This document shows, piece by piece, positions 1-64,000 of a stretch of 64,000 nucleotides of DNA. A program made the translations under genes and the position numbers. This DNA is from Deltaproteobacteria bacterium (GTDB lineage: Bacteria > Desulfobacterota > Desulfuromonadia > Desulfuromonadales > Geopsychrobacteraceae): NCBI GenBank assembly GCA_024280335.1, contig JAJRQI010000006.1, forward strand, positions 1 through 64,000, read 5' to 3'. The notes under the pieces were generated by a model. That model did no database searches and was not told the origin of the DNA. It saw nothing but the letters and a program-made list of their open reading frames with translations. Positions within the stretch are counted from its first letter, which is position 1. Each line of letters begins with the position of its first letter.

Positions 1-1
1 C

Positions 2-1360
2 CCTCGCGGCACCGGCAAGAGTCACCTCTTTCAGCAGGTTTCACCCTATGCCCATCTGATCTCTGGTGGCAAGGCGACCGTGGCCCGTATGTTTGTCCAT
101 ATGGGAACGGGACAGCGTGGGCTGGTCTGTCAGTACGATGTTGTCTGCTTTGATGAAGTCTCCGGTATCTCCTTCGATCAGAAGGACGGGGTCAACATCA
201 TGAAGGGCTACATGGAGTCGGGTGAGTTCAGTCGGGGCAAGGAGAGTATCCGTGCTGATGGCAGCATCGTTTTAGCTGGAAATTTCGATGTCGATGTTGA
301 ACACCAGCAGCGGATCGGGCACCTGCTTGGCCCCATGCCTCCCGAGATGCGGGATGATACGGCCTTTATGGACCGGATTCATGCGTTTTTGCCGGGGTGG
401 GATGTGCCGAAAATCAGCAAGGAGTTGCTGACCGATCATTTTGGACTGGTCAGTGATTTTCTCTCTGAATGCTGGAGTCAACTGCGCAACCAGAGTCGCA
501 TCAGTCAACTGCAGAACCGGGTTTTCTTTGGCGGATCACTCTCCGGCCGAGATACCAATGCAGTCAACAAAACCGTCAGCGGGCTGTTGAAACTCCTCTA
601 TCCGGGGAATATCGAGGTGCCTGAAGAAGACTTGGAGTGGGCAGTACGGATCGCCCTTGAGGCAAGACGCCGGGTGAAAGAGCAGCAGAAACGGATCGGT
701 GCCGCTGAATTTCGCAACACCCACTTCAGTTACGTGATGGGTGCTGAAGGTATCGAAAAGTTTGTTTCGACTCCGGAATTACAGAGTGAGAACAGTATTG
801 GCAGTGATCCTCTCGAACCTGGCCAGGTCTGGACTATCAGTCCGGGCGGCGGTGATGAGCATCCGGGACTGTACCGGATTGAAGTCAATGAAGGACCCGG
901 CACCGGTGTTAAGATCCTCAATAAACCTGTACCGCCTGCATTTAAAGAAAGTATGGGGTACGCGGAACAGAACCTTTATGCCCGGGCACTGCAGCTGGTC
1001 GGCGACAAGGAACCTCGGCAACATGAATTCACTACGCAACTCCGTGCATTCGATGCCTCAAAGTTTGGGGCTAAACTGGGAATGGCGGCACTGGTTGCGT
1101 TGAGTACGGCCTTGCTGAAGAAAAGCGTTCGAGGTGGGCTTATTATCGTCGGAGAGATTAACCTCGGGGGCTCGATTGAGCCAGTCCATAATCCGGTGCC
1201 GATTGCAGAAATTGCCGTTGAAAAAGGAGCAACAGCATTGCTCATGCCGGTGGCTTGTCGGCGGCAGCTGTTTGACCTTTCAGATGATATGGCAACTAAG
1301 ATCGATATTCAGTTTTACTCAGATGCTAAGGATGCGTTGTTGAAGGCAATGGTGGAGTAG
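2..1360 (+). CDS. brxL: BREX protein BrxL, Lon-like AAA+ ATPase (5' truncated by window edge)
   Basis: The reading frame is open from base 2, so the gene starts outside the window; 452 C-terminal residues are visible. The first residues contain a Walker A motif (PRGTGKSH), followed by a Walker B-like CFDEVSG. The last 110 residues look like a Lon protease-type domain (VGEINLGGSIEPVHNPVPI resembles the Lon core GEI.L.G.V.P). The residues where Lon carries its catalytic serine read FGAKLGMAAL and show no obvious serine. BrxL belongs to BREX phage-defence systems, where it is a hexameric, DNA-associated AAA+ factor needed for phage exclusion in type I systems. The remaining BREX genes would be upstream of the window. 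It is followed by a decayed integrase and a tRNA gene, so it lies at the end of an island. Confidence 0.88.
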   Translation, partial: PRGTGKSHLFQQVSPYAHLISGGKATVARMFVHMGTGQRGLVCQYDVVCFDEVSGISFDQKDGVNIMKGYMESGEFSRGKESIRADGSIVLAGNFDVDVEHQQRIGHLLGPMPPEMRDDTAFMDRIHAFLPGWDVPKISKELLTDHFGLVSDFLSECWSQLRNQSRISQLQNRVFFGGSLSGRDTNAVNKTVSGLLKLLYPGNIEVPEEDLEWAVRIALEARRRVKEQQKRIGAAEFRNTHFSYVMGAEGIEKFVSTPELQSENSIGSDPLEPGQVWTISPGGGDEHPGLYRIEVNEGPGTGVKILNKPVPPAFKESMGYAEQNLYARALQLVGDKEPRQHEFTTQLRAFDASKFGAKLGMAALVALSTALLKKSVRGGLIIVGEINLGGSIEPVHNPVPIAEIAVEKGATALLMPVACRRQLFDLSDDMATKIDIQFYSDAKDALLKAMVE

Positions 1361-1537
1361 GTTTTCGTTGCCGATCAGGGTCTGTAGTTAAAAGGTTGAG
1401 TGGTTTAACGGTTCAAGATTGGGGTACAAATGGGGGTAGTGGTATGCATGATTTATTTATTATATATGTGATTGTAGTAGTTTAGGTTGTTAGTTTGATG
1501 GACGCCACCCCATTTGAAAAAAGAGTTTGCGCCTGTC

Positions 1538-2140
1538 TCACATCCTTCCAGAACGCCTCTCCGCACCGCCGATCCTCTCACCATAGCGAAGCGCCTGAGA
1601 AATGATCGTCCTGACCCTGTGTGCAGAGTAGATGACTTCACGCTTCTCCATGGGACGTAAAACTTTTTCAAGCAGCAGTTGGGGGGTAATGAGTGAAACC
1701 GGAACATTGCCGATTGCAGGGAGAATGTCATGTTTCAGGCAGCGTTCTATCCGGTTGCGGGTAATGTCTGCTAGGTCGATTCGTTTCGAGAGCCATTCTT
1801 CTGCGACAGATCGGAAGGTGTTCTTTTGCTGATTTGCCTTTTTAGCTTTTTCCATCTTACGGGCCAGCGAGGGATCTATGCCCTTGGCAATCAATTCTCT
1901 AGCCTCTGAGCGCTGCTTGCGTGCGTCAGACAGAGAAATATCCGGGTAGATGCCAAAAGATATCAGCTTCTCTTTGTCGTTTATGCGATATTTGAAACGC
2001 CATCCAGCATTGCCTGATTTATCTACGAGCAGGAACAGGCCGCCTCCGTCAAAGCTCTTGACGGTTTTACTCTCGGTCTTGGCTGTTCTTATTGCTTTTT
2101 TGATCGACAGATCATTGAGGGGAAGGGTTCTACGTGCCAT
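1538..2140 (-). pseudogene. P4-type tyrosine recombinase (integrase), truncated remnant
   Basis: The 200-residue product begins MARRTLPLNDLSIKKAI and has the DUF4102 arm-binding domain of P4-like integrases (about residues 1-90, with FGIYPDISLSDARKQR), then the core-binding SAM-like domain (about 100-185, ending VRTIISQALRY). The frame stops soon after that point, and no R...H-x-x-R...Y catalytic domain is found in any frame to its left. The C-terminal half has therefore been deleted. The gene points away from the adjacent tRNA-Leu(GAG) and lies beside its 3' end, the usual arrangement for an island integrated at a tRNA. It is probably inactive, so the island could only be mobilised by an integrase supplied in trans. 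Confidence 0.85.
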
Positions 2141-2151
2141 GACTGCACCTT

Positions 2152-2204
2152 TAGGGGTAGAAGTTTTGTCGCGTAGGGGTAGCTACCCCAAAAAGTACCC
2201 CTAA
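2152..2204. repeat. Cluster of GGGGTA motifs next to the integrase, possible arm-type sites
   Basis: The motif GGGGTA occurs repeatedly in both orientations just upstream of the integrase start: near 2153, then an inverted pair around 2175-2189, then an inverted copy near 2195-2202. Two more copies lie on the far side of the integrase remnant at 1421-1439. Clustered short repeats between a P4-type integrase and its tRNA target are expected for integrase arm-binding sites. That function is inferred. Confidence 0.4.
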
Positions 2205-2258
2205 ATTATGTGGCTGTCAATGAATGTACTGGGATGATAGTGGACAGTAGATAAAGAA

Positions 2259-2282
2259 AAAGCCCGCTGGTAGGCGGGCTTT
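2259..2282 (-). terminator. Rho-independent terminator after tRNA-Leu
   Basis: Read on the minus strand, an AGCCCGC/GCGGGCT hairpin is followed by a T-rich run (TTTTTCTTT). It lies about 35 bp downstream of the tRNA 3' end and would end the glgP-secG-tRNA transcript. Confidence 0.75.
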
Positions 2283-2315
2283 GCGGACCTTAATGGACGA
2301 TCCTGATTATTCAAT

Positions 2316-2402
2316 TGGTGCCGAAGGCGAGACTCGAACTCGCACGTCCTTTCGAACACACGCCCCTCAAGCGTGCGTGTCTACCAATTCCACCACTCCG
2401 GC
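2316..2402 (-). tRNA. tRNA-Leu (anticodon GAG)
   Basis: The minus-strand sequence folds as a class II (long variable arm) tRNA. The acceptor arms GCCGGAG and CTTCGGC pair over 7 bp, the anticodon loop is CTTGAGG (anticodon GAG), the T-loop is GTTCGAGTC-like, and CCA is encoded at 2318-2316. It lies 60 bp after secG on the same strand. Its 3' end faces the integrase remnant and BREX gene, marking it as the probable island attachment site. Confidence 0.95.
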
Positions 2403-2464
2403 GAAGGGTTGTACTTATACTGAATTGCTTAAAGCACTGTCAACCTAATAATCGGCGGGACTTG

Positions 2465-2815
2465 TTACTTTTTTTCAGCCGGAACCGCAGCTGCCGGGGG
2501 GTCGGTCGAGGCGGGCGGCGCTACCGGTTCCTGGGCTGATTGTGCTGGTGCGCTAACGGCGCTGGGCATAACTGTTTGTGACTCCGGGGAGCCATAGAAA
2601 TATGCCAGACTCAAGCTGGTGAGCATAAAGATAACTGCAGCGCCGGCGGTTACTTTGCCCATAAAGCTGCCACCGCCGGATGCTCCAAAGATGGTCTGGC
2701 TGGAGCCGGCGCCAAAAGATGCTCCTGCTTCAGCTCCTTTACCCATTTGCAGCAGAACAATAACGATCAATGCAATGCAAACGAAGACATGCAAAGAAAT
2801 AAGAAATGCTGTCAT
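2465..2815 (-). CDS. secG: Preprotein translocase subunit SecG
   Basis: A 116-residue inner-membrane protein with two transmembrane segments (about residues 4-24 and 55-75). Between them is the conserved SecG loop (QMGKGAEAGASFGAGSSQTIFG), shown by LLQMGKGAE and the glycine/serine-rich stretch. The C-terminal 40 residues are a low-complexity Ala/Pro tail, longer than in E. coli. SecG stabilises the SecYE channel and aids SecA-driven export. A GGAG ribosome site lies about 10 bp before the ATG. The gene sits between a glucan phosphorylase and tRNA-Leu on the same strand. In Geobacter relatives secG usually follows tpiA, so the glgP neighbour here is a local variation (family knowledge). Confidence 0.95.
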   Translation of the reverse strand: MTAFLISLHVFVCIALIVIVLLQMGKGAEAGASFGAGSSQTIFGASGGGSFMGKVTAGAAVIFMLTSLSLAYFYGSPESQTVMPSAVSAPAQSAQEPVAPPASTDPPAAAVPAEKK

Positions 2816-2919
2816 GCGTAGTAATCTCCTTTATGATTTGAATCAGAACCGCAGCAAATTAGCATAGATTATCTGGATTGGAAAGCTAAAACCACCGGGC
2901 CGGATAGCCGCCGATTTTT

Positions 2920-4632
2920 TTAATGGATGTAGGCGTCGGTTACGTAGCGTCTCATCATGACATGGGTGTTGAAATAGTAGGCATTTTTCCCGATGGCGTT
3001 CTTCATTACCTGGACCCAGCCTTTTCGGTCATTAAAATAGAGTGGCAGGATGACCTTTTCCAGCTTGCGATACATATCTTCTAAATCCTCATTGGCTCTG
3101 CCGACTTCCTGATCGATCTCTGCCGGGGGCGGACCGATAGACCAGCCGGTGACCCCTTCGATGTGCCCTTCGATCCACCAGCCGTCAAGAACACTGAAGT
3201 TCGGCACCCCGTTCAACGCGGCCTTCATGCCGCTGGTGCCGGACGCTTCCAGCGGACGCATCGGATTGTTCAGCCAGATGTCGACCCCTGGGATAAAACG
3301 GGAAGCGGTATCCATGTTGTAATTTTCCAGGTAGACCAGTTCGATTTTGCCGCGCAGTTTATCCGCCTGCTGGATGATCCGTTGGATGACCTGTTTGCCA
3401 CCTTCATCTCTCGGATGGGCTTTGCCGCCGAAGACAAATTGTAATTTCCCCGCGCCGATCTTCAGCAGCCGTTCAAGGTTGCTGAAGATCAGATCGCCCC
3501 TTTTGTAGGTTGCAGCACGCCGGGCAAAGCCGATGGTTAAGAGTTCCGGATCGAGGGTTTTCCCCGTTTGCTCTTTGACATATTGAAAAAAAAGTGCCTT
3601 GGCTCCGCAATGTGAGTCCCAGACCGCATCATCCGGGATATTATCGACTCGCACCAATAATTCAGGTTCATTTGCCCAGCCCGGCAGATATTTGTCGAAG
3701 AGGGTGACAAAAAAGGGTGAGCACCAGGTAAAGGGGTGAATGCCGTTGGTGATCGCGTGGATTTCAAATCCGGGGAATAGATTTTGCGAGATCTCTCCGT
3801 GACGTTTGGCGACCCCATTGATGAAGTTGCTCAGGTTCAGAGCCAGCAGAGTCATGTTTAGCTCTTCTTGCCCGGTAAGCTCTTTCAAGAGCTTGATAGG
3901 CACTTCCGGCGGCAGGATTCGCTCTGCCATAGCGTAAGGAAAGCGATCATGGCCAGCAGCAACCGGTGTGTGGGTGGTAAATACGCATTGTTCCATAACC
4001 CGATGCGTGTCCCAGGAGCTTCTTTCATCCCAGGTGTCTTCAACCGGGATTCGGGCGTTGTTTAGAAGTTCTGTCGTCAAGAGGCTGGCATGTCCCTCGT
4101 TTAAATGATATTTTTTAATGGTGAAGTTCAGGGCCCTTAGAATTCTGGCGCCGCCGATGCCGAGAATGATCTCCTGCTTGAGGCGCATTTCAAGACCTCC
4201 GCCGTACAGATGATCGGTCAGGCTGCAATCATCAGGATGATTTCCGGGGATATCAGTGTCGAGGAAAAGGACCGGCAATTCACCGCCGGTCGGACTTTTT
4301 AAGTTGTAAAGCCAGGCCTGAATCTTGACATCACGCCCTTCAATCGTGACCAGGGTCCTGGTCGGCAGCAATTGCATGTGCTTTTCCGGCAGCCAATTGA
4401 CATCTTTTTCCAGCTGCCAGCCATCGGCGGTAAAATGCTGTTCAAAATAACCCTTGCGATGCAGCAAAGTCACGGCGATCATCGGAATCTTCAGGTCGGC
4501 AGCACTCTTGATCGTGTCCCCGGCCAGCACGCCAAGCCCACCACTATAAGTCGGAATTTCCGCTTTGAGGCCGATCTCCATAGAAAAATAGGCAATACGC
4601 TGATCTTGAATGAATCTTTTCCAACCTTCCAT
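2920..4632 (-). CDS. glgP: Alpha-glucan phosphorylase (GT35, short form)
   Basis: The 570-residue protein starts IAYFSMEIGLKAEIPTYSGGLG, matching the N-terminus of the short glycogen/maltodextrin phosphorylase family. The pyridoxal-phosphate lysine is near residue 470 in the conserved EASGTSGMKAALNG segment. FGGKAHPRDEGGK and GFARRAATYKR are further family blocks. It cleaves alpha-1,4-glucans with phosphate to give glucose-1-phosphate in the cytoplasm. At 570 residues it matches the short alpha-glucan phosphorylase type rather than the 800-residue E. coli enzyme. An AGGAGAA site precedes the ATG. No other glycogen genes are nearby. It is divergent from the ExeA-like gene, with a 160-bp shared upstream region. 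Confidence 0.92.
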   Translation of the reverse strand: MEGWKRFIQDQRIAYFSMEIGLKAEIPTYSGGLGVLAGDTIKSAADLKIPMIAVTLLHRKGYFEQHFTADGWQLEKDVNWLPEKHMQLLPTRTLVTIEGRDVKIQAWLYNLKSPTGGELPVLFLDTDIPGNHPDDCSLTDHLYGGGLEMRLKQEIILGIGGARILRALNFTIKKYHLNEGHASLLTTELLNNARIPVEDTWDERSSWDTHRVMEQCVFTTHTPVAAGHDRFPYAMAERILPPEVPIKLLKELTGQEELNMTLLALNLSNFINGVAKRHGEISQNLFPGFEIHAITNGIHPFTWCSPFFVTLFDKYLPGWANEPELLVRVDNIPDDAVWDSHCGAKALFFQYVKEQTGKTLDPELLTIGFARRAATYKRGDLIFSNLERLLKIGAGKLQFVFGGKAHPRDEGGKQVIQRIIQQADKLRGKIELVYLENYNMDTASRFIPGVDIWLNNPMRPLEASGTSGMKAALNGVPNFSVLDGWWIEGHIEGVTGWSIGPPPAEIDQEVGRANEDLEDMYRKLEKVILPLYFNDRKGWVQVMKNAIGKNAYYFNTHVMMRRYVTDAYIH

Positions 4633-4792
4633 CGGCAGCTTCTCCTGGTCGATTGTAACTATCCGTTGCCATGAAGAGATTTCAGTCTAGCAGAGCAGTC
4701 TGAATCGTCTATCGATTTTGTGCTTGAAAAACAGCCGGTGCTGTGAAACGTTAGAAGAAATAATATGAACCATCTAATTCCAGGGTTTCCGC

Positions 4793-6475
4793 ATGTATTT
4801 AAAGCAGTTCGGTCTCAACGAAAAACCATTTCATATCACTCCGAACCCTCGCTTCATCTTTCTCAGTAAAAACCATAAAGAAGCATTCGCGCACCTGCTT
4901 TACGGTATTCAACAACGGGTCGGTTTTCTCTCGCTGACCGGCGAGGTCGGGACTGGAAAAACTACTGTTTTACGCACACTTCTGCAGCAACTTGAAGAAT
5001 CTGAATACAGGGTTGCGTTGGTTTTTAATCCCTGCCTGACGGATATAGAGCTACTGCAGAGTATTCATCGCGAGTTCGACATTAAGTTTGACGCAGAGCA
5101 GTTAAATCTGGTCAGCCTGCATGACTCTTTAAACAAGTTTCTGCTGACCCAGCGCGAGGCCGGCAAAACCGTTGTCCTGGTTGTCGATGAAGCGCAAAAC
5201 CTGGATCCTTCGGTTCTGGAGCAGTTGCGTTTATTATCCAACCTGGAAACCGAGACAGAAAAATTAATCCAGATGGTGCTGGTCGGGCAGCCGGAGTTGG
5301 ATGAACTTTTTACTCGGCATGATTTACGCCAATTACGCCAGCGTCTGGCCGTTCGCTATCAACTTGCGCCGATGGACAGTGAAGATACCTGTCGCTATAT
5401 TCAGCATCGCGTGCGCATTGCCGGCTGGCAAAATGGGACGCTGTTTACCGACAAAGCACTTGAACGGGTTTATCGGAGTACCGGCGGCACCCCAAGGCTG
5501 ATCAACATTCTCTGCGACCGGGCGATGCTGGTCGCATACAGCCATGATGCGCGCTCGGTCACTCATCAGGATATTGCCGCTGCCCAAAAAGAGCTGGGGA
5601 ATAAAGAGCTGCGTGTTCGCAGTAAACTTTTGCCGGTGGTTGCCTTTGTCACCCTCGCTTTTGTCGCCGGATTTGCTGGTAGCCAGTTCTTAAATTATCT
5701 GCAGGCACAGAATAAACGAATCTGGATTTCACATTCTCAGGTAGAAACTTTGCCGGAACCGACAATTTCGGCGGCTGCTCCTGTGGCTCAGGTTCAGGCG
5801 GCGGTGCAAACACCAGTCTCCGGCGAAAGAATCCAGCAGCTGCAACAGGCGATTGCTGATCTTTCAATCGATCAAACGGTAACTCAGGCCTATCGGGCCA
5901 CAGCTGTACTCTGGAATCAGCGTCCAAAGCAACTTCCGGCAATCCACAATCGTTACGCATTAAAAAGCGCCTTGAAAAATATCGGTTTCAATACCGTCGA
6001 TTTTCAAGGAAATTTCGCTGGCCTGGCGGCCATGAATGCTCCGTCAATTCTGGAGATTATCCTGCCGAACGTAGATGGAAAACGTTTTCTGGCCTTAGTC
6101 GAAGTGCTTGATGATCAGGTACGTACGGTTCCGGCAATAACCACTAGCGGTTGGTTAACCACGCAGGAACTACAGCTGATCTGGTTTGGCCGAGCGACTT
6201 TACCCTATATCAACTTCGAAAAAATCCGCATGGTTGATCGTCCGGATCAAACCGGCTCTGACATCGTAAAGGTTCAACGTCTGCTACAGCAAGTCGATAC
6301 CGGCAAGCCGTTGGACAGTGGCATCTACGATCGACAAACGATTGAAGCCGTCACCCGTTTTCAGATTAACCATCAGCTGGCTCCCGACGGGCGGGTCGGG
6401 CCTCAGACGCTGTTTTGGCTTTACAAAGAGTCCGGCAGGGAGATGCCGCAGCTAGAGTCGGGAGGAGCGTCATGA
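4793..6475 (+). CDS. ExeA/GspA-type AAA+ ATPase with peptidoglycan-binding domain
   Basis: The 560-residue protein has a Walker A motif GEVGTGKTT at about residues 50-58, Walker B VVLVVDEAQ at about 128-136, and the ExeA signature opening (FGLNEKPFHITPNP). A single transmembrane segment (about 283-303) is followed by a periplasmic part with a C39-like region (about 380-480) and a PG_binding_1 repeat (about 490-545, GIYDRQTIEAVTRFQ). In Aeromonas, ExeA and ExeB work together at the peptidoglycan to let the type II secretin assemble. The next gene is a GspB homologue that overlaps by 4 bp, supporting the same role. No other type II secretion genes lie nearby, so the partner secretin must be encoded elsewhere. 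It could alternatively serve a MshM-like pilus system. Confidence 0.85.
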   Translation: MYLKQFGLNEKPFHITPNPRFIFLSKNHKEAFAHLLYGIQQRVGFLSLTGEVGTGKTTVLRTLLQQLEESEYRVALVFNPCLTDIELLQSIHREFDIKFDAEQLNLVSLHDSLNKFLLTQREAGKTVVLVVDEAQNLDPSVLEQLRLLSNLETETEKLIQMVLVGQPELDELFTRHDLRQLRQRLAVRYQLAPMDSEDTCRYIQHRVRIAGWQNGTLFTDKALERVYRSTGGTPRLINILCDRAMLVAYSHDARSVTHQDIAAAQKELGNKELRVRSKLLPVVAFVTLAFVAGFAGSQFLNYLQAQNKRIWISHSQVETLPEPTISAAAPVAQVQAAVQTPVSGERIQQLQQAIADLSIDQTVTQAYRATAVLWNQRPKQLPAIHNRYALKSALKNIGFNTVDFQGNFAGLAAMNAPSILEIILPNVDGKRFLALVEVLDDQVRTVPAITTSGWLTTQELQLIWFGRATLPYINFEKIRMVDRPDQTGSDIVKVQRLLQQVDTGKPLDSGIYDRQTIEAVTRFQINHQLAPDGRVGPQTLFWLYKESGREMPQLESGGAS

Positions 6476-7092
6476 GTTCAATCCTCAAGGCTTTGCGCAA
6501 GCTGGAAGATGAAAAATCAGACCTGGGGGAGGGGAGTGTCGACCTCGCCCGGGATATTCTCAAACGTTCATATGAGGAACGTCGTTCCCGTTCAATCTGG
6601 GGGATTGTCGCCCCCTTTGCCGCAGCTCTGTTGCTGGTTGGCGGCTGGTGGCTGTTTTCTCCGAATGAAGAAGCGCGTCAACAAAAAGTGCTGGCGGTGC
6701 AACCGGCAGAACAAACTATTCCGGCCGTGCCGATTGTCGACAATGCTCTACAGCCGCAGCTTCAACCGGTTGTCGTTATGCCGAGCCGCCCGGCTGAAAC
6801 CGCTAAAAAACAAACGACAACCAGCGTTGAACAAAACCCTTCAGTCGCAGCAGAAGAACAACCAGACCTTCCCAATGCTGCCGTTGCTACGTCGATCGTC
6901 ATCCCGGATCTGGTCATCGAAGAGATCGTTTTTGTCGCTGACCCCAGTGCGCGCCTTGCTGTAATAAATGATCTGCCGGTTATGCAAGGAACCGATATTG
7001 AGGGTGCCCGGGTCGTTGAAATTTTGTCAGACAGGGTACGTTTTGAATTTCAGGGAGTTCGGTTTGATAAGTTCAAGAAGCAGAACAACTGA
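6472..7092 (+). CDS. GspB/ExeB-like secretion accessory protein
   Basis: The start chosen is the ATG at 6472, which overlaps the upstream stop (ATGA) and follows a GGGAGGAG site. This gives 206 residues beginning MSSILKALRKLEDEK, the typical GspB N-terminus. A transmembrane segment lies at about residues 43-60, followed by a Pro/Gln-rich periplasmic linker. The C-terminal GspB domain spans about 145-205 (LAVINDLPVMQGTDIEGARV). GspB pairs with GspA/ExeA to position the type II secretin. The 4-bp overlap with the ExeA-like gene implies translational coupling and a joint complex. The equivalent pair in Geobacter-like genomes is often away from the main gsp operon (family knowledge). Confidence 0.82.
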   Translation: MSSILKALRKLEDEKSDLGEGSVDLARDILKRSYEERRSRSIWGIVAPFAAALLLVGGWWLFSPNEEARQQKVLAVQPAEQTIPAVPIVDNALQPQLQPVVVMPSRPAETAKKQTTTSVEQNPSVAAEEQPDLPNAAVATSIVIPDLVIEEIVFVADPSARLAVINDLPVMQGTDIEGARVVEILSDRVRFEFQGVRFDKFKKQNN

Positions 7093-7141
7093 GTTCTCTC
7101 TTCATGAAAATCTTGATGCAGCGCTTGCCTGAGTTGACAAA

Positions 7142-10100
7142 ATGAGGACAACTTACAGCCTGAAGGATGCACTTACTTGGCGATTTATCGCTGTGGCTGT
7201 GCTGCCGCTATTGATTGTCAGTTTTGTTTTCTTTGACTATTTCTCCCGCGAAACGGAACAGCGGCTAAAGCGGGAAAACTTCTCCCTTGCCGAGGCATTT
7301 GCTTCGCAGGTTGCCCTGGAACTTCGTGAGCCTTACCTGCTGATCCGTCAACTCCCTGATTTCATTAATCACCCTGCGATCAAGTCGGCAGACTACAGCG
7401 GTCTGTTGAAGAAACTTGTCCGTGACAACAGCATCTTCCAGTCGGTCTGGATGTTGGATGAAAACCAGCATGTCCTGGCCAGCAGTTTCTCCCGGCAGAG
7501 CCAGGAGAACTCAGATGAACTTCTGGCTGCGGACTTTTCGCAATTGCCATTTTTGCAAACCATCCAGAAAGCCAAAGGGGTCTTCTGGTCGCCGGCATTT
7601 CTCTCCAAAACTTCTGCTGAAATTTCTCTGGCAGTCGCTTATCAGGCTGACAGCTATTGCTTGTTCGGCAAACTCAATACCGCCCAACTTCGGCAACAAC
7701 TCTCCAGGCAGATCAAAGATCGAACCTACCACTTGGCATTACTCGATCAGCAGGGGAAAGCGGTTCTGCAGGTTCCACAAAAGCAAGGCCGCGAACTGCT
7801 CAATTTTGCCGAAGTTTCCCCCGTGAAGTCGGCATTGGCAAAGAATCCGCACACCTCCCGCTATTCTTTCGCCGGACGAAACTATATCGGCGCCGCTGTC
7901 AAGGTTCCGAACATGGAATGGTACGTTTTGTTCGGCCAGGAAGATGTTGCTTTAACGGCTGCGATCTGGCGCTTGCGGATAATTTTTCTGCTCGGTTGCC
8001 TGGCGTCAATCTTCTTTGCCAGTCTTTTGGCGCGTACGCTGTCCATAAAAATTGTTCGGCCGATCTCCGAGCTGATTATCAGCACCAAATCATTCAGTGA
8101 AGGGGATTATCGCCATCCGCTACCATACGGGAATCATCGTGAAATTGATGAACTCTCCGAAGGGTTTCGACGGATGCGATTGGCGATTGATGAACGGGAA
8201 CAGGAACTTTGGAAAAATCGCGAATATTTTCATCGGTTGTTCAATGGGATTACTGACGCTATCTTCATTTCCAACCGCTTGCCGAACGGCAAGCCGGGGA
8301 AGTTTTCCGAGGTCAACAATGTCGCCTGCCGTTTGCTCGGCTACAGTCGCGAGGAGTTGTTGAAATTGTCCCCCTATGAGACCAATCAGATCAGTCAGGA
8401 GGCACCGGACGATTTTCAACTGATTCTGGATGAGATTTCAAATAGTGGGCGGACCCTGTTCAAGTCCCATTTACGCTGTAAAAACGGTGAACTGATTCCG
8501 GTTGAAATCGGCAGCCAACTATTTGAACTGGCAGGGAAAAGGGTGTATTTTTCCGTCGCACGAGATATTACTTTGCGAGAAAAATATGAATCATCGATTC
8601 AAACCCTGGTCCGCAGTACGGTCGGGTTGACCGGTCAGGCTTGCCTGGACGAAATAACCTGCAACCTCTGTCAATGGTTAGGTGCGGACGGCGCCAGCAT
8701 CAGCCTTTTTCAAAACGATTATCTGGATGTGCAAGCCTGTTGTTTCAACGAACGCAGGATCGGCAGATTTTGCCTGCCGATCAGTGATACGCCCTACGTC
8801 GAGATTCTCGACGGGGAATACCGGTTCCTGACGGAAAATGTCGCCGTTGATTATCCTGCGGTCAATGGTGCCGGTCTGCCGGAAATTGACAGCTTTATCG
8901 GTATGCCGATGCTCGGCCATGAAGGGCAGGTTATCGGCGCCATCAGCGTTTTTTCCCGCGAGTCGATACAGGCGGTTCCGCATATTGAAGAACTGCTTTC
9001 GGTCATTGCTTCACGTGCTGCAACCGAATGTGAACGGATGCATTACGTGCGTGAACTCTCGCACCGTGAGGAGATGCTGCGCACCCTGTTCAATTCTACC
9101 GCTGAGGCGATCGTCGGCATCGACCTGCAGGGCACCTGTACTTTTTGCAACCCGGCCAGCCTGAGAATTCTGGGTTACGCCGACGAGACAGAGTTGATCG
9201 GCCGGCGTTTTCACCGTTTGGTTCAGTATTTTCCAGAGGTCAATTCGGATCCAGAAGATGAACCTTGCCCATTTATGGCGACGATTCTGCAAAACCAAAA
9301 AAATATCGCCGCTGATGCCAGCTTGGCGCATAACGACGGGCACAGTATTCCGGTCGAGTTCTGGGGGCATCCGATGTTTCAAGAGGGTGAACTGGTGGGC
9401 GGTGTCGTGACCTTTATCGATATCTCACGACGGCGGGTTCTGGAAAAGCAGTTGCAGCAATCCCAGCGGATGGAAGCGATCGGCACTCTGACAGGAGGGA
9501 TCGCACATGATTTTAACAACATCCTGACGGTTATTACCGGTTACGCCGGTTTGTTGCAGGCCGAATGTAAAGAGGACAAAAAACTGCTGTCAAAAGCGAA
9601 TAAAATCGCCGAGGCCGCAGACCGCGGCTCTAAATTGACTCACGGGTTGCTGGCCTACAGCCGCAAGAAAAATGAGCCGTCGACACCGGTCGATTTAAAC
9701 CAGCTGGTCATCAAGGTCCAGGATCTGTTCGGTAAAGTTATCGGCGAACGAATTCAGAAACAGATCACCCTGTCGAATCAGCAGCTGGTGGTGCTGGCCG
9801 ACACCTCGCAGCTGGAACAGGTGCTGGTCAATCTGGCGACCAATGCTCGTGATGCGATGTTGGATGGCGGCATCCTCAGCATGAAGACCATGCCGACGGT
9901 CATCGACAAGGATTTCTGTCGTATGCATGGTTACGGCGAGCCGGGTGAATATGCGCAGATTATAGTTGAAGATACCGGCAGCGGGATGTCCAAGGATGTT
10001 CAGCAGAAGATTTTCGACCCCTTCTATACCACCAAAGATACCGGCAAAGGGACGGGTCTGGGACTGGCGATCGCCTGGGGGATTGTCAAACAGCATAAAG

Positions 10101-10585
10101 GCTACATTCTGGTCGACAGCACTCCGGGGCAGGGGACACGCTTCAGAATTTATCTGCCGTTGACGACCCGGAAACTGCTTCCACAGCAACAGATCCGGAA
10201 TGATCAGCTCCCGGGCGGCAGCGAAACCATCCTGCTGGTCGAAGATGATCCGCAAGTGCGTGAGTCGACCTGCAGTATTCTGAACGCTGTGGGTTACCAG
10301 GTGCTCGATAGTGACTGTGCTGATTCTGCCTTACAGGTTCTGGATGCCGAGGAAGCTGAGATTTCTCTGATCCTCTCCGATGTTGTCATGCCCGGCATGA
10401 AGGGCACTGAGTTCTATCAGGAAATCCGCACAAAAACTGCCGCACCGGTAATTTTTATCAGCGGCTACACCTTTGATGCTTTACGTGAGCAGGGTTTGGT
10501 CGGCGAAGATTTCATGCTGCTGAACAAGCCGATTCAGCCGATCGACCTGCTGACGAAAATTCGCGAAACATTAGATCGCGAGTAA
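7142..10585 (+). CDS. Hybrid sensor histidine kinase (Cache-HAMP-PAS-GAF-PAS-HisKA-HATPase-REC)
   Basis: The 1147-residue membrane kinase has a transmembrane helix at about residues 15-34, a periplasmic Cache-like sensor region (about 35-275), a second transmembrane helix (about 278-298) and HAMP (about 299-350). A PAS domain (about 363-480), GAF (about 490-645) and second PAS (about 650-770) follow. The phosphorylated histidine is His789 in AHDFNN. The ATPase domain shows NLATNARDAM, DTGSGM and GTGLGLA. A C-terminal receiver starts near residue 1027 with phospho-acceptor Asp1080 (LILSDVVMPG). The receiver is fused and no response regulator is adjacent, so the output partner is unknown. Both ligand and pathway are unassigned. 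It follows the GspB gene by 49 bp on the same strand and could be co-transcribed. Confidence 0.88.
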   Translation: MRTTYSLKDALTWRFIAVAVLPLLIVSFVFFDYFSRETEQRLKRENFSLAEAFASQVALELREPYLLIRQLPDFINHPAIKSADYSGLLKKLVRDNSIFQSVWMLDENQHVLASSFSRQSQENSDELLAADFSQLPFLQTIQKAKGVFWSPAFLSKTSAEISLAVAYQADSYCLFGKLNTAQLRQQLSRQIKDRTYHLALLDQQGKAVLQVPQKQGRELLNFAEVSPVKSALAKNPHTSRYSFAGRNYIGAAVKVPNMEWYVLFGQEDVALTAAIWRLRIIFLLGCLASIFFASLLARTLSIKIVRPISELIISTKSFSEGDYRHPLPYGNHREIDELSEGFRRMRLAIDEREQELWKNREYFHRLFNGITDAIFISNRLPNGKPGKFSEVNNVACRLLGYSREELLKLSPYETNQISQEAPDDFQLILDEISNSGRTLFKSHLRCKNGELIPVEIGSQLFELAGKRVYFSVARDITLREKYESSIQTLVRSTVGLTGQACLDEITCNLCQWLGADGASISLFQNDYLDVQACCFNERRIGRFCLPISDTPYVEILDGEYRFLTENVAVDYPAVNGAGLPEIDSFIGMPMLGHEGQVIGAISVFSRESIQAVPHIEELLSVIASRAATECERMHYVRELSHREEMLRTLFNSTAEAIVGIDLQGTCTFCNPASLRILGYADETELIGRRFHRLVQYFPEVNSDPEDEPCPFMATILQNQKNIAADASLAHNDGHSIPVEFWGHPMFQEGELVGGVVTFIDISRRRVLEKQLQQSQRMEAIGTLTGGIAHDFNNILTVITGYAGLLQAECKEDKKLLSKANKIAEAADRGSKLTHGLLAYSRKKNEPSTPVDLNQLVIKVQDLFGKVIGERIQKQITLSNQQLVVLADTSQLEQVLVNLATNARDAMLDGGILSMKTMPTVIDKDFCRMHGYGEPGEYAQIIVEDTGSGMSKDVQQKIFDPFYTTKDTGKGTGLGLAIAWGIVKQHKGYILVDSTPGQGTRFRIYLPLTTRKLLPQQQIRNDQLPGGSETILLVEDDPQVRESTCSILNAVGYQVLDSDCADSALQVLDAEEAEISLILSDVVMPGMKGTEFYQEIRTKTAAPVIFISGYTFDALREQGLVGEDFMLLNKPIQPIDLLTKIRETLDRE

Positions 10586-10937
10586 ACTTCAGTACCGCGG
10601 AAAATGGCCTCGCGCTGCCCATTCCCAGGGACGCATGAACCCATCCCTGGAGCTTGCTGACGCCATCCTGGCGCCAGACACCCTTGAAATGGGCACCCCG
10701 AGACCATCCGGCTGAAGAGTTACGATTGCGTAAAGACTCGCGTCAACGCCTGAAAAAGCTGGCCGGGCACTTTGCACCGTTGGATATTCTGCATTTATCT
10801 GTTGAATATTCTGCGGTGTTTCTGTTTACACCAAACCACCTTATGTTAAATCAGCAGCTTACCTCATATTCAGCGCTGGCATAGTTCCTGATATAAGCAC
10901 AGGGAATAAATTACCCTCCATCGAAAGGAACGACAAA
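10586..10937. other. Intergenic region without a convincing gene
   Basis: In these 352 bases I see no supported gene. Two small inverted repeats are visible: CCAGGGA/TCCCTGG at 10625-10650 and the palindrome CTGGCGCCAG at 10668-10677. The first 150 bases are GC-rich and may be a decayed dispersed repeat. The last 100 are AT-rich and presumably hold the promoter of the following cluster, but no clear -35/-10 pair stands out. Confidence 0.5.
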
Positions 10938-11816
10938 ATGGGCAAGAAGCAGCTGTTGATTGTATTCTCTGTTGTTGCCATCGGTCTGGTCACGGGGATC
11001 GGTCTGTTTGTAACAGACAGGGATGCGAATGCCAGTTTCGCCATGAGCGAAATGACGGTAAAAAAACTGACCTGCGGTTCCTGTGTTTCAAATATTACGA
11101 CAGCTCTTGCCGCCGTTGCCGGTGTCGAGTCGGTTGAGGTCAGCGTTACCACCGGCCGTAGTCAGGTCCTGTTCAATCCTGCAATCGTCGACGCGCAGCA
11201 AATCGCCAAAGTTGTCAGTGATGCGGGCTATCCAGCGACTGTGACCCGGCAGTTCTCCAACGAGCAATATCTGGCGATGCAGAACGAAGAAGCCAAGCTG
11301 GCAGAAATCTATGTCGCAAAAATCGGTCAACGTCTTCTCGCTCGTGATGAATTTGATCAGTTGGTGACCCAGAGGTTGATTGCCGGAGGCTTGCAGAATC
11401 GACCGGAGATGAAACAACAGATCGTCAAACAAACCTGGCAAAGCCTCAAACAGAGGATTCTGTTGATCGGGGCTGCTGAGACAAATCGGGTGGTTGTTCA
11501 GGATGGCGAAGTCGAACTGAAAATCAAGCAGATGCAGCAACAGATGCCGAACTTCGACAACTACGTTAAAGCAAAATATGTTTCTTCAGACGATTTCTTT
11601 CGTCAAATCAAGGAAGACATGATTATCAACAAGAACATTCAGGAGAATGTTCTGGCCGGGATTTCTAATCCCAATCAACGCCAAACCCGTTTCAACCAAT
11701 GGTTTCAGGATCTGATCGGCAACTCTCCGGTGATAATTTATGATGCCGCTCTGAAGCAGGCGACTCGCTCTACCGGTGGCTGCGGGAGCGGCTCCGGTGG
11801 TGGTTGTTGTGGTTGA
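10938..11816 (+). CDS. Membrane-anchored heavy-metal-associated (HMA) domain protein with Cys-rich tail
   Basis: The 292-residue protein has an N-terminal signal anchor (about residues 5-27), then an HMA fold (about 38-103) with the metal-binding motif TCGSC (Cys46, Cys49). A helical Gln-rich region (about 105-270) resembles the N-terminal part of SurA/PpiC chaperones. A short tail, GGCGSGSGGGCCG, carries three cysteines. The protein is probably periplasmic and binds copper or another soft metal or thiol. It has a good ribosome site (AAAGGAACGACAAA). It is the first gene of a same-strand cluster with a DUF2318 protein, an ABC transporter and two zinc-ribbon proteins, suggesting a shared metal or redox function. 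The exact substrate is unknown. Confidence 0.7.
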   Translation: MGKKQLLIVFSVVAIGLVTGIGLFVTDRDANASFAMSEMTVKKLTCGSCVSNITTALAAVAGVESVEVSVTTGRSQVLFNPAIVDAQQIAKVVSDAGYPATVTRQFSNEQYLAMQNEEAKLAEIYVAKIGQRLLARDEFDQLVTQRLIAGGLQNRPEMKQQIVKQTWQSLKQRILLIGAAETNRVVVQDGEVELKIKQMQQQMPNFDNYVKAKYVSSDDFFRQIKEDMIINKNIQENVLAGISNPNQRQTRFNQWFQDLIGNSPVIIYDAALKQATRSTGGCGSGSGGGCCG

Positions 11817-11856
11817 GGCAGATAACTGGTCAGTAATCAAATAAAGGAGTCCGACA

Positions 11857-12375
11857 ATGAGCAATGAACGACAGGAAAAGAAAAAACAATTCACCGAAGT
11901 AGAAAAAAAGGGTGGTTTCGGCAAGATCGCCGTAATTTTACTGGCGCTGGTTGTCGTAGCTGGAGTTGCCGGGTTTACCCTGCTCGGGCAGGGATCGCCC
12001 GATGGCTATGCGTCGGCAAAAAGCGTCGGTGATGAGGTGCGGGTCAACTTGGCTGACGTCAGCGATGGTCAAGCCCACTATTTTACTTTTGATTCCGCGC
12101 AAGGCGAGATCAAGTTCTTTGTTGTGAAGAGTATTGATGGAATCGTCCGCGCGGCCTTTGACGCCTGTGACGTCTGCTACAAATCCAAAAAAGGTTACCG
12201 GCAGGAAGGGGATAACATGGTTTGCAATAACTGCAACCAGAAATTCCGTACCGACCGGGTAAACGAAGTCAAAGGCGGCTGCAACCCGGCGCCGCTCAGT
12301 CGCCGCATTGAAGGTACGCAGGTGGTTATCTCCGGTCAGGACATTCTCAAAGGCGCCTGGTATTTCGGCGGTTAA
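11857..12375 (+). CDS. DUF2318 membrane-anchored Cys-rich protein (FtrD-like)
   Basis: The 172-residue protein has a charged N-terminus, one transmembrane segment (about residues 24-44) and a periplasmic DUF2318 domain (about 50-172). The domain carries the cysteine motifs CDVC, CNNC and GGCNP, which could ligate a metal or Fe-S centre. DUF2318 proteins accompany FTR1/P19-type iron uptake in other bacteria, for example the Campylobacter p19 region, which also has MacB-like permeases and an ATPase (established knowledge of that locus). No FTR1 permease is present here. An AAAGGAG ribosome site precedes the ATG. It lies 40 bp after the HMA gene and 25 bp before the ABC permease. Confidence 0.75.
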   Translation: MSNERQEKKKQFTEVEKKGGFGKIAVILLALVVVAGVAGFTLLGQGSPDGYASAKSVGDEVRVNLADVSDGQAHYFTFDSAQGEIKFFVVKSIDGIVRAAFDACDVCYKSKKGYRQEGDNMVCNNCNQKFRTDRVNEVKGGCNPAPLSRRIEGTQVVISGQDILKGAWYFGG

Positions 12376-12400
12376 TAACCCTTTTTTTAAGTGAGCAGCC

Positions 12401-13558
12401 ATGAAACTTGAAACGATCGCCTTCAATAATCTTCGCCGCCGGAAAAGCCGCATGGCCTTTTTGGTGGTCGGCTTGTTGATCGGTGTGGCAACCGTTGTCA
12501 CTCTGGTTTCCCTGTCGAATGCCTTGACGGCCGACATTCAGCATAAAATGGAAAACTTCGGCGCCAATATTCTGCTTACGCCGCGTAGCGACACGCTGTC
12601 GCTGAGCTACGGTGGCATCACCCTCGGCGGGGTGTCGATCGATTCCAGAGAGATCGTTCAGGCCGACCTGGTGAAAATCCACACGATCAAAAACAGTCGT
12701 AATATTTCGGCTGTTGCGCCGAAAGTTTTGGGCGCGGTGACTGTCGACAATGAGCGAGTGATGTTGATGGGGGTCGAACTGGATAAAGAGTTTCATTTAA
12801 AGAAATGGTGGACCATCAACGGCGAACCGGCCAAAACCGATCATCAACTGGTTGTCGGTAATACCGCAGCGGCCAAGCTGAACCTGAAAATCGGCTCTAA
12901 ACTGACAATTTCAGGTGAGCTGTTTGAGGTGACTGGTATTCTTGATAAAACCGGATCACAGGATGATCAACTGCTGATCGGCTCACTGCCGACCGCGCAA
13001 CGATTGCTGAACAAGCCTGGCACAGTCTCCCTGGTAGAAGTGGCAGCGCTCTGTTCTGACTGCCCGGTAAGCGATATGGTTAATCAGATTGCCGAAGTTC
13101 TGCCGAATGTAGAGGTTCGCGCCATTCAACAGGTAGTTAAAACCCGCATGCACGCACTCGACCAGTTTCGCACCTTTTCGCTGGCAATTGCTGCGATCGT
13201 GCTGCTGATCGGGGCGCTGGTGGTCTTTGTTACCATGATGGGTTCAGTCAACGAAAGAACCCGCGAAATCGGTATCTTTCGCGCACTCGGTTTTCGTCGC
13301 GGCCATGTGGTCCGGCTGATTCTGATGGAATCTGCTGCGGTCAGTCTGCTCGCCGGGTTGCTCGGTTATCTGGTCGGGATGTTGGCCACTCAGGCAGTTT
13401 TGCCCTTCATGGCAGAACATCAGGTGGCCCTGCATTGGAGTCCTGTGCTGGCGGGACTGGCGATGCTGCTGGCCCTGCTGGTCGGCTGTGCCGCCTCCTT
13501 TTATCCGGCACTGCATGCCAGCCGCCTCGATCCGACCGAAGCTCTCAGGGCTCTTTAG
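12401..13558 (+). CDS. ABC transporter permease, MacB/FtsX family
   Basis: The 385-residue protein has one N-terminal transmembrane helix (about residues 20-40), a large periplasmic MacB_PCD-like domain (about 45-230) and three C-terminal helices (about 260-285, 310-345, 350-370) around the FtsX signature (NERTREIGIFRALGFRRGHV region). Such permeases form mechanotransmission-type complexes with a LolD/MacB ATPase, encoded 15 bp downstream here. The cluster has a single permease, so a homodimer is likely. The neighbours (HMA, DUF2318, zinc ribbons) point to metal or thiol handling rather than lipoprotein sorting. The equivalent Campylobacter locus has two permeases. Confidence 0.83.
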   Translation: MKLETIAFNNLRRRKSRMAFLVVGLLIGVATVVTLVSLSNALTADIQHKMENFGANILLTPRSDTLSLSYGGITLGGVSIDSREIVQADLVKIHTIKNSRNISAVAPKVLGAVTVDNERVMLMGVELDKEFHLKKWWTINGEPAKTDHQLVVGNTAAAKLNLKIGSKLTISGELFEVTGILDKTGSQDDQLLIGSLPTAQRLLNKPGTVSLVEVAALCSDCPVSDMVNQIAEVLPNVEVRAIQQVVKTRMHALDQFRTFSLAIAAIVLLIGALVVFVTMMGSVNERTREIGIFRALGFRRGHVVRLILMESAAVSLLAGLLGYLVGMLATQAVLPFMAEHQVALHWSPVLAGLAMLLALLVGCAASFYPALHASRLDPTEALRAL

Positions 13559-13573
13559 CCGACAGGAATAGAT

Positions 13574-14281
13574 ATGTCATTTATCGAAATCGAGAATTTG
13601 GGTAAAACCTTTTGCAGTGATGCCGACACGGTTGTTGCTCTCGGGCAGATTGATCTGAAGATTGAGGATGGTTCTTTTCTCGGTGTGATGGGACCGTCCG
13701 GTTCAGGAAAGAGTACTTTTCTGTCGATTATGGGCGGCCTTTGCCATCCATCTGAAGGGAAAATTCTTGTCGAAGAAATCGACCTCTATCGTCTGAGCAG
13801 CGAAAAGAGAGCCGATTTCAGACGGGAATATCTGGGTTTCGTTTTCCAGTCCTTCAACCTGATCCCGTACCTGACGGCACAGGAGAATGTCATGCTGCCG
13901 CTGGCAGTGAAAAAAATCCCCGTAAAGCAGAAAAAAGCGTTGGCCAACCAGGTGCTGGAGCGGGTCGGCTTGTCGCACCGTCTGACCCACCTGCCGAATC
14001 AACTCTCCGGCGGCGAACAGGAGCGGGTTGCTATCGCCCGGGCTTTGGTCAATTCACCTCCGCTGATCCTTGCCGATGAGCCGACCGGGAGCCTGGACAC
14101 CGCGACCAGTCAAGAAATCATGGGCCTTTTTCAGGAGCTGAACGAGGAGGGTCAAACCATCATTATGGTCACCCATAACGATGAAAACAGGCCTTATTTT
14201 GATCGAACCGTTATTTTGCGGGATGGTAATATTGCAGAAGACAGTAATCGGAGACCGAAGGTTGTTGCTCAGGCAGGCTAG
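13574..14281 (+). CDS. ABC transporter ATPase, LolD/MacB type
   Basis: The 235-residue nucleotide-binding subunit shows Walker [10 protein letters not shown] (about residues 40-48), Q-loop FVFQSFNL, a signature [15 protein letters not shown], Walker [13 protein letters not shown] and the switch His in MVTHND. The signature glutamate (GGE in place of GGQ) is a small variation from the usual LSGGQ. It partners the upstream MacB/FtsX-type permease. The next gene starts 2 bp after its stop, so the whole cluster appears to be one transcript. Confidence 0.88.
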
Positions 14282-14283
14282 CC

Positions 14284-14541
14284 ATGATTCTATTATTGCT
14301 GCTGACATTGGCATTATTGCTCTGGATGATCCAACGAGAGCTTGACTCTACGGCGCGTGAAGTGCCGATGCCGGAAGATCAGTGTGCCAATTGTCATGCC
14401 CCGATCGACATCGATTGGATGGTCTGCCCCCATTGTCAGCAACGTCTGCGTGAATCATGCCCCTGTTGCCACAAAGGGAAGAAGATCAGCCATCCCCATT
14501 GCCCGTTTTGCGGTAACACCGGGAAGGAGAGGGCGGCATGA
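14284..14541 (+). CDS. Membrane-anchored double zinc-ribbon protein
   Basis: The 85-residue protein starts with a hydrophobic helix (about residues 1-17). Four Cys pairs follow (CANCH, CPHC, CPCCH, CPFC) that form two zinc ribbons. It has no catalytic motif. It starts 2 bp after the ABC ATPase and overlaps the next gene by 4 bp. By position it belongs to the metal/redox ABC cluster and probably binds zinc or acts as an adaptor. It is not assigned to a named family. Confidence 0.65.
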   Translation: MILLLLLTLALLLWMIQRELDSTAREVPMPEDQCANCHAPIDIDWMVCPHCQQRLRESCPCCHKGKKISHPHCPFCGNTGKERAA

Positions 14542-14846
14542 ACAATAGGATAAACTCCAGAAACCTTCCGGTCGGGCTGCTGATCACTGGTCTGTTGCTG
14601 GTGATTATTGGCTATAATTACTGGTCTTTTCAGGGGGGACGCTGCACCGTAGCATCATTGCTGACTCTAAGCGCGCCGGCAATCCTGCTTATCCTGTTGA
14701 ATGCAGTCGCTTGCGGGGTGTTGTTGTGGAGCAAGGACCGCAACCGTCGTCAGCAGCAGAATCGTTATTGTGGCTGCGGCGCAGAACTACGCGGCACCTG
14801 GAGCTTTTGTCCAAGCTGTGGAAACGCACGGGATACTACTGCTTAA
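14538..14846 (+). CDS. Two-helix membrane protein with C-terminal zinc ribbon
   Basis: The 102-residue protein has two transmembrane helices (about residues 12-30 and 42-66) and then a cytoplasmic zinc ribbon (CGCGAELRGTWSFCPSCG). The ATG overlaps the previous stop by 4 bp. It ends the cluster, and its TAA stop overlaps the TAA stop of convergent bioD within a shared TTAA at 14843-14846, so there is no room for an intergenic terminator. Its function is unknown. Confidence 0.62.
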   Translation: MNNRINSRNLPVGLLITGLLLVIIGYNYWSFQGGRCTVASLLTLSAPAILLILLNAVACGVLLWSKDRNRRQQQNRYCGCGAELRGTWSFCPSCGNARDTTA

Positions 14847-15562
14847 GGGAGATACCCTTGCAACAGCGGCAAGGTCGGCAGCTTCTTCAGCTGTTCAGCC
14901 AACCTGACAACTTTTTCCTGCTCAGTCCCCCCGACAGAATCTAGAATGCCCAACAGCTCAGCGGTTGTCAGCGATGCCAGACTGTGAGCAACGGTCTCTT
15001 CTGCGGCAGTTTTAATCGGCGGCATGTTGTTGATCAGGTACCCGGCGACCTCCAGGTCCATCGCTTTGGCGAAAAACAGGCTCAGCAGGCTGTGGTTGAT
15101 GGTTCCCAGATTCGGCCGGCAAACCAGCAGCAGCGGCAGCGATACTGCCCGAGCAAAATCAGCCATCAACAAGCCACCCGCCAGCGGAACCATCAAGCCG
15201 CCCGCTCCCTCGATGATCGTGAAATCGTGACGGTCGATCGTCAGTCGGGCCTGTTCCACGAGGTTGCTGTAATCGATTCGAACCTGCTCTCGCGAAGCGG
15301 CCACCGCCGGTGCCAGCGGGTCACGGAAGCGATAGGGGCAGATCTGCTCGTCGGTCTGCTTTGAACCGGCCGCCCATTTCAAGAGTGCGGCATCCGGCCC
15401 AAGGGAACCAGCATCGGCAACTCCGGTTTCCGCTGGTTTAAACACCCCGACATGAATGCCGCGCTCCTTCAACATCTTTGCCAGAGCTGCCGCAACCAGC
15501 GATTTGCCGACACCGGTATCGGTGCCGGTGATGAAAAGTCCTCTATTTCTGGTTGCAGACAT
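14843..15562 (-). CDS. bioD: Dethiobiotin synthetase
   Basis: The 239-residue protein has the BioD P-loop GTDTGVGKS at about residues 12-20, the substrate-binding KPAETG, and the EGAGGLMVPL motif. It forms dethiobiotin from 7,8-diaminopelargonate, CO2 and ATP in biotin synthesis. Its start overlaps the end of bioB by 20 bp, so the two are translationally coupled. bioA and bioF are not in the window. Confidence 0.95.
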   Translation of the reverse strand: MSATRNRGLFITGTDTGVGKSLVAAALAKMLKERGIHVGVFKPAETGVADAGSLGPDAALLKWAAGSKQTDEQICPYRFRDPLAPAVAASREQVRIDYSNLVEQARLTIDRHDFTIIEGAGGLMVPLAGGLLMADFARAVSLPLLLVCRPNLGTINHSLLSLFFAKAMDLEVAGYLINNMPPIKTAAEETVAHSLASLTTAELLGILDSVGGTEQEKVVRLAEQLKKLPTLPLLQGYLP

Positions 15563-16535
15563 TGATCGTTACCTCGGCATCATCGATCATCTGCAGGTCG
15601 ATATCACGATTTCGACCGGTCGTTGTCAGATAGTTGCCGACCATGGTGCCGCTGGCTCCAGCCATAAAAATGGCGGACTGGAATTCGCGCAGGTTTTTTT
15701 CGCGCCCGCCGCAGACGGTAATCCGTTTCTTCGGCAGCAGGTAACGATAGAGGCAGATAATGCGCAGACAATCCATCGGGGTCAGCAGGTGAGCATCCTG
15801 CAACGGAGTGCCCGCAACCGGATTCAGAAAATTCAACGGCACCGAATCGACATCCAGATCACGTAAGGTCAGGCCCATTTCGATCCGTTGCTCTAACGAT
15901 TCACCCAGCCCGAAAATACCGCCGCAGCAGACGCTCATGCCGGCCGTTTTTGCCTGGCGAACAGTAGCGACATCCTCTTCATAATCATGCGTGGTGCATA
16001 TTTGCGGAAAGAAGGAACGGGCCGTCTCCAGGTTATGATGATAGGTAACGCAACCGGCATTTTTTAACGCCAGTGCGCTGTCGCTATCCAGAATCCCAAG
16101 CGATGCCGAAGGTTCAATGGAGGTCTCTGCGCTGATGGCGCGAATCGCCGTAAGGATTCTGTCGAATTCTTCACCCGGTTCGATCCGGGTTCCGCTGGTG
16201 ACAATTCCATAACAGTGGTTACCTTCTGCTTCAGCGGTGTGCGCGCCCTGAACGATTTCATCAACAGATTTGAGCGGGTAGACCGGTGCGTCGGTCTGGT
16301 GATGCGCCGATTGTGCACAGAAACTGCAGTTTTCAGAACAGCGGCCCGATTTGGCATTGATAATTGAACAGAGATCAATCCGATTGCTCAGGGTGGCTTC
16401 TTTAATCTGCTGCGCACCGGCCATAAGAAAGGTCAATTCTGCACCGCTGGAGGACAGTATCCGCAGGGCTTCCTCCGGCGTAAGACAGTTTCCTGCAAGT
16501 GCTTTTTCTATGAACGTATAAACATAAGTACTCAT
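15543..16535 (-). CDS. bioB: Biotin synthase
   Basis: The 330-residue radical SAM enzyme has the cluster motif CSENCSFC (C-x3-C-x2-C) near residue 60, the conserved VTSGTR and the YNHN-like YHHNLETA segment. It inserts sulphur into dethiobiotin using a [4Fe-4S] and an auxiliary Fe-S cluster. An AAGGAG site lies 9 bp before the ATG. It is the first gene of bioB-bioD, and its promoter overlaps a BirA-like operator, so repression by biotin-loaded BirA is likely. Confidence 0.96.
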   Translation of the reverse strand: MSTYVYTFIEKALAGNCLTPEEALRILSSSGAELTFLMAGAQQIKEATLSNRIDLCSIINAKSGRCSENCSFCAQSAHHQTDAPVYPLKSVDEIVQGAHTAEAEGNHCYGIVTSGTRIEPGEEFDRILTAIRAISAETSIEPSASLGILDSDSALALKNAGCVTYHHNLETARSFFPQICTTHDYEEDVATVRQAKTAGMSVCCGGIFGLGESLEQRIEMGLTLRDLDVDSVPLNFLNPVAGTPLQDAHLLTPMDCLRIICLYRYLLPKKRITVCGGREKNLREFQSAIFMAGASGTMVGNYLTTTGRNRDIDLQMIDDAEVTINVCNQK

Positions 16536-16563
16536 TTGACGACTCCTTTTTTTGAATTTCGGC

Positions 16564-16616
16564 AGAGTAAACTTTCCTCAAGATCCTGTCAACCCTCGAC
16601 AATATTTCGGTTTACA
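16564..16616 (-). promoter_or_regulatory. bioB promoter with BirA-like operator
   Basis: On the minus strand TGTAAACC-N14-GGTTGACA (16616-16587) forms an inverted repeat with 7 of 8 symmetric positions, matching the BirA box family (TTGTAAACC-N14/15-GGTTTACAA). The right half contains the -35 TTGACA, and 17 bp further lies the -10 TACTCT (16569-16564). Repressor binding would block the -35 element. The assignment combines the visible sequence with known BirA sites. Confidence 0.72.
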
Positions 16617-16680
16617 TGCAGGAGGAGCCCCTTTTACCTGATTTGGACTACCATTTAGTGCAGGCGTATCTCATATAAGA

Positions 16681-16716
16681 TTGACAGCTCTTTTTTTTGA
16701 TGATAGAACATCATTT
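16681..16716 (+). promoter_or_regulatory. Promoter and small palindrome before XRE-cupin gene 1
   Basis: A perfect -35 TTGACA (16681-16686) is followed 17 bp later by TAGAAC as a weak -10. The inverted repeat ATGAT-N5-ATCAT overlaps the -10 region and may be an autoregulatory site of the following HTH protein. The regulatory role is inferred. Confidence 0.5.
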
Positions 16717-16740
16717 TAAAATTCTATGGAGCGATATGAA

Positions 16741-17301
16741 ATGGTTAAAAAACTTATCGGTATAAAGCTGAAGTCTTCACGCCTTAAAAGAGACAAAACG
16801 ATCCAGGAGCTTGCGGTATTATCGCGGGTTTCTTCTAATATGATTTCCAGAATTGAACGGGGTCTGACAACTCCGTCCGTAGAAATTCTGATGAAACTGG
16901 CTGATGCGCTCGGCTTGAGTCTGAGTTATTTTGTCGAAGAAGCAGAAAAGGGGAGTACGGTTGTTTTTACTCCGTCAGGGCAAGGTGAACCGATCTTCTT
17001 TTTTGAAGACAAGCATCAGATTGCCAGCCTCACGCAGGGGTTGCGGGATCCCGGTTTCTCTGTCTTTGTAGATACCCTTGAGCCGTATTGCGATAGCGGT
17101 GAAGGCGGCATGGTGCACACCGGTGAAGAGTTCGCAATGGTGCTGGAAGGCAGCCTTGATTTTTTGATTGAGGGCGAAACGTTCCGCCTGGAAAAGGGCG
17201 ACTCGATCGGTTTCAAAGCAACGCTGCCGCACAGTTGGAGAAACACCAGTACTCAGCAAACAAAAATCCTCTGGATTGTCTCGCCGCCGCCAAATGTTTG
17301 A
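16741..17301 (+). CDS. XRE-family transcriptional regulator with cupin domain (copy 1)
   Basis: The 186-residue protein has an N-terminal XRE helix-turn-helix (about residues 8-62, SSNMISRIERGLTTPSVEIL) and a C-terminal cupin_2 sensor (about 110-185, HTGEEFAMVLEGSLDF, PHSWRN). The ATG at 16741 is preferred over an upstream in-frame ATG (16726) because GGAG is correctly spaced and the N-terminus then aligns with the paralogue. This class (PuuR/SinR-like with cupin) senses small metabolites. A close paralogue follows 58 bp downstream, and together they precede an HU/IHF gene. The ligand and targets are unknown. Confidence 0.85.
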   Translation: MVKKLIGIKLKSSRLKRDKTIQELAVLSRVSSNMISRIERGLTTPSVEILMKLADALGLSLSYFVEEAEKGSTVVFTPSGQGEPIFFFEDKHQIASLTQGLRDPGFSVFVDTLEPYCDSGEGGMVHTGEEFAMVLEGSLDFLIEGETFRLEKGDSIGFKATLPHSWRNTSTQQTKILWIVSPPPNV

Positions 17302-17359
17302 TGACCAGCCATCGTTTAATTTGATGCCTTTCTTAGATCAAATCTGGGAGTTGTAAGTT

Positions 17360-17926
17360 ATGCAGATAAAAAAGATTGTCGGCAAGAAGCTGAAAGCGAT
17401 CCGCCTGAAACAGGAGCTGACAATTCAGGTGTTGGCAGAAAAATCACATGTTTCTTCCAATATGATCTCCCGGATCGAGCGCGGTCTGACAATTCCATCC
17501 GTGGAAATACTGATGCGCCTGGCGATGGTTTTTGATAAAAGTATCAATTATTTTGTTGAGGATGTTTCAACCTCGCATGAAATCGTTCATACACGTCCCG
17601 GACAGCGGGATAAAACCGTCTATGACGATGAACACAACATGCATACCGAATCCTTTACCTCCGGCCTGCGTGATCCACAATTCACATCTTTTTTCTGCAC
17701 GGTTCAGAGGGGTGGCAGCAGCGGCCGGCAGAATATGTATCACCCCGGTGATGAACTGATTTATGTCCTTGCGGGACGTCTGCAAATGACCATCGTCGAG
17801 GAAGTATACATTTTAGAAACGGGGGACAGCCTGAGTTTTAAATCACATCTGCCGCATCGCTGGGACAACATCGGCGAGGATGACGCTAAAGTTATCTGGA
17901 CGCTGTCGCCTTTTACAATTATATAA
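17360..17926 (+). CDS. XRE-family transcriptional regulator with cupin domain (copy 2)
   Basis: This 188-residue protein is a paralogue of the preceding gene: the HTH is nearly identical (SSNMISRIERGLTIPSVEIL at about residues 33-52) but the cupin is more diverged (HPGDELIYVLAGRLQM, PHRWDN). The near-identical recognition helices suggest the two bind the same DNA site while responding to different signals, or form heterodimers. It is tandem and co-oriented with copy 1. The palindrome in the promoter of the next gene is a possible target. Confidence 0.85.
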   Translation: MQIKKIVGKKLKAIRLKQELTIQVLAEKSHVSSNMISRIERGLTIPSVEILMRLAMVFDKSINYFVEDVSTSHEIVHTRPGQRDKTVYDDEHNMHTESFTSGLRDPQFTSFFCTVQRGGSSGRQNMYHPGDELIYVLAGRLQMTIVEEVYILETGDSLSFKSHLPHRWDNIGEDDAKVIWTLSPFTII

Positions 17927-17969
17927 GTTTCATACAAAAGTCCCAACTGCCTGAAATTAGTTACTCTTG

Positions 17970-18002
17970 TTGACATGTACAGACCATATTGTATAGTCTG
18001 TA
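17970..18002 (+). promoter_or_regulatory. HU/IHF gene promoter with 25-bp palindromic operator
   Basis: The -35 TTGACA (17970-17975) and -10 TATAGT (17992-17997) are separated by 16 bp. The inverted repeat TACAGAC-N11-GTCTGTA (17978-18002), with an inner ATA/TAT pair, spans the spacer, the -10 element and the bases just after it, so a bound repressor would compete with RNA polymerase. The cognate protein is unknown; the upstream XRE-cupin regulators are candidates. Confidence 0.6.
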
Positions 18003-18051
18003 GGTGTCTGTAATTGATAATAGCCATTAAACCTGATCTCAGGGGGCAGTT

Positions 18052-18327
18052 ATGAACAAGTCTGAATTGGTTGAAGCTCTTTCGATCAAAAAAGATCTGA
18101 CCTACAAAAAATCAGAGCAGATTGTAAATCTGATTTTCGATTCAATGTCTCAGGCGCTGATCGATAATGACCGAATTGAAATCCGCGGCTTCGGCAGTTT
18201 TATGGTCAAGGACTACAAAGCCTATATGGGTCGTAACCCGAAAACCGGCGAGGTAATTCAGGTAAAAGAGAAAAGGTTACCTTTTTTCAAGGTCGGGAAA
18301 GAATTGCGCGAACGCGTCGACAGCTGA
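18052..18327 (+). CDS. HU/IHF-family DNA-binding protein
   Basis: The 91-residue protein has the full HU/IHF fold: the family signature RIEIRGFGSF and the DNA-intercalating arm with GRNPKTGE, whose proline sits at the DNA kink. Its overall form is closest to IHF-beta. IHF bends DNA at promoters and recombination sites. A strong promoter with a palindromic operator lies upstream, the ribosome site is AGGGGGCAGTT, and a terminator follows 25 bp after the stop, so the gene is monocistronic. Confidence 0.9.
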   Translation: MNKSELVEALSIKKDLTYKKSEQIVNLIFDSMSQALIDNDRIEIRGFGSFMVKDYKAYMGRNPKTGEVIQVKEKRLPFFKVGKELRERVDS

Positions 18328-18352
18328 AAGCTGGAGCAACCTTAGCAACGCG

Positions 18353-18384
18353 AACCCGTTCACTTTTGAGTGAGCGGGTTTTTT
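18353..18384 (+). terminator. Rho-independent terminator of the HU/IHF gene
   Basis: AACCCGTTCAC pairs with GTGAGCGGGTT over 11 bp (one G-T pair) with a 6-nt loop, followed by six T residues. Confidence 0.88.
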
Positions 18385-18606
18385 ATTGATTCAAAATTCC
18401 CCCGCAGATTGCATTTTAAGCCGGGAGTCATGTCGGCAGATAAGTTATTTCTTATTATTGCCTAAATTATATGTTATTATGCCATATTGAGAAGGGCCAA
18501 TGAGATAGCACGAATTTTGCGGGTTTGTTCCTTTGACCCCTGAATGGCATAGCAATCTCTGCCATCTGACGAATAAACATTTTTTTTTGAAGTCGAATAG
18601 CCGAGG

Positions 18607-20058
18607 ATGAAACCAATCTTACGCCTGATATCCTTGTTGCTGACAGTGGTTCTGTACGCCACTGTCGCCATTGCAACTCCAACCCAATTCGGCGTCAGCG
18701 GGTTGTTGAGTCAGCCCTCTGCGGACACTTTGGAGTCTGGTAATATCTCTGTTGGTCTTTGGCTAAACGGATCGCAATTAAACAATGGCGAGGCTGCCAC
18801 TATCCTGCCATTCAGTCTGACTTTGGGCCTTGGTCAGTTCATCGAGGCCTACGGTTCCTATCCCAACCTCATGTTTAACGATGAAGAGGCCGACAGCGGG
18901 CGAGGTTTTGCCAATATCGGCATCAAGGCCAGAGTTCTCGGCAAACGCTCATCTCCCTACAAGCTTGCCGTCGATCTCCAGGCTCGCCGCCATGTCGCCG
19001 ACAATGCGTCAACGGATGGTGAAACCGGCCTTCTGGCACGGGCGATTGCCTCCTTTAAATCAGGTCGCGTCGGTGTTCATGTCAATGCGGGTTTTCTTAA
19101 AAACAACGACAGTGTTGTTCGCGATGATCAGGTCGTCGCCGGCGCCGCGCTGGAATACTTTCCTATGGCGCGTTTGCGGTTGATTGCCGAACTTGATTTT
19201 GTTACAGCACGCGCATCAGGGCTTGAGGAAGAAATTGAAGCCATGGCAGGCCTGCAGTATTTCTACTCACCCCACCTGACTTTTCATGCCGGATTAGGAG
19301 TCGGGCTTACGGACAATTCACCTGATTGGCGCTTTCTGGCCGGTGTTTCTACCAGTCAGGGGATAGGGACCTTCACGAAACCGATCCCGCAGATCATCAT
19401 CCCGGTTCTCCCGGTTGAAAAGACGGAGAAGGTAAAGAAAATATCGAAATTCAAAACCATCACCCCACTTTTGCCGATGTCTCGTTTGGCCAAACCGGCG
19501 CCAGTTGTGAACAGTGAACTTCCGGTCAATCCAGGTGAAGAAAAAATCATTATCGAACCTGAAACGCAACTCAAGCTTGCCAAAGAGAATGACGCTAAAT
19601 CAGCTCCGGTGACACCGATCTCTTCTCCAGCGCCAGAACGTGTCAGCAAGGCTCAAGAATCGTATAAGGTTAAACAGCCGATCAATACGGTTGTCTATCG
19701 TAAATTCCGTTTTGAGGATGTCAATTTTGCTTTCGATCAGTATTCACTTTCAGAGGCTGGGATTAAGGCACTATCTCAAGTGGCGGATTCTTTACGCAAA
19801 GAAAAAAAGTGGTTTTTGATCCGCATTGACGGGCACACCGATTCGGTGGGATCGCCGATTTACAACGACAAGCTCTCGTATCGTCGGGCCGCTTCGGTCG
19901 GACAGCAACTTGTCACTCGCGAAGGCTTTGACCCTGCACGCATTTTCATAAAAGGCTTTGGTGAATCGATTCCGGTTGCCAGTAATAAAACGGCGGAAGG
20001 ACGAAGGCTAAATCGTCGCTCTGAAATTCTCGTATTACTGCCGGAAAAAGGTGACTGA
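18607..20058 (+). CDS. OmpA-family outer-membrane protein with N-terminal beta barrel
   Basis: The 483-residue protein has a signal peptide (about residues 1-23, cleaved after AIA), a region of alternating hydrophobic strands (about 25-255) that looks like a beta barrel, a Pro/Lys-rich linker (about 258-355) and an OmpA C-terminal domain (about 365-480). The peptidoglycan-binding motif is intact (GHTDSVGSPIYNDKLSYRRA; NRRSEI). It should tie the outer membrane to peptidoglycan. A clear ribosome site is lacking: only GAGG directly abuts the ATG. Its stop overlaps the start of the next gene by 1 bp, and it leads a coupled four-gene operon. Confidence 0.82.
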   Translation: MKPILRLISLLLTVVLYATVAIATPTQFGVSGLLSQPSADTLESGNISVGLWLNGSQLNNGEAATILPFSLTLGLGQFIEAYGSYPNLMFNDEEADSGRGFANIGIKARVLGKRSSPYKLAVDLQARRHVADNASTDGETGLLARAIASFKSGRVGVHVNAGFLKNNDSVVRDDQVVAGAALEYFPMARLRLIAELDFVTARASGLEEEIEAMAGLQYFYSPHLTFHAGLGVGLTDNSPDWRFLAGVSTSQGIGTFTKPIPQIIIPVLPVEKTEKVKKISKFKTITPLLPMSRLAKPAPVVNSELPVNPGEEKIIIEPETQLKLAKENDAKSAPVTPISSPAPERVSKAQESYKVKQPINTVVYRKFRFEDVNFAFDQYSLSEAGIKALSQVADSLRKEKKWFLIRIDGHTDSVGSPIYNDKLSYRRAASVGQQLVTREGFDPARIFIKGFGESIPVASNKTAEGRRLNRRSEILVLLPEKGD

Positions 20059-20540
20059 TGATGCCCATTATCATTTTCCTCTTAACCTGCCTTTTCCCCC
20101 TGTCGGTCGGAGCGGTATCCACAGATGAAATCGACCAATTCCTCTCCTCCAGACAAGTGATCTCGCAAGTATTTTTCAGCAAACAGACAACTGAGTTGTC
20201 GATCGAGGCAAAAAAGCAGATTGACACCGTTGTCAGTGATCTGCAGAGTTATAAAAAGCAGCAAATGCTGATCCGAGTTGAAGGTTTCGCCAGCACTGAA
20301 GGTGAGGATCAGTATAATTTCAAACTGTCCTTGCTGCGCGCCTTAGCGGTTGGGGACTATCTGATACATAAGCACAACCTCAGTGTCTCGGTATTTTTGA
20401 CCAGTTTTGGCGAAAAGAAAAAATCTGCTGGTAAACTGGCAATGATGCGCCGCGTAGATATCGCCGTATACAAAAAAAATCGTGCTGCTGAAGCCCTCTT
20501 TGATCAAGCTGGAACAGTAGAAAGGTTTATTCTGCGATGA
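20058..20540 (+). CDS. Small OmpA-like periplasmic protein
   Basis: The 160-residue protein has a signal peptide (about residues 1-18, ending VGA) and an OmpA-like domain (about 35-145). The usual GHTD of the peptidoglycan-binding site is replaced by GFAS, while LSLLRA and MRRVDI keep the arginines. It has no barrel, so it is presumably soluble in the periplasm or bound to the preceding OmpA protein. Start and stop overlap both neighbours (1 bp and 4 bp). The altered motif makes diaminopimelate binding uncertain. Confidence 0.72.
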   Translation: MMPIIIFLLTCLFPLSVGAVSTDEIDQFLSSRQVISQVFFSKQTTELSIEAKKQIDTVVSDLQSYKKQQMLIRVEGFASTEGEDQYNFKLSLLRALAVGDYLIHKHNLSVSVFLTSFGEKKKSAGKLAMMRRVDIAVYKKNRAAEALFDQAGTVERFILR

Positions 20541-21025
20541 GTTCTGTCAGCTTCTCCAATCTAACAACCAGCCCATTGTTTAAAGGAATGAATAACGATG
20601 AGTTGAGTTGTCTCGAAGGCATTTTTACGGCTCGGCGGATTAAAGAGGGTAAAACCATTTTTATTGAAAATATGCCCGGAGAATCCCTCTACCTGATCAA
20701 ACGGGGAACCGTCAAGATATCCCGCATGCTTGCGGAAGGTGACGAACAGATTCTGATTGTTCTCGGTCCGGAAGATATTTTTGGTGAAATGGCAGTTCTT
20801 GACGGCGGTAAACGTTCTGCAACCGCCCGCATTGCAGAAGACGTCATCCTGTACGGCCTGACCCGAGAAGATTTCGAAACGCTGGCAAGGCAAAATCCAA
20901 GCCTCGGGCTCAAGTTCACGTTAAATATTATCCGGATATTCAGCAGCCGTGTGCGCAACTCACAAAAAGATTATCGAGCGATGTTGCTGGCAAGCCTTAA
21001 TCGACCCAGGCAAAAGGGGGGCTGA
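20537..21025 (+). CDS. Stand-alone cyclic-nucleotide-binding domain protein
   Basis: The 162-residue protein is a single CAP/CRP effector domain (about residues 12-125) with the phosphate-binding cassette FGEMAVLDGGKRSATA, where Glu and Arg would contact the cyclic nucleotide. A C-helix follows (about 125-150), but there is no helix-turn-helix, so it is not a DNA-binding CRP regulator. It is cytoplasmic (no signal peptide) although its operon neighbours are envelope proteins. It overlaps the previous gene by 4 bp and the next by 1 bp. It may be a signal-responsive subunit of some complex; the partner is unknown. Confidence 0.78.
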   Translation: MSSVSFSNLTTSPLFKGMNNDELSCLEGIFTARRIKEGKTIFIENMPGESLYLIKRGTVKISRMLAEGDEQILIVLGPEDIFGEMAVLDGGKRSATARIAEDVILYGLTREDFETLARQNPSLGLKFTLNIIRIFSSRVRNSQKDYRAMLLASLNRPRQKGG

Positions 21026-21660
21026 TGAAGAAAGTTATCCTTTTGCTATTTTTTTTACTTTCGGCCTGTGCCACACTAAAAATTGTTCCGCAAGCACAAA
21101 CAGGCTCGCAGGTTGATCAGGAGTCCCTTGCAGTAACGCGAGAAATTGACAACATCAGTGTTACGGTTCGACTCGCTGACGTCAGCGTTCGGCCTGCCCC
21201 CATTGAGCAAAACTACTGTTCTTTCTGGATTGAAATCAACAACCAGCGATCAAGCTTGTTGCCAATCTCCTTTAAGGATTTCACCCTGGTCGATGCAGAG
21301 GGGTATCAGTATGCTGCGCACGAGCCTGCTGGACTGGTCGCGCTGCTTAAACCGGAAGTTCCCTACCTGGTTCCTTTTCCTTATGTCGGTTACTATTATC
21401 TGGGGGATGCGGAACGTGGCAGTGCTGCGGATCAATTTCGCAGTAAATCCAGCTTTGCAACCTCACGACGCCCGGAACTGATCGAACTTGAAGCTCTCCC
21501 TGAGGATCAACTTCTGCCGCACTCCAAAGTGGCTGGAAAGATCTACTTTTCTGCTGAATTAAGAACCATGCGCAGCTTTAACATTCACTACCAGGTTGGT
21601 GCCCTACCGGGGCAAAAAACTTTTCCATTTAATTTCAGTTTTTCTGTTGAGAAAAACTGA
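21025..21660 (+). CDS. Predicted lipoprotein, unknown function
   Basis: The 211-residue protein has a lipoprotein signal (LLLFFLLSAC, lipobox Cys at about residue 15) and a mostly beta-strand mature part. No known domain is recognised. It is the last gene of the OmpA - OmpA-like - cNMP-binding - lipoprotein operon, overlapping the previous stop by 1 bp. The mature part (about 40-205) reads like an immunoglobulin-fold envelope domain, but this is only an impression. Confidence 0.65.
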   Translation: MKKVILLLFFLLSACATLKIVPQAQTGSQVDQESLAVTREIDNISVTVRLADVSVRPAPIEQNYCSFWIEINNQRSSLLPISFKDFTLVDAEGYQYAAHEPAGLVALLKPEVPYLVPFPYVGYYYLGDAERGSAADQFRSKSSFATSRRPELIELEALPEDQLLPHSKVAGKIYFSAELRTMRSFNIHYQVGALPGQKTFPFNFSFSVEKN

Positions 21661-21767
21661 CCCTCGTTATATATTCCGCGCGTAAAAACAGGGGTGAATT
21701 CACAGCTTAACTTACTCCGTTGTTGTAAGTCCGGCATGAAATTTCGAACAGAAATTTGGAGATGCAA

Positions 21768-23456
21768 ATGTCTGTATTATTAAGTCAGAAGTTACTGTTT
21801 GGCCTTCTCGGTGGCCTGGGTCTGTTCCTGTTCGGCATGAAAATCATGTCCGAAGGCCTGCAAAAGATTGCCGGCGAGAGGATGCGCCAGATTCTTGCTG
21901 CATTGACGAATAACCGGATCGTCGGAACCATGGTCGGCATTGCGGTTACCGCGATCATTCAATCATCCAGCGCCACAACCGTTATGGTGGTCGGTTTTGT
22001 CAATGCGGGTCTGATGTCGCTGGTGCAATCGATCGGTGTTGTTATGGGAGCCAATATCGGCACCACGGTAACGGCGCAGTTGATCGCTTTCAAAATCACC
22101 AAATATGCCTTGCCAGCGATCGGCATCGGTGCCGGCCTCAAACTTTTCAGCAGGAATAAGAAATACGTCTATATCGGTGAAATCATTCTCGGTTTCGGCA
22201 TCCTGTTTTTTGGTCTTTCGACCATGAAACACGCTTTCAACCCACTGAAACACAGTGAAGAGTTTCGCCAGCTGTTTATACTGGTAGGGGACTACAAGCT
22301 ACTCGGTGTCTTGATCGGCGCTCTGCTGACCGTCATCGTCCAAAGTAGTAGTGCAACCATCGGTATCACTCTGGCGTTGGCCTCTTCTGGATTGATCTCC
22401 TTTGAAGCCAGTGTTGCGCTGATCCTCGGCGAAAACATCGGCACTACCATTACCGCCAATCTGGCCGCAATCGGGACCAACGTTGCGGCCAAGCGTACTG
22501 CCTTTGCCCATTTTCTTTTCAACGCCCTGGGCACACTCTACATGCTGATTCTGATGCCGTTCTATATGAAATTCATATCATCAATCACGCCCGGGGATGC
22601 TGACTTTGTCATTCAGACCCAGGTGCAAGCAGAAAGCTTTGCGGCGGCAATCGGCGACAAACCATATATCGCCCGCCATATTGCCAATACCCACACCATG
22701 TTTAACATCATCAACGTTTTAGTCTTTTTGCCCTTTGTCGGGCTTCTGGCAAAGCTTTCAACCTTGATAATCCGCGGTGAAGATGAGTCCGACAGTATGC
22801 AGGTCAGATTTATCGATAGTCGGGTTCTGAATACCCCGCCGATTGCTATCGGCCAGGCGCGACGCGAAACTCTTCGAATGGCCCAAATCGCCTTGGAGAT
22901 GGTCGATAGAACCAACCAGTTCCTGGAAGATGGCAATATGAAATGCATCCGCGGTCTGGAGAAACGCGAAGAGTTGGTCGATTTGCTACAGAAAGAGATT
23001 ACCAGCTTCGTGGTCCAATTATCGCAACGATCGATTTCAACACAAACGTCTGAGTCGATCGGTTCCTTGATGCACATGGTCAATGATATTGAGCGGATCG
23101 GTGATCACTGCGAGAATCTTTGGCGACTCGGAATTCGCAAATTTGAAGGGAAAATTTCATTTTCTGAGGTCGGAGAAAATGAAATTGCATCGATCTCAGG
23201 GAAAGCCCGTGAGTTTCTGCAATACATTGTTGATGCGATAGAAAGTCAGGACCAAACAATCGGGCCGAAATCGATTGAATATGAAGATGAGATTGACGAT
23301 CTTGAGCGTTCGCTGCGATTGAACCATATCAGCCGCCTCAACACCGGAGAATGTGCAGTTCAGCCCGGACTGATTTTTATCGATATTCTGCATAATTTTG
23401 AAAAGATCGGCGATCACACTTTCAATCTTTCAGAGGCAGTTCTTGGCCAAAAGTAG
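21768..23456 (+). CDS. Na+/phosphate cotransporter family protein with PhoU-like domain
   Basis: The 562-residue protein has two Na_Pi_cotrans repeats, each with the QSSSAT motif (IIQSSSATTVMVV at about residue 65 and IVQSSSATIGITL at about 190), roughly eight to nine transmembrane segments to about residue 330, and a C-terminal helical PhoU-like domain (about 355-555). It probably imports phosphate with sodium, or exports it. The ATG at 21768 is chosen because GGAG lies 6 bp before it; in-frame TTG (21756) and ATG (21762) are too close to that site. It is monocistronic and followed by tRNA-Pro. Confidence 0.88.
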   Translation: MSVLLSQKLLFGLLGGLGLFLFGMKIMSEGLQKIAGERMRQILAALTNNRIVGTMVGIAVTAIIQSSSATTVMVVGFVNAGLMSLVQSIGVVMGANIGTTVTAQLIAFKITKYALPAIGIGAGLKLFSRNKKYVYIGEIILGFGILFFGLSTMKHAFNPLKHSEEFRQLFILVGDYKLLGVLIGALLTVIVQSSSATIGITLALASSGLISFEASVALILGENIGTTITANLAAIGTNVAAKRTAFAHFLFNALGTLYMLILMPFYMKFISSITPGDADFVIQTQVQAESFAAAIGDKPYIARHIANTHTMFNIINVLVFLPFVGLLAKLSTLIIRGEDESDSMQVRFIDSRVLNTPPIAIGQARRETLRMAQIALEMVDRTNQFLEDGNMKCIRGLEKREELVDLLQKEITSFVVQLSQRSISTQTSESIGSLMHMVNDIERIGDHCENLWRLGIRKFEGKISFSEVGENEIASISGKAREFLQYIVDAIESQDQTIGPKSIEYEDEIDDLERSLRLNHISRLNTGECAVQPGLIFIDILHNFEKIGDHTFNLSEAVLGQK

Positions 23457-23553
23457 ATCATAGAGCGGATGACGGTCAGCTGAATTTTCACGCCCGGTTT
23501 GTCCTTGACAGACCACAAGAAATACAAGATAATTCGCGACGCATTGAGTTTAA

Positions 23554-23630
23554 CGGGATGTGGCGCAGTCTGGTAGCGCACTTGACTGGGGGTCAAGGGG
23601 CCGGAAGTTCGAATCTTCTCATCCCGACCA
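23554..23630 (+). tRNA. tRNA-Pro (anticodon GGG)
   Basis: The 77-nt gene has acceptor arms CGGGATG/CATCCCG, D-loop with CTGGTAGCGC, anticodon stem CTTGA/TCAAG with loop CTGGGGG (anticodon GGG), T-loop GTTCGAATC and encoded CCA. Confidence 0.96.
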
Positions 23631-23635
23631 TTGGA

Positions 23636-23677
23636 ACGTAAAAAGCCGACACTTGAAAAGGTGTCGGCTTTTTACGT
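23636..23677 (+). terminator. Terminator after tRNA-Pro, possibly bidirectional
   Basis: A 17-bp perfect stem (ACGTAAAAAGCCGACAC with its complement) surrounds an 8-nt loop, with T-runs inside the arms. It sits 5 bp after the tRNA and faces the convergent DUF364 gene, so it could stop transcripts from both sides. Confidence 0.8.
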
Positions 23678-23758
23678 TCGTGGTAAAAGCAATACGACGT
23701 CGCATAATGTATATTATGTAAACTAAGGCCGCCTCGGTTATGAATACCGAAGATTCCT

Positions 23759-24595
23759 CTAACCGGAGTATCCCCTGCTGCCGAATCCGTCATAATTGCC
23801 GGCCTGAAAACATAGTTTCTGCGTTGCCGTTCCCCAGCGTTTGCGCTCCGTAACCAGCTGCAGCAGACGCATGCCGTCGTTGACCAGGCGACCGCCCAGC
23901 ACGTGAACTCCCCGCGTGAACAGCGGGTCGGGAAAATAACCGGCGGTCGGCCCCAGTACTGAGATATGCTCGGCCGCTGTGCACTGCAAAAGCACCTCGT
24001 CAAGGGTATCGTTCAACAGGGTCGTACCGGTACAGAGCACTTTATTGCAACTGTTCAATTCGGTAATGTTCAGGGTCACATGCAAATTCGGGTAGCGTTC
24101 GACCAGTCGCTCATTTTTTTCTACGATGACCAGTTCAGTCTTGCTGTTATGCAGGTACTTAAGTAGCGGCGGGAAAAAGCCGACCATCCCCACCCGGTCA
24201 CCATCCTCAATATTCATCAGTCCGAGGGAATCTGCGGCAACACCGGGCGCACAGCCGGAGATCCGCATCACATGCTGACAAATGGCGTTAATGGCCGCAA
24301 GCCCGAGCATATTTCGTACCGGATCGGTCCCTCCGAAAGCGCCCGCATACTGCTCAGGGCGGGTGCCAATAAACGCTTGTGAGTTTAAGGTCCGGTACTG
24401 CCCGGCACTGCTGTCGGGCAACAGCACATAGCTTATGCCCCCAGCGCCGCCCTCAAGCGCCATAGCCATAAATTCACAGTCCCTGGGCTGTCCCCCTGCA
24501 AAAAAAGGCGGGAACGCGATTCCGGCAATCTTCGGGATTTGAAAGCGTGAGGCGAGCCCCAAAGCCATCTCCCGTATTTCAGTCATAATACTCAT
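23759..24595 (-). CDS. DUF364 (putative heavy-metal chelation) family protein
   Basis: The 278-residue protein matches the DUF4213/DUF364 type: an N-terminal part with the GTDPVRNMLGLAAINAI block (about residues 98-115) and a C-terminal Rossmann-like part with GMVGFFPPLLKYL and LGPTAGYFPDPLF. The ATG at 24595 follows GAGGGTG and is preferred over an upstream frame start that would run into hipA. The family is proposed to bind metals or act in cofactor synthesis, but no reaction is known. It lies 56 bp after hipA on the same strand and may be co-transcribed with hipBA. Confidence 0.75.
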   Translation of the reverse strand: MSIMTEIREMALGLASRFQIPKIAGIAFPPFFAGGQPRDCEFMAMALEGGAGGISYVLLPDSSAGQYRTLNSQAFIGTRPEQYAGAFGGTDPVRNMLGLAAINAICQHVMRISGCAPGVAADSLGLMNIEDGDRVGMVGFFPPLLKYLHNSKTELVIVEKNERLVERYPNLHVTLNITELNSCNKVLCTGTTLLNDTLDEVLLQCTAAEHISVLGPTAGYFPDPLFTRGVHVLGGRLVNDGMRLLQLVTERKRWGTATQKLCFQAGNYDGFGSRGYSG

Positions 24596-24651
24596 AGTCA
24601 CCCTCAATCCAAAGGTTTCCCCTTGCGTCTTAAGTGGGTAAGTTTCCGCCG

Positions 24652-25959
24652 TTAAGCAAACTTTTCCAGGCGTAAAGTCCGGGCAATTTTGTCGCGCCAA
24701 TCGACCGAAACCCCGACTTCATCGGCGTAATCAGGCCAGCGGGCTACTACGCTGCGCACCTCCTCGATGATTTTATCGGCTCGCCCGCGTTTCATGGCGG
24801 CAGTGCGGGCGCAGCTGCGAAAATCCTCCAGGGTGAAATTGTCACGTTTGCCGTTCAGGGTCATCTGGTGGGTCGAGGTCCAGCGGCCGGTCGGCTGAAA
24901 GCTGTAGGTGATATCAAAGGCCGGAGCGAGGGACCAGCTACCGGCTTTATCCATCAAAAAGGCGATGTTCTTGACATGATCATCCTGATTGCGGGCGACA
25001 ATATTGAAAACCATCCGCCGAAACTGCTCTTCGATGGCATCCATCGGCAGGCCCAACTGGCGAATAACCAGCAAGGCCTGCTCATAGGCATAGGCACCGG
25101 CCAGATTGTAATCGAAATGCGCCAGGGCACCGAGGGACTGCATGTGGATCTTTTTGCCGTCGGCCACCCGATCAAAGCGCCGGGTCATGAAATGCCGTCG
25201 GCTGTTCTCGGCCAGCAGGCGGCAGTCGTTCATCCTGATCCCGGCGGCGGTCGCCATCCGGTAATAAGCGTATTCAATGACGCCGTAACCTTTTGGATCC
25301 TCGAGCTCTTTGTCTTTGTTGCCGGACACGCCGTCGAACTTGAGGAGCCAATACTCAAAACCTGGATCGGTTTTGACCTGTCCGGAGCGCACCTCGTTGC
25401 TGACCGGGTTCCAGGCAATAACCGCTTTGGCCCGCGCGCCACCGGCCGAGGTCCCGACCCGCAGAATATCCTGCAGCGCAGCTTCTTTGCCGTGCTCGCC
25501 GAAAGAGGCAGTCAGGTTGTTGCGCTGGGTCAGAACCGTCGAGGCGAGTTCCACCAGCTGGTTGATATTGATGTCGGTGGCCCGGCGGGTTCGTGGGCCG
25601 ATCTGGGGAACATATTCCAGCGCGCCCATACCACGCATGCCGGTATAGCAGAGGCGCTCGACGGCATTGAACGAAGCGGGGCTTCTACCCTGGGTCGCCA
25701 GCCAGGCATTGATCAGCGCGTTACCGAACCGGTCGGGTAGCGAGTCGGCCAGCAGGCCGGGCAGGCCGTGAAAGGTTTCTGCGCCTAGGGCGGAAAAGGA
25801 ATAGACGCGCGGGGCGAGCGGCATTGTCAACGGGGCGATCTCAATGCCGCTACGAACAAAAACCGGATCGTATTCAAAGGTGGCGATTGTGTCCTCGGCG
25901 GCAAGAGCAACCGCGCCGATGGTTCGGCCCCAGAGCTTGACTTCGGCAACCCTGCTCAC
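24652..25959 (-). CDS. hipA: HipA-like Ser/Thr kinase toxin
   Basis: The 435-residue full-length HipA has an N-terminal HipA_N subdomain (about residues 1-105), the phosphate-binding loop TSAGGARAKA (near residue 170), the catalytic loop NQDDHVKN (near 325) and the metal-binding APAFDITYS segment. In E. coli HipA phosphorylates glutamyl-tRNA synthetase and causes dormancy; the target here is not known. It starts with GTG, overlapping the hipB stop by 3 bp (GTGA), so the pair is translationally coupled. Confidence 0.9.
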   Translation of the reverse strand: MSRVAEVKLWGRTIGAVALAAEDTIATFEYDPVFVRSGIEIAPLTMPLAPRVYSFSALGAETFHGLPGLLADSLPDRFGNALINAWLATQGRSPASFNAVERLCYTGMRGMGALEYVPQIGPRTRRATDININQLVELASTVLTQRNNLTASFGEHGKEAALQDILRVGTSAGGARAKAVIAWNPVSNEVRSGQVKTDPGFEYWLLKFDGVSGNKDKELEDPKGYGVIEYAYYRMATAAGIRMNDCRLLAENSRRHFMTRRFDRVADGKKIHMQSLGALAHFDYNLAGAYAYEQALLVIRQLGLPMDAIEEQFRRMVFNIVARNQDDHVKNIAFLMDKAGSWSLAPAFDITYSFQPTGRWTSTHQMTLNGKRDNFTLEDFRSCARTAAMKRGRADKIIEEVRSVVARWPDYADEVGVSVDWRDKIARTLRLEKFA

Positions 25960-26306
25960 GTCTCGTCACCCCAGGACCAGTCTTTTTCGGTTTGTACCCG
26001 GCGTTTTTTCGATGAAGCCCGCTGGCGTGTTTTGCCCTGCAATTTCAGCAGATCCATCGGTCGCGGCCCGGTCGCCGGCAGCATGGCGTCAAGGTTGATC
26101 AACAGCTGCAAGACTCTTAAGATACGGATCAGGGTTGCAGTCTGGGTCGATTCTCCGGCTTCGATCCGTTCGACAGTGCGCTTGGAAACCCCGGCCTCTT
26201 TGGCCAGCTCAGCCTGCGTGAGGTCCAACACCACCCGCCGCGCACTCAACCGCTGGCCGATCTCCAGCAGCAGGGTCTGATCATCCATAAAAATATCAAT
26301 AGACAA
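25956..26306 (-). CDS. hipB: HipB-like XRE antitoxin
   Basis: An XRE helix-turn-helix (about residues 25-75 of this form; TQAELAKEAGVSKRTVERIEAG) is followed by a basic tail with KLQGKTRQRASSKKRR. I place the start at TTG 26306 because GAGGAG lies 6 bp before it; the first ATG at 26288 has no ribosome site. This gives 116 residues. HipB neutralises HipA and represses the operon by binding palindromes upstream. Two such palindromes are present at 26393-26451. Confidence 0.85.
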   Translation of the reverse strand: MSIDIFMDDQTLLLEIGQRLSARRVVLDLTQAELAKEAGVSKRTVERIEAGESTQTATLIRILRVLQLLINLDAMLPATGPRPMDLLKLQGKTRQRASSKKRRVQTEKDWSWGDET

Positions 26307-26392
26307 TGTCGTCTCCTCTGGCGAATTGAAGGCGAGAAACCTATTCAATTCGTATGACATGGCGAGTATTGATAATATCTACCAAATTACAA

Positions 26393-26451
26393 CTTGTCAA
26401 GTTTGGCGATTTAGAAGAAGTTTTAGGGGATTAATCGTCAAATTTGACGAT
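26393..26451 (-). promoter_or_regulatory. Two operator-like repeats upstream of hipBA
   Basis: ATCGTCAAATTTGACGAT (26434-26451) is a perfect 18-bp palindrome. A second, 14/18-matching copy lies at 26393-26410, 41 bp away (about four helical turns). They sit 90-145 bp before the hipB start and are good candidates for HipB operators, by analogy with other hip operons. Confidence 0.65.
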
Positions 26452-26464
26452 AACTGCAAAAGTG

Positions 26465-26495
26465 GCAGGGTCGCCTGTGTACGAGGCGACCCTGC
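26465..26495 (-). terminator. Strong 12-bp hairpin between qor and hipBA
   Basis: GCAGGGTCGCCT pairs perfectly with AGGCGACCCTGC across a 7-nt loop. It lies about 40 bp after the qor stop and is followed on the minus strand by a short T-run (ACTTTTGC). It probably terminates qor transcription; the T-run is weak. Confidence 0.55.
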
Positions 26496-26536
26496 GAGAA
26501 CCCTATGGCACAAGATTAGAAGTCCCGAAACAATCG

Positions 26537-27499
26537 CTAGCGAACCAACACAATTTTCCCTTTCGCTCCCGTCTCCATCACCTTTATATGCGCTTGAACA
26601 GCTTCTGCCAGTGCCAGCTCGGCATTAATGACCGGATGCAATGAACCGTTCTCCAGCCCCGCCCGCAGCGCAGAATGGATGCTGTATAGTTGTTCCTCGG
26701 TGGCATTAAACAGGGACATTCCCAGAATCGAAGCATTGCGTCCCATTGCAGCACGCGGATCGATTTCGATCGTACCGCGATTGCCGATCACCACCACTCG
26801 ACCGAATTTAGCAAGAACGTTCAGATCCTTTTCCAGATTGACGTTGGCCAGCATTTCGAGAATTACGTCAACCCCCTGTCCACAGGTCAACTCGTCAATA
26901 GCAGACAGGTAATCGATTTGCGTGTGATCAAGGGCAGCAATTGCGCCCTGTTGCCGGATCAGGTCCAAACCCGCCTCGGTTCCGGCGGTGCCTATAGCAC
27001 GGATACCGTTGGACTTGGCAATCTGTAGCGCGGCAAGGCCGACGGCACCGCTGGCACCGTGGATCAGCAGCGTTTCTCCCGGCATGGCATGAGCGCGGTA
27101 GAAGAGCGCGAACCAGGCAGTGGGGTAAGGAACGCCCAGTGCCGCCCCGGCGGCGAAACTGACATTATCCAGCAGCAGGTAAACTTGAGCTTCCTTGCAG
27201 AGTGCTTGCTCTGCATAGCAACCGGTTTCACTGCCGAAGCAATAGACCCGCTCCCCCACCTTGCGGTGCTTGACTGCTGGTCCAACGGCGAGAATCACGC
27301 CGGCAGCATCCAGACCCGGCGTGTATGGCAGTTGTGGAACGACCGGATAGATTCCGGCGCGGATATAGGTATCGACCGGATTGACACCGATTGCCTTGAT
27401 ATCGATGAGCACTTGGTTGCCGCTCGGCTTCAGATCCGCAACATCTTCCAGTTGCATGGCGTCCGGTTCACCGAACTGATGGACACGTATCGCTTTCAT
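26537..27499 (-). CDS. Quinone oxidoreductase-like MDR protein
   Basis: The 320-residue medium-chain dehydrogenase/reductase has the zeta-crystallin/QOR opening (MKAIRVHQFGEPDAMQLEDV), GVNPVDTYIRAGIYP, and the nucleotide-binding motif GASGAVGLAALQIAK (near residue 150). Structural zinc cysteines are absent, as in QOR enzymes. It likely reduces quinones with NADPH. It is the last gene of a DUF1858-recG-qor transcription unit, 34 bp after recG, with an AGGAG site. Confidence 0.87.
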   Translation of the reverse strand: MKAIRVHQFGEPDAMQLEDVADLKPSGNQVLIDIKAIGVNPVDTYIRAGIYPVVPQLPYTPGLDAAGVILAVGPAVKHRKVGERVYCFGSETGCYAEQALCKEAQVYLLLDNVSFAAGAALGVPYPTAWFALFYRAHAMPGETLLIHGASGAVGLAALQIAKSNGIRAIGTAGTEAGLDLIRQQGAIAALDHTQIDYLSAIDELTCGQGVDVILEMLANVNLEKDLNVLAKFGRVVVIGNRGTIEIDPRAAMGRNASILGMSLFNATEEQLYSIHSALRAGLENGSLHPVINAELALAEAVQAHIKVMETGAKGKIVLVR

Positions 27500-27533
27500 A
27501 GTACACTCCTAAGTATTTGTTTTACTGCGTTAA

Positions 27534-29681
27534 TCATCCAATGGTCGCCAACTCCAGGCGTCCGCCCCAGCGGCGGATCAGTTCCTCTTTAACCGGCTGA
27601 GACTCTAAGCTGCTGAGCCGGTCGGTCTGCTCAACGTAAGCGAAGGCTTCCTGTCGGGCAAGCTCCAGGACTTGCAGGTCTTTGAGCAGGTTGGCAACTC
27701 GAAAATCGGGCAACCCGGCCTGCCGGGTGCCGAGGAAATCTCCTGGGCCGCGGATTTCCAAATCAGCTTCTGCAATGCGAAAACCGTCATTAGTTTCGAC
27801 CATAACCTGTAAGCGTCGTCCGGCATCTTCACTGTAGTATTCAGACGGGACCAGCAGACAGGAACTCTTGTCGGCCCCGCGCCCAACCCGGCCGCGCAGT
27901 TGGTGTAGCTGCGACAGCCCAAAACGGTCGGCATGTTCTATCATCATCACCGTGGCATTCGGTACATCAACGCCGACCTCGATCACGGTGGTTGAAACCA
28001 ATATTTGCAAATCACCACGGCGAAAAGCCGACATCACGGCCTCTTTTTCAGCCGGTTTCATCCTGCCGTGTAACAGTCCGATGCTGATATCTGGAAATAT
28101 CTCATCCGCAAGCTTGTTGGCTGCCTCGGTTGCCGCGAGCAGGTCGCTTTTTTCCGATTCTTCAACCAGCGGATAAACGATATAGGCCTGCCTGCCCTGC
28201 CCCAGTTCTTTGCGGATCAACTGATAGGCTTTGTCTCGTTGCGTGTTTCTTATTAAGTGAGTCGTGACCGGTTTGCGCCCCGGCGGCAGCTGATCGATGA
28301 CCGAGACCGATAGGTCGCCGTAAAGGGTCATCGCCAGGGTGCGCGGGATCGGTGTTGCGGTCATTACCAGCATGTCGGGATTGACCCCTTTCTGCTTGAG
28401 AAGGCTGCGCTGACGAACGCCGAAACGGTGCTGCTCATCAACAATCCCCAATCCCAACCGCTTGAATTCGACTCCCGTTTGAAGAACGGCATGGGTGCCG
28501 ACCACCAGATCGACCTCCCCTGCGGCAATCGCTGCCAATGCTGCACGCTTTGCCGCTGCAGGCATGCTGCCCTGCAACAGGACAACCGTCAGGCCGAGTT
28601 GCGGCAACCAGTGGTCAAAGGTTTGAAAGTGCTGTTCGACAAGGATTTCGGTCGGTGCAACCACCGCAACCTGAGTGTCATTCTCAATCGCGATCAGTGC
28701 CGCCATCAGCGCCACCAGGGTTTTCCCGCTGCCGACATCCCCCTGTAACAGGCGATGCATCGGTTGCTCAGCCATCATGTCATGCTTGATTTCACCGAGA
28801 ACCCGACGCTGGGCATCGGTCAGTTTAAACGGCAGCATCTTATTCAGCGGCAGCGTGTAGCGGTGCTCAACCTTGAAACTGATCCCCTGTTCCAGTTGCA
28901 CCCCTGCCCGCTTTAACGCCAGTCCCAACTCAAGATAAAAGAACTCGTCAAAGACCAGGGACTTACGCGCTAGGTCCCGCCCCTGTCCCAAAACAGAGAA
29001 GTCAGATTGTTTCTCTGGCCAGTGAACCTGCAGCAGCGCATCGGCCAGCGGCATCAATTGTCGGCGAGCGACAATTGATGCAGGGAGCAAACTTTCAATC
29101 AGACAGGCATTCTCGCGGATCAGTGTGAACCAGATTTTGCGCGCCTGTTTCTGGCTGAGACCTTCGGTAAGCGGATAGACCGGCAGAATCAGGCCGAAAT
29201 TAAGCGGATCTTTCTGTAATAGTTGTTGTGGCTCGATGCCATCGGGAAGCGGTTCGGTGTCGGGATGGTGTATTTCGCGGGTGGCGCCGAAACGGCGGAC
29301 TTCGCCAATGACCAGGATTTGCTGGTTGACGGTAAAGCGCTTCTGCAACCAGGACTTGCGGTAGTGGAACCATTTCAATGAAATCTTGCCGCTGTCGTCG
29401 CCGACAATGACTTCATAGATTTTTCGTCGAGTTCGGGAGGTAAGCGATTCGCCGGCAGCCAGGACGTGGCCGACAAAAACCTCTTGCTGACCATCGATAA
29501 GCCGGGCAATCGACTTCAAGGTGCGACGATCTTCATAACGTAACGGCAGGTGATAAAGGGCGTCTTCGACCGTTTGCAGGCCGAGTTTTTCAAGTTTCGG
29601 CAACATCCGCGGGCCAACGCCACGGATGCTGCTAAGGGATTGATTAAGCTTCGACTGGGGATCTGGTGCCGAGGGGGGCAT
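27534..29681 (-). CDS. recG: ATP-dependent DNA helicase RecG
   Basis: The 715-residue protein has an N-terminal wedge/OB domain (about residues 15-170), helicase motif I GDVGSGKT, DEQH box (VDEQHRFG), motif III TATPIPRTL and motif VI QLRGRVGRG. The opening segment SIRGVGPRMLPKLEKLG is conserved in RecG. It reverses stalled forks and processes branched recombination intermediates. Its start is 9 bp after the stop of the DUF1858 gene. Confidence 0.95.
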   Translation of the reverse strand: MPPSAPDPQSKLNQSLSSIRGVGPRMLPKLEKLGLQTVEDALYHLPLRYEDRRTLKSIARLIDGQQEVFVGHVLAAGESLTSRTRRKIYEVIVGDDSGKISLKWFHYRKSWLQKRFTVNQQILVIGEVRRFGATREIHHPDTEPLPDGIEPQQLLQKDPLNFGLILPVYPLTEGLSQKQARKIWFTLIRENACLIESLLPASIVARRQLMPLADALLQVHWPEKQSDFSVLGQGRDLARKSLVFDEFFYLELGLALKRAGVQLEQGISFKVEHRYTLPLNKMLPFKLTDAQRRVLGEIKHDMMAEQPMHRLLQGDVGSGKTLVALMAALIAIENDTQVAVVAPTEILVEQHFQTFDHWLPQLGLTVVLLQGSMPAAAKRAALAAIAAGEVDLVVGTHAVLQTGVEFKRLGLGIVDEQHRFGVRQRSLLKQKGVNPDMLVMTATPIPRTLAMTLYGDLSVSVIDQLPPGRKPVTTHLIRNTQRDKAYQLIRKELGQGRQAYIVYPLVEESEKSDLLAATEAANKLADEIFPDISIGLLHGRMKPAEKEAVMSAFRRGDLQILVSTTVIEVGVDVPNATVMMIEHADRFGLSQLHQLRGRVGRGADKSSCLLVPSEYYSEDAGRRLQVMVETNDGFRIAEADLEIRGPGDFLGTRQAGLPDFRVANLLKDLQVLELARQEAFAYVEQTDRLSSLESQPVKEELIRRWGGRLELATIG

Positions 29682-29690
29682 CAGACGGAC

Positions 29691-29888
29691 TCAGTCGATG
29701 GCGTTCAGTGCTTTGATAATATCTTCGACATCCAGACCATGTGCCCGTGCGCCCTGCTCGATGGTTTCGTTCATGGCGCCCATGCAGCCGACACAGCCCA
29801 GATTGAACTGACCGAGCACCCCTGCAACTTCCGGACTTACTTGCAGAGCCTGGTGAAAGGTCATATCTTTGTTGAATTTCTCACTCAT
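29691..29888 (-). CDS. DUF1858 domain protein
   Basis: A 65-residue protein with the motif GCVGCMG (CxxC) and MTFHQALQVSPEVAGVLGQFNLGC, typical of the DUF1858 redox-disulphide or cluster-associated domain. The ATG at 29888 has GGAG 6-7 bp upstream; an earlier in-frame ATG lacks a site. It is co-transcribed with recG (9 bp gap). Its role is unknown; a thiol or metal function is likely from the CxxC. Confidence 0.8.
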   Translation of the reverse strand: MSEKFNKDMTFHQALQVSPEVAGVLGQFNLGCVGCMGAMNETIEQGARAHGLDVEDIIKALNAID

Positions 29889-30025
29889 TATTATCTCCAT
29901 TGATGGTTGTTTCAGGATTTATCGAACCATAAAGATTTTACAGAAGAAACCATAGAAAGCAAGAAAAACGGGGCAATGTCGAATGATATTGCCCCCATAC
30001 TGGTTTGTCTGTTGCCTCTGCTCGA

Positions 30026-30502
30026 TCAACTATATTCGATATCAGTCACTTCGTAGACCCGTATCCCGGAAGGAACCACGATGCTGACCTCTTCGTCGAC
30101 AGAATGGCCGATCAGGGATTTACCCACCGGCGAGGTGATCGATATCTTGCCACACTTCAGATCAGCTTCATCTTCACCGACGATCTGATACTTTACTTCC
30201 TTTTCACTATCCACATCGAAGAGGGTGACCTTGGCACCGAAAACGATTTTTTCACTGTTGATGGTTGCCGTATCGATCACCTGAGCACGGGCAATCTTGT
30301 CGCCTAACTCACCGATACGCCCCTCGACAAAGCCCTGCCGATTCTTGGCGGCATCATATTCGGCATTTTCTGAAAGATCGCCATGACTACGGGCTTCGGC
30401 AATATCCTGAACGACCTTCGGACGTTCCACCCGGATTAACTGTTTTAATTCATCTTGCAGCCGTTGATGGCCCTCAAGAGTCATCGGGACAGTCCCACTC
30501 AT
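30026..30502 (-). CDS. greA: Transcription elongation factor GreA
   Basis: The 158-residue protein has an N-terminal coiled coil (about residues 1-75, with GDLSENAEYDAAK; Asp and Glu at the tip activate cleavage) and a C-terminal FKBP-like domain (about 85-155, ISITSPVGKSLIGH). It rescues backtracked RNA polymerase. It follows carB with a probable terminator between them, so it may also be transcribed from its own promoter. Confidence 0.96.
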   Translation of the reverse strand: MSGTVPMTLEGHQRLQDELKQLIRVERPKVVQDIAEARSHGDLSENAEYDAAKNRQGFVEGRIGELGDKIARAQVIDTATINSEKIVFGAKVTLFDVDSEKEVKYQIVGEDEADLKCGKISITSPVGKSLIGHSVDEEVSIVVPSGIRVYEVTDIEYS

Positions 30503-30516
30503 TTTTGTAGCTCCTC

Positions 30517-30546
30517 AAAAAAAACAGCGGACGGGAAAACCCGCCC
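30517..30546 (-). terminator. Rho-independent terminator between carB and greA
   Basis: On the minus strand GGGCGGG pairs with CCCGTCC across TTTT (one mismatch), followed by eight T residues. It would end or attenuate the pyr operon before greA. Confidence 0.75.
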
Positions 30547-30578
30547 ACTAAAGTTGTCTATTTGATTTTATGATTTTG

Positions 30579-33500
30579 TTATGAAGCGGAATAATACTCT
30601 TGCAATGGACAGACGTCAAGATTTTCTCGCAGCATCGCCAGGATACCATCGGTAACCGCCTTGATTCCGGCAGCGGTGGTGAAGTAAGCAATCTCATGCA
30701 TCAGAGCAGAACGACGGATTGAATAGGAATCAGCAACCGACTGGGCGCCGAGGGTCGTATTGAAAACCATGCAGATTTCCCGGCTTTTGATAGCATCGAC
30801 GCAATGCGGACGCCCCTCTTTCACCTTGTTGATATATTCAACGGGGATTTCATTTTCATTCAGGAACTTTGCTGTCCCTGCTGTTGCAACGACACTGAAC
30901 CCGGCAGCAACCAGCTTGCGAACCGGCTCGAGAATCTGCCCCTTGTCTGAATCTTTAACGCTGACAAAGATCTTTCCGGAAGTCGGCAGCTTGACCCCTG
31001 CTCCTTGCTGAGCCTTGGCAAAAGCCTTGCCGAATTCGTAATCGATTCCCATCACTTCACCGGTAGATTTCATCTCCGGACTGAGCAAGGTATCGACACC
31101 GGGAAACTTGACGAAGGGGAAAACCGCTTCTTTGACCGAAATATATTTCGGGATGATATCCCCGGCAACGCCCTGCTCGGCCAGTGATTGCCCCGCCATC
31201 ACCTTGGCGGCAATCTGCGCCAGTTGGCGGCCGGTCGCCTTGGAGACAAACGGCACGGTACGGCTGGCCCGTGGATTCACCTCGATCAGGTAGATGGTAC
31301 TGCCCTTGACGGCAAACTGGATATTCATCAAGCCGATGACATTCAGTTCCAGAGCCAGTTCGATGGTCTGCCGACGGATCTCGGCGACGACTTCCTGCGA
31401 CAATGAATAGGGCGGCAGGACACAGGCCGAATCACCGGAATGGATTCCAGCTTCTTCAATATGCTGCATGATGCCGCCGATCACCACCTCTTTGCCGTCG
31501 GCAAGGGCGTCAACATCCACCTCAATGGCGTCCTGCAGAAACTTGTCAATCAGAATCGGATGTTCCGGCGAAGCCTGAACGGCAAACTTCATGTAGTCAC
31601 GCAGACGCTCGACATCGTAGACGATCTCCATGGCCCGGCCACCGAGGACATAGGAAGGGCGTACCACCACCGGGTAACCGATCCGCCGGGCAATTTTCTC
31701 TGCTTCTTCAAAAGAACGGGCGATGCCGTTTTCCGGCTGCAGCAGGTTCAGTTTGCGCAGCAACGCCTGGAACCGCTCACGGTCTTCAGCCCGGTCGATG
31801 GCATCAGGAGACGTACCGATGACCGGCACCCCGGCTTTTTCCAGTGCCATAGCAAGTTTAAGCGGTGTCTGACCACCATACTGGACGATCACGCCGACCG
31901 GCTTTTCGATTGCGACAATCTCCAGAACGTCCTCAAGGGTCAGGGGCTCAAAATAGAGACGATCCGAGGTGTCATAGTCGGTGGAGACGGTCTCCGGATT
32001 GCAGTTGACCATAATTGTTTCGAATCCGGCATCAGCAAGGGCAAAAACGCCATGCACGCAGCAGTAATCAAATTCAATCCCCTGTCCGATCCGATTCGGC
32101 CCGCCGCCAAGAATGATGATCTTCTTCCTGTCGGTCGGTTCTGCCTCACACTCAGATTCGTAGGTCGAATAGAGGTAGGGGGTAAAGGCTTCAAACTCGG
32201 CACCGCAGGTGTCGACCCGCTTGTAGACCGGGCGGATGTTGAATTTGTGCCGCAAATCACGAACATCCTTTTCAGTCACCTCCCAGAGAAAGGCCAGTCG
32301 TTTGTCAGAGAAACCGTACTGCTTGGCTTCACGCAGCAGGTCGACAAACTGCTGTTCACCGCTGGCGATCAGGCTTTTCTGGGTAACCAGCAGCGATTCC
32401 ATATCGATGATCTGCTCGATATTATGCAAAAACCAGGGGTCGATACCGGTCAACTGAAAGATCTCATCAATACTGAAACCGGCCCGGATCGCGTCCGCCA
32501 GGTGCCACATGCGCTCACAGTTGGGAACCCGTAAATTATCGCGCAATTGATCGAGTTCACCCTGGGTCAGGGTTCGGCGGTAATCGTTGGGGTTTTCGAA
32601 CAGCTTGCTTTCAAAACCGTGCGAACCGATCTCCATCGAACGCAGCGCCTTCTGTAAACTCTCTTTGAAGGTTCTGCCGATCGACATTGCCTCGCCGACC
32701 GACTTCATCTGCGTGGTCAGGGTCGCGTCCGCCTGCGGGAATTTTTCGAAGGTAAACCGAGGTATTTTGGTCACCACGTAATCGATCGTCGGCTCAAAAG
32801 AGGCCAGCGTCTCCCGGGTGATGTCGTTGTGAATTTCGTCAAGACGATAGCCGACCGAAAGTTTTGCCGCGATCTTGGCAATCGGGAAGCCGGTTGCCTT
32901 GGACGCCAGCGCCGAAGAACGTGACACCCGCGGATTCATCTCGATGACAACCAGACGCCCATCTTGCGGATTGATGCCGAATTGAATATTGGAACCACCG
33001 GTTTCGACACCGATTTCACGAATGATCTTCAGTGAAGTATCGCGCAGAATCTGATACTCCTTGTCAGTCAGGGTCTGCGCCGGGGCTACGGTGATCGAAT
33101 CGCCGGTGTGTACACCCATGGCGTCAATGTTTTCTATTGAGCAGATAATCACCACATTGTCGGCGTTATCGCGCATCACCTCCAGTTCGTACTCTTTCCA
33201 GCCGATGATCGATTCTTCGATCAGGACTTCATTGGTCGGTGAGGCCTCAATCCCGGCCAGAGTGATCCGTTGGTACTCTTCCAGATTGTAAGCGATGCCG
33301 CCACCGGTCCCGCCCAGGGTGAACGACGGCCGGATGATCGCCGGAAAACCGACAAGATCAACAATTTCCATCGCTTCTGCGTGGCTGTGGGCCAGTCCGG
33401 AGCGCGGCACGGCGACCCCGATCTTCTCCATCGCCTGCTTGAACAGGGTGCGGTCCTCGGCTTTTTTGATCGGCCCCAGTTTTGCGCCGATCATCTCGAC

Positions 33501-33836
33501 GTTGTACTTATCCAGAATGCCGGATTCTGCAACTGATACGGCGGTATTCAACGCGGTTTGCCCACCCAGGGTCGGCAACAGCGCATCGGGACGTTCTTTT
33601 TCGATAATCTTCGCCAACACCTCCGGGGTCACCGGTTCGATGTAGGTACGGTCGGCAAAATCGGGATCGGTCATAATGGTTGCCGGATTGGAATTCAGTA
33701 GAACAACCTCGTACCCCTCTTCTTTCAAGGCCTTGCAGGCCTGGGTGCCGGAATAGTCAAATTCACAGGCCTGGCCGATAATGATCGGACCTGCGCCGAT
33801 GATCAGGATTTTCTTGATGTCTGTACGTTTTGGCAT
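30579..33836 (-). CDS. carB: Carbamoyl phosphate synthase large subunit
   Basis: The 1085-residue protein has two ATP-grasp halves (about residues 1-400 and 550-935), oligomerisation (about 405-550) and C-terminal MGS-like allosteric (about 940-1070) domains. [16 protein letters not shown] and [17 protein letters not shown] are the paired motifs of the two halves. It makes carbamoyl phosphate from bicarbonate, glutamine-derived ammonia and ATP for pyrimidine and arginine synthesis. It starts 9 bp after carA. The MGS domain is expected to bind UMP. Confidence 0.97.
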
Positions 33837-33845
33837 GAACTTTCC

Positions 33846-34970
33846 TTATTGTTTGTGCTTTGCCATCATTTCGATAAAACGGGCAAACAGATACTGAGCA
33901 TCATGGGGTCCTGGAGAAGCTTCAGGGTGATACTGTACTGAAAATGCCGGCAGCGTCAGATGCTGAATCCCTTCGACGGTATTATCGTTCAGATTGATAT
34001 GAGTGACCTCAACCTGCCCATCGAGAGATTCAGAGTCAACTGCAAAGCCGTGGTTCTGCGAAGTGATCTCTACCTGCTGGCGCTGATGGCCGAGAACCGG
34101 TTGATTGCCGCCGCGATGACCGAACTTGAGCTTGTAGGTTTTTCCGCCCAGGGCTATCGACAGCAGTTGATGGCCGAGGCAGATGCCGAAGATCGGCACT
34201 TTGCCGAGCAGCTGGCGGATGTTGTCCTGAGCATAATCGATCGGCTCCGGATCACCCGGGCCGTTGCTCAAAAAGACCCCGTCCGGGTTCATCTTCAGCA
34301 CCGCTTCGGCGGAAGTCGTCGCTGGAACCACGGTGACCTGACAACCGCTGGAGACCAGGTTGCGCAGGATGTTGCGTTTGATACCGAAATCGTAGGCGAC
34401 AACCTTGAACGGCAACGCTTCGCCGCTGCGATCCGCATAGCCTTGTCCCAAGGTCCAGACGCCTTCGGAACTAGTATAGGTGGCCTCGCAGGTCACCTCT
34501 TTAACCAGATCGCGGCCGATGATCGATGGCGCTTGCCGGGCTTTCTCGATCAGGCTCTGCGGGTCACCGTCGAGCGAAGAGACAATCCCGGGCTGTGCTC
34601 CTTGGGTCCGGATATGCCGGACCAGTGCGCGGGTGTCGATCCCTTCGATGCCGACGACCCCCTGTTCTTTCAGGTAGCTGTCGAGGCTCATCTCCGAGCG
34701 GAAATTGCTCGGAAACGAACAGGCTTCCTTGACCACAAAGGCAGACAGAAACGGTCTGCTGGACTCGACATCCTCAGGGTTGATGCCGTAATTACCGATC
34801 TGCGGATAGGTCATGGTGACAATTTCACCACAGTATGACGGATCGGTTAGAATTTCTTGATACCCGGTCATACTGGTATTGAAAACCACTTCGCCGGTGA
34901 CTTCGCCGGTTGCGCCGAAGGCTTTTCCTTCGAAGACCTTGCCGTCAGCAAGTGCCAGAATTGCTTTCAT
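33846..34970 (-). CDS. carA: Carbamoyl phosphate synthase small subunit
   Basis: The 374-residue glutamine amidotransferase has the N-terminal CPSase_sm_chain domain and the class I GATase domain with the nucleophile in GICLGHQLL and the catalytic [10 protein letters not shown]. It feeds ammonia to CarB. It is the fourth gene of the PyrR-regulated operon and is followed by carB. Confidence 0.97.
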
Positions 34971-35012
34971 CTAAACCTCATATTTGCTCGAATTTACTTT
35001 AAGTATCCCCGG

Positions 35013-36287
35013 CTAACTTTTACTATAGACTTCTTTTCCAGCCAACAGGGTTTTCATCGCACAGCCTCTCATCAGCTGTCCGGCAAAGGCGGTATTTTTA
35101 CTTTTTGATAGCAGCTTGTCCGGCTCGACAAGCCACTCTTTGTTCGGATTTATCAGCGTGATATCTGCGACCGCACCGACCGAAAGGGTGCCGCGGTCGA
35201 TCCCCAGAATCCCGGCAGGCCGGCAGGTTATCAAAGCTATGGCCTGCGACAGAGACAAAATCTTCTCGCCGACCAGACGTAACGTCAGCGGCAGCAGGGT
35301 CTCCAGACCGACGACGCCGTTCATCGCGATGGCAAACTCAACATTTTTTTCATCGTAATGATGCGGGGCATGATCAGTGGCAATGGCATCGATGGTACCA
35401 TTGCTCAGCCCGGCACGCACCGCAGCCACATCCGCCGCGCTACGCAGGGGGGGATTCATCTTGGCGTTGGTGTTGTAACCACGCACCGCTTCGTCGGTCA
35501 GGATAAAATGGTGCGGCGCGGCTTCGCAGGTCAGCCGAACACCGCGTCCTTTGGCCTGGCGGACCAGCTCGACACTTCCCTTGGTCGAAACGTGGGCGAT
35601 GTGCAGTTTGGCCCCGGTCAGTTCAGCGAGCATGATGTCCCGCGCGGTGGTCGCATCTTCAGCGACCCAGGGGATGCCTTTCAGCCCCAGTTCAGTCGAG
35701 ACCGGCCCTTCGTTCATGCAGCCACCGGCCACCAGCGAGAGATCTTCGGCGTGAGAGATGATCGGTGCGTCAAAAGTACTGGCGTATTCCAGTGCCCGGC
35801 GCATCATCTCGCCATCCTTGACCGGCAAGCCGTCATCGGAAAAAGCGACGCAACCGCCCTCTTTCAAGGTCCCCATCTCAGAGAGGATTTCCCCTTTAAG
35901 ACCCTTGGTAATACAGCCGATCGGGTAAACGTTGGCGCTGCCCTGCTCTTTGGCCTTATTGATAATGTACTGGGTAATTGCAAGATTGTCGTTCACCGGG
36001 CTGGTGTTCGGCATGCAGGCGACCGAAGTCACGCCGCCGGCAGCAGCGGCACGGGTGCCGGTGATGATATCTTCTTTGTATTCAAGGCCCGGATCGCGCA
36101 GATGGACATGCATATCGATCAGCCCGGGGGTCACCAGCAGACCGGCGGCATTGATAACCTCGGTGTCGCCGGCATCAAGGTTGGGCGCCAGTTCCGCGAT
36201 CTTTCCGTCCAGGATCAGGATGTCGAGCTTTTCATCAATACTATTTGCGGGATCGATCACTCTTCCCGATTTGATCAGAACTTTCAT
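35013..36287 (-). CDS. pyrC: Dihydroorotase
   Basis: The 424-residue class I dihydroorotase has the zinc-binding HVHLRDPG near residue 60, ATDHAPH, and the NTSPVND block, typical of the longer (Bacillus-type) enzyme. It cyclises carbamoyl aspartate to dihydroorotate. It follows pyrB by 30 bp. Class I dihydroorotases often associate with the aspartate transcarbamoylase encoded next door. Confidence 0.95.
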
Positions 36288-36317
36288 AGGTTCACCTCTA
36301 TCGTTAGGGGCTCGTTG

Positions 36318-37253
36318 TCAATCCGCCTGAAGTTTCTCGCCGCCGGCCACCAGATAGAGCAGCGCCATCCGGACCGCAACACCATTTTCGACCTGATCAA
36401 GAATGACATTCTGCGGCCCGTCGGCGACCGCCGAAGAGATTTCTACCCCGCGGTTCATCGGCCCCGGATGCAGAACAATCGCGTCCGGTTTTGCCAGTTT
36501 CAGCCGCTCTTCATTCAGACCGAAAAAACGGGCATATTCGCGAACCGACGGGATCAGGGTCGCGCCCTGTCTCTCCCGTTGGATACGCAACATCATCACA
36601 CAATCCGCGTCACGAACAGCGTCTTCGATGTTGCTGCAGAGCTCACAGCCGAGCAGTTCCAGCCCCGGCGGCAGCATCGTCCGCGGACCGGCAATCCGCA
36701 CCTTGGCACCGAGTTTGACCAGACAGTAAATATTGGAACGGACCACCCGACTGTGAGTGATGTCCCCGACAATCGCGACCGTCAATCCATCAATTCTGCC
36801 TTTATGCTGACGGATGGTAAAGGCATCGAGCAGAGCCTGACTGGGATGTTCATGGGTTCCGTCACCGGCATTGACGACCGAACAGTTGAGCCGCTCAGCC
36901 AGATAATTGCAGGCCCCGGATGCACCGTGGCGCATGACGATGATATCGGGATGCATCGCCGCGATGTTCTTTGCTGTGTCTTCCAGGGTTTCCCCCTTCA
37001 CCACCGAGGAGGCGGCGGCGGCAATATTGACCGTGTCGGCCGACAAACGCTTGCCGGCAATCTCAAAAGAGGTACGGGTGCGAGTACTGGCCTCAAAAAA
37101 CAGATTGATGATGGTTTTGCCGCGCAGGGTCGGCACCTTCTTGATCTCGCGACTATTGATTTCCTTAAAACTTTCGGCCGTATCAAGAATAAATATCAGT
37201 TCTTCCGCAGTTAATTCTTTGATGCCAAGGATATGTTTCGGGTTAAAGGTCAT
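36318..37253 (-). CDS. pyrB: Aspartate carbamoyltransferase catalytic subunit
   Basis: The 311-residue enzyme has the carbamoyl-phosphate site [12 protein letters not shown] (about residues 55-66) and [11 protein letters not shown]. The MRHGASGA and HPSQALLD blocks are also present. It joins carbamoyl phosphate to aspartate. No pyrI regulatory chain is nearby, which fits control by PyrR attenuation and partnership with class I PyrC. Confidence 0.96.
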
Positions 37254-37277
37254 CGAACGCCTCCAATTGCGAGTACA

Positions 37278-37814
37278 TCAGGTTCTGATCAGAGAAACCG
37301 CTTGAGCATGATGCTGCGGGTCGAATTCAACCTCTATCTGTTCGTTGCGCGAGGTCGGCAGATTCCGGCCGATATAATCAGGGCGGATCGGTAGTTCGCG
37401 GTGCCCACGATCAATCAGGATCGCTAACTGAATGTTACGTGGTCGACCGAGATCGATCACCGCATCTAGCGCAGCTCGAATGGTCCGACCGGTAAAGAGT
37501 ACGTCGTCGATCAACACGACACATCGATCAGTCACCGGAAAGCGAATGTCGGTCTGCCCGACCGCCAGGTCGTTGCGCGAACCAAGATCGTCACGATACA
37601 TGGTGATATCGATGGTTCCGAGGGGAACAATCTGACCTTCAATCTCCGAGATTTTCTGCTGCAGTTGTGCTGCCAAATAATCGCCACCGGTCCGAATGCC
37701 GACCAGCACCAGGTCTTCGACACCCTTATTCTTCTCAAGGATCTCGTGGGCGATCCGTGTCAGGGCACGGTTGATCCCTTCGGTGTCGAGAATTTCAATT
37801 TTTTCTGCGGCCAT
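37278..37814 (-). CDS. pyrR: Pyrimidine operon regulatory protein / uracil phosphoribosyltransferase
   Basis: The 178-residue PRTase-fold protein has the PRPP motif VVLIDDVLFTGRTIRAALD (about residues 97-115). The ATG at 37814 (GGGAGGAAGG before it) is chosen over an upstream in-frame ATG that lies inside the attenuator terminator. PyrR binds the pyr mRNA leader with UMP and stabilises termination. The leader directly upstream carries a matching binding loop and terminator. Confidence 0.95.
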   Translation of the reverse strand: MAAEKIEILDTEGINRALTRIAHEILEKNKGVEDLVLVGIRTGGDYLAAQLQQKISEIEGQIVPLGTIDITMYRDDLGSRNDLAVGQTDIRFPVTDRCVVLIDDVLFTGRTIRAALDAVIDLGRPRNIQLAILIDRGHRELPIRPDYIGRNLPTSRNEQIEVEFDPQHHAQAVSLIRT

Positions 37815-37844
37815 GATCCTTCCTCCCGGTTGCGTTTCAGACAC

Positions 37845-37946
37845 AAAAAAAAGCACCTGGTGCAAATAAATGCACAGGTACTTTCTGGATAGATCTCGAA
37901 TTTACTGTTGCCACTGCTGTCTCCCTTGTTGACCTCTCGGATCAAT
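37845..37946 (-). promoter_or_regulatory. PyrR-binding loop and attenuator terminator in pyr leader
   Basis: The leader RNA contains ATCCGAGAGGTCAACAAGG (within 37946-37919), matching the conserved PyrR-binding loop of Bacillus and other bacteria (AUCC.GAGAGGU..N.AAGG). Downstream, AGTACCTG-TGCA pairs with TGCA-C-CAGGTGCT (37882-37852) and is followed by eight T residues (37852-37845), a rho-independent terminator directly before pyrR. This is the classical PyrR attenuation layout; function is inferred from known examples. Confidence 0.82.
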
Positions 37947-37983
37947 TTAAAGGCTGAGCGGTTAGTGCGCTAAATTTTGCAGA

Positions 37984-38012
37984 CTCTATCAATCGGGCAG
38001 GAATCAAGTCAA
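37984..38012 (-). promoter_or_regulatory. Likely sigma-70 promoter of the pyr operon
   Basis: The minus strand has TTGACT (38012-38007) and, after 17 bp, ATAGAG (37989-37984; GATAGA if the spacer is 16 bp), about 45 bp before the PyrR-binding loop. Confidence 0.55.
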
Positions 38013-38082
38013 CTGTATAATTGTTAAAATATTTGCAAACGATTCAGGTGTATGGACTCTGCTACCGAATGGTTATAAATTC

Positions 38083-38751
38083 TCACTCTATCATTCGACC
38101 GATCCGCCCCAGGCGAACCTTGTCGGCAATGTCTGCCTTTGCATCCCAGGACCAGTATTTGATAAAGGCCAGCCCTTTGATTTTTGATTCATGGACAAAA
38201 CCCCAGAAACGGCTATCAAAAGAGAAATCACGGTTGTCACCCATGACAAAATAACTGTCGCTGGGAACCTTTATCGGCCCGGCAAAGTCTCGTGGACCGG
38301 CAACCGATGGGATGATCTGCTTGTCCTTGTGCACTTCCTGCGGAAGGCTGTAGGGTTCCCCGTTAACGTAGACCTGCTTTGCTTTGATTTCGATCAGATC
38401 CCCCGGGGTACCGATAACCCGCTTGATGAAGTCACGACGTTGAAAGTAGGACTTTCCTTCGTCATCCGGAAACTCAAAGACGATGACATCTCCCCGTTGC
38501 GGATCACGTAACGCCAGATAGCGTTCATCAGAAAAGGGCAGCCGGGTTCCGTAGATGAACTTGTTGACCAGCAGATGATCGCCGATTAATAAGGTGTCTA
38601 ACATCGATCCGGACGGTATCTTAAAAGCCTGAAACAGAAAGGTCCGGATAATCAACGCCAGAATCACTGCGACGATCAGGGCCTCAGACCACTCACGATA
38701 CCAGGGTTTTTTCTGCACAAAAGTGCTTCTTTTCTTTTGGAAGATCGCCAT
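38083..38751 (-). CDS. lepB: Signal peptidase I
   Basis: The 222-residue inner-membrane protease has one N-terminal transmembrane segment (about residues 22-40), the catalytic serine in PSGSMLDTL (about residue 46), the catalytic lysine in KRVIGTPGD (about 111) and the MGDNRDFSFDSRFWG box. It removes signal peptides from exported proteins. It lies downstream of lepA, as in most bacteria, but is separated from it by 163 bp containing a palindromic repeat. The ribosome site is weak (AAAAGAG). Confidence 0.96.
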   Translation of the reverse strand: MAIFQKKRSTFVQKKPWYREWSEALIVAVILALIIRTFLFQAFKIPSGSMLDTLLIGDHLLVNKFIYGTRLPFSDERYLALRDPQRGDVIVFEFPDDEGKSYFQRRDFIKRVIGTPGDLIEIKAKQVYVNGEPYSLPQEVHKDKQIIPSVAGPRDFAGPIKVPSDSYFVMGDNRDFSFDSRFWGFVHESKIKGLAFIKYWSWDAKADIADKVRLGRIGRMIE

Positions 38752-38785
38752 TATTTTACTCTTTTGTGGTTTAGCAAAAAGATTG

Positions 38786-38916
38786 GATGGCTAAGCAAAA
38801 AATTCGCCCACAAGGCGTTAGTGGGGTTTCAGGGGCGAAGTCATACTGTCTGGTCTGTCAAAATCCTGAAAAACCGCTGCAACGCAGTCGGGCGGAGATT
38901 TTTTTGCGACGCCATC
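38786..38916. repeat. Palindromic intergenic repeat, copy 1 (about 131 bp)
   Basis: The element begins GATGGCTAAGC and ends GCGACGCCATC, so its termini are inverted (GATGGC/GCCATC), with inner A/T-runs next to each end. It closely resembles the copy at 42969-43095 in the same orientation, sharing segments such as CACAAGGCGT, TTCAGGGGCGAAG and CGCTGCAACGCAGTCGGGCG. The arms can fold into a long imperfect hairpin. On the minus strand it starts within the lepA stop codon (TGATGGC). Confidence 0.75.
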
Positions 38917-40714
38917 ACTCTTTGACTTTAAGGATTGCCAGAAATGCCTCTTGAGGAAGCTCCACGCTCCCTATCTGTTTCATCCGTTTTTTTCCCGCCT
39001 TCTGTTTTTCCAGCAGTTTGCGCTTACGGGTAATATCACCACCGTAACATTTGGCCGTAACATCCTTGCGCAGTGCCTTGACGGTCGAACGGGCAATCAC
39101 TTTATTACCGATTGCCGCCTGAATTGCAACTTCGTATTGCTGGCGCGGAATAAATTCTTTCATTTTCGCAACCAGTTCACGACCGCGAAACTGGGCCTTA
39201 TCGTTATGAACAATCAACGACAGGGCGTCAACCACATCACCGTTAATCAACACGTTCAACCGCACCAGCTTACTGGGGCGAAAATCGAGATGCTCGTAAT
39301 CGAGTGACCCGTAACCACGGGTAACCGATTTAAGACGATCAAAGAAATCGAGAACGATCTCATTCAGCGGCAGCTCATAGACCACCATCACCCGATTGGC
39401 AGTCAGATATTTCAACTCACGCTGAATTCCACGTCTTTCAATACAGAGGTTCAAAACGGCACCAACAAATTCGTTCGGCACATGGATCGAGGCCAACACA
39501 AAGGGCTCGTCAATCTTTTCAATAAACTGGATCTCAGGGAGCATATTGGCGCTTTCGACATGCAGCAATTCACCCTTGGTGGTCGTGACCTTGTAGACAA
39601 CCGTTGGTGCAGTGGTGATCAGCTCAACGCCGAATTCGCGCTCGAGCCGCTCCTGAATGATCTCCATGTGCAATAGGCCGAGAAACCCGCAACGGAACCC
39701 AAAACCGAGCGCCAAAGAATTTTCCGGTTCAAAGGAGAAGGCGGCATCATTCAGACGCAGCTTCACCAAGGCATCTCGGAGAGAATCATATTCAGCTGAA
39801 TCGATGGGGTAGAGACCCGAAAAAACCATCGGCTTGACAACTTGAAAGCCAGGCAAGGCAGTGTCGGCAGGGCGATGCTGGTGGGTAATCGTATCACCAA
39901 CCTTGGCGTCTTCGACGACCTTAATTCCAGCAATTACAAAACCTACTTCCCCTGAAGCCAGTTGTGGCAGTTCGGTCGGATGTGGACTAAAGGCCCCGAC
40001 CTTTTGAACTTCGTAGGTCCCACCCGTAGCCATCAATTTAATTTTTTCACCTTTTTTAATGGTGCCATCGATGACCCGAACTAGAATGATTACCCCCTGG
40101 TAGGGGTCGTACCAGGAATCGAAGGTCAGGGCTTTCAGCGGGGCGTCTGGATTGCCGAGTGGAGCAGGAACCCGTGTGACAACCGCTTCAAGAATATCTT
40201 CAATGCCGATCCCCTCTTTCGCACTCGCCAAAACTGCGTCGCTGGTATCGATGCCGATAATCTCTTCGACTTCCTCTTTAACCCGCTCAGGCTCGGCACT
40301 CGGCAGATCAATCTTGTTCAGTACCGGGAAGATCTCCAAATCCTGATCGATCGCCATGTAGACATTGGCCAAAGTTTGCGCCTCAACCCCCTGCGCTGCG
40401 TCAATAACCAGCATCGCACCTTCACAGGCTGACAGTGAACGGCTGACTTCGTAGGAAAAATCGACGTGTCCGGGAGTATCGATCAGATTGAGCAAGTAAT
40501 CCTGCCCATCTCTGGCCCGATAATTCAGCCGCACGGCTTGGGCCTTGATGGTGATCCCGCGTTCCTGCTCCAGTTCCATCTTGTCCAGAAACTGGTCGGT
40601 TTTTTCACGATCGGAAAGAGCCCCGGTTTTTTCCAGCAAGCGGTCCGCGAGGGTCGATTTGCCGTGGTCGATATGGGCAATGATGGAAAAGTTACGAATA
40701 TTCTTTTGCTTCAT
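38915..40714 (-). CDS. lepA: Elongation factor 4 (LepA)
   Basis: The 599-residue translational GTPase has P-loop [10 protein letters not shown] (about residues 11-20), switch [11 protein letters not shown]4 NKID, and the C-terminal LepA domain ([20 protein letters not shown]). It can back-translocate ribosomes or aid initiation under stress. The ATG is preceded by only a weak ribosome site. The gene leads lepA-lepB. Confidence 0.97.
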
Positions 40715-40829
40715 GCAGTCACAGTAGCTTATGAAATAGATTTTAAGAAATTTACAGAACCGCTAATATTAAACTTGCACGGTAGTTTTTGTAAAGAAGA
40801 AAGGCGCATGAAACCGTCCGATGCAGAGT

Positions 40830-41735
40830 TCATAGTGCTTTTCTCGCTAACCTTTTTGCCTGAAAAATCGGCCAGATTTCAGCAACGAGCATCCCGAAAA
40901 CGATCATACCGCCACCACACCAACCGATTATGGTCAAGCGGTCGCCGGCGAGCCAGATGGAGAAAATCGCAGCGAAAACCGGCTCCAGGGTATAGATCAA
41001 TGCCGCCCGGGTCGGCGTGGTGCGATTTTGGTAAGTGGTCATCGCCCAGAAGGCGTAAGCCGTGGCAAAGACAGAGGTGATGAGAAAAGCAAAAATCAGC
41101 GAACCGGTCCATTGTTGCGGCCAGGAGACCGGTTCAAACAACAGGCTGCCGGCACAACCCCATACCGCCATGGTCGCAATCTGCACAAAAGTCAGCGCCC
41201 GGCCGTCATACCCTTTGGTGAATGCATCCAGACCGATGATGTGCAGTGCAACGAACAGCGAGCAGATCACCACCAGCAGGTCACCGGTGTTAAGTGACCA
41301 GGGGGTGTGCCAAGTAAGCATAAACAGGCCGAGCAGTGCCAGGCCGACGCCGATTTTTGATCCCAGAGCGGCGGGTTTTTTAAGGAACGGCCCGGCCATC
41401 AACGGCACCCAGACAACCCCCAACCCGGTCAGGAATCCGGCATTTGCCGATGAGGTTCTTTCCAGGCCGAAGGTCTGAAACAGAAAGGAAAGGAACAACA
41501 GGGTCCCGAGCAAGATGCCGATCCGCCAGCCGCGCCGATCAAGCGAAGCAAAACCGGCCCGCCCCGCGAGCATGGCTAGCAAGATCGCAGCCATGGCAAA
41601 GCGTACCCACAAAAAAGCCATCACCGGCATTTCGCAGATCGCCTCTTTGACAATCGGAAAAGTCGCGCCCCAGAACAGGGTGACAGTCGCCAGCATAAAC
41701 TCGGCAAAAAACTGCCGTTTCTGTTTTTGTTCCAT
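40830..41735 (-). CDS. EamA/DMT-superfamily transporter
   Basis: The 301-residue membrane protein has ten predicted helices in two EamA repeats (about residues 10-140 and 150-285). ATLFWGATFPIVKEA and YTLEPVFAAIFSIW are typical of the family. It probably exports amino acids or other metabolites; the substrate is not predictable. It is separate from lepA (115 bp apart). Confidence 0.87.
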   Translation of the reverse strand: MEQKQKRQFFAEFMLATVTLFWGATFPIVKEAICEMPVMAFLWVRFAMAAILLAMLAGRAGFASLDRRGWRIGILLGTLLFLSFLFQTFGLERTSSANAGFLTGLGVVWVPLMAGPFLKKPAALGSKIGVGLALLGLFMLTWHTPWSLNTGDLLVVICSLFVALHIIGLDAFTKGYDGRALTFVQIATMAVWGCAGSLLFEPVSWPQQWTGSLIFAFLITSVFATAYAFWAMTTYQNRTTPTRAALIYTLEPVFAAIFSIWLAGDRLTIIGWCGGGMIVFGMLVAEIWPIFQAKRLARKAL

Positions 41736-41849
41736 GAGAATCCAGAGAAGAAATGTTAGACTCTTGTTTCAAATGAAGCCGCTATGGTATAAGCAGCTTT
41801 CCGTTATTTCAAATCTTTTTTTGAAGCGATCAAGCAGGGAGTTCGGTTA

Positions 41850-42005
41850 ATGAAGCGAGGCAAGAAAGAACCGATTGAAGTTGTCTGTCCCAAATGCCGT
41901 TATACCGAAATCATCTACCTGCCGATCGAAGACCTGCCCCGCTGTCCGGAATGCAAAACCCAAATGTTAATATCAGAACTTCTCGATGAAGGAAAGTCAT
42001 ATTAA
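41850..42005 (+). CDS. Small zinc-ribbon protein (51 aa)
   Basis: The ATG at 41850 opens a 51-codon frame with two CPxC knuckles: CPKCRY near residue 13 and CPEC near residue 32, spaced as a zinc ribbon. Codon use is like the neighbours and the next gene's leader starts directly after. A GCAGGGAG ribosome site is about 8 bp upstream. The length and cysteine spacing resemble small rubredoxin-like or rpoN-class ribbons, but I do not recognise the family. It precedes an amino-acid ABC transporter. Confidence 0.62.
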   Translation: MKRGKKEPIEVVCPKCRYTEIIYLPIEDLPRCPECKTQMLISELLDEGKSY

Positions 42006-42065
42006 ATGGTTCTACCTGCCGATCAGTCGGCTTCATATTCCTTATTTTCCCCAGGAGGAAAAACG

Positions 42066-42869
42066 ATGAAAAAGCTCAAATTGATGATTGCCTGCCTGCT
42101 GGCCCTTTGCGTTGTTTTGCCAGGCGTTGCTAGCGCTGACACCCTGGGTGACATTCAGGATCGCGGTGTCCTGCGGGTCGGCATGGAGCCGGGCTATATG
42201 CCGTTTGAAATGACCAATCAAAGAGGTGAAATTATCGGCTTCGATGTCGACATGGCCAAACGTATTGCCAAAGCGATGGGCGTCAAACTGGAGCTGATCA
42301 GTACCGCTTGGGATGGCATCATCCCCGGCCTGATCACCAAGAAGTATGACATGATCATGAGCGGCATGACTCTGACCCAGGAAAGAAACATGAAGGTCAG
42401 CTTTGCGACGCCTTACATCGTGGTCGGGCAAAGCATCCTGGTCAAAAAAGAACATGCAAACGCAGTAAAGTCATATAAAGACCTGAACAACAAAAAGTAC
42501 AAGGTTGCCTCCAAACTTGGGACAACCGGTGAGCAGGCCACCAAGCGGATGATTCCGAAGGCGACCTACATCTCCTTTGAAACCGAGCAAGAAGGCGTCA
42601 TGGACCTGGTCAATGGAAAAATTGATGCCTTTGTTTATGATCTGCCCTATATGGCGATTGCCAACGCACAGAAAAATGAAGGTAAATTGATTTTTCTTGA
42701 CGAGCCGTTCACCTACGAGCCGCTGGCCTGGGCAATTCGTCAAGGCAACCATGACTTTCTGAACTGGTTGAACAATTTCATGAATCAGGTCAAGAGCGAC
42801 GGAACCTACGACAAAATTTATGCAAAGTGGTTCCTCAGTGACAAATGGTTGAAGCAAGTACAAAACTAA
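42066..42869 (+). CDS. Polar amino-acid ABC transporter, substrate-binding protein
   Basis: The 267-residue protein has a signal peptide (about residues 1-25, VASA) and a family 3 solute-binding domain (RVGMEPGYMPFEM, FDVDMAKRIAKAMG, WDGIIPGLITKKYDMIMSGMT). The ATG at 42066 follows a perfect AGGAGG and is preferred over the 60-bp-longer frame. It binds a polar amino acid in the periplasm. A long hairpin separates it from the permease, which would give excess binding protein. Confidence 0.9.
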   Translation: MKKLKLMIACLLALCVVLPGVASADTLGDIQDRGVLRVGMEPGYMPFEMTNQRGEIIGFDVDMAKRIAKAMGVKLELISTAWDGIIPGLITKKYDMIMSGMTLTQERNMKVSFATPYIVVGQSILVKKEHANAVKSYKDLNNKKYKVASKLGTTGEQATKRMIPKATYISFETEQEGVMDLVNGKIDAFVYDLPYMAIANAQKNEGKLIFLDEPFTYEPLAWAIRQGNHDFLNWLNNFMNQVKSDGTYDKIYAKWFLSDKWLKQVQN

Positions 42870-42874
42870 GTGAC

Positions 42875-42922
42875 AAACAATCACGGCGGGGAAGGATTTT
42901 ATTTTCCCCGCCGTGATTGTTT
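42875..42922 (+). terminator. 19-bp perfect hairpin after the amino-acid-binding protein
   Basis: AAACAATCACGGCGGGGAA and its exact complement flank a 10-nt loop, 5 bp after the stop codon, with TTT at the base. It is likely a partial terminator or mRNA-stabilising hairpin that sets the ratio of binding protein to permease. Confidence 0.7.
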
Positions 42923-42968
42923 CAGAAATCTTTGTTCCAATATTTGATGGACTCGCAAATTATCTTGA

Positions 42969-43095
42969 GATGGCTAAGCAAAAATTTCACCCCACAAGGC
43001 GTAGTGATTTTTCAGGGGCGAAGGCCTACATAGGGCTGGTCGAGGTCCTGAAAAAGCGCTGCAACGCAGTCGGGCGAAATTTTTTCGACGCCATC
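42969..43095. repeat. Palindromic intergenic repeat, copy 2 (about 127 bp)
   Basis: Same element as at 38786-38916, same orientation. Its termini are GATGGCTAAGC and TTCGACGCCATC. The arms are complementary over about 45 bp with mismatches (GATTTTTCAGG pairs with the CCTGAAAAAGC segment), around a loop containing CTACATAGGGCTGG. It separates the substrate-binding gene from the permease gene, ending 30 bp before its start. Confidence 0.75.
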
Positions 43096-43125
43096 AATAT
43101 TTTATATTCAGGAAGACCTTAGACG

Positions 43126-44085
43126 GTGAATACTGCTTACCGAAATTGGCTTTGGCGACTGCTGACAGTCCTTATTCTGCTCTCCTTGGCGGCGGGACTC
43201 TGGGTTGCAACCAAGAAAATTGACTATACCTGGCGCTGGAATCGTGTCCCGCAATATTTCCTGTATCACCAAGAAGAGATGAAAACCATCCCCTTCGATG
43301 GTCGGGTGACTAAAATTGATAACCTTGGCGACAAAACCAGGGTCCGGGTTATCAGTGACGATGGCGAAGAAAAAACCTTTGAGATCGATACGGAAACCAT
43401 TCGGGTCAACGTCAACGACGAACTTCTGGAAGATGATGATCTCGGTGCTACTCTGAGCTGGCGTGCCGGGCCGCTGATCGTCGGTCTCTGGACAACGCTC
43501 TGGTTGTCAGCTGCTGCCAGTGTTCTCGGGATGATCATCGGTCTGGTGACCGGGCTCTGTCGTGTCTCCAACAACATCACACTGCGGCAGCTGTCGGTCA
43601 TCTATATCGAAATCATCCGCGGCACCCCGCTACTGGTGCAATTGTTCATCTTCTACTTTTTTCTCGGAACCGTTCTCGACATCAGTCGGATCACTGCCGG
43701 CATCAGCGCACTGGCGGTCTTTGCCGGTGCCTATGTTGCAGAAATCATCCGTGCCGGGATTCAGTCGATCCCCAAGGGGCAGATGGAAGCGGCACGTTCT
43801 CTCGGGCTGAACGTCCCGCAAGCGATGATTCACATCATCCTGCCGCAGGCGTTCAAGCGTACCCTGCCGCCGCTGGCCGGTCAGTTCATCAGTTTGATCA
43901 AGGATTCGTCGCTGGTTTCGGTCATTGCTATTACCGACCTGACCAAGAGCGGCCGGGAGGTGATCACCTCGACCTTTGCTACCTTTGAAATCTGGTTTAT
44001 TGTCGCCCTGCTCTATCTGCTGCTGACATCGGTTTTGTCACAGGTGATTGCCTGGGTGGAACGGAGGCTTGCAGTCAGTGATTAA
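43126..44085 (+). CDS. Polar amino-acid ABC transporter, permease
   Basis: The 319-residue membrane protein starts with GTG. The first helix (about residues 9-27) is followed by an extra polar segment of about 75 residues (about 33-108) with beta-rich sequence ([16 protein letters not shown]), then the canonical HisM/GlnP core with the EAA loop ([20 protein letters not shown]). Standard members are about 220 residues and lack this insert. It makes the channel with the binding protein and the following ATPase, whose start overlaps its end. Confidence 0.87.
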
Positions 44086-44812
44086 AACCATCGATCTGAA
44101 AAAGACCTTTAGCGGGCGCGGCCAGACGATCCATGCTGTCGACGGTGTTACGGCTCACGTCAAGTCGGGCGAAGTGGTGGTGATTATCGGTCCCTCAGGT
44201 TCTGGAAAATCGACCTATTTACGCTGTCTGAACGGGCTGGAAACCTTAACCTCCGGCCATATCATGGTCGACGGGATCGATCTGGCTGACAAAAAGACCG
44301 ATCTGAACAAAGTCCGCAAAGAAGTAGGGATGGTTTTTCAGCAGTTCAACCTGTTTCCACACAAAACTGTACTGCAAAACATCGTCCTTGCACAGCAGGT
44401 GGTGCGCAAACGCAGCCGTGTGGAAGCTGAAGAAAAAGGCCAGCAACTTCTCGTCAAAGTGGGGATTCCAGAAAAGGCTGAAGTTTATCCCGGGCACTTA
44501 TCCGGTGGTCAGCAGCAACGCGTTGCCATCGCCCGGGCTCTGGCCATGGACCCTAAAATCATGCTCTTCGATGAGCCGACCAGCGCACTCGATCCCGAAA
44601 TGGTCGGCGAGGTGCTCGACGTCATGAAGCAGCTGGCACGTGAAGGGATGACCATGGTGGTTGTTACTCACGAGATGGGCTTTGCCCGTGAAGTGGCCGA
44701 CCGGGTGCTGTTCATGGACCAGGGCAAACTGGTTGAAGAAGGGACCCCGGAACACTTTTTCACCGAGCCGTGCGAGGAAAGAACCAAGGCGTTTCTGAAA
44801 CAGGTTCTGTAA
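44078..44812 (+). CDS. Polar amino-acid ABC transporter, ATPase
   Basis: The 244-residue ATPase of the GlnQ type has Walker [11 protein letters not shown], signature [15 protein letters not shown], Walker [12 protein letters not shown] and switch His [15 protein letters not shown]. The GTG at 44078 overlaps the permease stop by 8 bp and is preceded by GGAGG at 10 bp. It completes a three-gene polar amino-acid importer. Confidence 0.92.
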
Positions 44813-44815
44813 TCC

Positions 44816-44885
44816 CGTAGGGGCGCTGCTCGCCGCGCCCTTTTTGTACGTATCAATTCAGGGCGCAGCAAGCGACGCCCCTACG
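44816..44885. repeat. Inverted repeat of the GTAGGGGCG type (70 bp)
   Basis: The arms CGTAGGGGCGCTGC... and its near-complement (22 of 26 positions) lie at the ends of a 70-bp segment just after the ATPase stop. Palindromes with GTAGGGGCG ends occur as dispersed intergenic repeats in many bacteria (general knowledge). Here it may also act as a transcription terminator. Confidence 0.65.
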
Positions 44886-44894
44886 AAAAAGGCT

Positions 44895-44918
44895 GGGGAC
44901 AGAATTAATTCTGTCCCC
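44895..44918. repeat. 24-bp perfect palindrome before azlC
   Basis: GGGGACAGAATT followed by its exact complement, 11 bp before the azlC start. Sequences of this form occur as REP-like elements in proteobacteria. If transcribed, it would hide any ribosome site of azlC. Confidence 0.7.
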
Positions 44919-44929
44919 TTCTTGTGTTC

Positions 44930-45634
44930 ATGACTGAACCTGCAGACTCAACACAACAAACTTTCCGCCAGGGCGCAGCCGCAGTCTGGCCGATCTGCCT
45001 CGGTTATTTTACGATCGGACTGGCTCTCGGCGTACTGGCGCAGCAAGCCGGGCTGCCCTGGTGGGCGGTGGCAATGATGTCACTGCTGGTGTTTGCCGGC
45101 AGCGCGCAGTTTATCTGCGTAGCGATGCTGGCTGCCGGAGCCTCGATCCCGGCAATCATCCTCACCACCTTTGTCGTCAACCTGCGCCATACCTTGATGA
45201 GTTCCGCCCTGGCGGTCCATCTGTCCGGAGTCAGCCGGCGCTTTCTCAGTCTTTTTGCTTACGGGATCACTGACGAAAGTTTTGCCGTCAACATGACCCG
45301 ATTCCGCGACGGTAACTGGGATCGCCGGCGGGCGCTGATCGTCAACCAGCTGGCTAACGCAGTCTGGGTTCTCGCCACCATCACTGGAACACTGATCGGA
45401 CAGTTCGTGCCGCAGGGAGCCTTCGGTATCGATTATGCCCTGACCGGGATGTTTATCTGCCTGCTGGTGTTCCAACTGCAAGGGCGAATCTACATTCTGA
45501 CCGGCCTGCTGGCCGCAGCCATTTCTGTCGGCTGGTACCTGCTGATTCCCGGCGATTCCTATATCGTCGGTGCTTCGATCTGTGCCGCCACCCTCGGCTA
45601 TTTCCTCAAAGTCCGCTATCGGAGGAATAAGTGA
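44930..45634 (+). CDS. azlC: Branched-chain amino-acid exporter AzlC family protein
   Basis: The 234-residue membrane protein has the AzlC features: GYFTIGLALGVLAQQAGL, FAGSAQFICVAML, NLRHTLMSSAL and FAYGITDESFAV, with about seven helices. AzlC and AzlD together export branched-chain amino acids. I start at ATG 44930; a GTG at 44924 is possible. No good ribosome site is visible because a 24-bp palindrome sits upstream. It overlaps azlD by 4 bp. Confidence 0.9.
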   Translation: MTEPADSTQQTFRQGAAAVWPICLGYFTIGLALGVLAQQAGLPWWAVAMMSLLVFAGSAQFICVAMLAAGASIPAIILTTFVVNLRHTLMSSALAVHLSGVSRRFLSLFAYGITDESFAVNMTRFRDGNWDRRRALIVNQLANAVWVLATITGTLIGQFVPQGAFGIDYALTGMFICLLVFQLQGRIYILTGLLAAAISVGWYLLIPGDSYIVGASICAATLGYFLKVRYRRNK

Positions 45635-45954
45635 TTTTCAGCGATTATCTGTTCCTTTTCGCGGGGATGGGGCTGGTGACCTACCTGCCGCGCGCGCTTC
45701 CTCTGCTCTATCTGGCGCACAAACAGCTGCCGCAGTGGCTGGTCGATTGGCTAAGCCTGATCCCGGTGGCGATTCTCAGTGCGCTGCTGGCGCCCTCGCT
45801 GTTTGCCGACTCGACAACTCGCAACTTCGACATTGGTAAACCGGAACTGCTGGTGGCAATTCCTACATTGATCTTTGCGCTAAAAACCCGTAGTCTCGGC
45901 GGCACCGTGCTGGTCGGCATGTTGCTCTATTGGCTGACCGGATTGTACAATTGA
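45631..45954 (+). CDS. azlD: AzlD family subunit
   Basis: The 107-residue membrane protein has three to four helices and the AzlD features GLVTYLPRALPLLYL and WLSLIPVAILSALLAP. It starts with GTG inside the azlC stop (GTGA), with GGAGG 7 bp upstream. It is the small partner of AzlC. Confidence 0.9.
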   Translation: MIFSDYLFLFAGMGLVTYLPRALPLLYLAHKQLPQWLVDWLSLIPVAILSALLAPSLFADSTTRNFDIGKPELLVAIPTLIFALKTRSLGGTVLVGMLLYWLTGLYN

Positions 45955-45972
45955 CACTTTAAGGATAACTTA

Positions 45973-46266
45973 ATGCAACTGACAGGAAAACAGAACCGCT
46001 ATCTGCGCGGTCTCGGTCATCATCTGAAACCGATTGTGATGATCGGTAAAGAAGAAGTGAACGATGCCGTGATCTCGGCAACCGACGAGGCGCTAGAGAT
46101 TCACGAACTGATCAAGGTGAAACTGCAGGACGGCTGTTTAAGCGATCGGAAAAATGTCGCCCAGGCGCTCGCCGAAGCAACTAAATCAGCCATAGCTCAG
46201 GTGCTTGGCAAAAACATTCTGCTCTATCGACAGAGCAAAGAACCACAGATTAAGCTGCCGAAATGA
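45973..46266 (+). CDS. yhbY: YhbY-type CRM-domain RNA-binding protein
   Basis: The 97-residue protein has the full CRM fold: LTGKQNRYLRGLGHHLKPIVMIGKEEVNDAV, with the Gly-x-x-Gly-type loop IGKEEV, and IKVKLQDGC. YhbY associates with pre-50S ribosomal particles. It overlaps the next gene by 4 bp. Confidence 0.93.
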   Translation: MQLTGKQNRYLRGLGHHLKPIVMIGKEEVNDAVISATDEALEIHELIKVKLQDGCLSDRKNVAQALAEATKSAIAQVLGKNILLYRQSKEPQIKLPK

Positions 46267-46598
46267 CCGTGGCCGCGATGGCTCGCTACAAAGTTCTCGT
46301 CCGCGGTGACAACTTTCTTCTGAGCCTGGACGGAGAACATGCAAAGTTCGGTTTTTACGCGACACGCATTGTCAAATCAGAAACAGCCGAGGATGCGGAG
46401 CGGATCGCCATTATCCGCATCCATCAAGAACTGAATCAGAGCGACCATATCATCAAAAATACAGCCGATGTCCCCAGCGTCAAGGTTGAAAGTACGGTAA
46501 AAATCGGCCCCTTCCGGTTCATCAGAAAACAGCATGTACGTGGTTTCAGCTTTCATCGTGAGGAAGAAGTAACTACCGACCCAATTGCACAATGCTAG
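46263..46598 (+). CDS. Conserved protein of unknown function (111 aa)
   Basis: The protein reads ARYKVLVRGDNFLLSLDGEHAK near its start, then GFYATRIVKSETAEDAERIAI, a two-part alpha/beta pattern I recall from small uncharacterised proteobacterial proteins (from memory, not a search). It has no signal peptide or membrane segment. The ATG at 46263 overlaps the yhbY stop; an ATG at 46278 is an alternative. It overlaps the next gene by 7 bp. The function is unknown. Confidence 0.6.
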   Translation: MTVAAMARYKVLVRGDNFLLSLDGEHAKFGFYATRIVKSETAEDAERIAIIRIHQELNQSDHIIKNTADVPSVKVESTVKIGPFRFIRKQHVRGFSFHREEEVTTDPIAQC

Positions 46599-47206
46599 AC
46601 TACGACATCAGCCAACCACCGCCGACCCGGCAGGAACTGGACGCGGAAAAATTTCAGCTCACAGTTCTGAAAAAACAGCAGATCAAAGCCTCAATTATCT
46701 CTGATGGCTGCCACGGCATCAGTTTGCTGATACTCTATCTGTCCGATCTCCTTTCCGGCTACGGGCTACTTGTGGCGGTGATCTCAGCGACTACAGTAGC
46801 CGTCGCCCTGGCCTCATCATCCAGAAAACAACTGGATTCCAGCGATGTTGCAGTCGTCGCGCTGGCCTCACTGGCGACAGTGGTTTCAGTCGCGGCGATT
46901 TCTGTCTGGATACTGCAGGACATGCTGATCGGCGGAGCTTTGGCAGGGTTGCTGTCAGGCAGTATCGTGACTGCAGGGGCAGTCATCGGCCGGAAGTTTT
47001 TTCATGTTTTCATCGGTCTGGAGCAGTTAAAAAACGTCGCCGAGGATGAGCTTGCCAGCCGGGAGCTACAAACACTCTGTCAAAATCATCCGGAGTTGAA
47101 CGATTACCGCCAGCAGGCTCTGGACATCCTGCGCCCGAACCTGAACTTTGGTGAACTACAGGCGATGCGTGATTGGGTTGCCGGAAAAGTTCAAGTGTCC
47201 GATTAA
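46592..47206 (+). CDS. Predicted integral membrane protein (204 aa)
   Basis: After a polar N-terminus (about residues 1-38), three to four transmembrane segments occupy about residues 42-140. A cytoplasmic tail (about 145-204) follows, with charged helices (QALDILRPNLNFGELQ). No known family is recognised. It is coupled by overlap to the small upstream protein. Confidence 0.6.
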   Translation: MLDYDISQPPPTRQELDAEKFQLTVLKKQQIKASIISDGCHGISLLILYLSDLLSGYGLLVAVISATTVAVALASSSRKQLDSSDVAVVALASLATVVSVAAISVWILQDMLIGGALAGLLSGSIVTAGAVIGRKFFHVFIGLEQLKNVAEDELASRELQTLCQNHPELNDYRQQALDILRPNLNFGELQAMRDWVAGKVQVSD

Positions 47207-47290
47207 GAAGTGAAGCCGTCGGCAGTCCGGGTGTATTCTTGAATAAAGTGGCTTTTTTGCCAATGTGATGGTCACGGCAGAGGGACGGCT

Positions 47291-47692
47291 ATGAACGAGC
47301 ATCCGGTGTTGCTATTCGACGGAGTCTGCAACCTCTGCTCGACAGCGATACAGTTCATCATCAAACGGGATAGCGGGGATTGTTTTCGCTTTGCCGCCAT
47401 GCAATCTCCGGCCGGTGAACGGCTGCTGGCAGAGCACCGTTTGACCGACTTGAGTAGCGAGACGATGGTGCTGATCGTTGACCGGAGCATCTATCTGCGT
47501 AGCGACGCAGCGCTGGAGATCGCCCGGCAGCTGGACGGTGCCTGGTCGCTCATGCGCTGGTTTTCCCTCCTGCCGCGAGCCTGGCGCGAGGCCGGTTATC
47601 GGCGGTTGGCCAGCAACCGCTTTCGCTGGTTCGGGCGCCGGCGCAGCTGCCTGATGCCAAGCGAGGAGAACCGCCGTCGATTCCTCGTTTAA
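47291..47692 (+). CDS. DCC-family thiol-disulphide oxidoreductase-like protein (DUF393)
   Basis: The 133-residue protein has the family signature LLFDGVCNLCS (DxxCxxC) at the N-terminus and FAAMQSPAGERLL, DAALEIARQLDGAW and the C-terminal NRFRWFGRR. The CxxC suggests a redox activity; no substrate is known. It is preceded by a GGCAGAGGGACGGCT site. Confidence 0.87.
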   Translation: MNEHPVLLFDGVCNLCSTAIQFIIKRDSGDCFRFAAMQSPAGERLLAEHRLTDLSSETMVLIVDRSIYLRSDAALEIARQLDGAWSLMRWFSLLPRAWREAGYRRLASNRFRWFGRRRSCLMPSEENRRRFLV

Positions 47693-48261
47693 AGTGGAGT
47701 CTGGATCAGGAAAGCCACAGTCGTTTTCGATCGTCTGCTGCCGGGTCTACTGTTGCCGCTTTCTACTCTCCTCCGGATTCGTCAAATTGACCAGCGGCGA
47801 CGCCGAAGGCCCTTGATTATCACCACAGGACTCAGCCGCTGCCCAACCGGCTCGCCTAAAAGCTATCCTCCGTGGAGGATCTACTCCAGACAGCAAGGAA
47901 GACCAACCCAACACCATCATCATAGCAGCACCATCACGCTCAAATGAGTATTTGATTCGTTTTAAATCCGTTTCGTTTAAACCAACAAACTGACACTGCT
48001 TGACAAATGTCCTCGGCGAGTACGACATTTTATCGCTGCGGAAATTGATGGGGAAACATACAGACAAGAGCAACTTGACTCCCCCTTTTGACTCTCATTC
48101 AGACACTGAATCCAGCCCTGAAGTACAATATTTTGCTTGGCTTCGTTAAAATATCTTGAGTTTGCTCCTCTTTATGCGCTTTAATAGGCTCTTGTGTTGT
48201 CGCTCGCACGCTGCAGATCACTCAGCCACCCGTCCCAAACGACCGAAAGGAATATCAGTAG
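47693..48261. other. 569-bp intergenic region, no supported gene
   Basis: Possible open frames on both strands lack ribosome sites, known domains or biased codon use. One inverted repeat is visible (ATCCTC-CGTG-GAGGAT at 47865-47880). The last 150 bases are AT-rich and should contain the promoter for the DUF4388-pilT pair. No known RNA is recognised. Confidence 0.5.
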
Positions 48262-50079
48262 ATGCCCCTTACTGGCGAACTCGAACATCTACCGATTGTC
48301 GACGTTATCCAACTGATCCATTCAACGCGCAAATCCGGCACACTGAACATCTACAGTCGAAAAGGTGAAGGGCAACTGGTTTTTGATAATGGCTATATTG
48401 TCGGTGCCAGCCACTCTAACGATAAATTCCGCATCGGTCAGATACTCCTTGAGGCCGACCTGATCAATCAACAAGAACTCGACAAAGCACTGGAAATACA
48501 GAAACAGGCCGGAAGTAATCGCCAACCCTTGATTACAACACTGGTTGAATATTGCCACATGTCAAAGGAGTCGGCCTATAAATCATTGGAAACTTTGATT
48601 GAAATGACGGTTGTCGAAATGATCAGTTGGACGCGAGGTATTTTCAGTCTCGATGTCGACAAGATCTCAATCTCTGACGATTACCGCTACCTCCCCGCCC
48701 AGCTGCAACCCGTAACCCTTGATACGCAAATGGTCCTGATGGATGCCCTGCGGATTTTCGACGAAAAGGTCTATGCCGGAGAGATCGAAATCGTCGATGA
48801 ACCGCTTGAGGAACCGCCTCAACTGACCACGGAAGAAACGCTGGAGTCTGTTGACGAAGAGGAAGGGGTTGAGCTCTCTGCGGATATCCTCGGTTTGGGG
48901 GATCTGGATAATCTGGCGCGCAAGAAACCTCGTGTATTCAAGAGCCTGGAGACGTTCGACCCAACTGAAATTCATCGACAGGTTGTAAACAGGACCTTGA
49001 CCGACTTGAGTCCTGAGCAGTCAGATCAACTTGTCAATTACCTTGCAGAGCTGTCAACTCCGAGCTTTGCCAATGATGCTGTTTTCCCCGCTGTATCGAA
49101 ATCTCAGGCGATCATCATGTATTGCAATGATGAATTTATCCAGCATGCGCTGATGACGGTCTGTAAAAAAGAAGGGATTCTGGTTTTCACCACCGCGAAA
49201 AGCAGTCGACTGGATGAGCTGCTAGACCAAGCCATCAACAAGAGTCTTGAGCCGATTCTGGTTTTCGGCAGCCCGGACGACAGCCAAACGGCATTTTCCA
49301 CGGAAACAGTTATGCAACTCCGCAAGCAAAAGCTGGCAGAATACCCGCAGATTTCGGTTATCCAACTGGCGTCGCCGCTGGACTATGCTTTCTCCCTGCA
49401 ATCCTTAAATGCAGGCGTTCGAGCCGTCTTTCCCCAACCCTATTTTTCAGAGCGCAGAAAAACCTATGTTGAGGATACCATCAACTTTCTCAACAGCTTT
49501 CAGACGTATGTCCGCAGCTGCTTTAACGAGGAACGCCGGCAACAGTTTGCCCGGTTGCGTAACAGTATGTCCGGCCTGAGATTATTACAGAAAGCGCCGG
49601 ATATTTCCTTGTCGGTTCTGCAATTTGTCGCCGCTAGTTTTGAGCGGACCTTGACCCTGGTCGTCGATAAATCCGCACTGGTTGCTGAACGCAGCATCGG
49701 AATTGCGACCGAAAAAAATCATGGCCCTGCCGCACCATTGAGAACCCGCATCCCGGTTACTGACGGCTCACTGCTGCAGAGACTGATCCAGGAGGGAACT
49801 ACCTATTGGGGCCCGAATCAAAAGGATGGGGCGTTAGAGAGAAACCTCTTTCCTGGGATCGGTGCCCCACGGGATTCAAGTATTTTGCTCTTGCCATTAA
49901 AGAGTAACGGCCGGGTTATCACTGTGACCTACGCTGATTTTGGTGATCAACAGGCTGAACCGATCCAACTGGATTTCCTCGATTTTTTCGTCAGTCAGGC
50001 GGGGATGGCGATGGAAAACGCACTGTTCCGCAAACAACTGGGGAATCACATCGAGCGGAAGCAAATTGATAAGGTGTAG
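48262..50079 (+). CDS. DUF4388 (PatA-type) protein with C-terminal GAF-like region
   Basis: The 605-residue protein has DUF4388 at the N-terminus (about residues 1-110, LPIVDVIQLIHSTRKSGTLNIYS). A middle part resembles a degenerate receiver (about 280-400) and a C-terminal GAF-like domain spans about 445-600 (LLPLKSNGRVITVTYAD, FFVSQAGMAMENALF). It has no DNA-binding or catalytic motif. Such proteins act in two-component, gliding or pilus-control pathways in delta-proteobacteria (family knowledge). It lies 3 bp before a PilT gene, so a role in pilus retraction control is plausible. Confidence 0.72.
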   Translation: MPLTGELEHLPIVDVIQLIHSTRKSGTLNIYSRKGEGQLVFDNGYIVGASHSNDKFRIGQILLEADLINQQELDKALEIQKQAGSNRQPLITTLVEYCHMSKESAYKSLETLIEMTVVEMISWTRGIFSLDVDKISISDDYRYLPAQLQPVTLDTQMVLMDALRIFDEKVYAGEIEIVDEPLEEPPQLTTEETLESVDEEEGVELSADILGLGDLDNLARKKPRVFKSLETFDPTEIHRQVVNRTLTDLSPEQSDQLVNYLAELSTPSFANDAVFPAVSKSQAIIMYCNDEFIQHALMTVCKKEGILVFTTAKSSRLDELLDQAINKSLEPILVFGSPDDSQTAFSTETVMQLRKQKLAEYPQISVIQLASPLDYAFSLQSLNAGVRAVFPQPYFSERRKTYVEDTINFLNSFQTYVRSCFNEERRQQFARLRNSMSGLRLLQKAPDISLSVLQFVAASFERTLTLVVDKSALVAERSIGIATEKNHGPAAPLRTRIPVTDGSLLQRLIQEGTTYWGPNQKDGALERNLFPGIGAPRDSSILLLPLKSNGRVITVTYADFGDQQAEPIQLDFLDFFVSQAGMAMENALFRKQLGNHIERKQIDKV

Positions 50080-50082
50080 ACG

Positions 50083-51150
50083 ATGGATTTAAAGACTCTC
50101 AATCAGATTCTTGAAATTGCCTTTGCCAAAAGGGTTTCCGATGTTCATTTTGAGGTAGATAATCCGCCCTTCTTCCGTGTCCATGGACAGCTGTTGCGCT
50201 CCAAGTTACCAAACTTGAAACCGGAAGATACCGAGTTTATTGCCGCCACCATCATGGAGCACAACTGCCGTGATTTCCCTGAAGATTTCAAAGAGTTTGA
50301 TGCCTCTTATGCATTACAGAACAGTGGTCGATTTCGGGTCAGTATCTTCAAGCAGCGTGGCAATATCGGTATTGTCATGCGGGTTATCCCCCCAGAAATC
50401 GGTAAGTTCAAAGATCTTAAGCTGCCTGCGGTGCTGGCTGAGATTGTCAAAGCGCCGAACGGCCTGATCCTCGTCACCGGGCCGACTGGCAACGGTAAAT
50501 CAACGACCCTTGCATCGATGATCAATTACCTCAACGAAAAATATGCCTTCAACATTATTACCATCGAGGATCCCATCGAATTCCTTTTTACATCGCAGAA
50601 AAGTTGCATCATTCAACGTGAAGTCGGGATCGATACGGACGATTTCAGTTCAGCCCTGAAGGCTTCGCTACGAATGGATCCGGATGTCATCATGGTTGGC
50701 GAAATGCGCGATCTGGAAACCATTGATGCCTGCATCAAGGCTTCGGAGACCGGGCACCTGGTGTTTTCTACCCTCCATACGCAAAACGCAGCCACGACAA
50801 TCAACCGTCTGATCGGTCATTTTCCACCCGAGGCTCAGGAAATTATGCGTCAGCGCCTGGCGGATATCCTGGTGGCAACGGTGTCGTTACGTCTTGTAGA
50901 AGATAAAACCGGTGAAAATGTTATTCCGGTTGTCGAGGTGATGCGCACAACGACGACCATTCAAGCCTGCATCCGCGATGGAAACCTTGATGAAATTGAA
51001 GGACACATCGAAAAAGGCAGCGCTCAGTACCAGATGCAATCGATGGATCAGCACCTGATCCAACTGTGCAAAAACGGCACAATAACCATGAAGGAAGCGA
51101 AACGCGTTTCAAGTTCGATGGACCTGGAAAGAAAATTGAACTACACGTAG
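50083..51150 (+). CDS. PilT-type pilus retraction ATPase
   Basis: The 355-residue protein is a secretion ATPase of the PilT/PilU class: N-terminal domain (about residues 1-110), Walker A GPTGNGKST (near residue 133), Asp box FNIITIEDPIE, Walker B DPDVIMVGEMRD and His box GHLVFSTLHTQNAATTI. It powers type IV pilus retraction. It starts 3 bp after the DUF4388 stop. It is one of possibly several PilT paralogues in such genomes. Confidence 0.9.
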   Translation: MDLKTLNQILEIAFAKRVSDVHFEVDNPPFFRVHGQLLRSKLPNLKPEDTEFIAATIMEHNCRDFPEDFKEFDASYALQNSGRFRVSIFKQRGNIGIVMRVIPPEIGKFKDLKLPAVLAEIVKAPNGLILVTGPTGNGKSTTLASMINYLNEKYAFNIITIEDPIEFLFTSQKSCIIQREVGIDTDDFSSALKASLRMDPDVIMVGEMRDLETIDACIKASETGHLVFSTLHTQNAATTINRLIGHFPPEAQEIMRQRLADILVATVSLRLVEDKTGENVIPVVEVMRTTTTIQACIRDGNLDEIEGHIEKGSAQYQMQSMDQHLIQLCKNGTITMKEAKRVSSSMDLERKLNYT

Positions 51151-51200
51151 AAGTCAGTGGTGTCCGATTTGGTTCCTACTGGTGATTTAAGACGATTAAA

Positions 51201-51267
51201 TCCCCCTCTATCCCCCCTTTGCTAAAGGGGGAGGCAAGTAAATTCCCCTCTTTGACAAAAGGGGGGC
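51201..51267. repeat. Two CCCCTTTG/CAAAGGGG-type small hairpins
   Basis: CCCCCTTT-GCT-AAAGGGGG (51213-51231) is a perfect hairpin, and a similar CCCC...AAAAGGGG hairpin follows at about 51245-51266. They lie between the convergent pilT and Cys-tailed protein genes. Elements of this kind are dispersed intergenic repeats in many bacteria and may also end transcription. Confidence 0.6.
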
Positions 51268-51287
51268 AGGTATTGATGCGGTCATTT

Positions 51288-51677
51288 CTAGCAACCGCAA
51301 CCGCAATTGTGACAAACGACCCTGTCGCTCCCCTGGGGTTCTACCGTTTCCGGTGCAAATGCAACTCGATTGATCCCACGACGCAGATCCGCAACGATAT
51401 CAAGATTCGGGCTTGCGCCGATAATATGCCCCAGACAAAGGCTGGCGACTCCGGCAACCGGAGAACAGAGGCGGATACTGTTGAGCAGGTCACCGTAGCC
51501 CTGGATGTTCACCGGCAATTTTTCCTCAACCGAGCGAAGCTGGATGCCGAAGTTTTTCAGCTCGACCGTCATCTCTGCTAGCAGTTCATGTAACGCTGAT
51601 TCGGGATCAGCATATTGCCAATCGCTCGTCAGCCAAATTCGCCGAAAAAAAATAACCTCGAGAATTTTATCGGCCAT
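51288..51677 (-). CDS. Small Cys-tailed protein, unknown function (129 aa)
   Basis: The start chosen is the ATG at 51677, one base after the tsaC stop. The protein begins MADKILEVIFFRRIWLT and ends with CHNCGCGC, four cysteines in the last eight residues that could bind metal. It has a helix-rich middle part (about residues 25-60) and a Gly/Ile stretch (about 85-100). It is not assigned to a family; a distant DUF2703-like resemblance in the first half is weak. It is probably co-transcribed with the tsaC-like gene. Confidence 0.55.
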   Translation of the reverse strand: MADKILEVIFFRRIWLTSDWQYADPESALHELLAEMTVELKNFGIQLRSVEEKLPVNIQGYGDLLNSIRLCSPVAGVASLCLGHIIGASPNLDIVADLRRGINRVAFAPETVEPQGSDRVVCHNCGCGC

Positions 51678-51678
51678 C

Positions 51679-52295
51679 TCAACTGCCTGACTCAATCCAG
51701 CCGGTATCCCCACTCCCTTGGCGCAGAATTTCAATCCGATCATCCAGCAGACTGATAACAGAAGAGGCTTCACCGAGTGAGATGCCGCCGTCAACGACTA
51801 TATTAACCAGTCTTCCCATGTTTTCATCAATCAGCATCGGATCCTGTAAGGCTTCCGCACCGGAAAGATTGGCACTGGTGGTCAGTAGAGGATGTCCAAG
51901 CTCTCTGACGATCGCCTGGCAAATGGCATTATCCGGGATCCGAACACCGACAGTCTTCTGCTTGGTGCTGACAGAATCCGGCACGACCTTTGAGGCATCA
52001 AGCACAAAGGTATAAGGTCCGGGCAAGTGCCGCTTCATGATTTTAAAAGCGAAATTGCTGACTTGTGCATAGCTGGCAACCTCGGCAAGGTCGCTGCAGA
52101 TAAAAGAGAACGGTTTTCGGTTGTCACGTTGCTTGATTTGCAGGATTTTTTTACCCCTTTGCGATTAAAGATATCGCAACCGAGTCCATAGGTCGTATCG
52201 GTCGGGTAGATAATAATCCCCCCCTGCTGTAGGCAGTCAACGACGCGCTGGATATTTCGTGGTTGGGGGTTCTCAGGATTGATGGACAAGATCAT
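51679..52295 (-). pseudogene. tsaC: Threonylcarbamoyl-AMP synthase (TsaC/Sua5/YwlC) with a -1 frameshift
   Basis: The first frame (52295-52035) encodes IIIYPTDTTYGLGCD and then diverges. The second frame (52038-51679) continues the family with RHLPGPYTFVLDAS, VGVRIPDN and TTSANLSG. In a run of seven A (52152-52146 minus strand) the codons read GTA AAA AAA TCC. Adding one A, or a ribosome slipping -1 on A AAA AAA, gives ATC CTG CAA and joins the two frames without loss (about 205 residues). The enzyme makes the t6A tRNA precursor and is usually essential. The interruption could be a sequencing error, a true mutation with a second copy elsewhere, or a programmed slippage. Confidence 0.8.
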
Positions 52296-52354
52296 TGGAC
52301 TCTCCTCTGTATGAACATAACAAACAACCCTCTAATAATATGTGCCTGAACGCC

Positions 52355-52627
52355 TTAAAGCAACATTTTCAGCTCTGACACCTTGCGTATTTCGGTATAG
52401 ATATTTTCCAGTTGCTGAAAACTGTGCAAAGTCACCGACACCGAAACAGACTGATAATTCCCTTTACCGCTGGGTCGGGAACCGGCCGCATCAGGAGCAA
52501 CTGAAGCGTGCTTGCTTATAGCGTGGAGGATGGCTTTTTCAAATGTGTTCCCAGCCGCACCGAGTGCCTTAAACTGGTATCGGCAGGGGAACTCAAGCAG
52601 ATCTTCGGGTCGTTGTTTGTTTGTCAT
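52355..52627 (-). CDS. DUF493 (YbeD-like) protein
   Basis: A 90-residue alpha/beta protein with the family blocks LEFPCRYQFKALG and YQSVSVSVTLHSFQQLENIYTEI. The ATG at 52627 lies just after the dut stop (52629). YbeD-type proteins resemble ACT regulatory domains; the function is unknown. Confidence 0.8.
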   Translation of the reverse strand: MTNKQRPEDLLEFPCRYQFKALGAAGNTFEKAILHAISKHASVAPDAAGSRPSGKGNYQSVSVSVTLHSFQQLENIYTEIRKVSELKMLL

Positions 52628-52628
52628 T

Positions 52629-53078
52629 TTACTTTCCACGACCGGTGTGGCCGAAACCGCCAGCCCCACGCTCGGTTGTCGACAATTCTGCAACTTCACA
52701 AAATTGCGCCTGACAGACCGGTGCAACGATCAATTGCGCAATCCGTTCTCCCGATTCGACGATGAATGTCTCACTGCCGTGGTTGATCAGAATAATTTTG
52801 ATTTCACCGCGATAATCAGCATCAATCGTCCCCGGGGTATTGACCAAGGTAATGCCGTGCTTGATGGCCAGCCCAGAGCGCGGACGCACCTGCACTTCAT
52901 AACCGGCCGGGATCGCCATTGCCAGGCCGGTCGGCAGCAGACAGCGCTCCCCCGGAAGCAGGGTCACTGGTGATTCGAGGAGCGCATGAATATCCAGGCC
53001 CGCAGCAAGTGCCGACATGTATCGCGGGATCTGTGCAGCGGGATGAAGCTTTTTGATTTGCACTTGCGGTTGATGCAT
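52629..53078 (-). CDS. dut: Deoxyuridine 5'-triphosphate nucleotidohydrolase
   Basis: The 149-residue trimeric dUTPase carries all five motifs: [33 protein letters not shown] and the C-terminal [10 protein letters not shown]. It hydrolyses dUTP to dUMP, keeping uracil out of DNA. It overlaps the M16 protease stop by 1 bp. Confidence 0.96.
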
Positions 53079-54337
53079 CAGGGGATCTCCAGCAGGTTTA
53101 ACGGAAATTGTTGATGATTCGCAGGCCCGACAATGTGCAGATTCAACGATTCATCAGAGAGCAGCAAGTTGGCTAACCGCTGCACAGACTCAACGGTAAC
53201 CTTATCAATTGCGGCAATGACATCCGCAATCTCAGGTTGATGGCCGAGGAAGATTTCATTCTTGGCCAGTCTGGTCATGCGATTGTCGGAACTTTCAAGC
53301 GATAACAGCAAGGTTCCCTTCATCTGCTCGCGCGCCATATGTAACTCTTCATTGCTGATATATTCATTTTTCAAACGGGAAAACTGCTGCAGAATCAACT
53401 GTAATGTTTCCGGCAGGTCATCCGGCCGGGTACCACCATAAACGACCAGAGAACCGGCATCGGAATGGGTATTCAGGTAGCTGTAGATCGAGTAGGCCAG
53501 GCCACGCTCTTCACGGATGGTTTGAAACAGGCGCGAACTCATGCTGCCGCCGAGAATACTGTTAAGCAGATGCAGCACAAACCGATCGTTATGGTTCTGC
53601 GGCAGCGCCTTGCTGCCGAGGCAGAAGTGGGTTTGTTCCAGATTCTTCGCGGTAACCTGAACACCGGGACGATACTGCGGCAAGGTGCAGAACCGCTCAG
53701 CGCCACCAGACTTCACGCCGGAAAAAGCCTGTTCAATCTGCCCGAGAATCTTTTCATGCTGCAGATTTCCTGCTGCGACAATCAGGATATTATCCCCACG
53801 GTAACGATCTGCCAACATCTGCAAAAGATCGTTGCGAGTTATACTGCTGACGGTTTCACAATCGCCTAACACCGGCCGTCCTAACGGATGACTGTGCCAG
53901 ATCGATTTACAAAAAAGGTCGTGCACCTGATCATCCGGGGTATCCTCGACCATGGAAATTTCCTGGAGGATGACGCGCCGTTCTTTTTCGATCTCTTTCG
54001 GTACAAAGGTAGAATTGAGAACCAGATCGGAAAGCAGGGAGATTGCCTGGGGAAGTTTATCACCAAGGATTTTGGCAAAATAACAGCTGAACTCTCGGCC
54101 GGTGAAGGCATTGAGCACTCCACCGACCGAGTCGATCTGCTTGGCAATCTGCAGGGACGAGCGGGAGGTCGTCCCTCTGAACAGCATATGCTCAATAAAA
54201 TGAGAGATGCCGTTCAGGTTTGGGTCTTCATGGCGAGAGCCATTTTGAACCCAGAAGCCGACGGTTACCGAGTGAAGTTCCGGCATCCGCTCAGTGACGA
54301 CACGGATGCCGTTGTTCAATGTCGACTTCTGCAACAT
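53078..54337 (-). CDS. M16-family zinc peptidase (YmxG/processing-peptidase type)
   Basis: The 419-residue peptidase has the inverted zinc motif HFIEH (His46, Glu49, His50), with the third ligand glutamate further on in [11 protein letters not shown]. The second half is the inactive M16 repeat with [12 protein letters not shown]. It lies between pnp and dut, as in many bacteria; its substrate is unknown. Confidence 0.92.
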
Positions 54338-54348
54338 CAGTGAATCGA

Positions 54349-56448
54349 TCAGTCTGCTTCAGGCAGTACCTGACCAAGCGCCTCTTTACGGGACAGCTTG
54401 ATCTTGCCTTGGCGATCGACACCGATACACTTGACCAGCACCTCGTCCCCTTCATTCAGAACATCGGTGACATTACGGACACGCTCTTTATCCAATTCGG
54501 AAACGTGAACCAGACCGTCAGTACCGGGGAAGATTTCGACGAAAGCGCCGAATTCCATAATTTTCTTGACCTTGCCGGCGTACAGTTTGCCGACTTCCGC
54601 AGATTGGGTCAGGTCACGAATCATCTTGATCGCGGCCTTGGCCGCAGCGCCGTCAGTAGAGGCAATCTTGATGGTACCGTCATCTTCGATGTCGATGGCA
54701 CAGCCGGTCGCTTCAATGATGCCGCGGATATTTTTACCGCCGGAACCGATGACCGTACGGACTTGATCCTGCTTCACCTTGATGCTGGTAATCTGTGGTG
54801 CATGCGGAGAAAGTTCGGCGCGTGGCGCATCGAGTGCTTTGGCCATTTCACCGAGAATGTGAATCCGACCTTCACGCGCCTGATCCAGCGCCTGCTGCAT
54901 GATTTCTCTGGTGACTCCGGTGATTTTGATATCCATCTGCAAGGCAGTAATGCCTTTGGCCGAACCGGTCACCTTGAAGTCCATATCACCCAGATGATCC
55001 TCATCACCGAGGATATCGGAGAGAACAGCGACATCATCCCCTTCCTTGATCAGTCCCATGGCGATCCCGGCGATCGCTTCGGAGACCGGCACGCCGGCAT
55101 CCATCAACGATAGGGAGGCGCCACAGACGGAAGCCATCGACGATGAGCCGTTCGACTCGAGGATGTCGGAGACGACCCGAATGGTGTAGGGGAAGGCTTC
55201 ATGATCCGGCAGGATTTGTGCGGCACTACGCTCAGCGAGCATCCCGTGCCCGATCTCACGCCGGCCGGGGAAGAGACGCATGCTGGTTTCACCGACACAG
55301 AACGGCGGGAAGTTGTAATGCAGCATGAACTTCTTGAACTCCATCCCCTGGACATTATCCATCCGCTGCTCGTCAGTCCGGGTGCCCAGCGTGGCGGCAA
55401 CCAGAGCCTGGGTCTCGCCACGGGTGAACAGAGCGCTACCGTGAGCACGCGGCAAAACGCCGACTTCGCAACTGATCGGGCGGATGGTGTTCATGTCGCG
55501 ACCGTCGATACGAATCCGGTCTTTGGCGACCATCAGACGAACAACCTGCTTTTCCACCGCTCCGAGTGCGGCTGAAACCTCAGCTTCGCGACCTTCATAA
55601 GCTTCGGCTAGCTGCTCCTTGACTTCAGTTCGAATCTCACCCAGAGCAGCAGAGCGATCCTGCTTGCTCTGGATTTTGACCGCTTCGACAACCTTAGGTT
55701 GCGCAAGTTCGGTGACCTTGGCCACCAGCTCTGGGTCGGCTTGCGCGACTTCAAAGGCGCGCTTCTCTTTGCCGACCAGCTTGGCCAGTTCTTCTTGGAT
55801 AGCAATCAGCGGCTGCAGAGCTTCATGACCGAAGAAGATCGCCTCGAGCATCTCCACTTCAGAGAGAAAGTTCGACTCTCCCTCAACCATCATCACGGCA
55901 TCTTTGGAACCGGAAACGATGATCTCAACATCGCTCAGTTCGATTTGCTCATTGGTCGGATTGGCGACCAATTGACCCTCGATACGGCCGACCCGGACTG
56001 CTGCAATCGGGCCTTCGAAAGGGATGTCTGAAACCGCAACCGAAGCCGAAGCGGCAACCATTGCCAGCGTATCCGGATCGTTGACCATGTCGGTAGAGAT
56101 GACCGAAGGCATGATCTGGGTTTCGAACATATAGCCCTTCGGGAAGAGCGGACGCATCGGCCGGTCGATCAAACGACAGATGAGGGTTTCACGCTCGGTG
56201 GTCCCACGCTCCCGCCGGAAGAAAGAGCCGGGGATCTTACCGGCAGAATAAAACTTTTCTGCGTAGTTGACGGTCAGCGGAAAGAAATCCTGTCCTTCAC
56301 GCATCTTTCTGGCCGAAACCACCGTACAAAGCACCTTGGTTTCACCATAAGTGACGATAACCGCACCGTCAGCCTGACGTGCAACCTTACCGGTTTCAAT
56401 GGTCAATGGTTGACCGTTGAATTCAATTTCTACTTTATTGTAGGCCAT
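54349..56448 (-). CDS. pnp: Polyribonucleotide nucleotidyltransferase (PNPase)
   Basis: The 699-residue protein has two RNase PH cores (about residues 5-230 and 310-545), a KH domain (about 555-615, [12 protein letters not shown]) and S1 (about 620-690, [20 protein letters not shown]). It degrades RNA 3' to 5' with phosphate and is part of the degradosome. It follows rpsO, separated by a 36-bp palindrome. Confidence 0.97.
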
Positions 56449-56601
56449 TATTTTCTCCTTGTTATGGATCTCACAGCCGTCTGCAAAACCCTTTTAGCCT
56501 GATAAAAAAATAGCTTCAGGAGGTTGGCCTGAGACAATTCCCGGTCGCAGATAACCGGACATTCTCTCCGGACAGCCTCCATAGCTATCAAGTCAGAAGT
56601 C

Positions 56602-56637
56602 AAAAAGCAGCATGTCCACGTGGACATGCTGCTTTTT
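56602..56637 (-). terminator. 36-bp perfect palindrome between rpsO and pnp
   Basis: AAAAAGCAGCATGTCCAC and its exact complement lie directly after the rpsO stop. The stem ends in five T residues, giving a bidirectional rho-independent terminator or mRNA processing hairpin. In E. coli the rpsO-pnp gap also carries a terminator and an RNase III site. Confidence 0.8.
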
Positions 56638-56639
56638 GT

Positions 56640-56906
56640 CTAACGGCGAATCCCGAGTTCCTTGATGATCGTTCGGTAGCGATCGATGTCTTGTTTGATC
56701 AGATAATCAAGCAAGCGACGCCGCTGACCAACCATCTTCAACAATCCACGACGGGAGTGATGGTCTTTCTTGTGGGTTTTAAAATGTTCTGTCAGGTAGG
56801 TAATCCGTCCACTCAGCAGAGCAATCTGCACTTCCGGAGAGCCGGTATCACCTTCGTGACGCTTGTACTTCTCGATAATTTCTTGTTTGTCTTCTGTGCC
56901 GAGCAC
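56640..56906 (-). CDS. rpsO: 30S ribosomal protein S15
   Basis: The 88-residue protein has the S15 sequence ([46 protein letters not shown]), with the 16S-binding residues. It binds the central domain of 16S rRNA early in assembly. AAAGGAG lies upstream of the ATG. Confidence 0.98.
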
Positions 56907-57020
56907 TGTATTCTCCTTTGTGTTTACAATAAAGCCAGTGGCGTGGCTGTTTTAATTTCGATTGTAACCTACGCTATCTACCATAGTTGCATAGCCCTGT
57001 AAAGGCCAAATCAATCTGTC

Positions 57021-57926
57021 TTACTGGCCGACAAAAACCCGGACCAGCTCGAAATCACCACGCTTTTCAGAGTCTCTCAGCGGCGCATAGCGAGCCATTG
57101 CCGCAAGTTTCCTGTCAAGCTGCAACCGAACCAGCTCCCCTGCCTGCAATTCTCTCTCGCTACGGGTTTGTGAGCTTTCCGGAGGCACACCACAGGTGAG
57201 TTTACTCCGGGCCGAGTCAAGGACCTGAACCGCAGGATAAATAGATAAGGCCTGATCTAAACTTAACATAGCGACTGGATTCTCTGCTTGCAGAGCCAAC
57301 TCATCCAACGAAATGCAATCATCGATCGAGTAGTTACCGCAGCGTAGTCGTCTTAACGCAGTAAGATGGGCACCACAGGTTAATTCCTCGCCAATATCTG
57401 CAGCCAAAGTCCGGATGTAAGTGCCTTTTGAACAGTCGACCTCTATCGTCAGTTCAGGCAGTTGAGTCGTGATAATTTCCAGTCGCTCAATCCGGATTTT
57501 CCGGGGCTCCCGTTCAACCGTTTGGCCCTTTCGTGCCAGTTTATAGAGGGGGATTCCGTCCTTTTTCAGGGCTGAATACATCGGCGGAACCTGCTCAGTG
57601 TCACCGCGAAAATGTTCACAGACAGATTCAATCCTATCCAATAGATCAGTGGGAACAGGGCGTTGCAGAAGAATCTTACCCTCCGCGTCCAAGGTGTCGG
57701 TGGTGACCCCGAACTGGAGGGTGGCACGATAGGACTTATCCTCAGCAAGCAGAAATTGGAGGATTTTTGTGCCTTCGCCAACAGCCACCGGCAGCACACC
57801 TGTCGCCAGGGGGTCCAGGGTGCCGGCATGGCCGACCTTTTTCGTCCGACAGATGCGGCGTACCTGCCGAACCACATCATGTGATGTCAACCCGGCGGGT
57901 TTGTCGATCAACAAGAGTCCGTGCAT
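57021..57926 (-). CDS. truB: tRNA pseudouridine(55) synthase
   Basis: The 301-residue protein has the catalytic Asp in GTLDPLATGVLPVAVG (near residue 41), DKPAGLTSHDVV and a C-terminal PUA-like region. It makes pseudouridine-55 in the T-loop. The gene lies 9 bp after nrnA. Confidence 0.96.
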   Translation of the reverse strand: MHGLLLIDKPAGLTSHDVVRQVRRICRTKKVGHAGTLDPLATGVLPVAVGEGTKILQFLLAEDKSYRATLQFGVTTDTLDAEGKILLQRPVPTDLLDRIESVCEHFRGDTEQVPPMYSALKKDGIPLYKLARKGQTVEREPRKIRIERLEIITTQLPELTIEVDCSKGTYIRTLAADIGEELTCGAHLTALRRLRCGNYSIDDCISLDELALQAENPVAMLSLDQALSIYPAVQVLDSARSKLTCGVPPESSQTRSERELQAGELVRLQLDRKLAAMARYAPLRDSEKRGDFELVRVFVGQ

Positions 57927-57934
57927 AGTACAGT

Positions 57935-58882
57935 TCAGGTCAAATACCGATTGAGCAGTCGAGCAACCTGAGATCGTACGTCCTCAAGGGTTCCTGTTGC
58001 CTGCGCACCGGCTGCGTTGTGATGACCGCCGCCGCCAAGTTCACGAGCCATGCTGCCGACATCGACCGTCCCACTGGAACGAAAACTGATTTTGTACTCT
58101 CTTGCGGCGATCTGGCGAAAGAACAGCGCCACCTCAACACCGCGGATCGCCCGTGGATAATTGACAAATCCGTCAGTATGCTCTTCCGAAGCGCCGGACA
58201 AACGCAAAACATCATCGGTCATGGCGACCGAGGCATAACGACCGTTGGGAGAAATTTCCAAGGTCGGCAGGACCATCCCGAGCAAGCGCATCCGTTCGGG
58301 TGCCAGGCTTTCGTAGAGGCGGCTGGCGATATCCCAGGTAGCAACCCCCATGCCGACCAAACGTCCGGCAACCCGAAAGGCCTCTTCATTCGCGCTAGAA
58401 TAACGGAATGAACCGGTATCGGAAAGGATACCCAGGTAGAGCGGCGTTGCCACATCCAGACTCCACTGACAATCGCAGGCATCGAGTATACGAGAGATCA
58501 TTATGGCGGTTGCACTGGCTGAGGTATCGAGAAAACAGATATCTCCAAAATTGGAGTGGGGATGGTGATCAATATTGATCAGTGTCGTGCAGAGTTCGGC
58601 GACCGGAACCCCGGTTCTTACCAAAGCACCGGAATCTAGGACAAAGGCCACATCAAACCTGGCGGACTCGGGCAGGGTCGAGACCAGCTGTTCACAGCCG
58701 GGAAGAAACTGCATGATCTCCGGTACGGGATCGACATTCAGAGCAACGACATCCTTGCCCATCTCACGCAGTGCGTTTGCCAGTCCTAGCGTCGAACCGA
58801 TGGCGTCACCATCCGGATTTTCGTGAGCAACCACCAGAAACCGTTGATTGCTGACGATCTGCTCAACTATCTTCTGGATCAT
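57935..58882 (-). CDS. nrnA: DHH-family phosphoesterase, NrnA-type
   Basis: The 315-residue DHH/DHHA1 protein has motif I HENPDGDAIGS, motif III NIDHHPHS and the DHHA1 GGGHHNAAGAQ. NrnA acts on nanoRNA, on 3'-phosphoadenosine-5'-phosphate and in some species on cyclic dinucleotides; the substrate here is not certain. Its start overlaps rbfA by 20 bp. Confidence 0.92.
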   Translation of the reverse strand: MIQKIVEQIVSNQRFLVVAHENPDGDAIGSTLGLANALREMGKDVVALNVDPVPEIMQFLPGCEQLVSTLPESARFDVAFVLDSGALVRTGVPVAELCTTLINIDHHPHSNFGDICFLDTSASATAIMISRILDACDCQWSLDVATPLYLGILSDTGSFRYSSANEEAFRVAGRLVGMGVATWDIASRLYESLAPERMRLLGMVLPTLEISPNGRYASVAMTDDVLRLSGASEEHTDGFVNYPRAIRGVEVALFFRQIAAREYKISFRSSGTVDVGSMARELGGGGHHNAAGAQATGTLEDVRSQVARLLNRYLT

Positions 58883-59231
58883 CGGTCAAATCATCCCGCA
58901 CCTGGTGCAACAGCTCATCAATCTTCTGCCCATAGGCGATCGAACTGTCATATTCAAAACGGATTTGCGGAACAAAGCGCAAACGCATCACTTTTCCCAG
59001 CTCACGACGGATAAACGGCGCAGCACTCTTCAAACCGCGCTCTGCATCCTTGCGTTCACTGGCTTCATCGGTCACGTTGTAAAAGACCTTGGCTGAGCTC
59101 AGATCGCGGGTCAGGGTGACGCCAGTGACTGTCACCAGAGCGACTCTGGGATCTTTAATGCCATGCGTCAAGAGACGGGAAATCTCTTTGTGGAGTTGTT
59201 CTCCGACCCGTTCAGGGCGATAACTGCTCAA
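58863..59231 (-). CDS. rbfA: 30S ribosome-binding factor A
   Basis: The 122-residue KH-fold protein opens YRPERVGEQLHKEISRLL and has VTLTRDLSSAKVFYN. It binds immature 30S subunits and releases with the help of other factors. It overlaps ylxP by 4 bp and nrnA by 20 bp. Confidence 0.94.
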   Translation of the reverse strand: MSSYRPERVGEQLHKEISRLLTHGIKDPRVALVTVTGVTLTRDLSSAKVFYNVTDEASERKDAERGLKSAAPFIRRELGKVMRLRFVPQIRFEYDSSIAYGQKIDELLHQVRDDLTDDPEDS

Positions 59232-59530
59232 CTAAACTCTTCTCCATAATGTAAATATTCAAGCTCTGAACCAATCAATTCAGCGATTCCAGCGTGATAA
59301 ATATCTTCTTCAAGCTTATGGAAAACCGAATTGATTTGCGCTTCTTTACCCGCCGTCATGCTTATCCCCAGAATAGCTCTTTGCAGCAGGTCCTGGCAAC
59401 CGACCTCGGCAGCTGAGATCGGATAACGCGAGCGCAAGCGATTGAGGATGCGACTGACTTGTGACCTTTTTTGCTTCAGGCTCTGCACCTCAAACAGTCG
59501 CAGATCGATTCTCAGCACGCCGACAACCAT
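59228..59530 (-). CDS. ylxP: YlxP-like DUF503 protein
   Basis: The 100-residue protein has the DUF503 blocks VGVLRIDLRL, SLKQKRSQVSRILNRLR and AEVGCQDLLQRAILGIS. It lies between infB and rbfA, as in Bacillus and many others. Its function is not established; a ribosome-maturation role is likely from context. Confidence 0.9.
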   Translation of the reverse strand: MVVGVLRIDLRLFEVQSLKQKRSQVSRILNRLRSRYPISAAEVGCQDLLQRAILGISMTAGKEAQINSVFHKLEEDIYHAGIAELIGSELEYLHYGEEFS

Positions 59531-59554
59531 GGTTGCCCTCTTCCCGCTCAGGCG

Positions 59555-62197
59555 TTACAGTGAGGTCTTGATTTCTTCCATTTCAAAGGCCTCAATCACG
59601 TCACCGACCTTGATATCGTTGTAATTCTCCAAACCGACACCACATTCATAGCCATTGGTGACTTCTTTTGCGTCATCCTTGAAGCGTTTCAGTGAACTGA
59701 GCTTGCCTTCCCAGACCACGACGTTGTCGCGAACCAGCCGGGTTTGCGCGTTGCGTACGATCTTGCCGTTGGTAACATAGCACCCGGCAATCGTACCGAC
59801 CCGTGACACATGGAAGGTTTCACGAACCTCAACGCTACCCAGACTTTTCTCTTTAAGGGTCGGAGCCAGCAGTCCCTCCATCGCATCGCGAATATCGTTG
59901 ACCGCGTCGTAGATAACACTATAGAGGCGAATATCGACTGCCTCGCTCTCCGCCAGAGTTTTAGCTTTCGTCTCGGGCCTGACATTGAAACCGAGGACAA
60001 TGGCATTCGAGGCGGCCGCCAGAGAGATATCACTTTCAGAGATACCACCGACACCGGTATGGATGACATTCAAGCGGCAAGCATCGGTCGAGAGTTTTTC
60101 CAGGGCATCGCGCACGGCTTCAACAGAACCCTGCACATCGGCCTTGATAATAACTGACAGCTCCTCGACAACCCCTTCCTGCATTTTGGCGAAAAGCTGG
60201 TCGAGCGAAATCTTACTGCTCTTGGCCAGATCGATTTCACGTTGTTTATGCTGACGGTGCTGAGAAACCTCCTTGGCGGCTTTCTCATTTTCAACCGCGT
60301 GAAAGGTTTCCCCGGCATTGGGCACACCGCCGAGACCGGTTACTTCGACCGGGAAAGACGGCCCGGCCTCCTTTACCTGTGAACCATTAGCAGCGATCAT
60401 CGAGCGGACCCGGCCGTAGTGCAAACCAGCAACGATCGCGTCGCCGACCTTCAGAGTACCATCCTGCACCAGCACCGTAGCCACCGGACCGCGACCCTTG
60501 TCAAGTCTGGCTTCAACAATCGATCCCTTGGCGTGTTTATCAGGATTTGCCTGCAGTTCAAGCACTTCTGCCTGCAACAGAATCATTTCCAGCAGTGCAT
60601 CCAGATTGGTTTTCAGCTTGGCAGAAACCTCAACGAAAATCGTATCGCCTCCCCACTCCTCCGGGACCAGCTCATACTCAGTCAGCTCTTGCTTGACCTT
60701 CTCGGGGTTGGCATCCGGTTTATCAATTTTATTGACGGCAACAATCAAGGGTACGCCGGCAGCCTTGGAGTGATTTATCGCCTCTTTGGTCTGCGGCATC
60801 ACGCCATCATCGGCAGCAACCACCAAAATGACGATATCGGTAACGCTGGCACCACGCGCACGCATGGCGGTAAAGGCTTCGTGACCCGGGGTATCGAGAA
60901 AGGTGATTTTCCGGTTGTCGATTTCGACGTCATAGGCACCGATATGCTGAGTTATGCCGCCTGCTTCACCCTCTGTAACATTGGCTTCACGGATTGCATC
61001 GAGCAGACTGGTTTTACCATGGTCGACGTGACCCATGATGGTGACGACCGGTGGCCGTGGCTGCAACTCTTCAGCGCTATCCTCTTTTGCAGCAATAACC
61101 GCAACATCAAGGATCAACTCTTCGTCAAACGCAACGTTCTCCACTTCGTAGCTGAATTCTGAAGCAAGCAGAGCGGCGGATTCAAAATCGAGTGGATGGT
61201 TGATGGTAACCATCGATCCCTGACGCATCAGTTCGGCAATCAACTCCTTAGCTTTAACACCCATACGCTTGGCCAGTTCACCAACCGTAATGGAGTCACT
61301 AATCCGGATGATTCGCTTGATCGCCTTACTGATCGTGACTTCAGTCTGTTTGGATTGTTTGGATTGTTTGCCGCCACGCTTCTTTTTACCGCCCATGCGG
61401 CTTGGCTCGAAAACCTCTACGCGGCGGCCGCGCCTGGAGACGCGTCCATCTTTCTCTGATTGGCTGTTATCGTTGTAACGACCCTTTTTCCGCTTTTTAT
61501 TGCGTCCTTCTTTCTCCGGAACCGGCTGTTCCATCGGTGCAGGAGTCATAGCAACCCGCTTGCGTGCATGCGCTGGAGCAGCGGCCGGGCGGGTGCCAGG
61601 TCGTGTGGGTCGTTCCCCGGGACGATTACGCTGGCGATCCTGTGGTCTCACCGCAGCTTTGGGTTTCGGCAGTTCTACTCGGCCAAGGATTTTGGCCTTA
61701 TCTGCGGTTACCTTAATCTCGACTGGCTTTGCCGGCGCTACCGGTTTTTCAGCGGGAGTCCCTTTAGTAATTGGTTCAACAACGACTTCCTCTGCAGGAG
61801 GCATTTCGGCAACCGGTTCGGCAACGACTTCCTCAACAGGAGGCGCTTCGACCACCGGTTCGGCGACGTCTTCCTCAACAGGAGACGCTTCGACCACCGG
61901 TTCGGCGACGTCTTCCTCAACAGGAGGCGCTTCGACCACCGGTTCGGCAATGACTTCCGCGACGGGCTTACGCACGACAGTTCGACGACGTCGAATCAGC
62001 CCAGGCCGGATTTTCGATTCTTCGATTTTCTCTTCGGTCGGAGTATTGAAGGACTCGAACTTCTGCAAATCATCCTCACCCAGCGAGCTGGCGTGAGATG
62101 CCGCATCGATACCGGCCTCAGCAAGCTTGGCCAGTAATTCTTTATTCTCCAGCCCCATATTTTTTGCCAGTTCGTATACCCGTAACTTGCCCATCAA
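59555..62197 (-). CDS. infB: Translation initiation factor IF-2
   Basis: The 880-residue protein has an IF2_N domain (about residues 4-55, [20 protein letters not shown]), a low-complexity Pro/Glu/Val region (about 80-165), a basic linker (about 165-290), a second IF2_N (about 305-355) and the GTPase (G1 [12 protein letters not shown] near 388, [13 protein letters not shown]) with C-terminal domains. The linker holds 14-residue tandem repeats. It brings initiator tRNA to the 30S subunit. Its start overlaps the ylxR-L7Ae gene by 4 bp. Confidence 0.97.
61771..61956. repeat. 42-bp tandem repeat inside infB (14-residue units)
   Basis: Four to five units encode the pattern [14 protein letters not shown]. 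The two inner units differ by about one base, so they arose by recent duplication. They lie in the variable N-terminal linker of IF-2, where length is tolerated. Confidence 0.85.
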
Positions 62198-62787
62198 TTC
62201 TCCCTTACCATCTGCGTGTATCTTTGCAATTCTATCAATAATGCTTCCGCCAGAGGTCCAGCCTGTATCGCCAAAACACTCCGTTCCCCTTTGCCCAAAA
62301 CCTGTCCCAGCATTCCCTTGCTGAATAACTGACTGCAGGAAACATTTTGACGGTCAGCCAATTCCCTGATTTTTATCGCGATGCCGGCCGAAATATCCTC
62401 GGAAACAAGTACCAGAGCCTGTTTGGACCGTTGTCGCAAAGCCGTCATTACCGCGTTGCTGCCAGAAACTACCTGACCCGATTTTCGTGCCATACCGATC
62501 AGGTTGGCGATCCGCTGCAATAGCGCCTGCTGCAAACCATCCTGCAACATTTCGATTGAAGGATCGCTGCAATTACCGCGAAAACTGCGCGAGAACTGTT
62601 TTTTTGTCACTGCCGCCTGCAGACACTGTAGCTCGATGCAGGTATAGGCGCCACGGCCCGGCAATCGATGGCGATAATCAACCAGCAGAGCACCATCCGG
62701 CGCAACAACATAGCGAACCAGCTGATCCTGATTCCTGGCTTGGCGACAAGCAATACAGGTTCTTTGTGGGCCCTTGGAGGCAGTCAA
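62194..62787 (-). CDS. YlxR-L7Ae fusion, RNA-binding protein
   Basis: The 197-residue protein joins a YlxR (DUF448) domain (about residues 1-90, [26 protein letters not shown]) to an L7Ae/YlxQ-like domain (about 95-190, [22 protein letters not shown]). In Bacillus these are separate neighbouring genes between nusA and infB. It overlaps infB by 4 bp and starts 4 bp after nusA. Confidence 0.88.
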
Positions 62788-62790
62788 TCG

Positions 62791-63984
62791 CTACTCCTGG
62801 TCCTTTTCTCCAGCGTCAGTCGGCGCGTCAGCAACAACATCGCTGTCGGCCGCTACCGCCTGCTCTTCAACCACCTGCTCTTCAACCACCTCAACCTCAA
62901 CGATGTCATCAGACTCTTCTGCGGCCGGAGCATTTTCTTCCTGCTCCTCCTCCTGTGCACGGGTTTCACTCTTGATGTCGATCTTCCAGCCGATCAACTT
63001 GGCAGCGAGGCGGACATTCTGGCCTTTTTTGCCGATCGCCAAGGAGAGCTGATCATCCGGAACAATGACCTCCATCAACTCGGCATCGTCATCGATATAG
63101 ACCCGGGACACTTCTGCCGGTGCCAGTGCGGCGCAGGCAAAACGGGCCGGATCCGGAGTCCAGGGGATAATGTCGATCCGCTCACCACGTAGTTCGGTGA
63201 CCACATTCTGCACCCGGGAACCACGCATACCGACACAAGCGCCGACCGGATCTACGTCGAGATCATGGGATTGTACCGCAATCTTGGCCCGACTGCCCGG
63301 CTCGCGCACCGCAGCCATAATTTCAACGATCCCCTCTGCAACCTCGGGAACCTCTGATTTAAACAGGGAGATCAACAGGCCGGGATGGGTTCTCGACAGA
63401 ATGATCTGCGGACCCTTGGCGGACATCTTGACTTCGGAAATATAGGCACGAACCCGATCCGACTGACGATAGTTCTCGCGCGGCACCTGCTCACGATTCG
63501 GCAGCAGCGCTTCGGCACGACCAAGATCGACAATCAGATCACCACGTTCGTAACGCCGCACAATCCCGTTAACCACCTCACCGACGCGGTCTTTAAATTC
63601 GTTAAATACGCCCTCACGCTCAGCTTCACGCACTTTCTGAATAATAACCTGCTTTGCGGTCTGCGCAGCGATCCGGCTGAAGCTACCAGCCTCCATCATC
63701 ATGCCGAGCGAGTCACCGAGTTCAACCTCAGGGTCAATTTCGCGCGCCTCTTCGATGTCGATCTCCTTATAGGAGTCAATCACCTCATCAACAACGGTGA
63801 CAAATTCAAAAACCTCTACTTCGCCGATTTCGCCGTTGAAATGAGCTTCAAGGTCGCGGGTGTTGCGAAACTTCTTGTTGGCGGCAGAAAGCACCGCGGA
63901 CTCAAGAGCTTCGACCAGGACATCGCGATCGATCCCTTTGTCTTTTACGACCTGATCGATGATGTGATTGAGATTGCCCACCAT
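62791..63984 (-). CDS. nusA: Transcription termination/antitermination factor NusA
   Basis: The 397-residue protein has the N-terminal RNA-polymerase domain (about residues 1-130), S1 (about 133-200, [22 protein letters not shown]) and KH1-KH2 (about 230-345, [31 protein letters not shown]). The C-terminal 50 residues are an acidic low-complexity tail; no E. coli-type acidic repeats are present. AAGGGG lies upstream of the ATG. The gene begins just inside the window edge; rimP would normally be next upstream (outside). Confidence 0.97.
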
Positions 63985-64000
63985 CTTGTCATACCCCTTT

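Follow-up and report, generated by a model that had tools for sequence, protein, structure and literature searches.

What does an envelope operon do when it pairs the DUF2318 protein, MacB-type permease, and ATPase familiar from an iron-uptake system with an HMA protein and two zinc ribbons? The window (the whole 64,000-nucleotide stretch of DNA that was analysed) comes from a Desulfuromonadales-like bacterium, and the six neighbouring genes in question are a conserved operon. No description of this six-gene set was found in the literature searched.

Gene content and cysteine sites of the operon

The six open reading frames are confirmed, all on the plus strand and with operon spacing. The adjacency and overlap described in the first-pass annotation are borne out by the reading frames, their spacing, and Pfam matches:

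10938-11816, plus strand: HMA protein, 292 aa (open reading frame and Pfam)
11857-12375, plus strand: DUF2318 protein, 172 aa (open reading frame and Pfam)
12401-13558, plus strand: permease, 385 aa (open reading frame and Pfam)
13574-14281, plus strand: ATPase, 235 aa (open reading frame and Pfam)
14284-14541, plus strand: zinc ribbon 1, 85 aa (open reading frame and Pfam)
14538-14846, plus strand: zinc ribbon 2, 102 aa, with a 4-base overlap with zinc ribbon 1

The HMA protein is membrane-anchored or secreted and comprises (i) an HMA domain (PF00403, 45.9 bits) with a CxxC at 46/49, (ii) a SurA-N-like segment scoring 26.5 bits, just below the cut-off of 27.2, and (iii) a Cys-rich C-terminal tail (C282, C290, C291). 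The SurA-like part, like the CxxC of the permease and the promoter architecture, was absent from the first-pass annotation. Among long homologues (57 of 93 remain once sequences below 60% of the median length are dropped, which leaves most short class copies out), the CxxC is kept in all 56 with letters there, C282 in 53/55, C290 in 52/57, and C291 in 42/54. This long HMA-SurA form is mostly limited to the order, and other HMA copies in the class are usually ~95-185 aa. With the CopZ/MerP-type metallochaperones the protein has in common an HMA domain with CxxC; it differs in being fused to an anchor, a SurA-like segment, and a Cys tail and in staying below the model cut-offs. CopZ models score 43.7-47.1 bits against cut-offs of 85-95, and the best NCBIfam models for the domain, which are metal-binding and CopZ families, all fall below theirs. 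The top NCBIfam match is a UxxU selenoprotein model, and a homologue in genome G012 has one in-frame TGA; selenocysteine was rejected for this homologue, in whose DNA the TGA is a stop after a GGCC tail. The G071 homologue shows a TAA.

The DUF2318 protein matches PF10080 ("FtrD-like", the former DUF2318) at 112.3 bits and has one N-terminal membrane helix and the cysteine pattern CxxC-x15-CxxC-x15-C. In the alignment, which keeps 140 of 141 sequences after the same <60% median length filter, all 139 sequences with letters there have the first four cysteines, and 139/140 have the fifth. The pattern given for Fet-system proteins is CxxC-x(13)-CxxC-x(14,15)-C (PMC6083913), from which the protein here departs only in its first spacing, x15, which is two longer.

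A fold model of the DUF2318 protein, built from two sequences, has a mean pLDDT of 60. Foldseek found nothing for it at E <= 0.001; the 50 matches listed, at E 0.0014-0.026 and with large rmsd, are Rieske or Rieske-like, and the 50 VIA-align rows for this pLDDT 60 model are Rieske-domain proteins or NirD-type relatives with Z up to 6.9. A profile search of the PDB gave no credible match and no sequence-profile support for a Rieske assignment. A Rieske-like fold is taken as a lead only, in which the likeness to Rieske ferredoxins is confined to the predicted fold of the DUF2318 domain; instead of the Rieske ligands CxH/CxxH, this domain has CxxC/CxxC and a fifth Cys.

The permease is a single protein of the MacB/FtsX type (Pfam FtsX 82.0 bits, MacB_PCD 69.2 bits; PDB matches to MacB) with a WW at 136/137 and a CxxC (C218/C221) between its MacB_PCD and FtsX parts. 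This periplasmic CxxC recurs in 117 of 120 homologues (120/123 kept after the <60% median length filter). The ATPase (ABC_tran, 116.6 bits), a separate protein in this cluster, is of the LolD/MacB/FtsE type, under the cut-offs of those named models. Permease and ATPase have their fold family in common with MacB/LolCDE/FtsEX (type VII, the mechanotransmission ABC superfamily) but score far under the curated MacB, LolC/E, and FtsX model cut-offs, and they are set apart by the conserved permease CxxC and by the operon's lack of MacA, since Pfam identifies no MacA-type adaptor among the six proteins. A structure model of the permease was rejected as unusable (mean pLDDT 45 from two sequences).

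Zinc ribbon 1 is a small membrane protein with a double zinc ribbon (DZR 26.9 bits, below the cut-off of 27.3), each of whose eight Cys is kept by 42 to 45 of the 45 sequences aligned; judging from charge, its ribbons probably lie on the cytoplasmic side. Zinc ribbon 2 has the predicted topology of a two-helix membrane protein and a C-terminal four-Cys ribbon (Zn_Ribbon_1 22.2 bits, below the cut-off of 25), with the four Cys present in all 40 or 41 sequences with letters there (42 aligned). The two zinc-ribbon genes are found only in the order, and across the class the core is usually accompanied by the HMA gene.

Conservation of the core and comparison with Fet clusters

Lack of co-occurrence outside the source genome, one of the two outcomes that the first-pass annotation named as refuting its proposal, was checked for and did not refute it: the DUF2318-permease-ATPase core is conserved across class and phylum. 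By a strict distance rule, permease and ATPase follow DUF2318 in 55/56 order, 25/35 other class, and 23/35 other phylum loci, counts that cover loci with enough flank and that run low wherever an ORF call is too long. Permease and ATPase are present yet missed in L020, L079, L115, L118, L131, L132, and L136, and the HMA gene adjoins DUF2318 yet is missed in L029, L046, and L062. Up to 10 of the 35 class loci outside the order carry DUF2318 without full ABC genes, which counts against the heavy-metal role proposed below. An HMA gene occurs in 49/55 order loci, a share biased upward because L003-L052 were chosen from HMA matches.

The sample consists of 140 neighbourhoods, of which L034 was added for DUF2318, and L053-L062 and L083-L086 were picked because they have DUF2318 but no HMA-SurA match. 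The remaining 36 class loci, mostly strong matches to DUF2318 and second copies, are a non-random set. A search of the genome-contig collection found one relative, L002, on the same contig as L003; L001 and L002 are excluded from every count. An HMA match with no DUF2318 in the neighbourhood examined characterizes L033, L037, L038, and L048; L033 and L038 are split or contig-end cases, and L037 and L048 are not. Among plasmids, the permease retrieved one record, pPRO1 (L064), and DUF2318 retrieved 833, of which 795 are from Escherichia, with the rows listed other than pPRO1 being 30-33% identical.

The first-pass annotation also saw in part of the set a likeness to the Campylobacter p19/FTR1 region, in the absence of P19 and FTR1. 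That absence holds for the whole assembly (99.5% complete; PF03239 and PF10634 searched), and the likeness stands without making the operon a FetMP-FetABCDEF system, the permease type being different. FetMP-FetABCDEF of Campylobacter jejuni likewise has a DUF2318 protein, a MacB-type permease, and an ATPase in one operon; as described, it further has FTR1, P19, two permeases (FetB, FetC), and two thioredoxins (FetE/FetF), all absent from the six-gene operon. Conversely, the HMA protein, zinc ribbons, Cus-type operator, and permease CxxC are present here and absent from the Fet comparison.

Deletion of FetABCD in C. jejuni is reported to cause iron-sensitive growth defects (PMC10783030, PMC6083913). 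The operon could accordingly be read as a FetMP-FetABCDEF variant for iron acquisition, its DUF2318-ABC part serving another iron importer, given the components common with FetABCD (DUF2318, MacB-type permease, and ATPase) and Fet-type permeases that match the same profile. This is quite improbable: of 238 class genomes, only 12 have FTR1 and 8 have P19, both of which the assembly lacks; there is one permease with CxxC, versus two without it in the Fet type; Pfam gives no thioredoxin-family match among the six proteins; and the operator is missing from the three Fet-type loci, at 12-15 mismatches. A degenerate FetMP system is rejected by the FTR1/P19 absence and the permease type. By phmmer, and small FTR1/P19 control loci aside, FTR1 and P19 are both present, among the neighbourhoods sampled, only in L089, L112, and L130. 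Only in these three do two permeases adjoin DUF2318 (a second MacB-like permease in L085 is on the other strand), and the three permeases without CxxC come from exactly these two-permease loci. FTR1 without P19 occurs in two family members, G149 and G020.

Promoter architecture and the link to Cus genes

Two elements precede the operon:

10779..10814, plus strand: tandem palindromic operator of two GCAGAATATTCTGC-like dyads (10779-10792 and 10801-10814)
10876..10893, plus strand: sigma-54-like -24/-12 element CTGGCATAGTTCCTGATA, which follows the second dyad by 62 bp

The dyads are 22 bp apart, start to start, and by its sequence the tandem palindrome probably serves an NtrC-type enhancer-binding protein as its upstream activating site. 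It is conserved in 7 relatives aligned with the source stretch, and operator pairs with <=7 mismatches in all occur in 33/57 order loci versus 0.15 in shuffles. The -12 part of CTGGCATAGTTCCTGATA reads TGA where the consensus is TGC, a departure that counts against the assignment; TGA or TGT at the same spacing is usual, and the strict pattern (TTGCA/T) occurs in 1/141 upstream regions. A sigma-54-like element with -24 TGGCA(C/T) is present in 44 of the 47 loci with the tandem site, against 0.3 expected from shuffles. The operator-to-element offsets in these 44 loci, 62-65, 74-78, 84-87, and 96 bp, helically phase the predicted activator sites. The shuffles permute two-base blocks, and the shuffled-motif control is limited to loci <9 kb (197 kb).

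In the source genome, a search that required exact ATATTC cores, and may thus miss degenerate pairs, found eight loose operator pairs. Only those at the six-gene operon and at an OEP-CusB-CusA set on contig C69 are also followed by a sigma-54-like element, at offsets of 62 and 63 bp, respectively. Among the class matches listed, 43/100 operator pairs lie near DUF2318 or CusB, with 0.29 expected; counting against the link are the 57/100 that lie near neither and the 8 of 16 stretches read at operator pairs in other genomes that have no explanation. The operator is rare outside the class (1/39 phylum loci).

A CusB-type gene lies <=10 kb from DUF2318 in 47 of the 94 class genomes with both places listed, versus 0.6 expected; this expectation and that for the operator pairs assume 4 Mb genomes and independent placement, and the genomes compared are related. 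The CusB and operator counts concern 150, 150, and 100 distinct places among the matches listed, and the operator count used part of the DUF2318 and CusB lists. Adjacency is concentrated in the CusB proteins most like the query (42/60 versus 10/53), and the query itself was taken from a cluster locus, which counts against the association. The six-gene cluster contains no RND pump, adaptor, or outer-membrane channel and stands away from the Cus genes on C69; CusB/RND genes are found in only 7/39 order loci with 4 kb examined on both sides.

On pPRO1 of Pelobacter propionicus, the order is CsoR/RcnR-family regulator, P-type ATPase, HMA protein, four-gene core, kinase, sigma-54 regulator, and then TolC, RND adaptor, and CusA/CzcA. 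At 622 bits, the P-type ATPase clears the threshold of the copper model TIGR01511. For the adaptor, the one model passed is the general RND-adaptor one, and for the pump the joint CusA/CzcA one; the regulator reaches no curated cut-off, so Zn, Co, or Cd is also possible.

A candidate activator is encoded on contig C14. When the best 4 of 33 NtrC-like places in the source genome were compared, the C14 NtrC was best for 21/27 NtrC proteins (one query gave no match, C14 itself was found with L183 as the probe, and one plasmid gene appears as both L151 and L064), and it is probably the orthologue of the regulators of the NtrC type that adjoin related clusters. The ORFs after the C14 regulator gene resemble, by eye, an HtrA protease, a TlpA-like protein, and a CcdA-like protein.

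The same neighbourhoods bear on export, in which a MacAB-TolC-like tripartite ABC exporter would secrete a peptide, lipoprotein, or metallophore under metal stress. MacB/LolE homology and the TolC-family OEP genes beside related clusters are compatible with such a machine, which is nonetheless highly improbable: most adjacent OEP genes accompany CusB and RND genes, i.e., an RND pump, and the 20 recurrent class neighbours scanned include no MacA-like adaptor, the adaptors there being of the CusB/CzcB type. Candidates for MacA and TolC chosen by length were rejected, the ~376-aa and ~450-aa neighbours being a histidine kinase and an NtrC-type regulator and others OEP and CusB. So were those for cytochrome c maturation (ResB/CcsA by length), which are CTP synthase, cytidylyltransferase, and DAHP synthase.

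Proposed function and competing roles

The operon probably encodes an envelope heavy-metal module that acts beside CusCBA and is switched on with it, the metal most likely being Cu(I), although Ag(I) or a different soft metal is possible. With CusCFBA it has in common an envelope heavy-metal efflux context, an operator, and, in relatives, adjacency to CusCBA-type genes; it differs in having no RND pump of its own. An inferred copper CsoR meta-regulon of gut Firmicutes is reported to include HMA proteins and DUF2318 proteins, in part joined to DsbD (PMC4938975). The general claim is supported that the set is a conserved envelope system, rich in cysteines, that probably handles metal and includes a MacB-type ABC transporter.

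In the proposed mechanism, a two-component system with an NtrC-type regulator would sense excess metal, and the regulator would activate the six-gene and CusCBA operons via sigma-54. The MacB-fold ABC transporter would move no metal through the inner membrane; rather, ATP would power a change of conformation by which metal is released, passed on, or stripped from mis-metallated protein, and CusCBA would then expel it. The HMA/DUF2318/ABC proteins may stand in for the periplasmic chaperone CusF, and the permease CxxC may serve metal hand-off but might just as well form a redox pair; accessory roles would fall to the SurA-like part and the zinc ribbons. Metal identity, regulator binding, and metal hand-off are points that we infer. 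Taken to its full extent, the proposal would define a new class of ATP-driven periplasmic relay, in which an HMA catcher, a five-Cys Rieske-fold DUF2318 protein, and a CxxC MacB-fold mechanotransmitter load Cu(I) onto CusCBA, replacing CusF, and belong to a two-component, sigma-54 regulon whose operator is a tandem GCAGAATATTCTGC. This complete version is tentative and rather doubtful.

The cysteines may instead serve thiol or protein repair, with a CxxC electron relay and a SurA-like chaperone rescuing damaged or mis-metallated envelope proteins and the metal acting as inducer, not cargo. Many CxxC sites in one operon, a SurA-like segment just under its cut-off, the HtrA-, TlpA-, and CcdA-like ORFs after the inferred regulator gene, the resemblance of the DUF2318 model to Rieske electron carriers, and the reported action of C. 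jejuni FetE and FetF on thiols (PMC10783030) would fit such a role. It is unlikely, as the HMA domain, the adjacent Cus pumps, and the CopA-type ATPase fit metal cargo better and the long HMA-SurA form is largely order-limited.

Metal-centre assembly uses sets of this kind, in which an HMA carrier is paired with an ABC mechanotransmitter. NosDFYL, a copper-site assembly ABC module, combines an ABC mechanotransmitter with periplasmic copper proteins; its likeness to the present operon is an analogy. NosDFYL-like delivery of a metal or cofactor to a cuproenzyme or cytochrome, the idea of the first-pass annotation, would be in keeping with such a set and with the class loci L066, L067, L071, L096, and L101, where HMA-DUF2318 without ABC genes lies beside multihaem cytochrome genes. 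This role is very unlikely: clustered class neighbourhoods contain no constant client-enzyme family (the largest, with 37 loci, is one of the sensor-kinase type), and the operator is common to an efflux operon. The delivery idea found no positive evidence, and neighbourhood and operator point to heavy-metal efflux or detoxification with CusCBA.

The genes GSU1330-GSU1333 and GSU1338-GSU1341 are presumably the G. sulfurreducens copy of the six-gene cluster. Anode biofilms are reported to have jointly lower levels of GSU1330 (metal efflux outer membrane), GSU1333, and GSU1340, an ABC permease (PMC2680965); GSU1338-GSU1341 are termed a pump for metal efflux (PMC3495685), and gsu1330-32 are described as an RND transporter (PMC10599522). 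Neither RpoN regulon paper, on G. sulfurreducens (PMC2725144) and D. vulgaris (PMC4641369), mentions copper, efflux, or the palindrome core in its main text.

DUF2318 genes are described as nearly always part of FetMP-type iron-uptake clusters (PMC6083913). P19 occurs in 8/238 class genomes but DUF2318 in 164/244, so most DUF2318 genes belong to something else, and a second type of DUF2318 cluster can be distinguished by one permease motif. For the heavy-metal module, the common operator makes an orphan operon a testable member of a heavy-metal regulon with a candidate activator. If the ABC transporter truly acts on periplasmic metal, mechanotransmission would serve metal rather than drugs, lipoproteins, or cell division, and this might explain how Cus-type pumps are fed in G. 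sulfurreducens, which is reported to be without CusF (PMC7726332).

Gene content and distribution of the cluster

The cluster consists of six ORFs that lie head to tail on the forward strand with intergenic gaps of 40, 25, 15, 2, and -4 bases. Its description in the first-pass annotation as a six-gene HMA-DUF2318-ABC-zinc-ribbon cluster is borne out by the ORFs and by the domains seen by Pfam, i.e., HMA, PF10080 (formerly DUF2318, presently FtrD-like), MacB_PCD and FtsX, and ABC_tran; both zinc-ribbon proteins score below the Pfam cut-offs. The HMA protein has a conserved Cys tail and, at residues 120-232, a SurA-N-like segment (26.5 bits vs a Pfam cut-off of 27.2). HMA, DUF2318, and the permease CxxC probably face the periplasm, as judged from the anchors and the MacB fold, while positive charges suggest that the zinc ribbons are cytoplasmic. 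The cluster and its surroundings comprise:

4793-10585: AAA/peptidoglycan-binding ATPase (ExeA-like by eye), GspB-like protein, and large PAS/GAF hybrid sensor kinase, ahead of the operon
10604-10707: inverted repeat of 27 nt, with arms 50 nt apart and 81% complementary, 3′ of the sensor kinase gene
10779-10792 and 10801-10814: tandem palindromic dyads (the operator)
10876-10893: sigma-54-like element
10938-14846, + strand: genes for the HMA protein, DUF2318, permease, ATPase, and zinc ribbons 1 and 2
14843-15562, - strand: convergent ORF, overlapping the last gene of the cluster by four bases
16726-17926: two tandem HTH-cupin regulators of 191 and 188 aa

The ExeA-like and GspB-like genes are found upstream again in several family members (neighbour clusters 4 and 6), and the HTH-cupin family is kept in eight loci (neighbour cluster 9).

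PF10080 is present in 164/244 genomes of the class and, at E ≤ 0.001, in 76/297 of the phylum; the long HMA-SurA protein (E ≤ 1e-15) occurs in 49/238 class genomes, every one in the window's order. Gene order was scored in 140 fetched neighbourhoods under a strict distance rule, which undercounts, with only loci having enough flank counted. Co-occurrence in other genomes, a search for which the first-pass annotation had proposed, is found: permease and ATPase genes follow DUF2318 in 55/56 loci of the order, 25/35 of the rest of the class, and 23/35 of the rest of the phylum. The HMA gene directly precedes DUF2318 in 49/55 order loci (a figure biased by locus choice), 28/36 class loci, and 4/35 phylum loci, with the HMA gene located 3′ of the ATPase instead in phylum loci L131, L136, L146, and L147. 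A zinc-ribbon gene lies downstream in 44/52, 0/34, and 0/33 loci of the order, rest of the class, and rest of the phylum, respectively. These counts indicate a widespread core and a class-typical HMA gene; the zinc ribbons and the SurA-like extension are mainly added at the level of the order. At phylum locus L128 (7158-8126), directly upstream of DUF2318, a single protein appears by eye to start like a zinc ribbon and also to hold a membrane helix, a SurA-like part, and a CCG motif; kinase/regulator genes come before and OEP/CusB/RND genes after. This composite suggests that the zinc-ribbon and SurA-like accessory parts belong to the system.

Several loci vary the arrangement. Genome G020, of the same family, has two cluster copies (L015 and L016) about 74 kb apart. 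At L065:7373-7828, a Met/His-rich, secreted-looking (by eye) protein of 151 aa directly 5′ of DUF2318 replaces the HMA gene. In other classes of the phylum (L113, L115-L118, L121, L125, L132-L137), the gene before DUF2318 often codes not for HMA but for a small, Cys-rich protein that looks secreted and ends in LYL....LLC or similar. HMA-DUF2318 pairs without ABC genes occur at L066, L067, L071, L096, and L101, each with a multihaem cytochrome-family neighbour (neighbour clusters 31 and 32), and possibly represent a third type of DUF2318 locus.

Separation from Fet-type iron systems

In the Campylobacter jejuni FetMP-FetABCDEF iron system, FetA bears DUF2318, FetB and FetC are two permeases that are both required, FetM is FTR1, and FetP is P19 (PMC10783030; PMC6083913). 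The first-pass remark that P19 and FTR1 are missing holds for the whole assembly, where neither was found; in the class, FTR1 occurs in 12/238 genomes and P19 in 8/238. The window permease carries a CxxC (C218/C221) between its MacB_PCD and FtsX parts, as do 117 of 120 aligned permeases. The three exceptions are from L089, L112, and L130, where two permeases, both without CxxC, adjoin DUF2318. Control loci aside, no other fetched neighbourhood matches both P19 and FTR1, and the operator pair is absent from these three loci (12-15 mismatches). Permease CxxC, permease number, and P19/FTR1 presence thus coincide, dividing the DUF2318-ABC modules of these loci cleanly into two types: Fet-type modules have two permeases without CxxC, FTR1, and P19, whereas the window cluster has one permease with CxxC and neither FTR1 nor P19. 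A further MacB-like permease without CxxC, on the other strand at L085, is taken as unrelated.

Identity with the Fet iron system is ruled out by the absent FTR1/P19 and the single CxxC permease.

The tandem operator and its candidate regulator

Two dyads, GTTGGATATTCTGC and GTTGAATATTCTGC, lie 22 bp apart 5′ of the HMA gene and are imperfect copies of the palindrome GCAGAATATTCTGC, which is perfect and double in neighbourhood L009. When up to 7 mismatches in total are allowed, the pair is found in the upstream region of 33/57 order, 13/36 class, and 1/39 phylum loci (0.15, 0.05, and 0 in shuffles, respectively). TGGCA(C/T)-N5-NTG follows within 110 bp in 44 of the 47 loci with the pair (0.3 expected). 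The offsets, 62-65, 74-78, 84-87, and 96 bp, are spaced by roughly one turn of the helix. The -12 part of this sigma-54-like element is TGA/TGT rather than TGC. This departure notwithstanding, a dyad pair with a phased element is what would be expected if an enhancer-binding protein acted on sigma-54 RNA polymerase.

Under loose criteria, the assembly as a whole yields eight operator pairs, only two of which have the element: that of the window operon (offset 62) and one on contig C69 (offset 63), directly ahead of OEP-CusB-CusA. On sequence grounds, the window operon and this genome's Cus operon share a control region. Among 100 distinct pairs listed for the class, DUF2318 is within 2 kb of 14, and CusB within 6 kb of a further 29 (43 vs 0.29 expected); the remaining 57 have neither gene nearby. 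Of 16 stretches from other genomes at remaining sites, four precede OEP-CusB-RND (L180-L182, L187), four adjoin NtrC-type genes (L183, L184, L190, L191), and eight fit neither.

Other genes also accompany the operator. On C69 (L173:2322-2849), a 175-aa ORF lies beside it, flanked by a kinase-like gene and by OEP-CusB-CusA. A gene for a 570-582 aa protein, possibly another regulon member, adjoins the tandem operator in two genomes (L185:4288-6036 and L192:1400-3112). RND-type ORFs lie within several kb of tandem operators away from DUF2318 at L178, L179, and L188.

The NtrC-type protein beside an operator in family member L183 is matched in the window genome by a 73% identical protein (C14:21105-22451; next best 49%). 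Of four proteins compared, this C14 regulator is the best for 21/27 NtrC proteins from cluster or operator loci; for five, another of the four fits better, and one has no match. Its gene follows a kinase gene, about 50 bases before which lies one dyad (3 mismatches) rather than the complete tandem site. The C14 regulator is a candidate for binding the operator. After the kinase and regulator genes come ORFs resembling by eye an HtrA protease, a TlpA-like protein, and a CcdA-like protein; the whole set (L197:1412-6645) has the look of an envelope-stress operon linked to this regulon. The strongest rival explanation for the module is a thiol or protein-repair system that metal would induce.

Copper-type efflux genes and the proposed role

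A metal-handling role is suggested by the neighbours. Related clusters adjoin OEP, CusB-like, and RND genes, and many also a histidine kinase and sigma-54-type regulator; representatives score as OEP, HlyD_D23 with a heavy-metal binding domain, AcrB/D/F-type RND, HisKA/HATPase, and Sigma54_activat. CusB/RND genes occur in 7/39 order, 11/33 class, and 9/28 phylum stretches that include 4 kb of flank on each side. Among the matches listed, DUF2318 and CusB lie within 10 kb in 47/94 class genomes with both (0.6 expected). Adjacency within 20 kb holds at 42/60 listed places for the 72 best CusB proteins and 10/53 for the rest, being concentrated in those closest to the query, itself taken from a cluster locus. 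On the Pelobacter propionicus plasmid pPRO1, the copy lies in a metal island with a CsoR/RcnR-family regulator, a P-type ATPase that passes the cut-off of the copper model, an HMA protein, and the four-gene core, followed by a kinase, sigma-54 regulator, TolC, RND adaptor, and CusA/CzcA. Independent support for a link to copper comes from gut Firmicutes, whose inferred CsoR meta-regulon for copper takes in both DUF2318 proteins and HMA proteins, some of them joined to DsbD (PMC4938975).

A DUF2318 model built from two sequences has a mean pLDDT of 60, with higher values at residues 50-100 and 150-160, and matches Rieske-domain proteins or NirD-type relatives in all 50 VIA rows; the best has Z 6.9, where values below 8 can reflect a common arrangement, and rmsd 2.1 over 63 residues. 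Foldseek E values run from 0.0014 upward, and a sequence-profile search gave no match supporting the Rieske likeness. Rieske ferredoxins have CxH/CxxH ligands, whereas DUF2318 has two CxxC pairs, which would sit at the CxH and CxxH positions. As a lead only, the DUF2318 domain may be Rieske-like, with cysteines alone as the ligands of an Fe-S cluster or of Cu/Zn.

No account of the HMA-DUF2318-ABC module or its operator was found in the literature searched (subscription papers were mostly outside it), and GSU1338-GSU1341 of Geobacter sulfurreducens, a candidate orthologous cluster, are termed a metal pump in passing (PMC3495685). The cluster is a form of the already known DUF2318-MacB module, with an attached regulon for which that literature yielded no description.

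The sequences show the set of genes and its conservation, the permease motif, the adjacency seen in relatives, and the common operator. In the proposed mechanism, metal would be the cargo of the module and copper the metal handled, with an ATP-driven hand-off to CusCBA. Geobacter sulfurreducens, a relative, is reported to be without CusF (PMC7726332), which would leave room for such a module.
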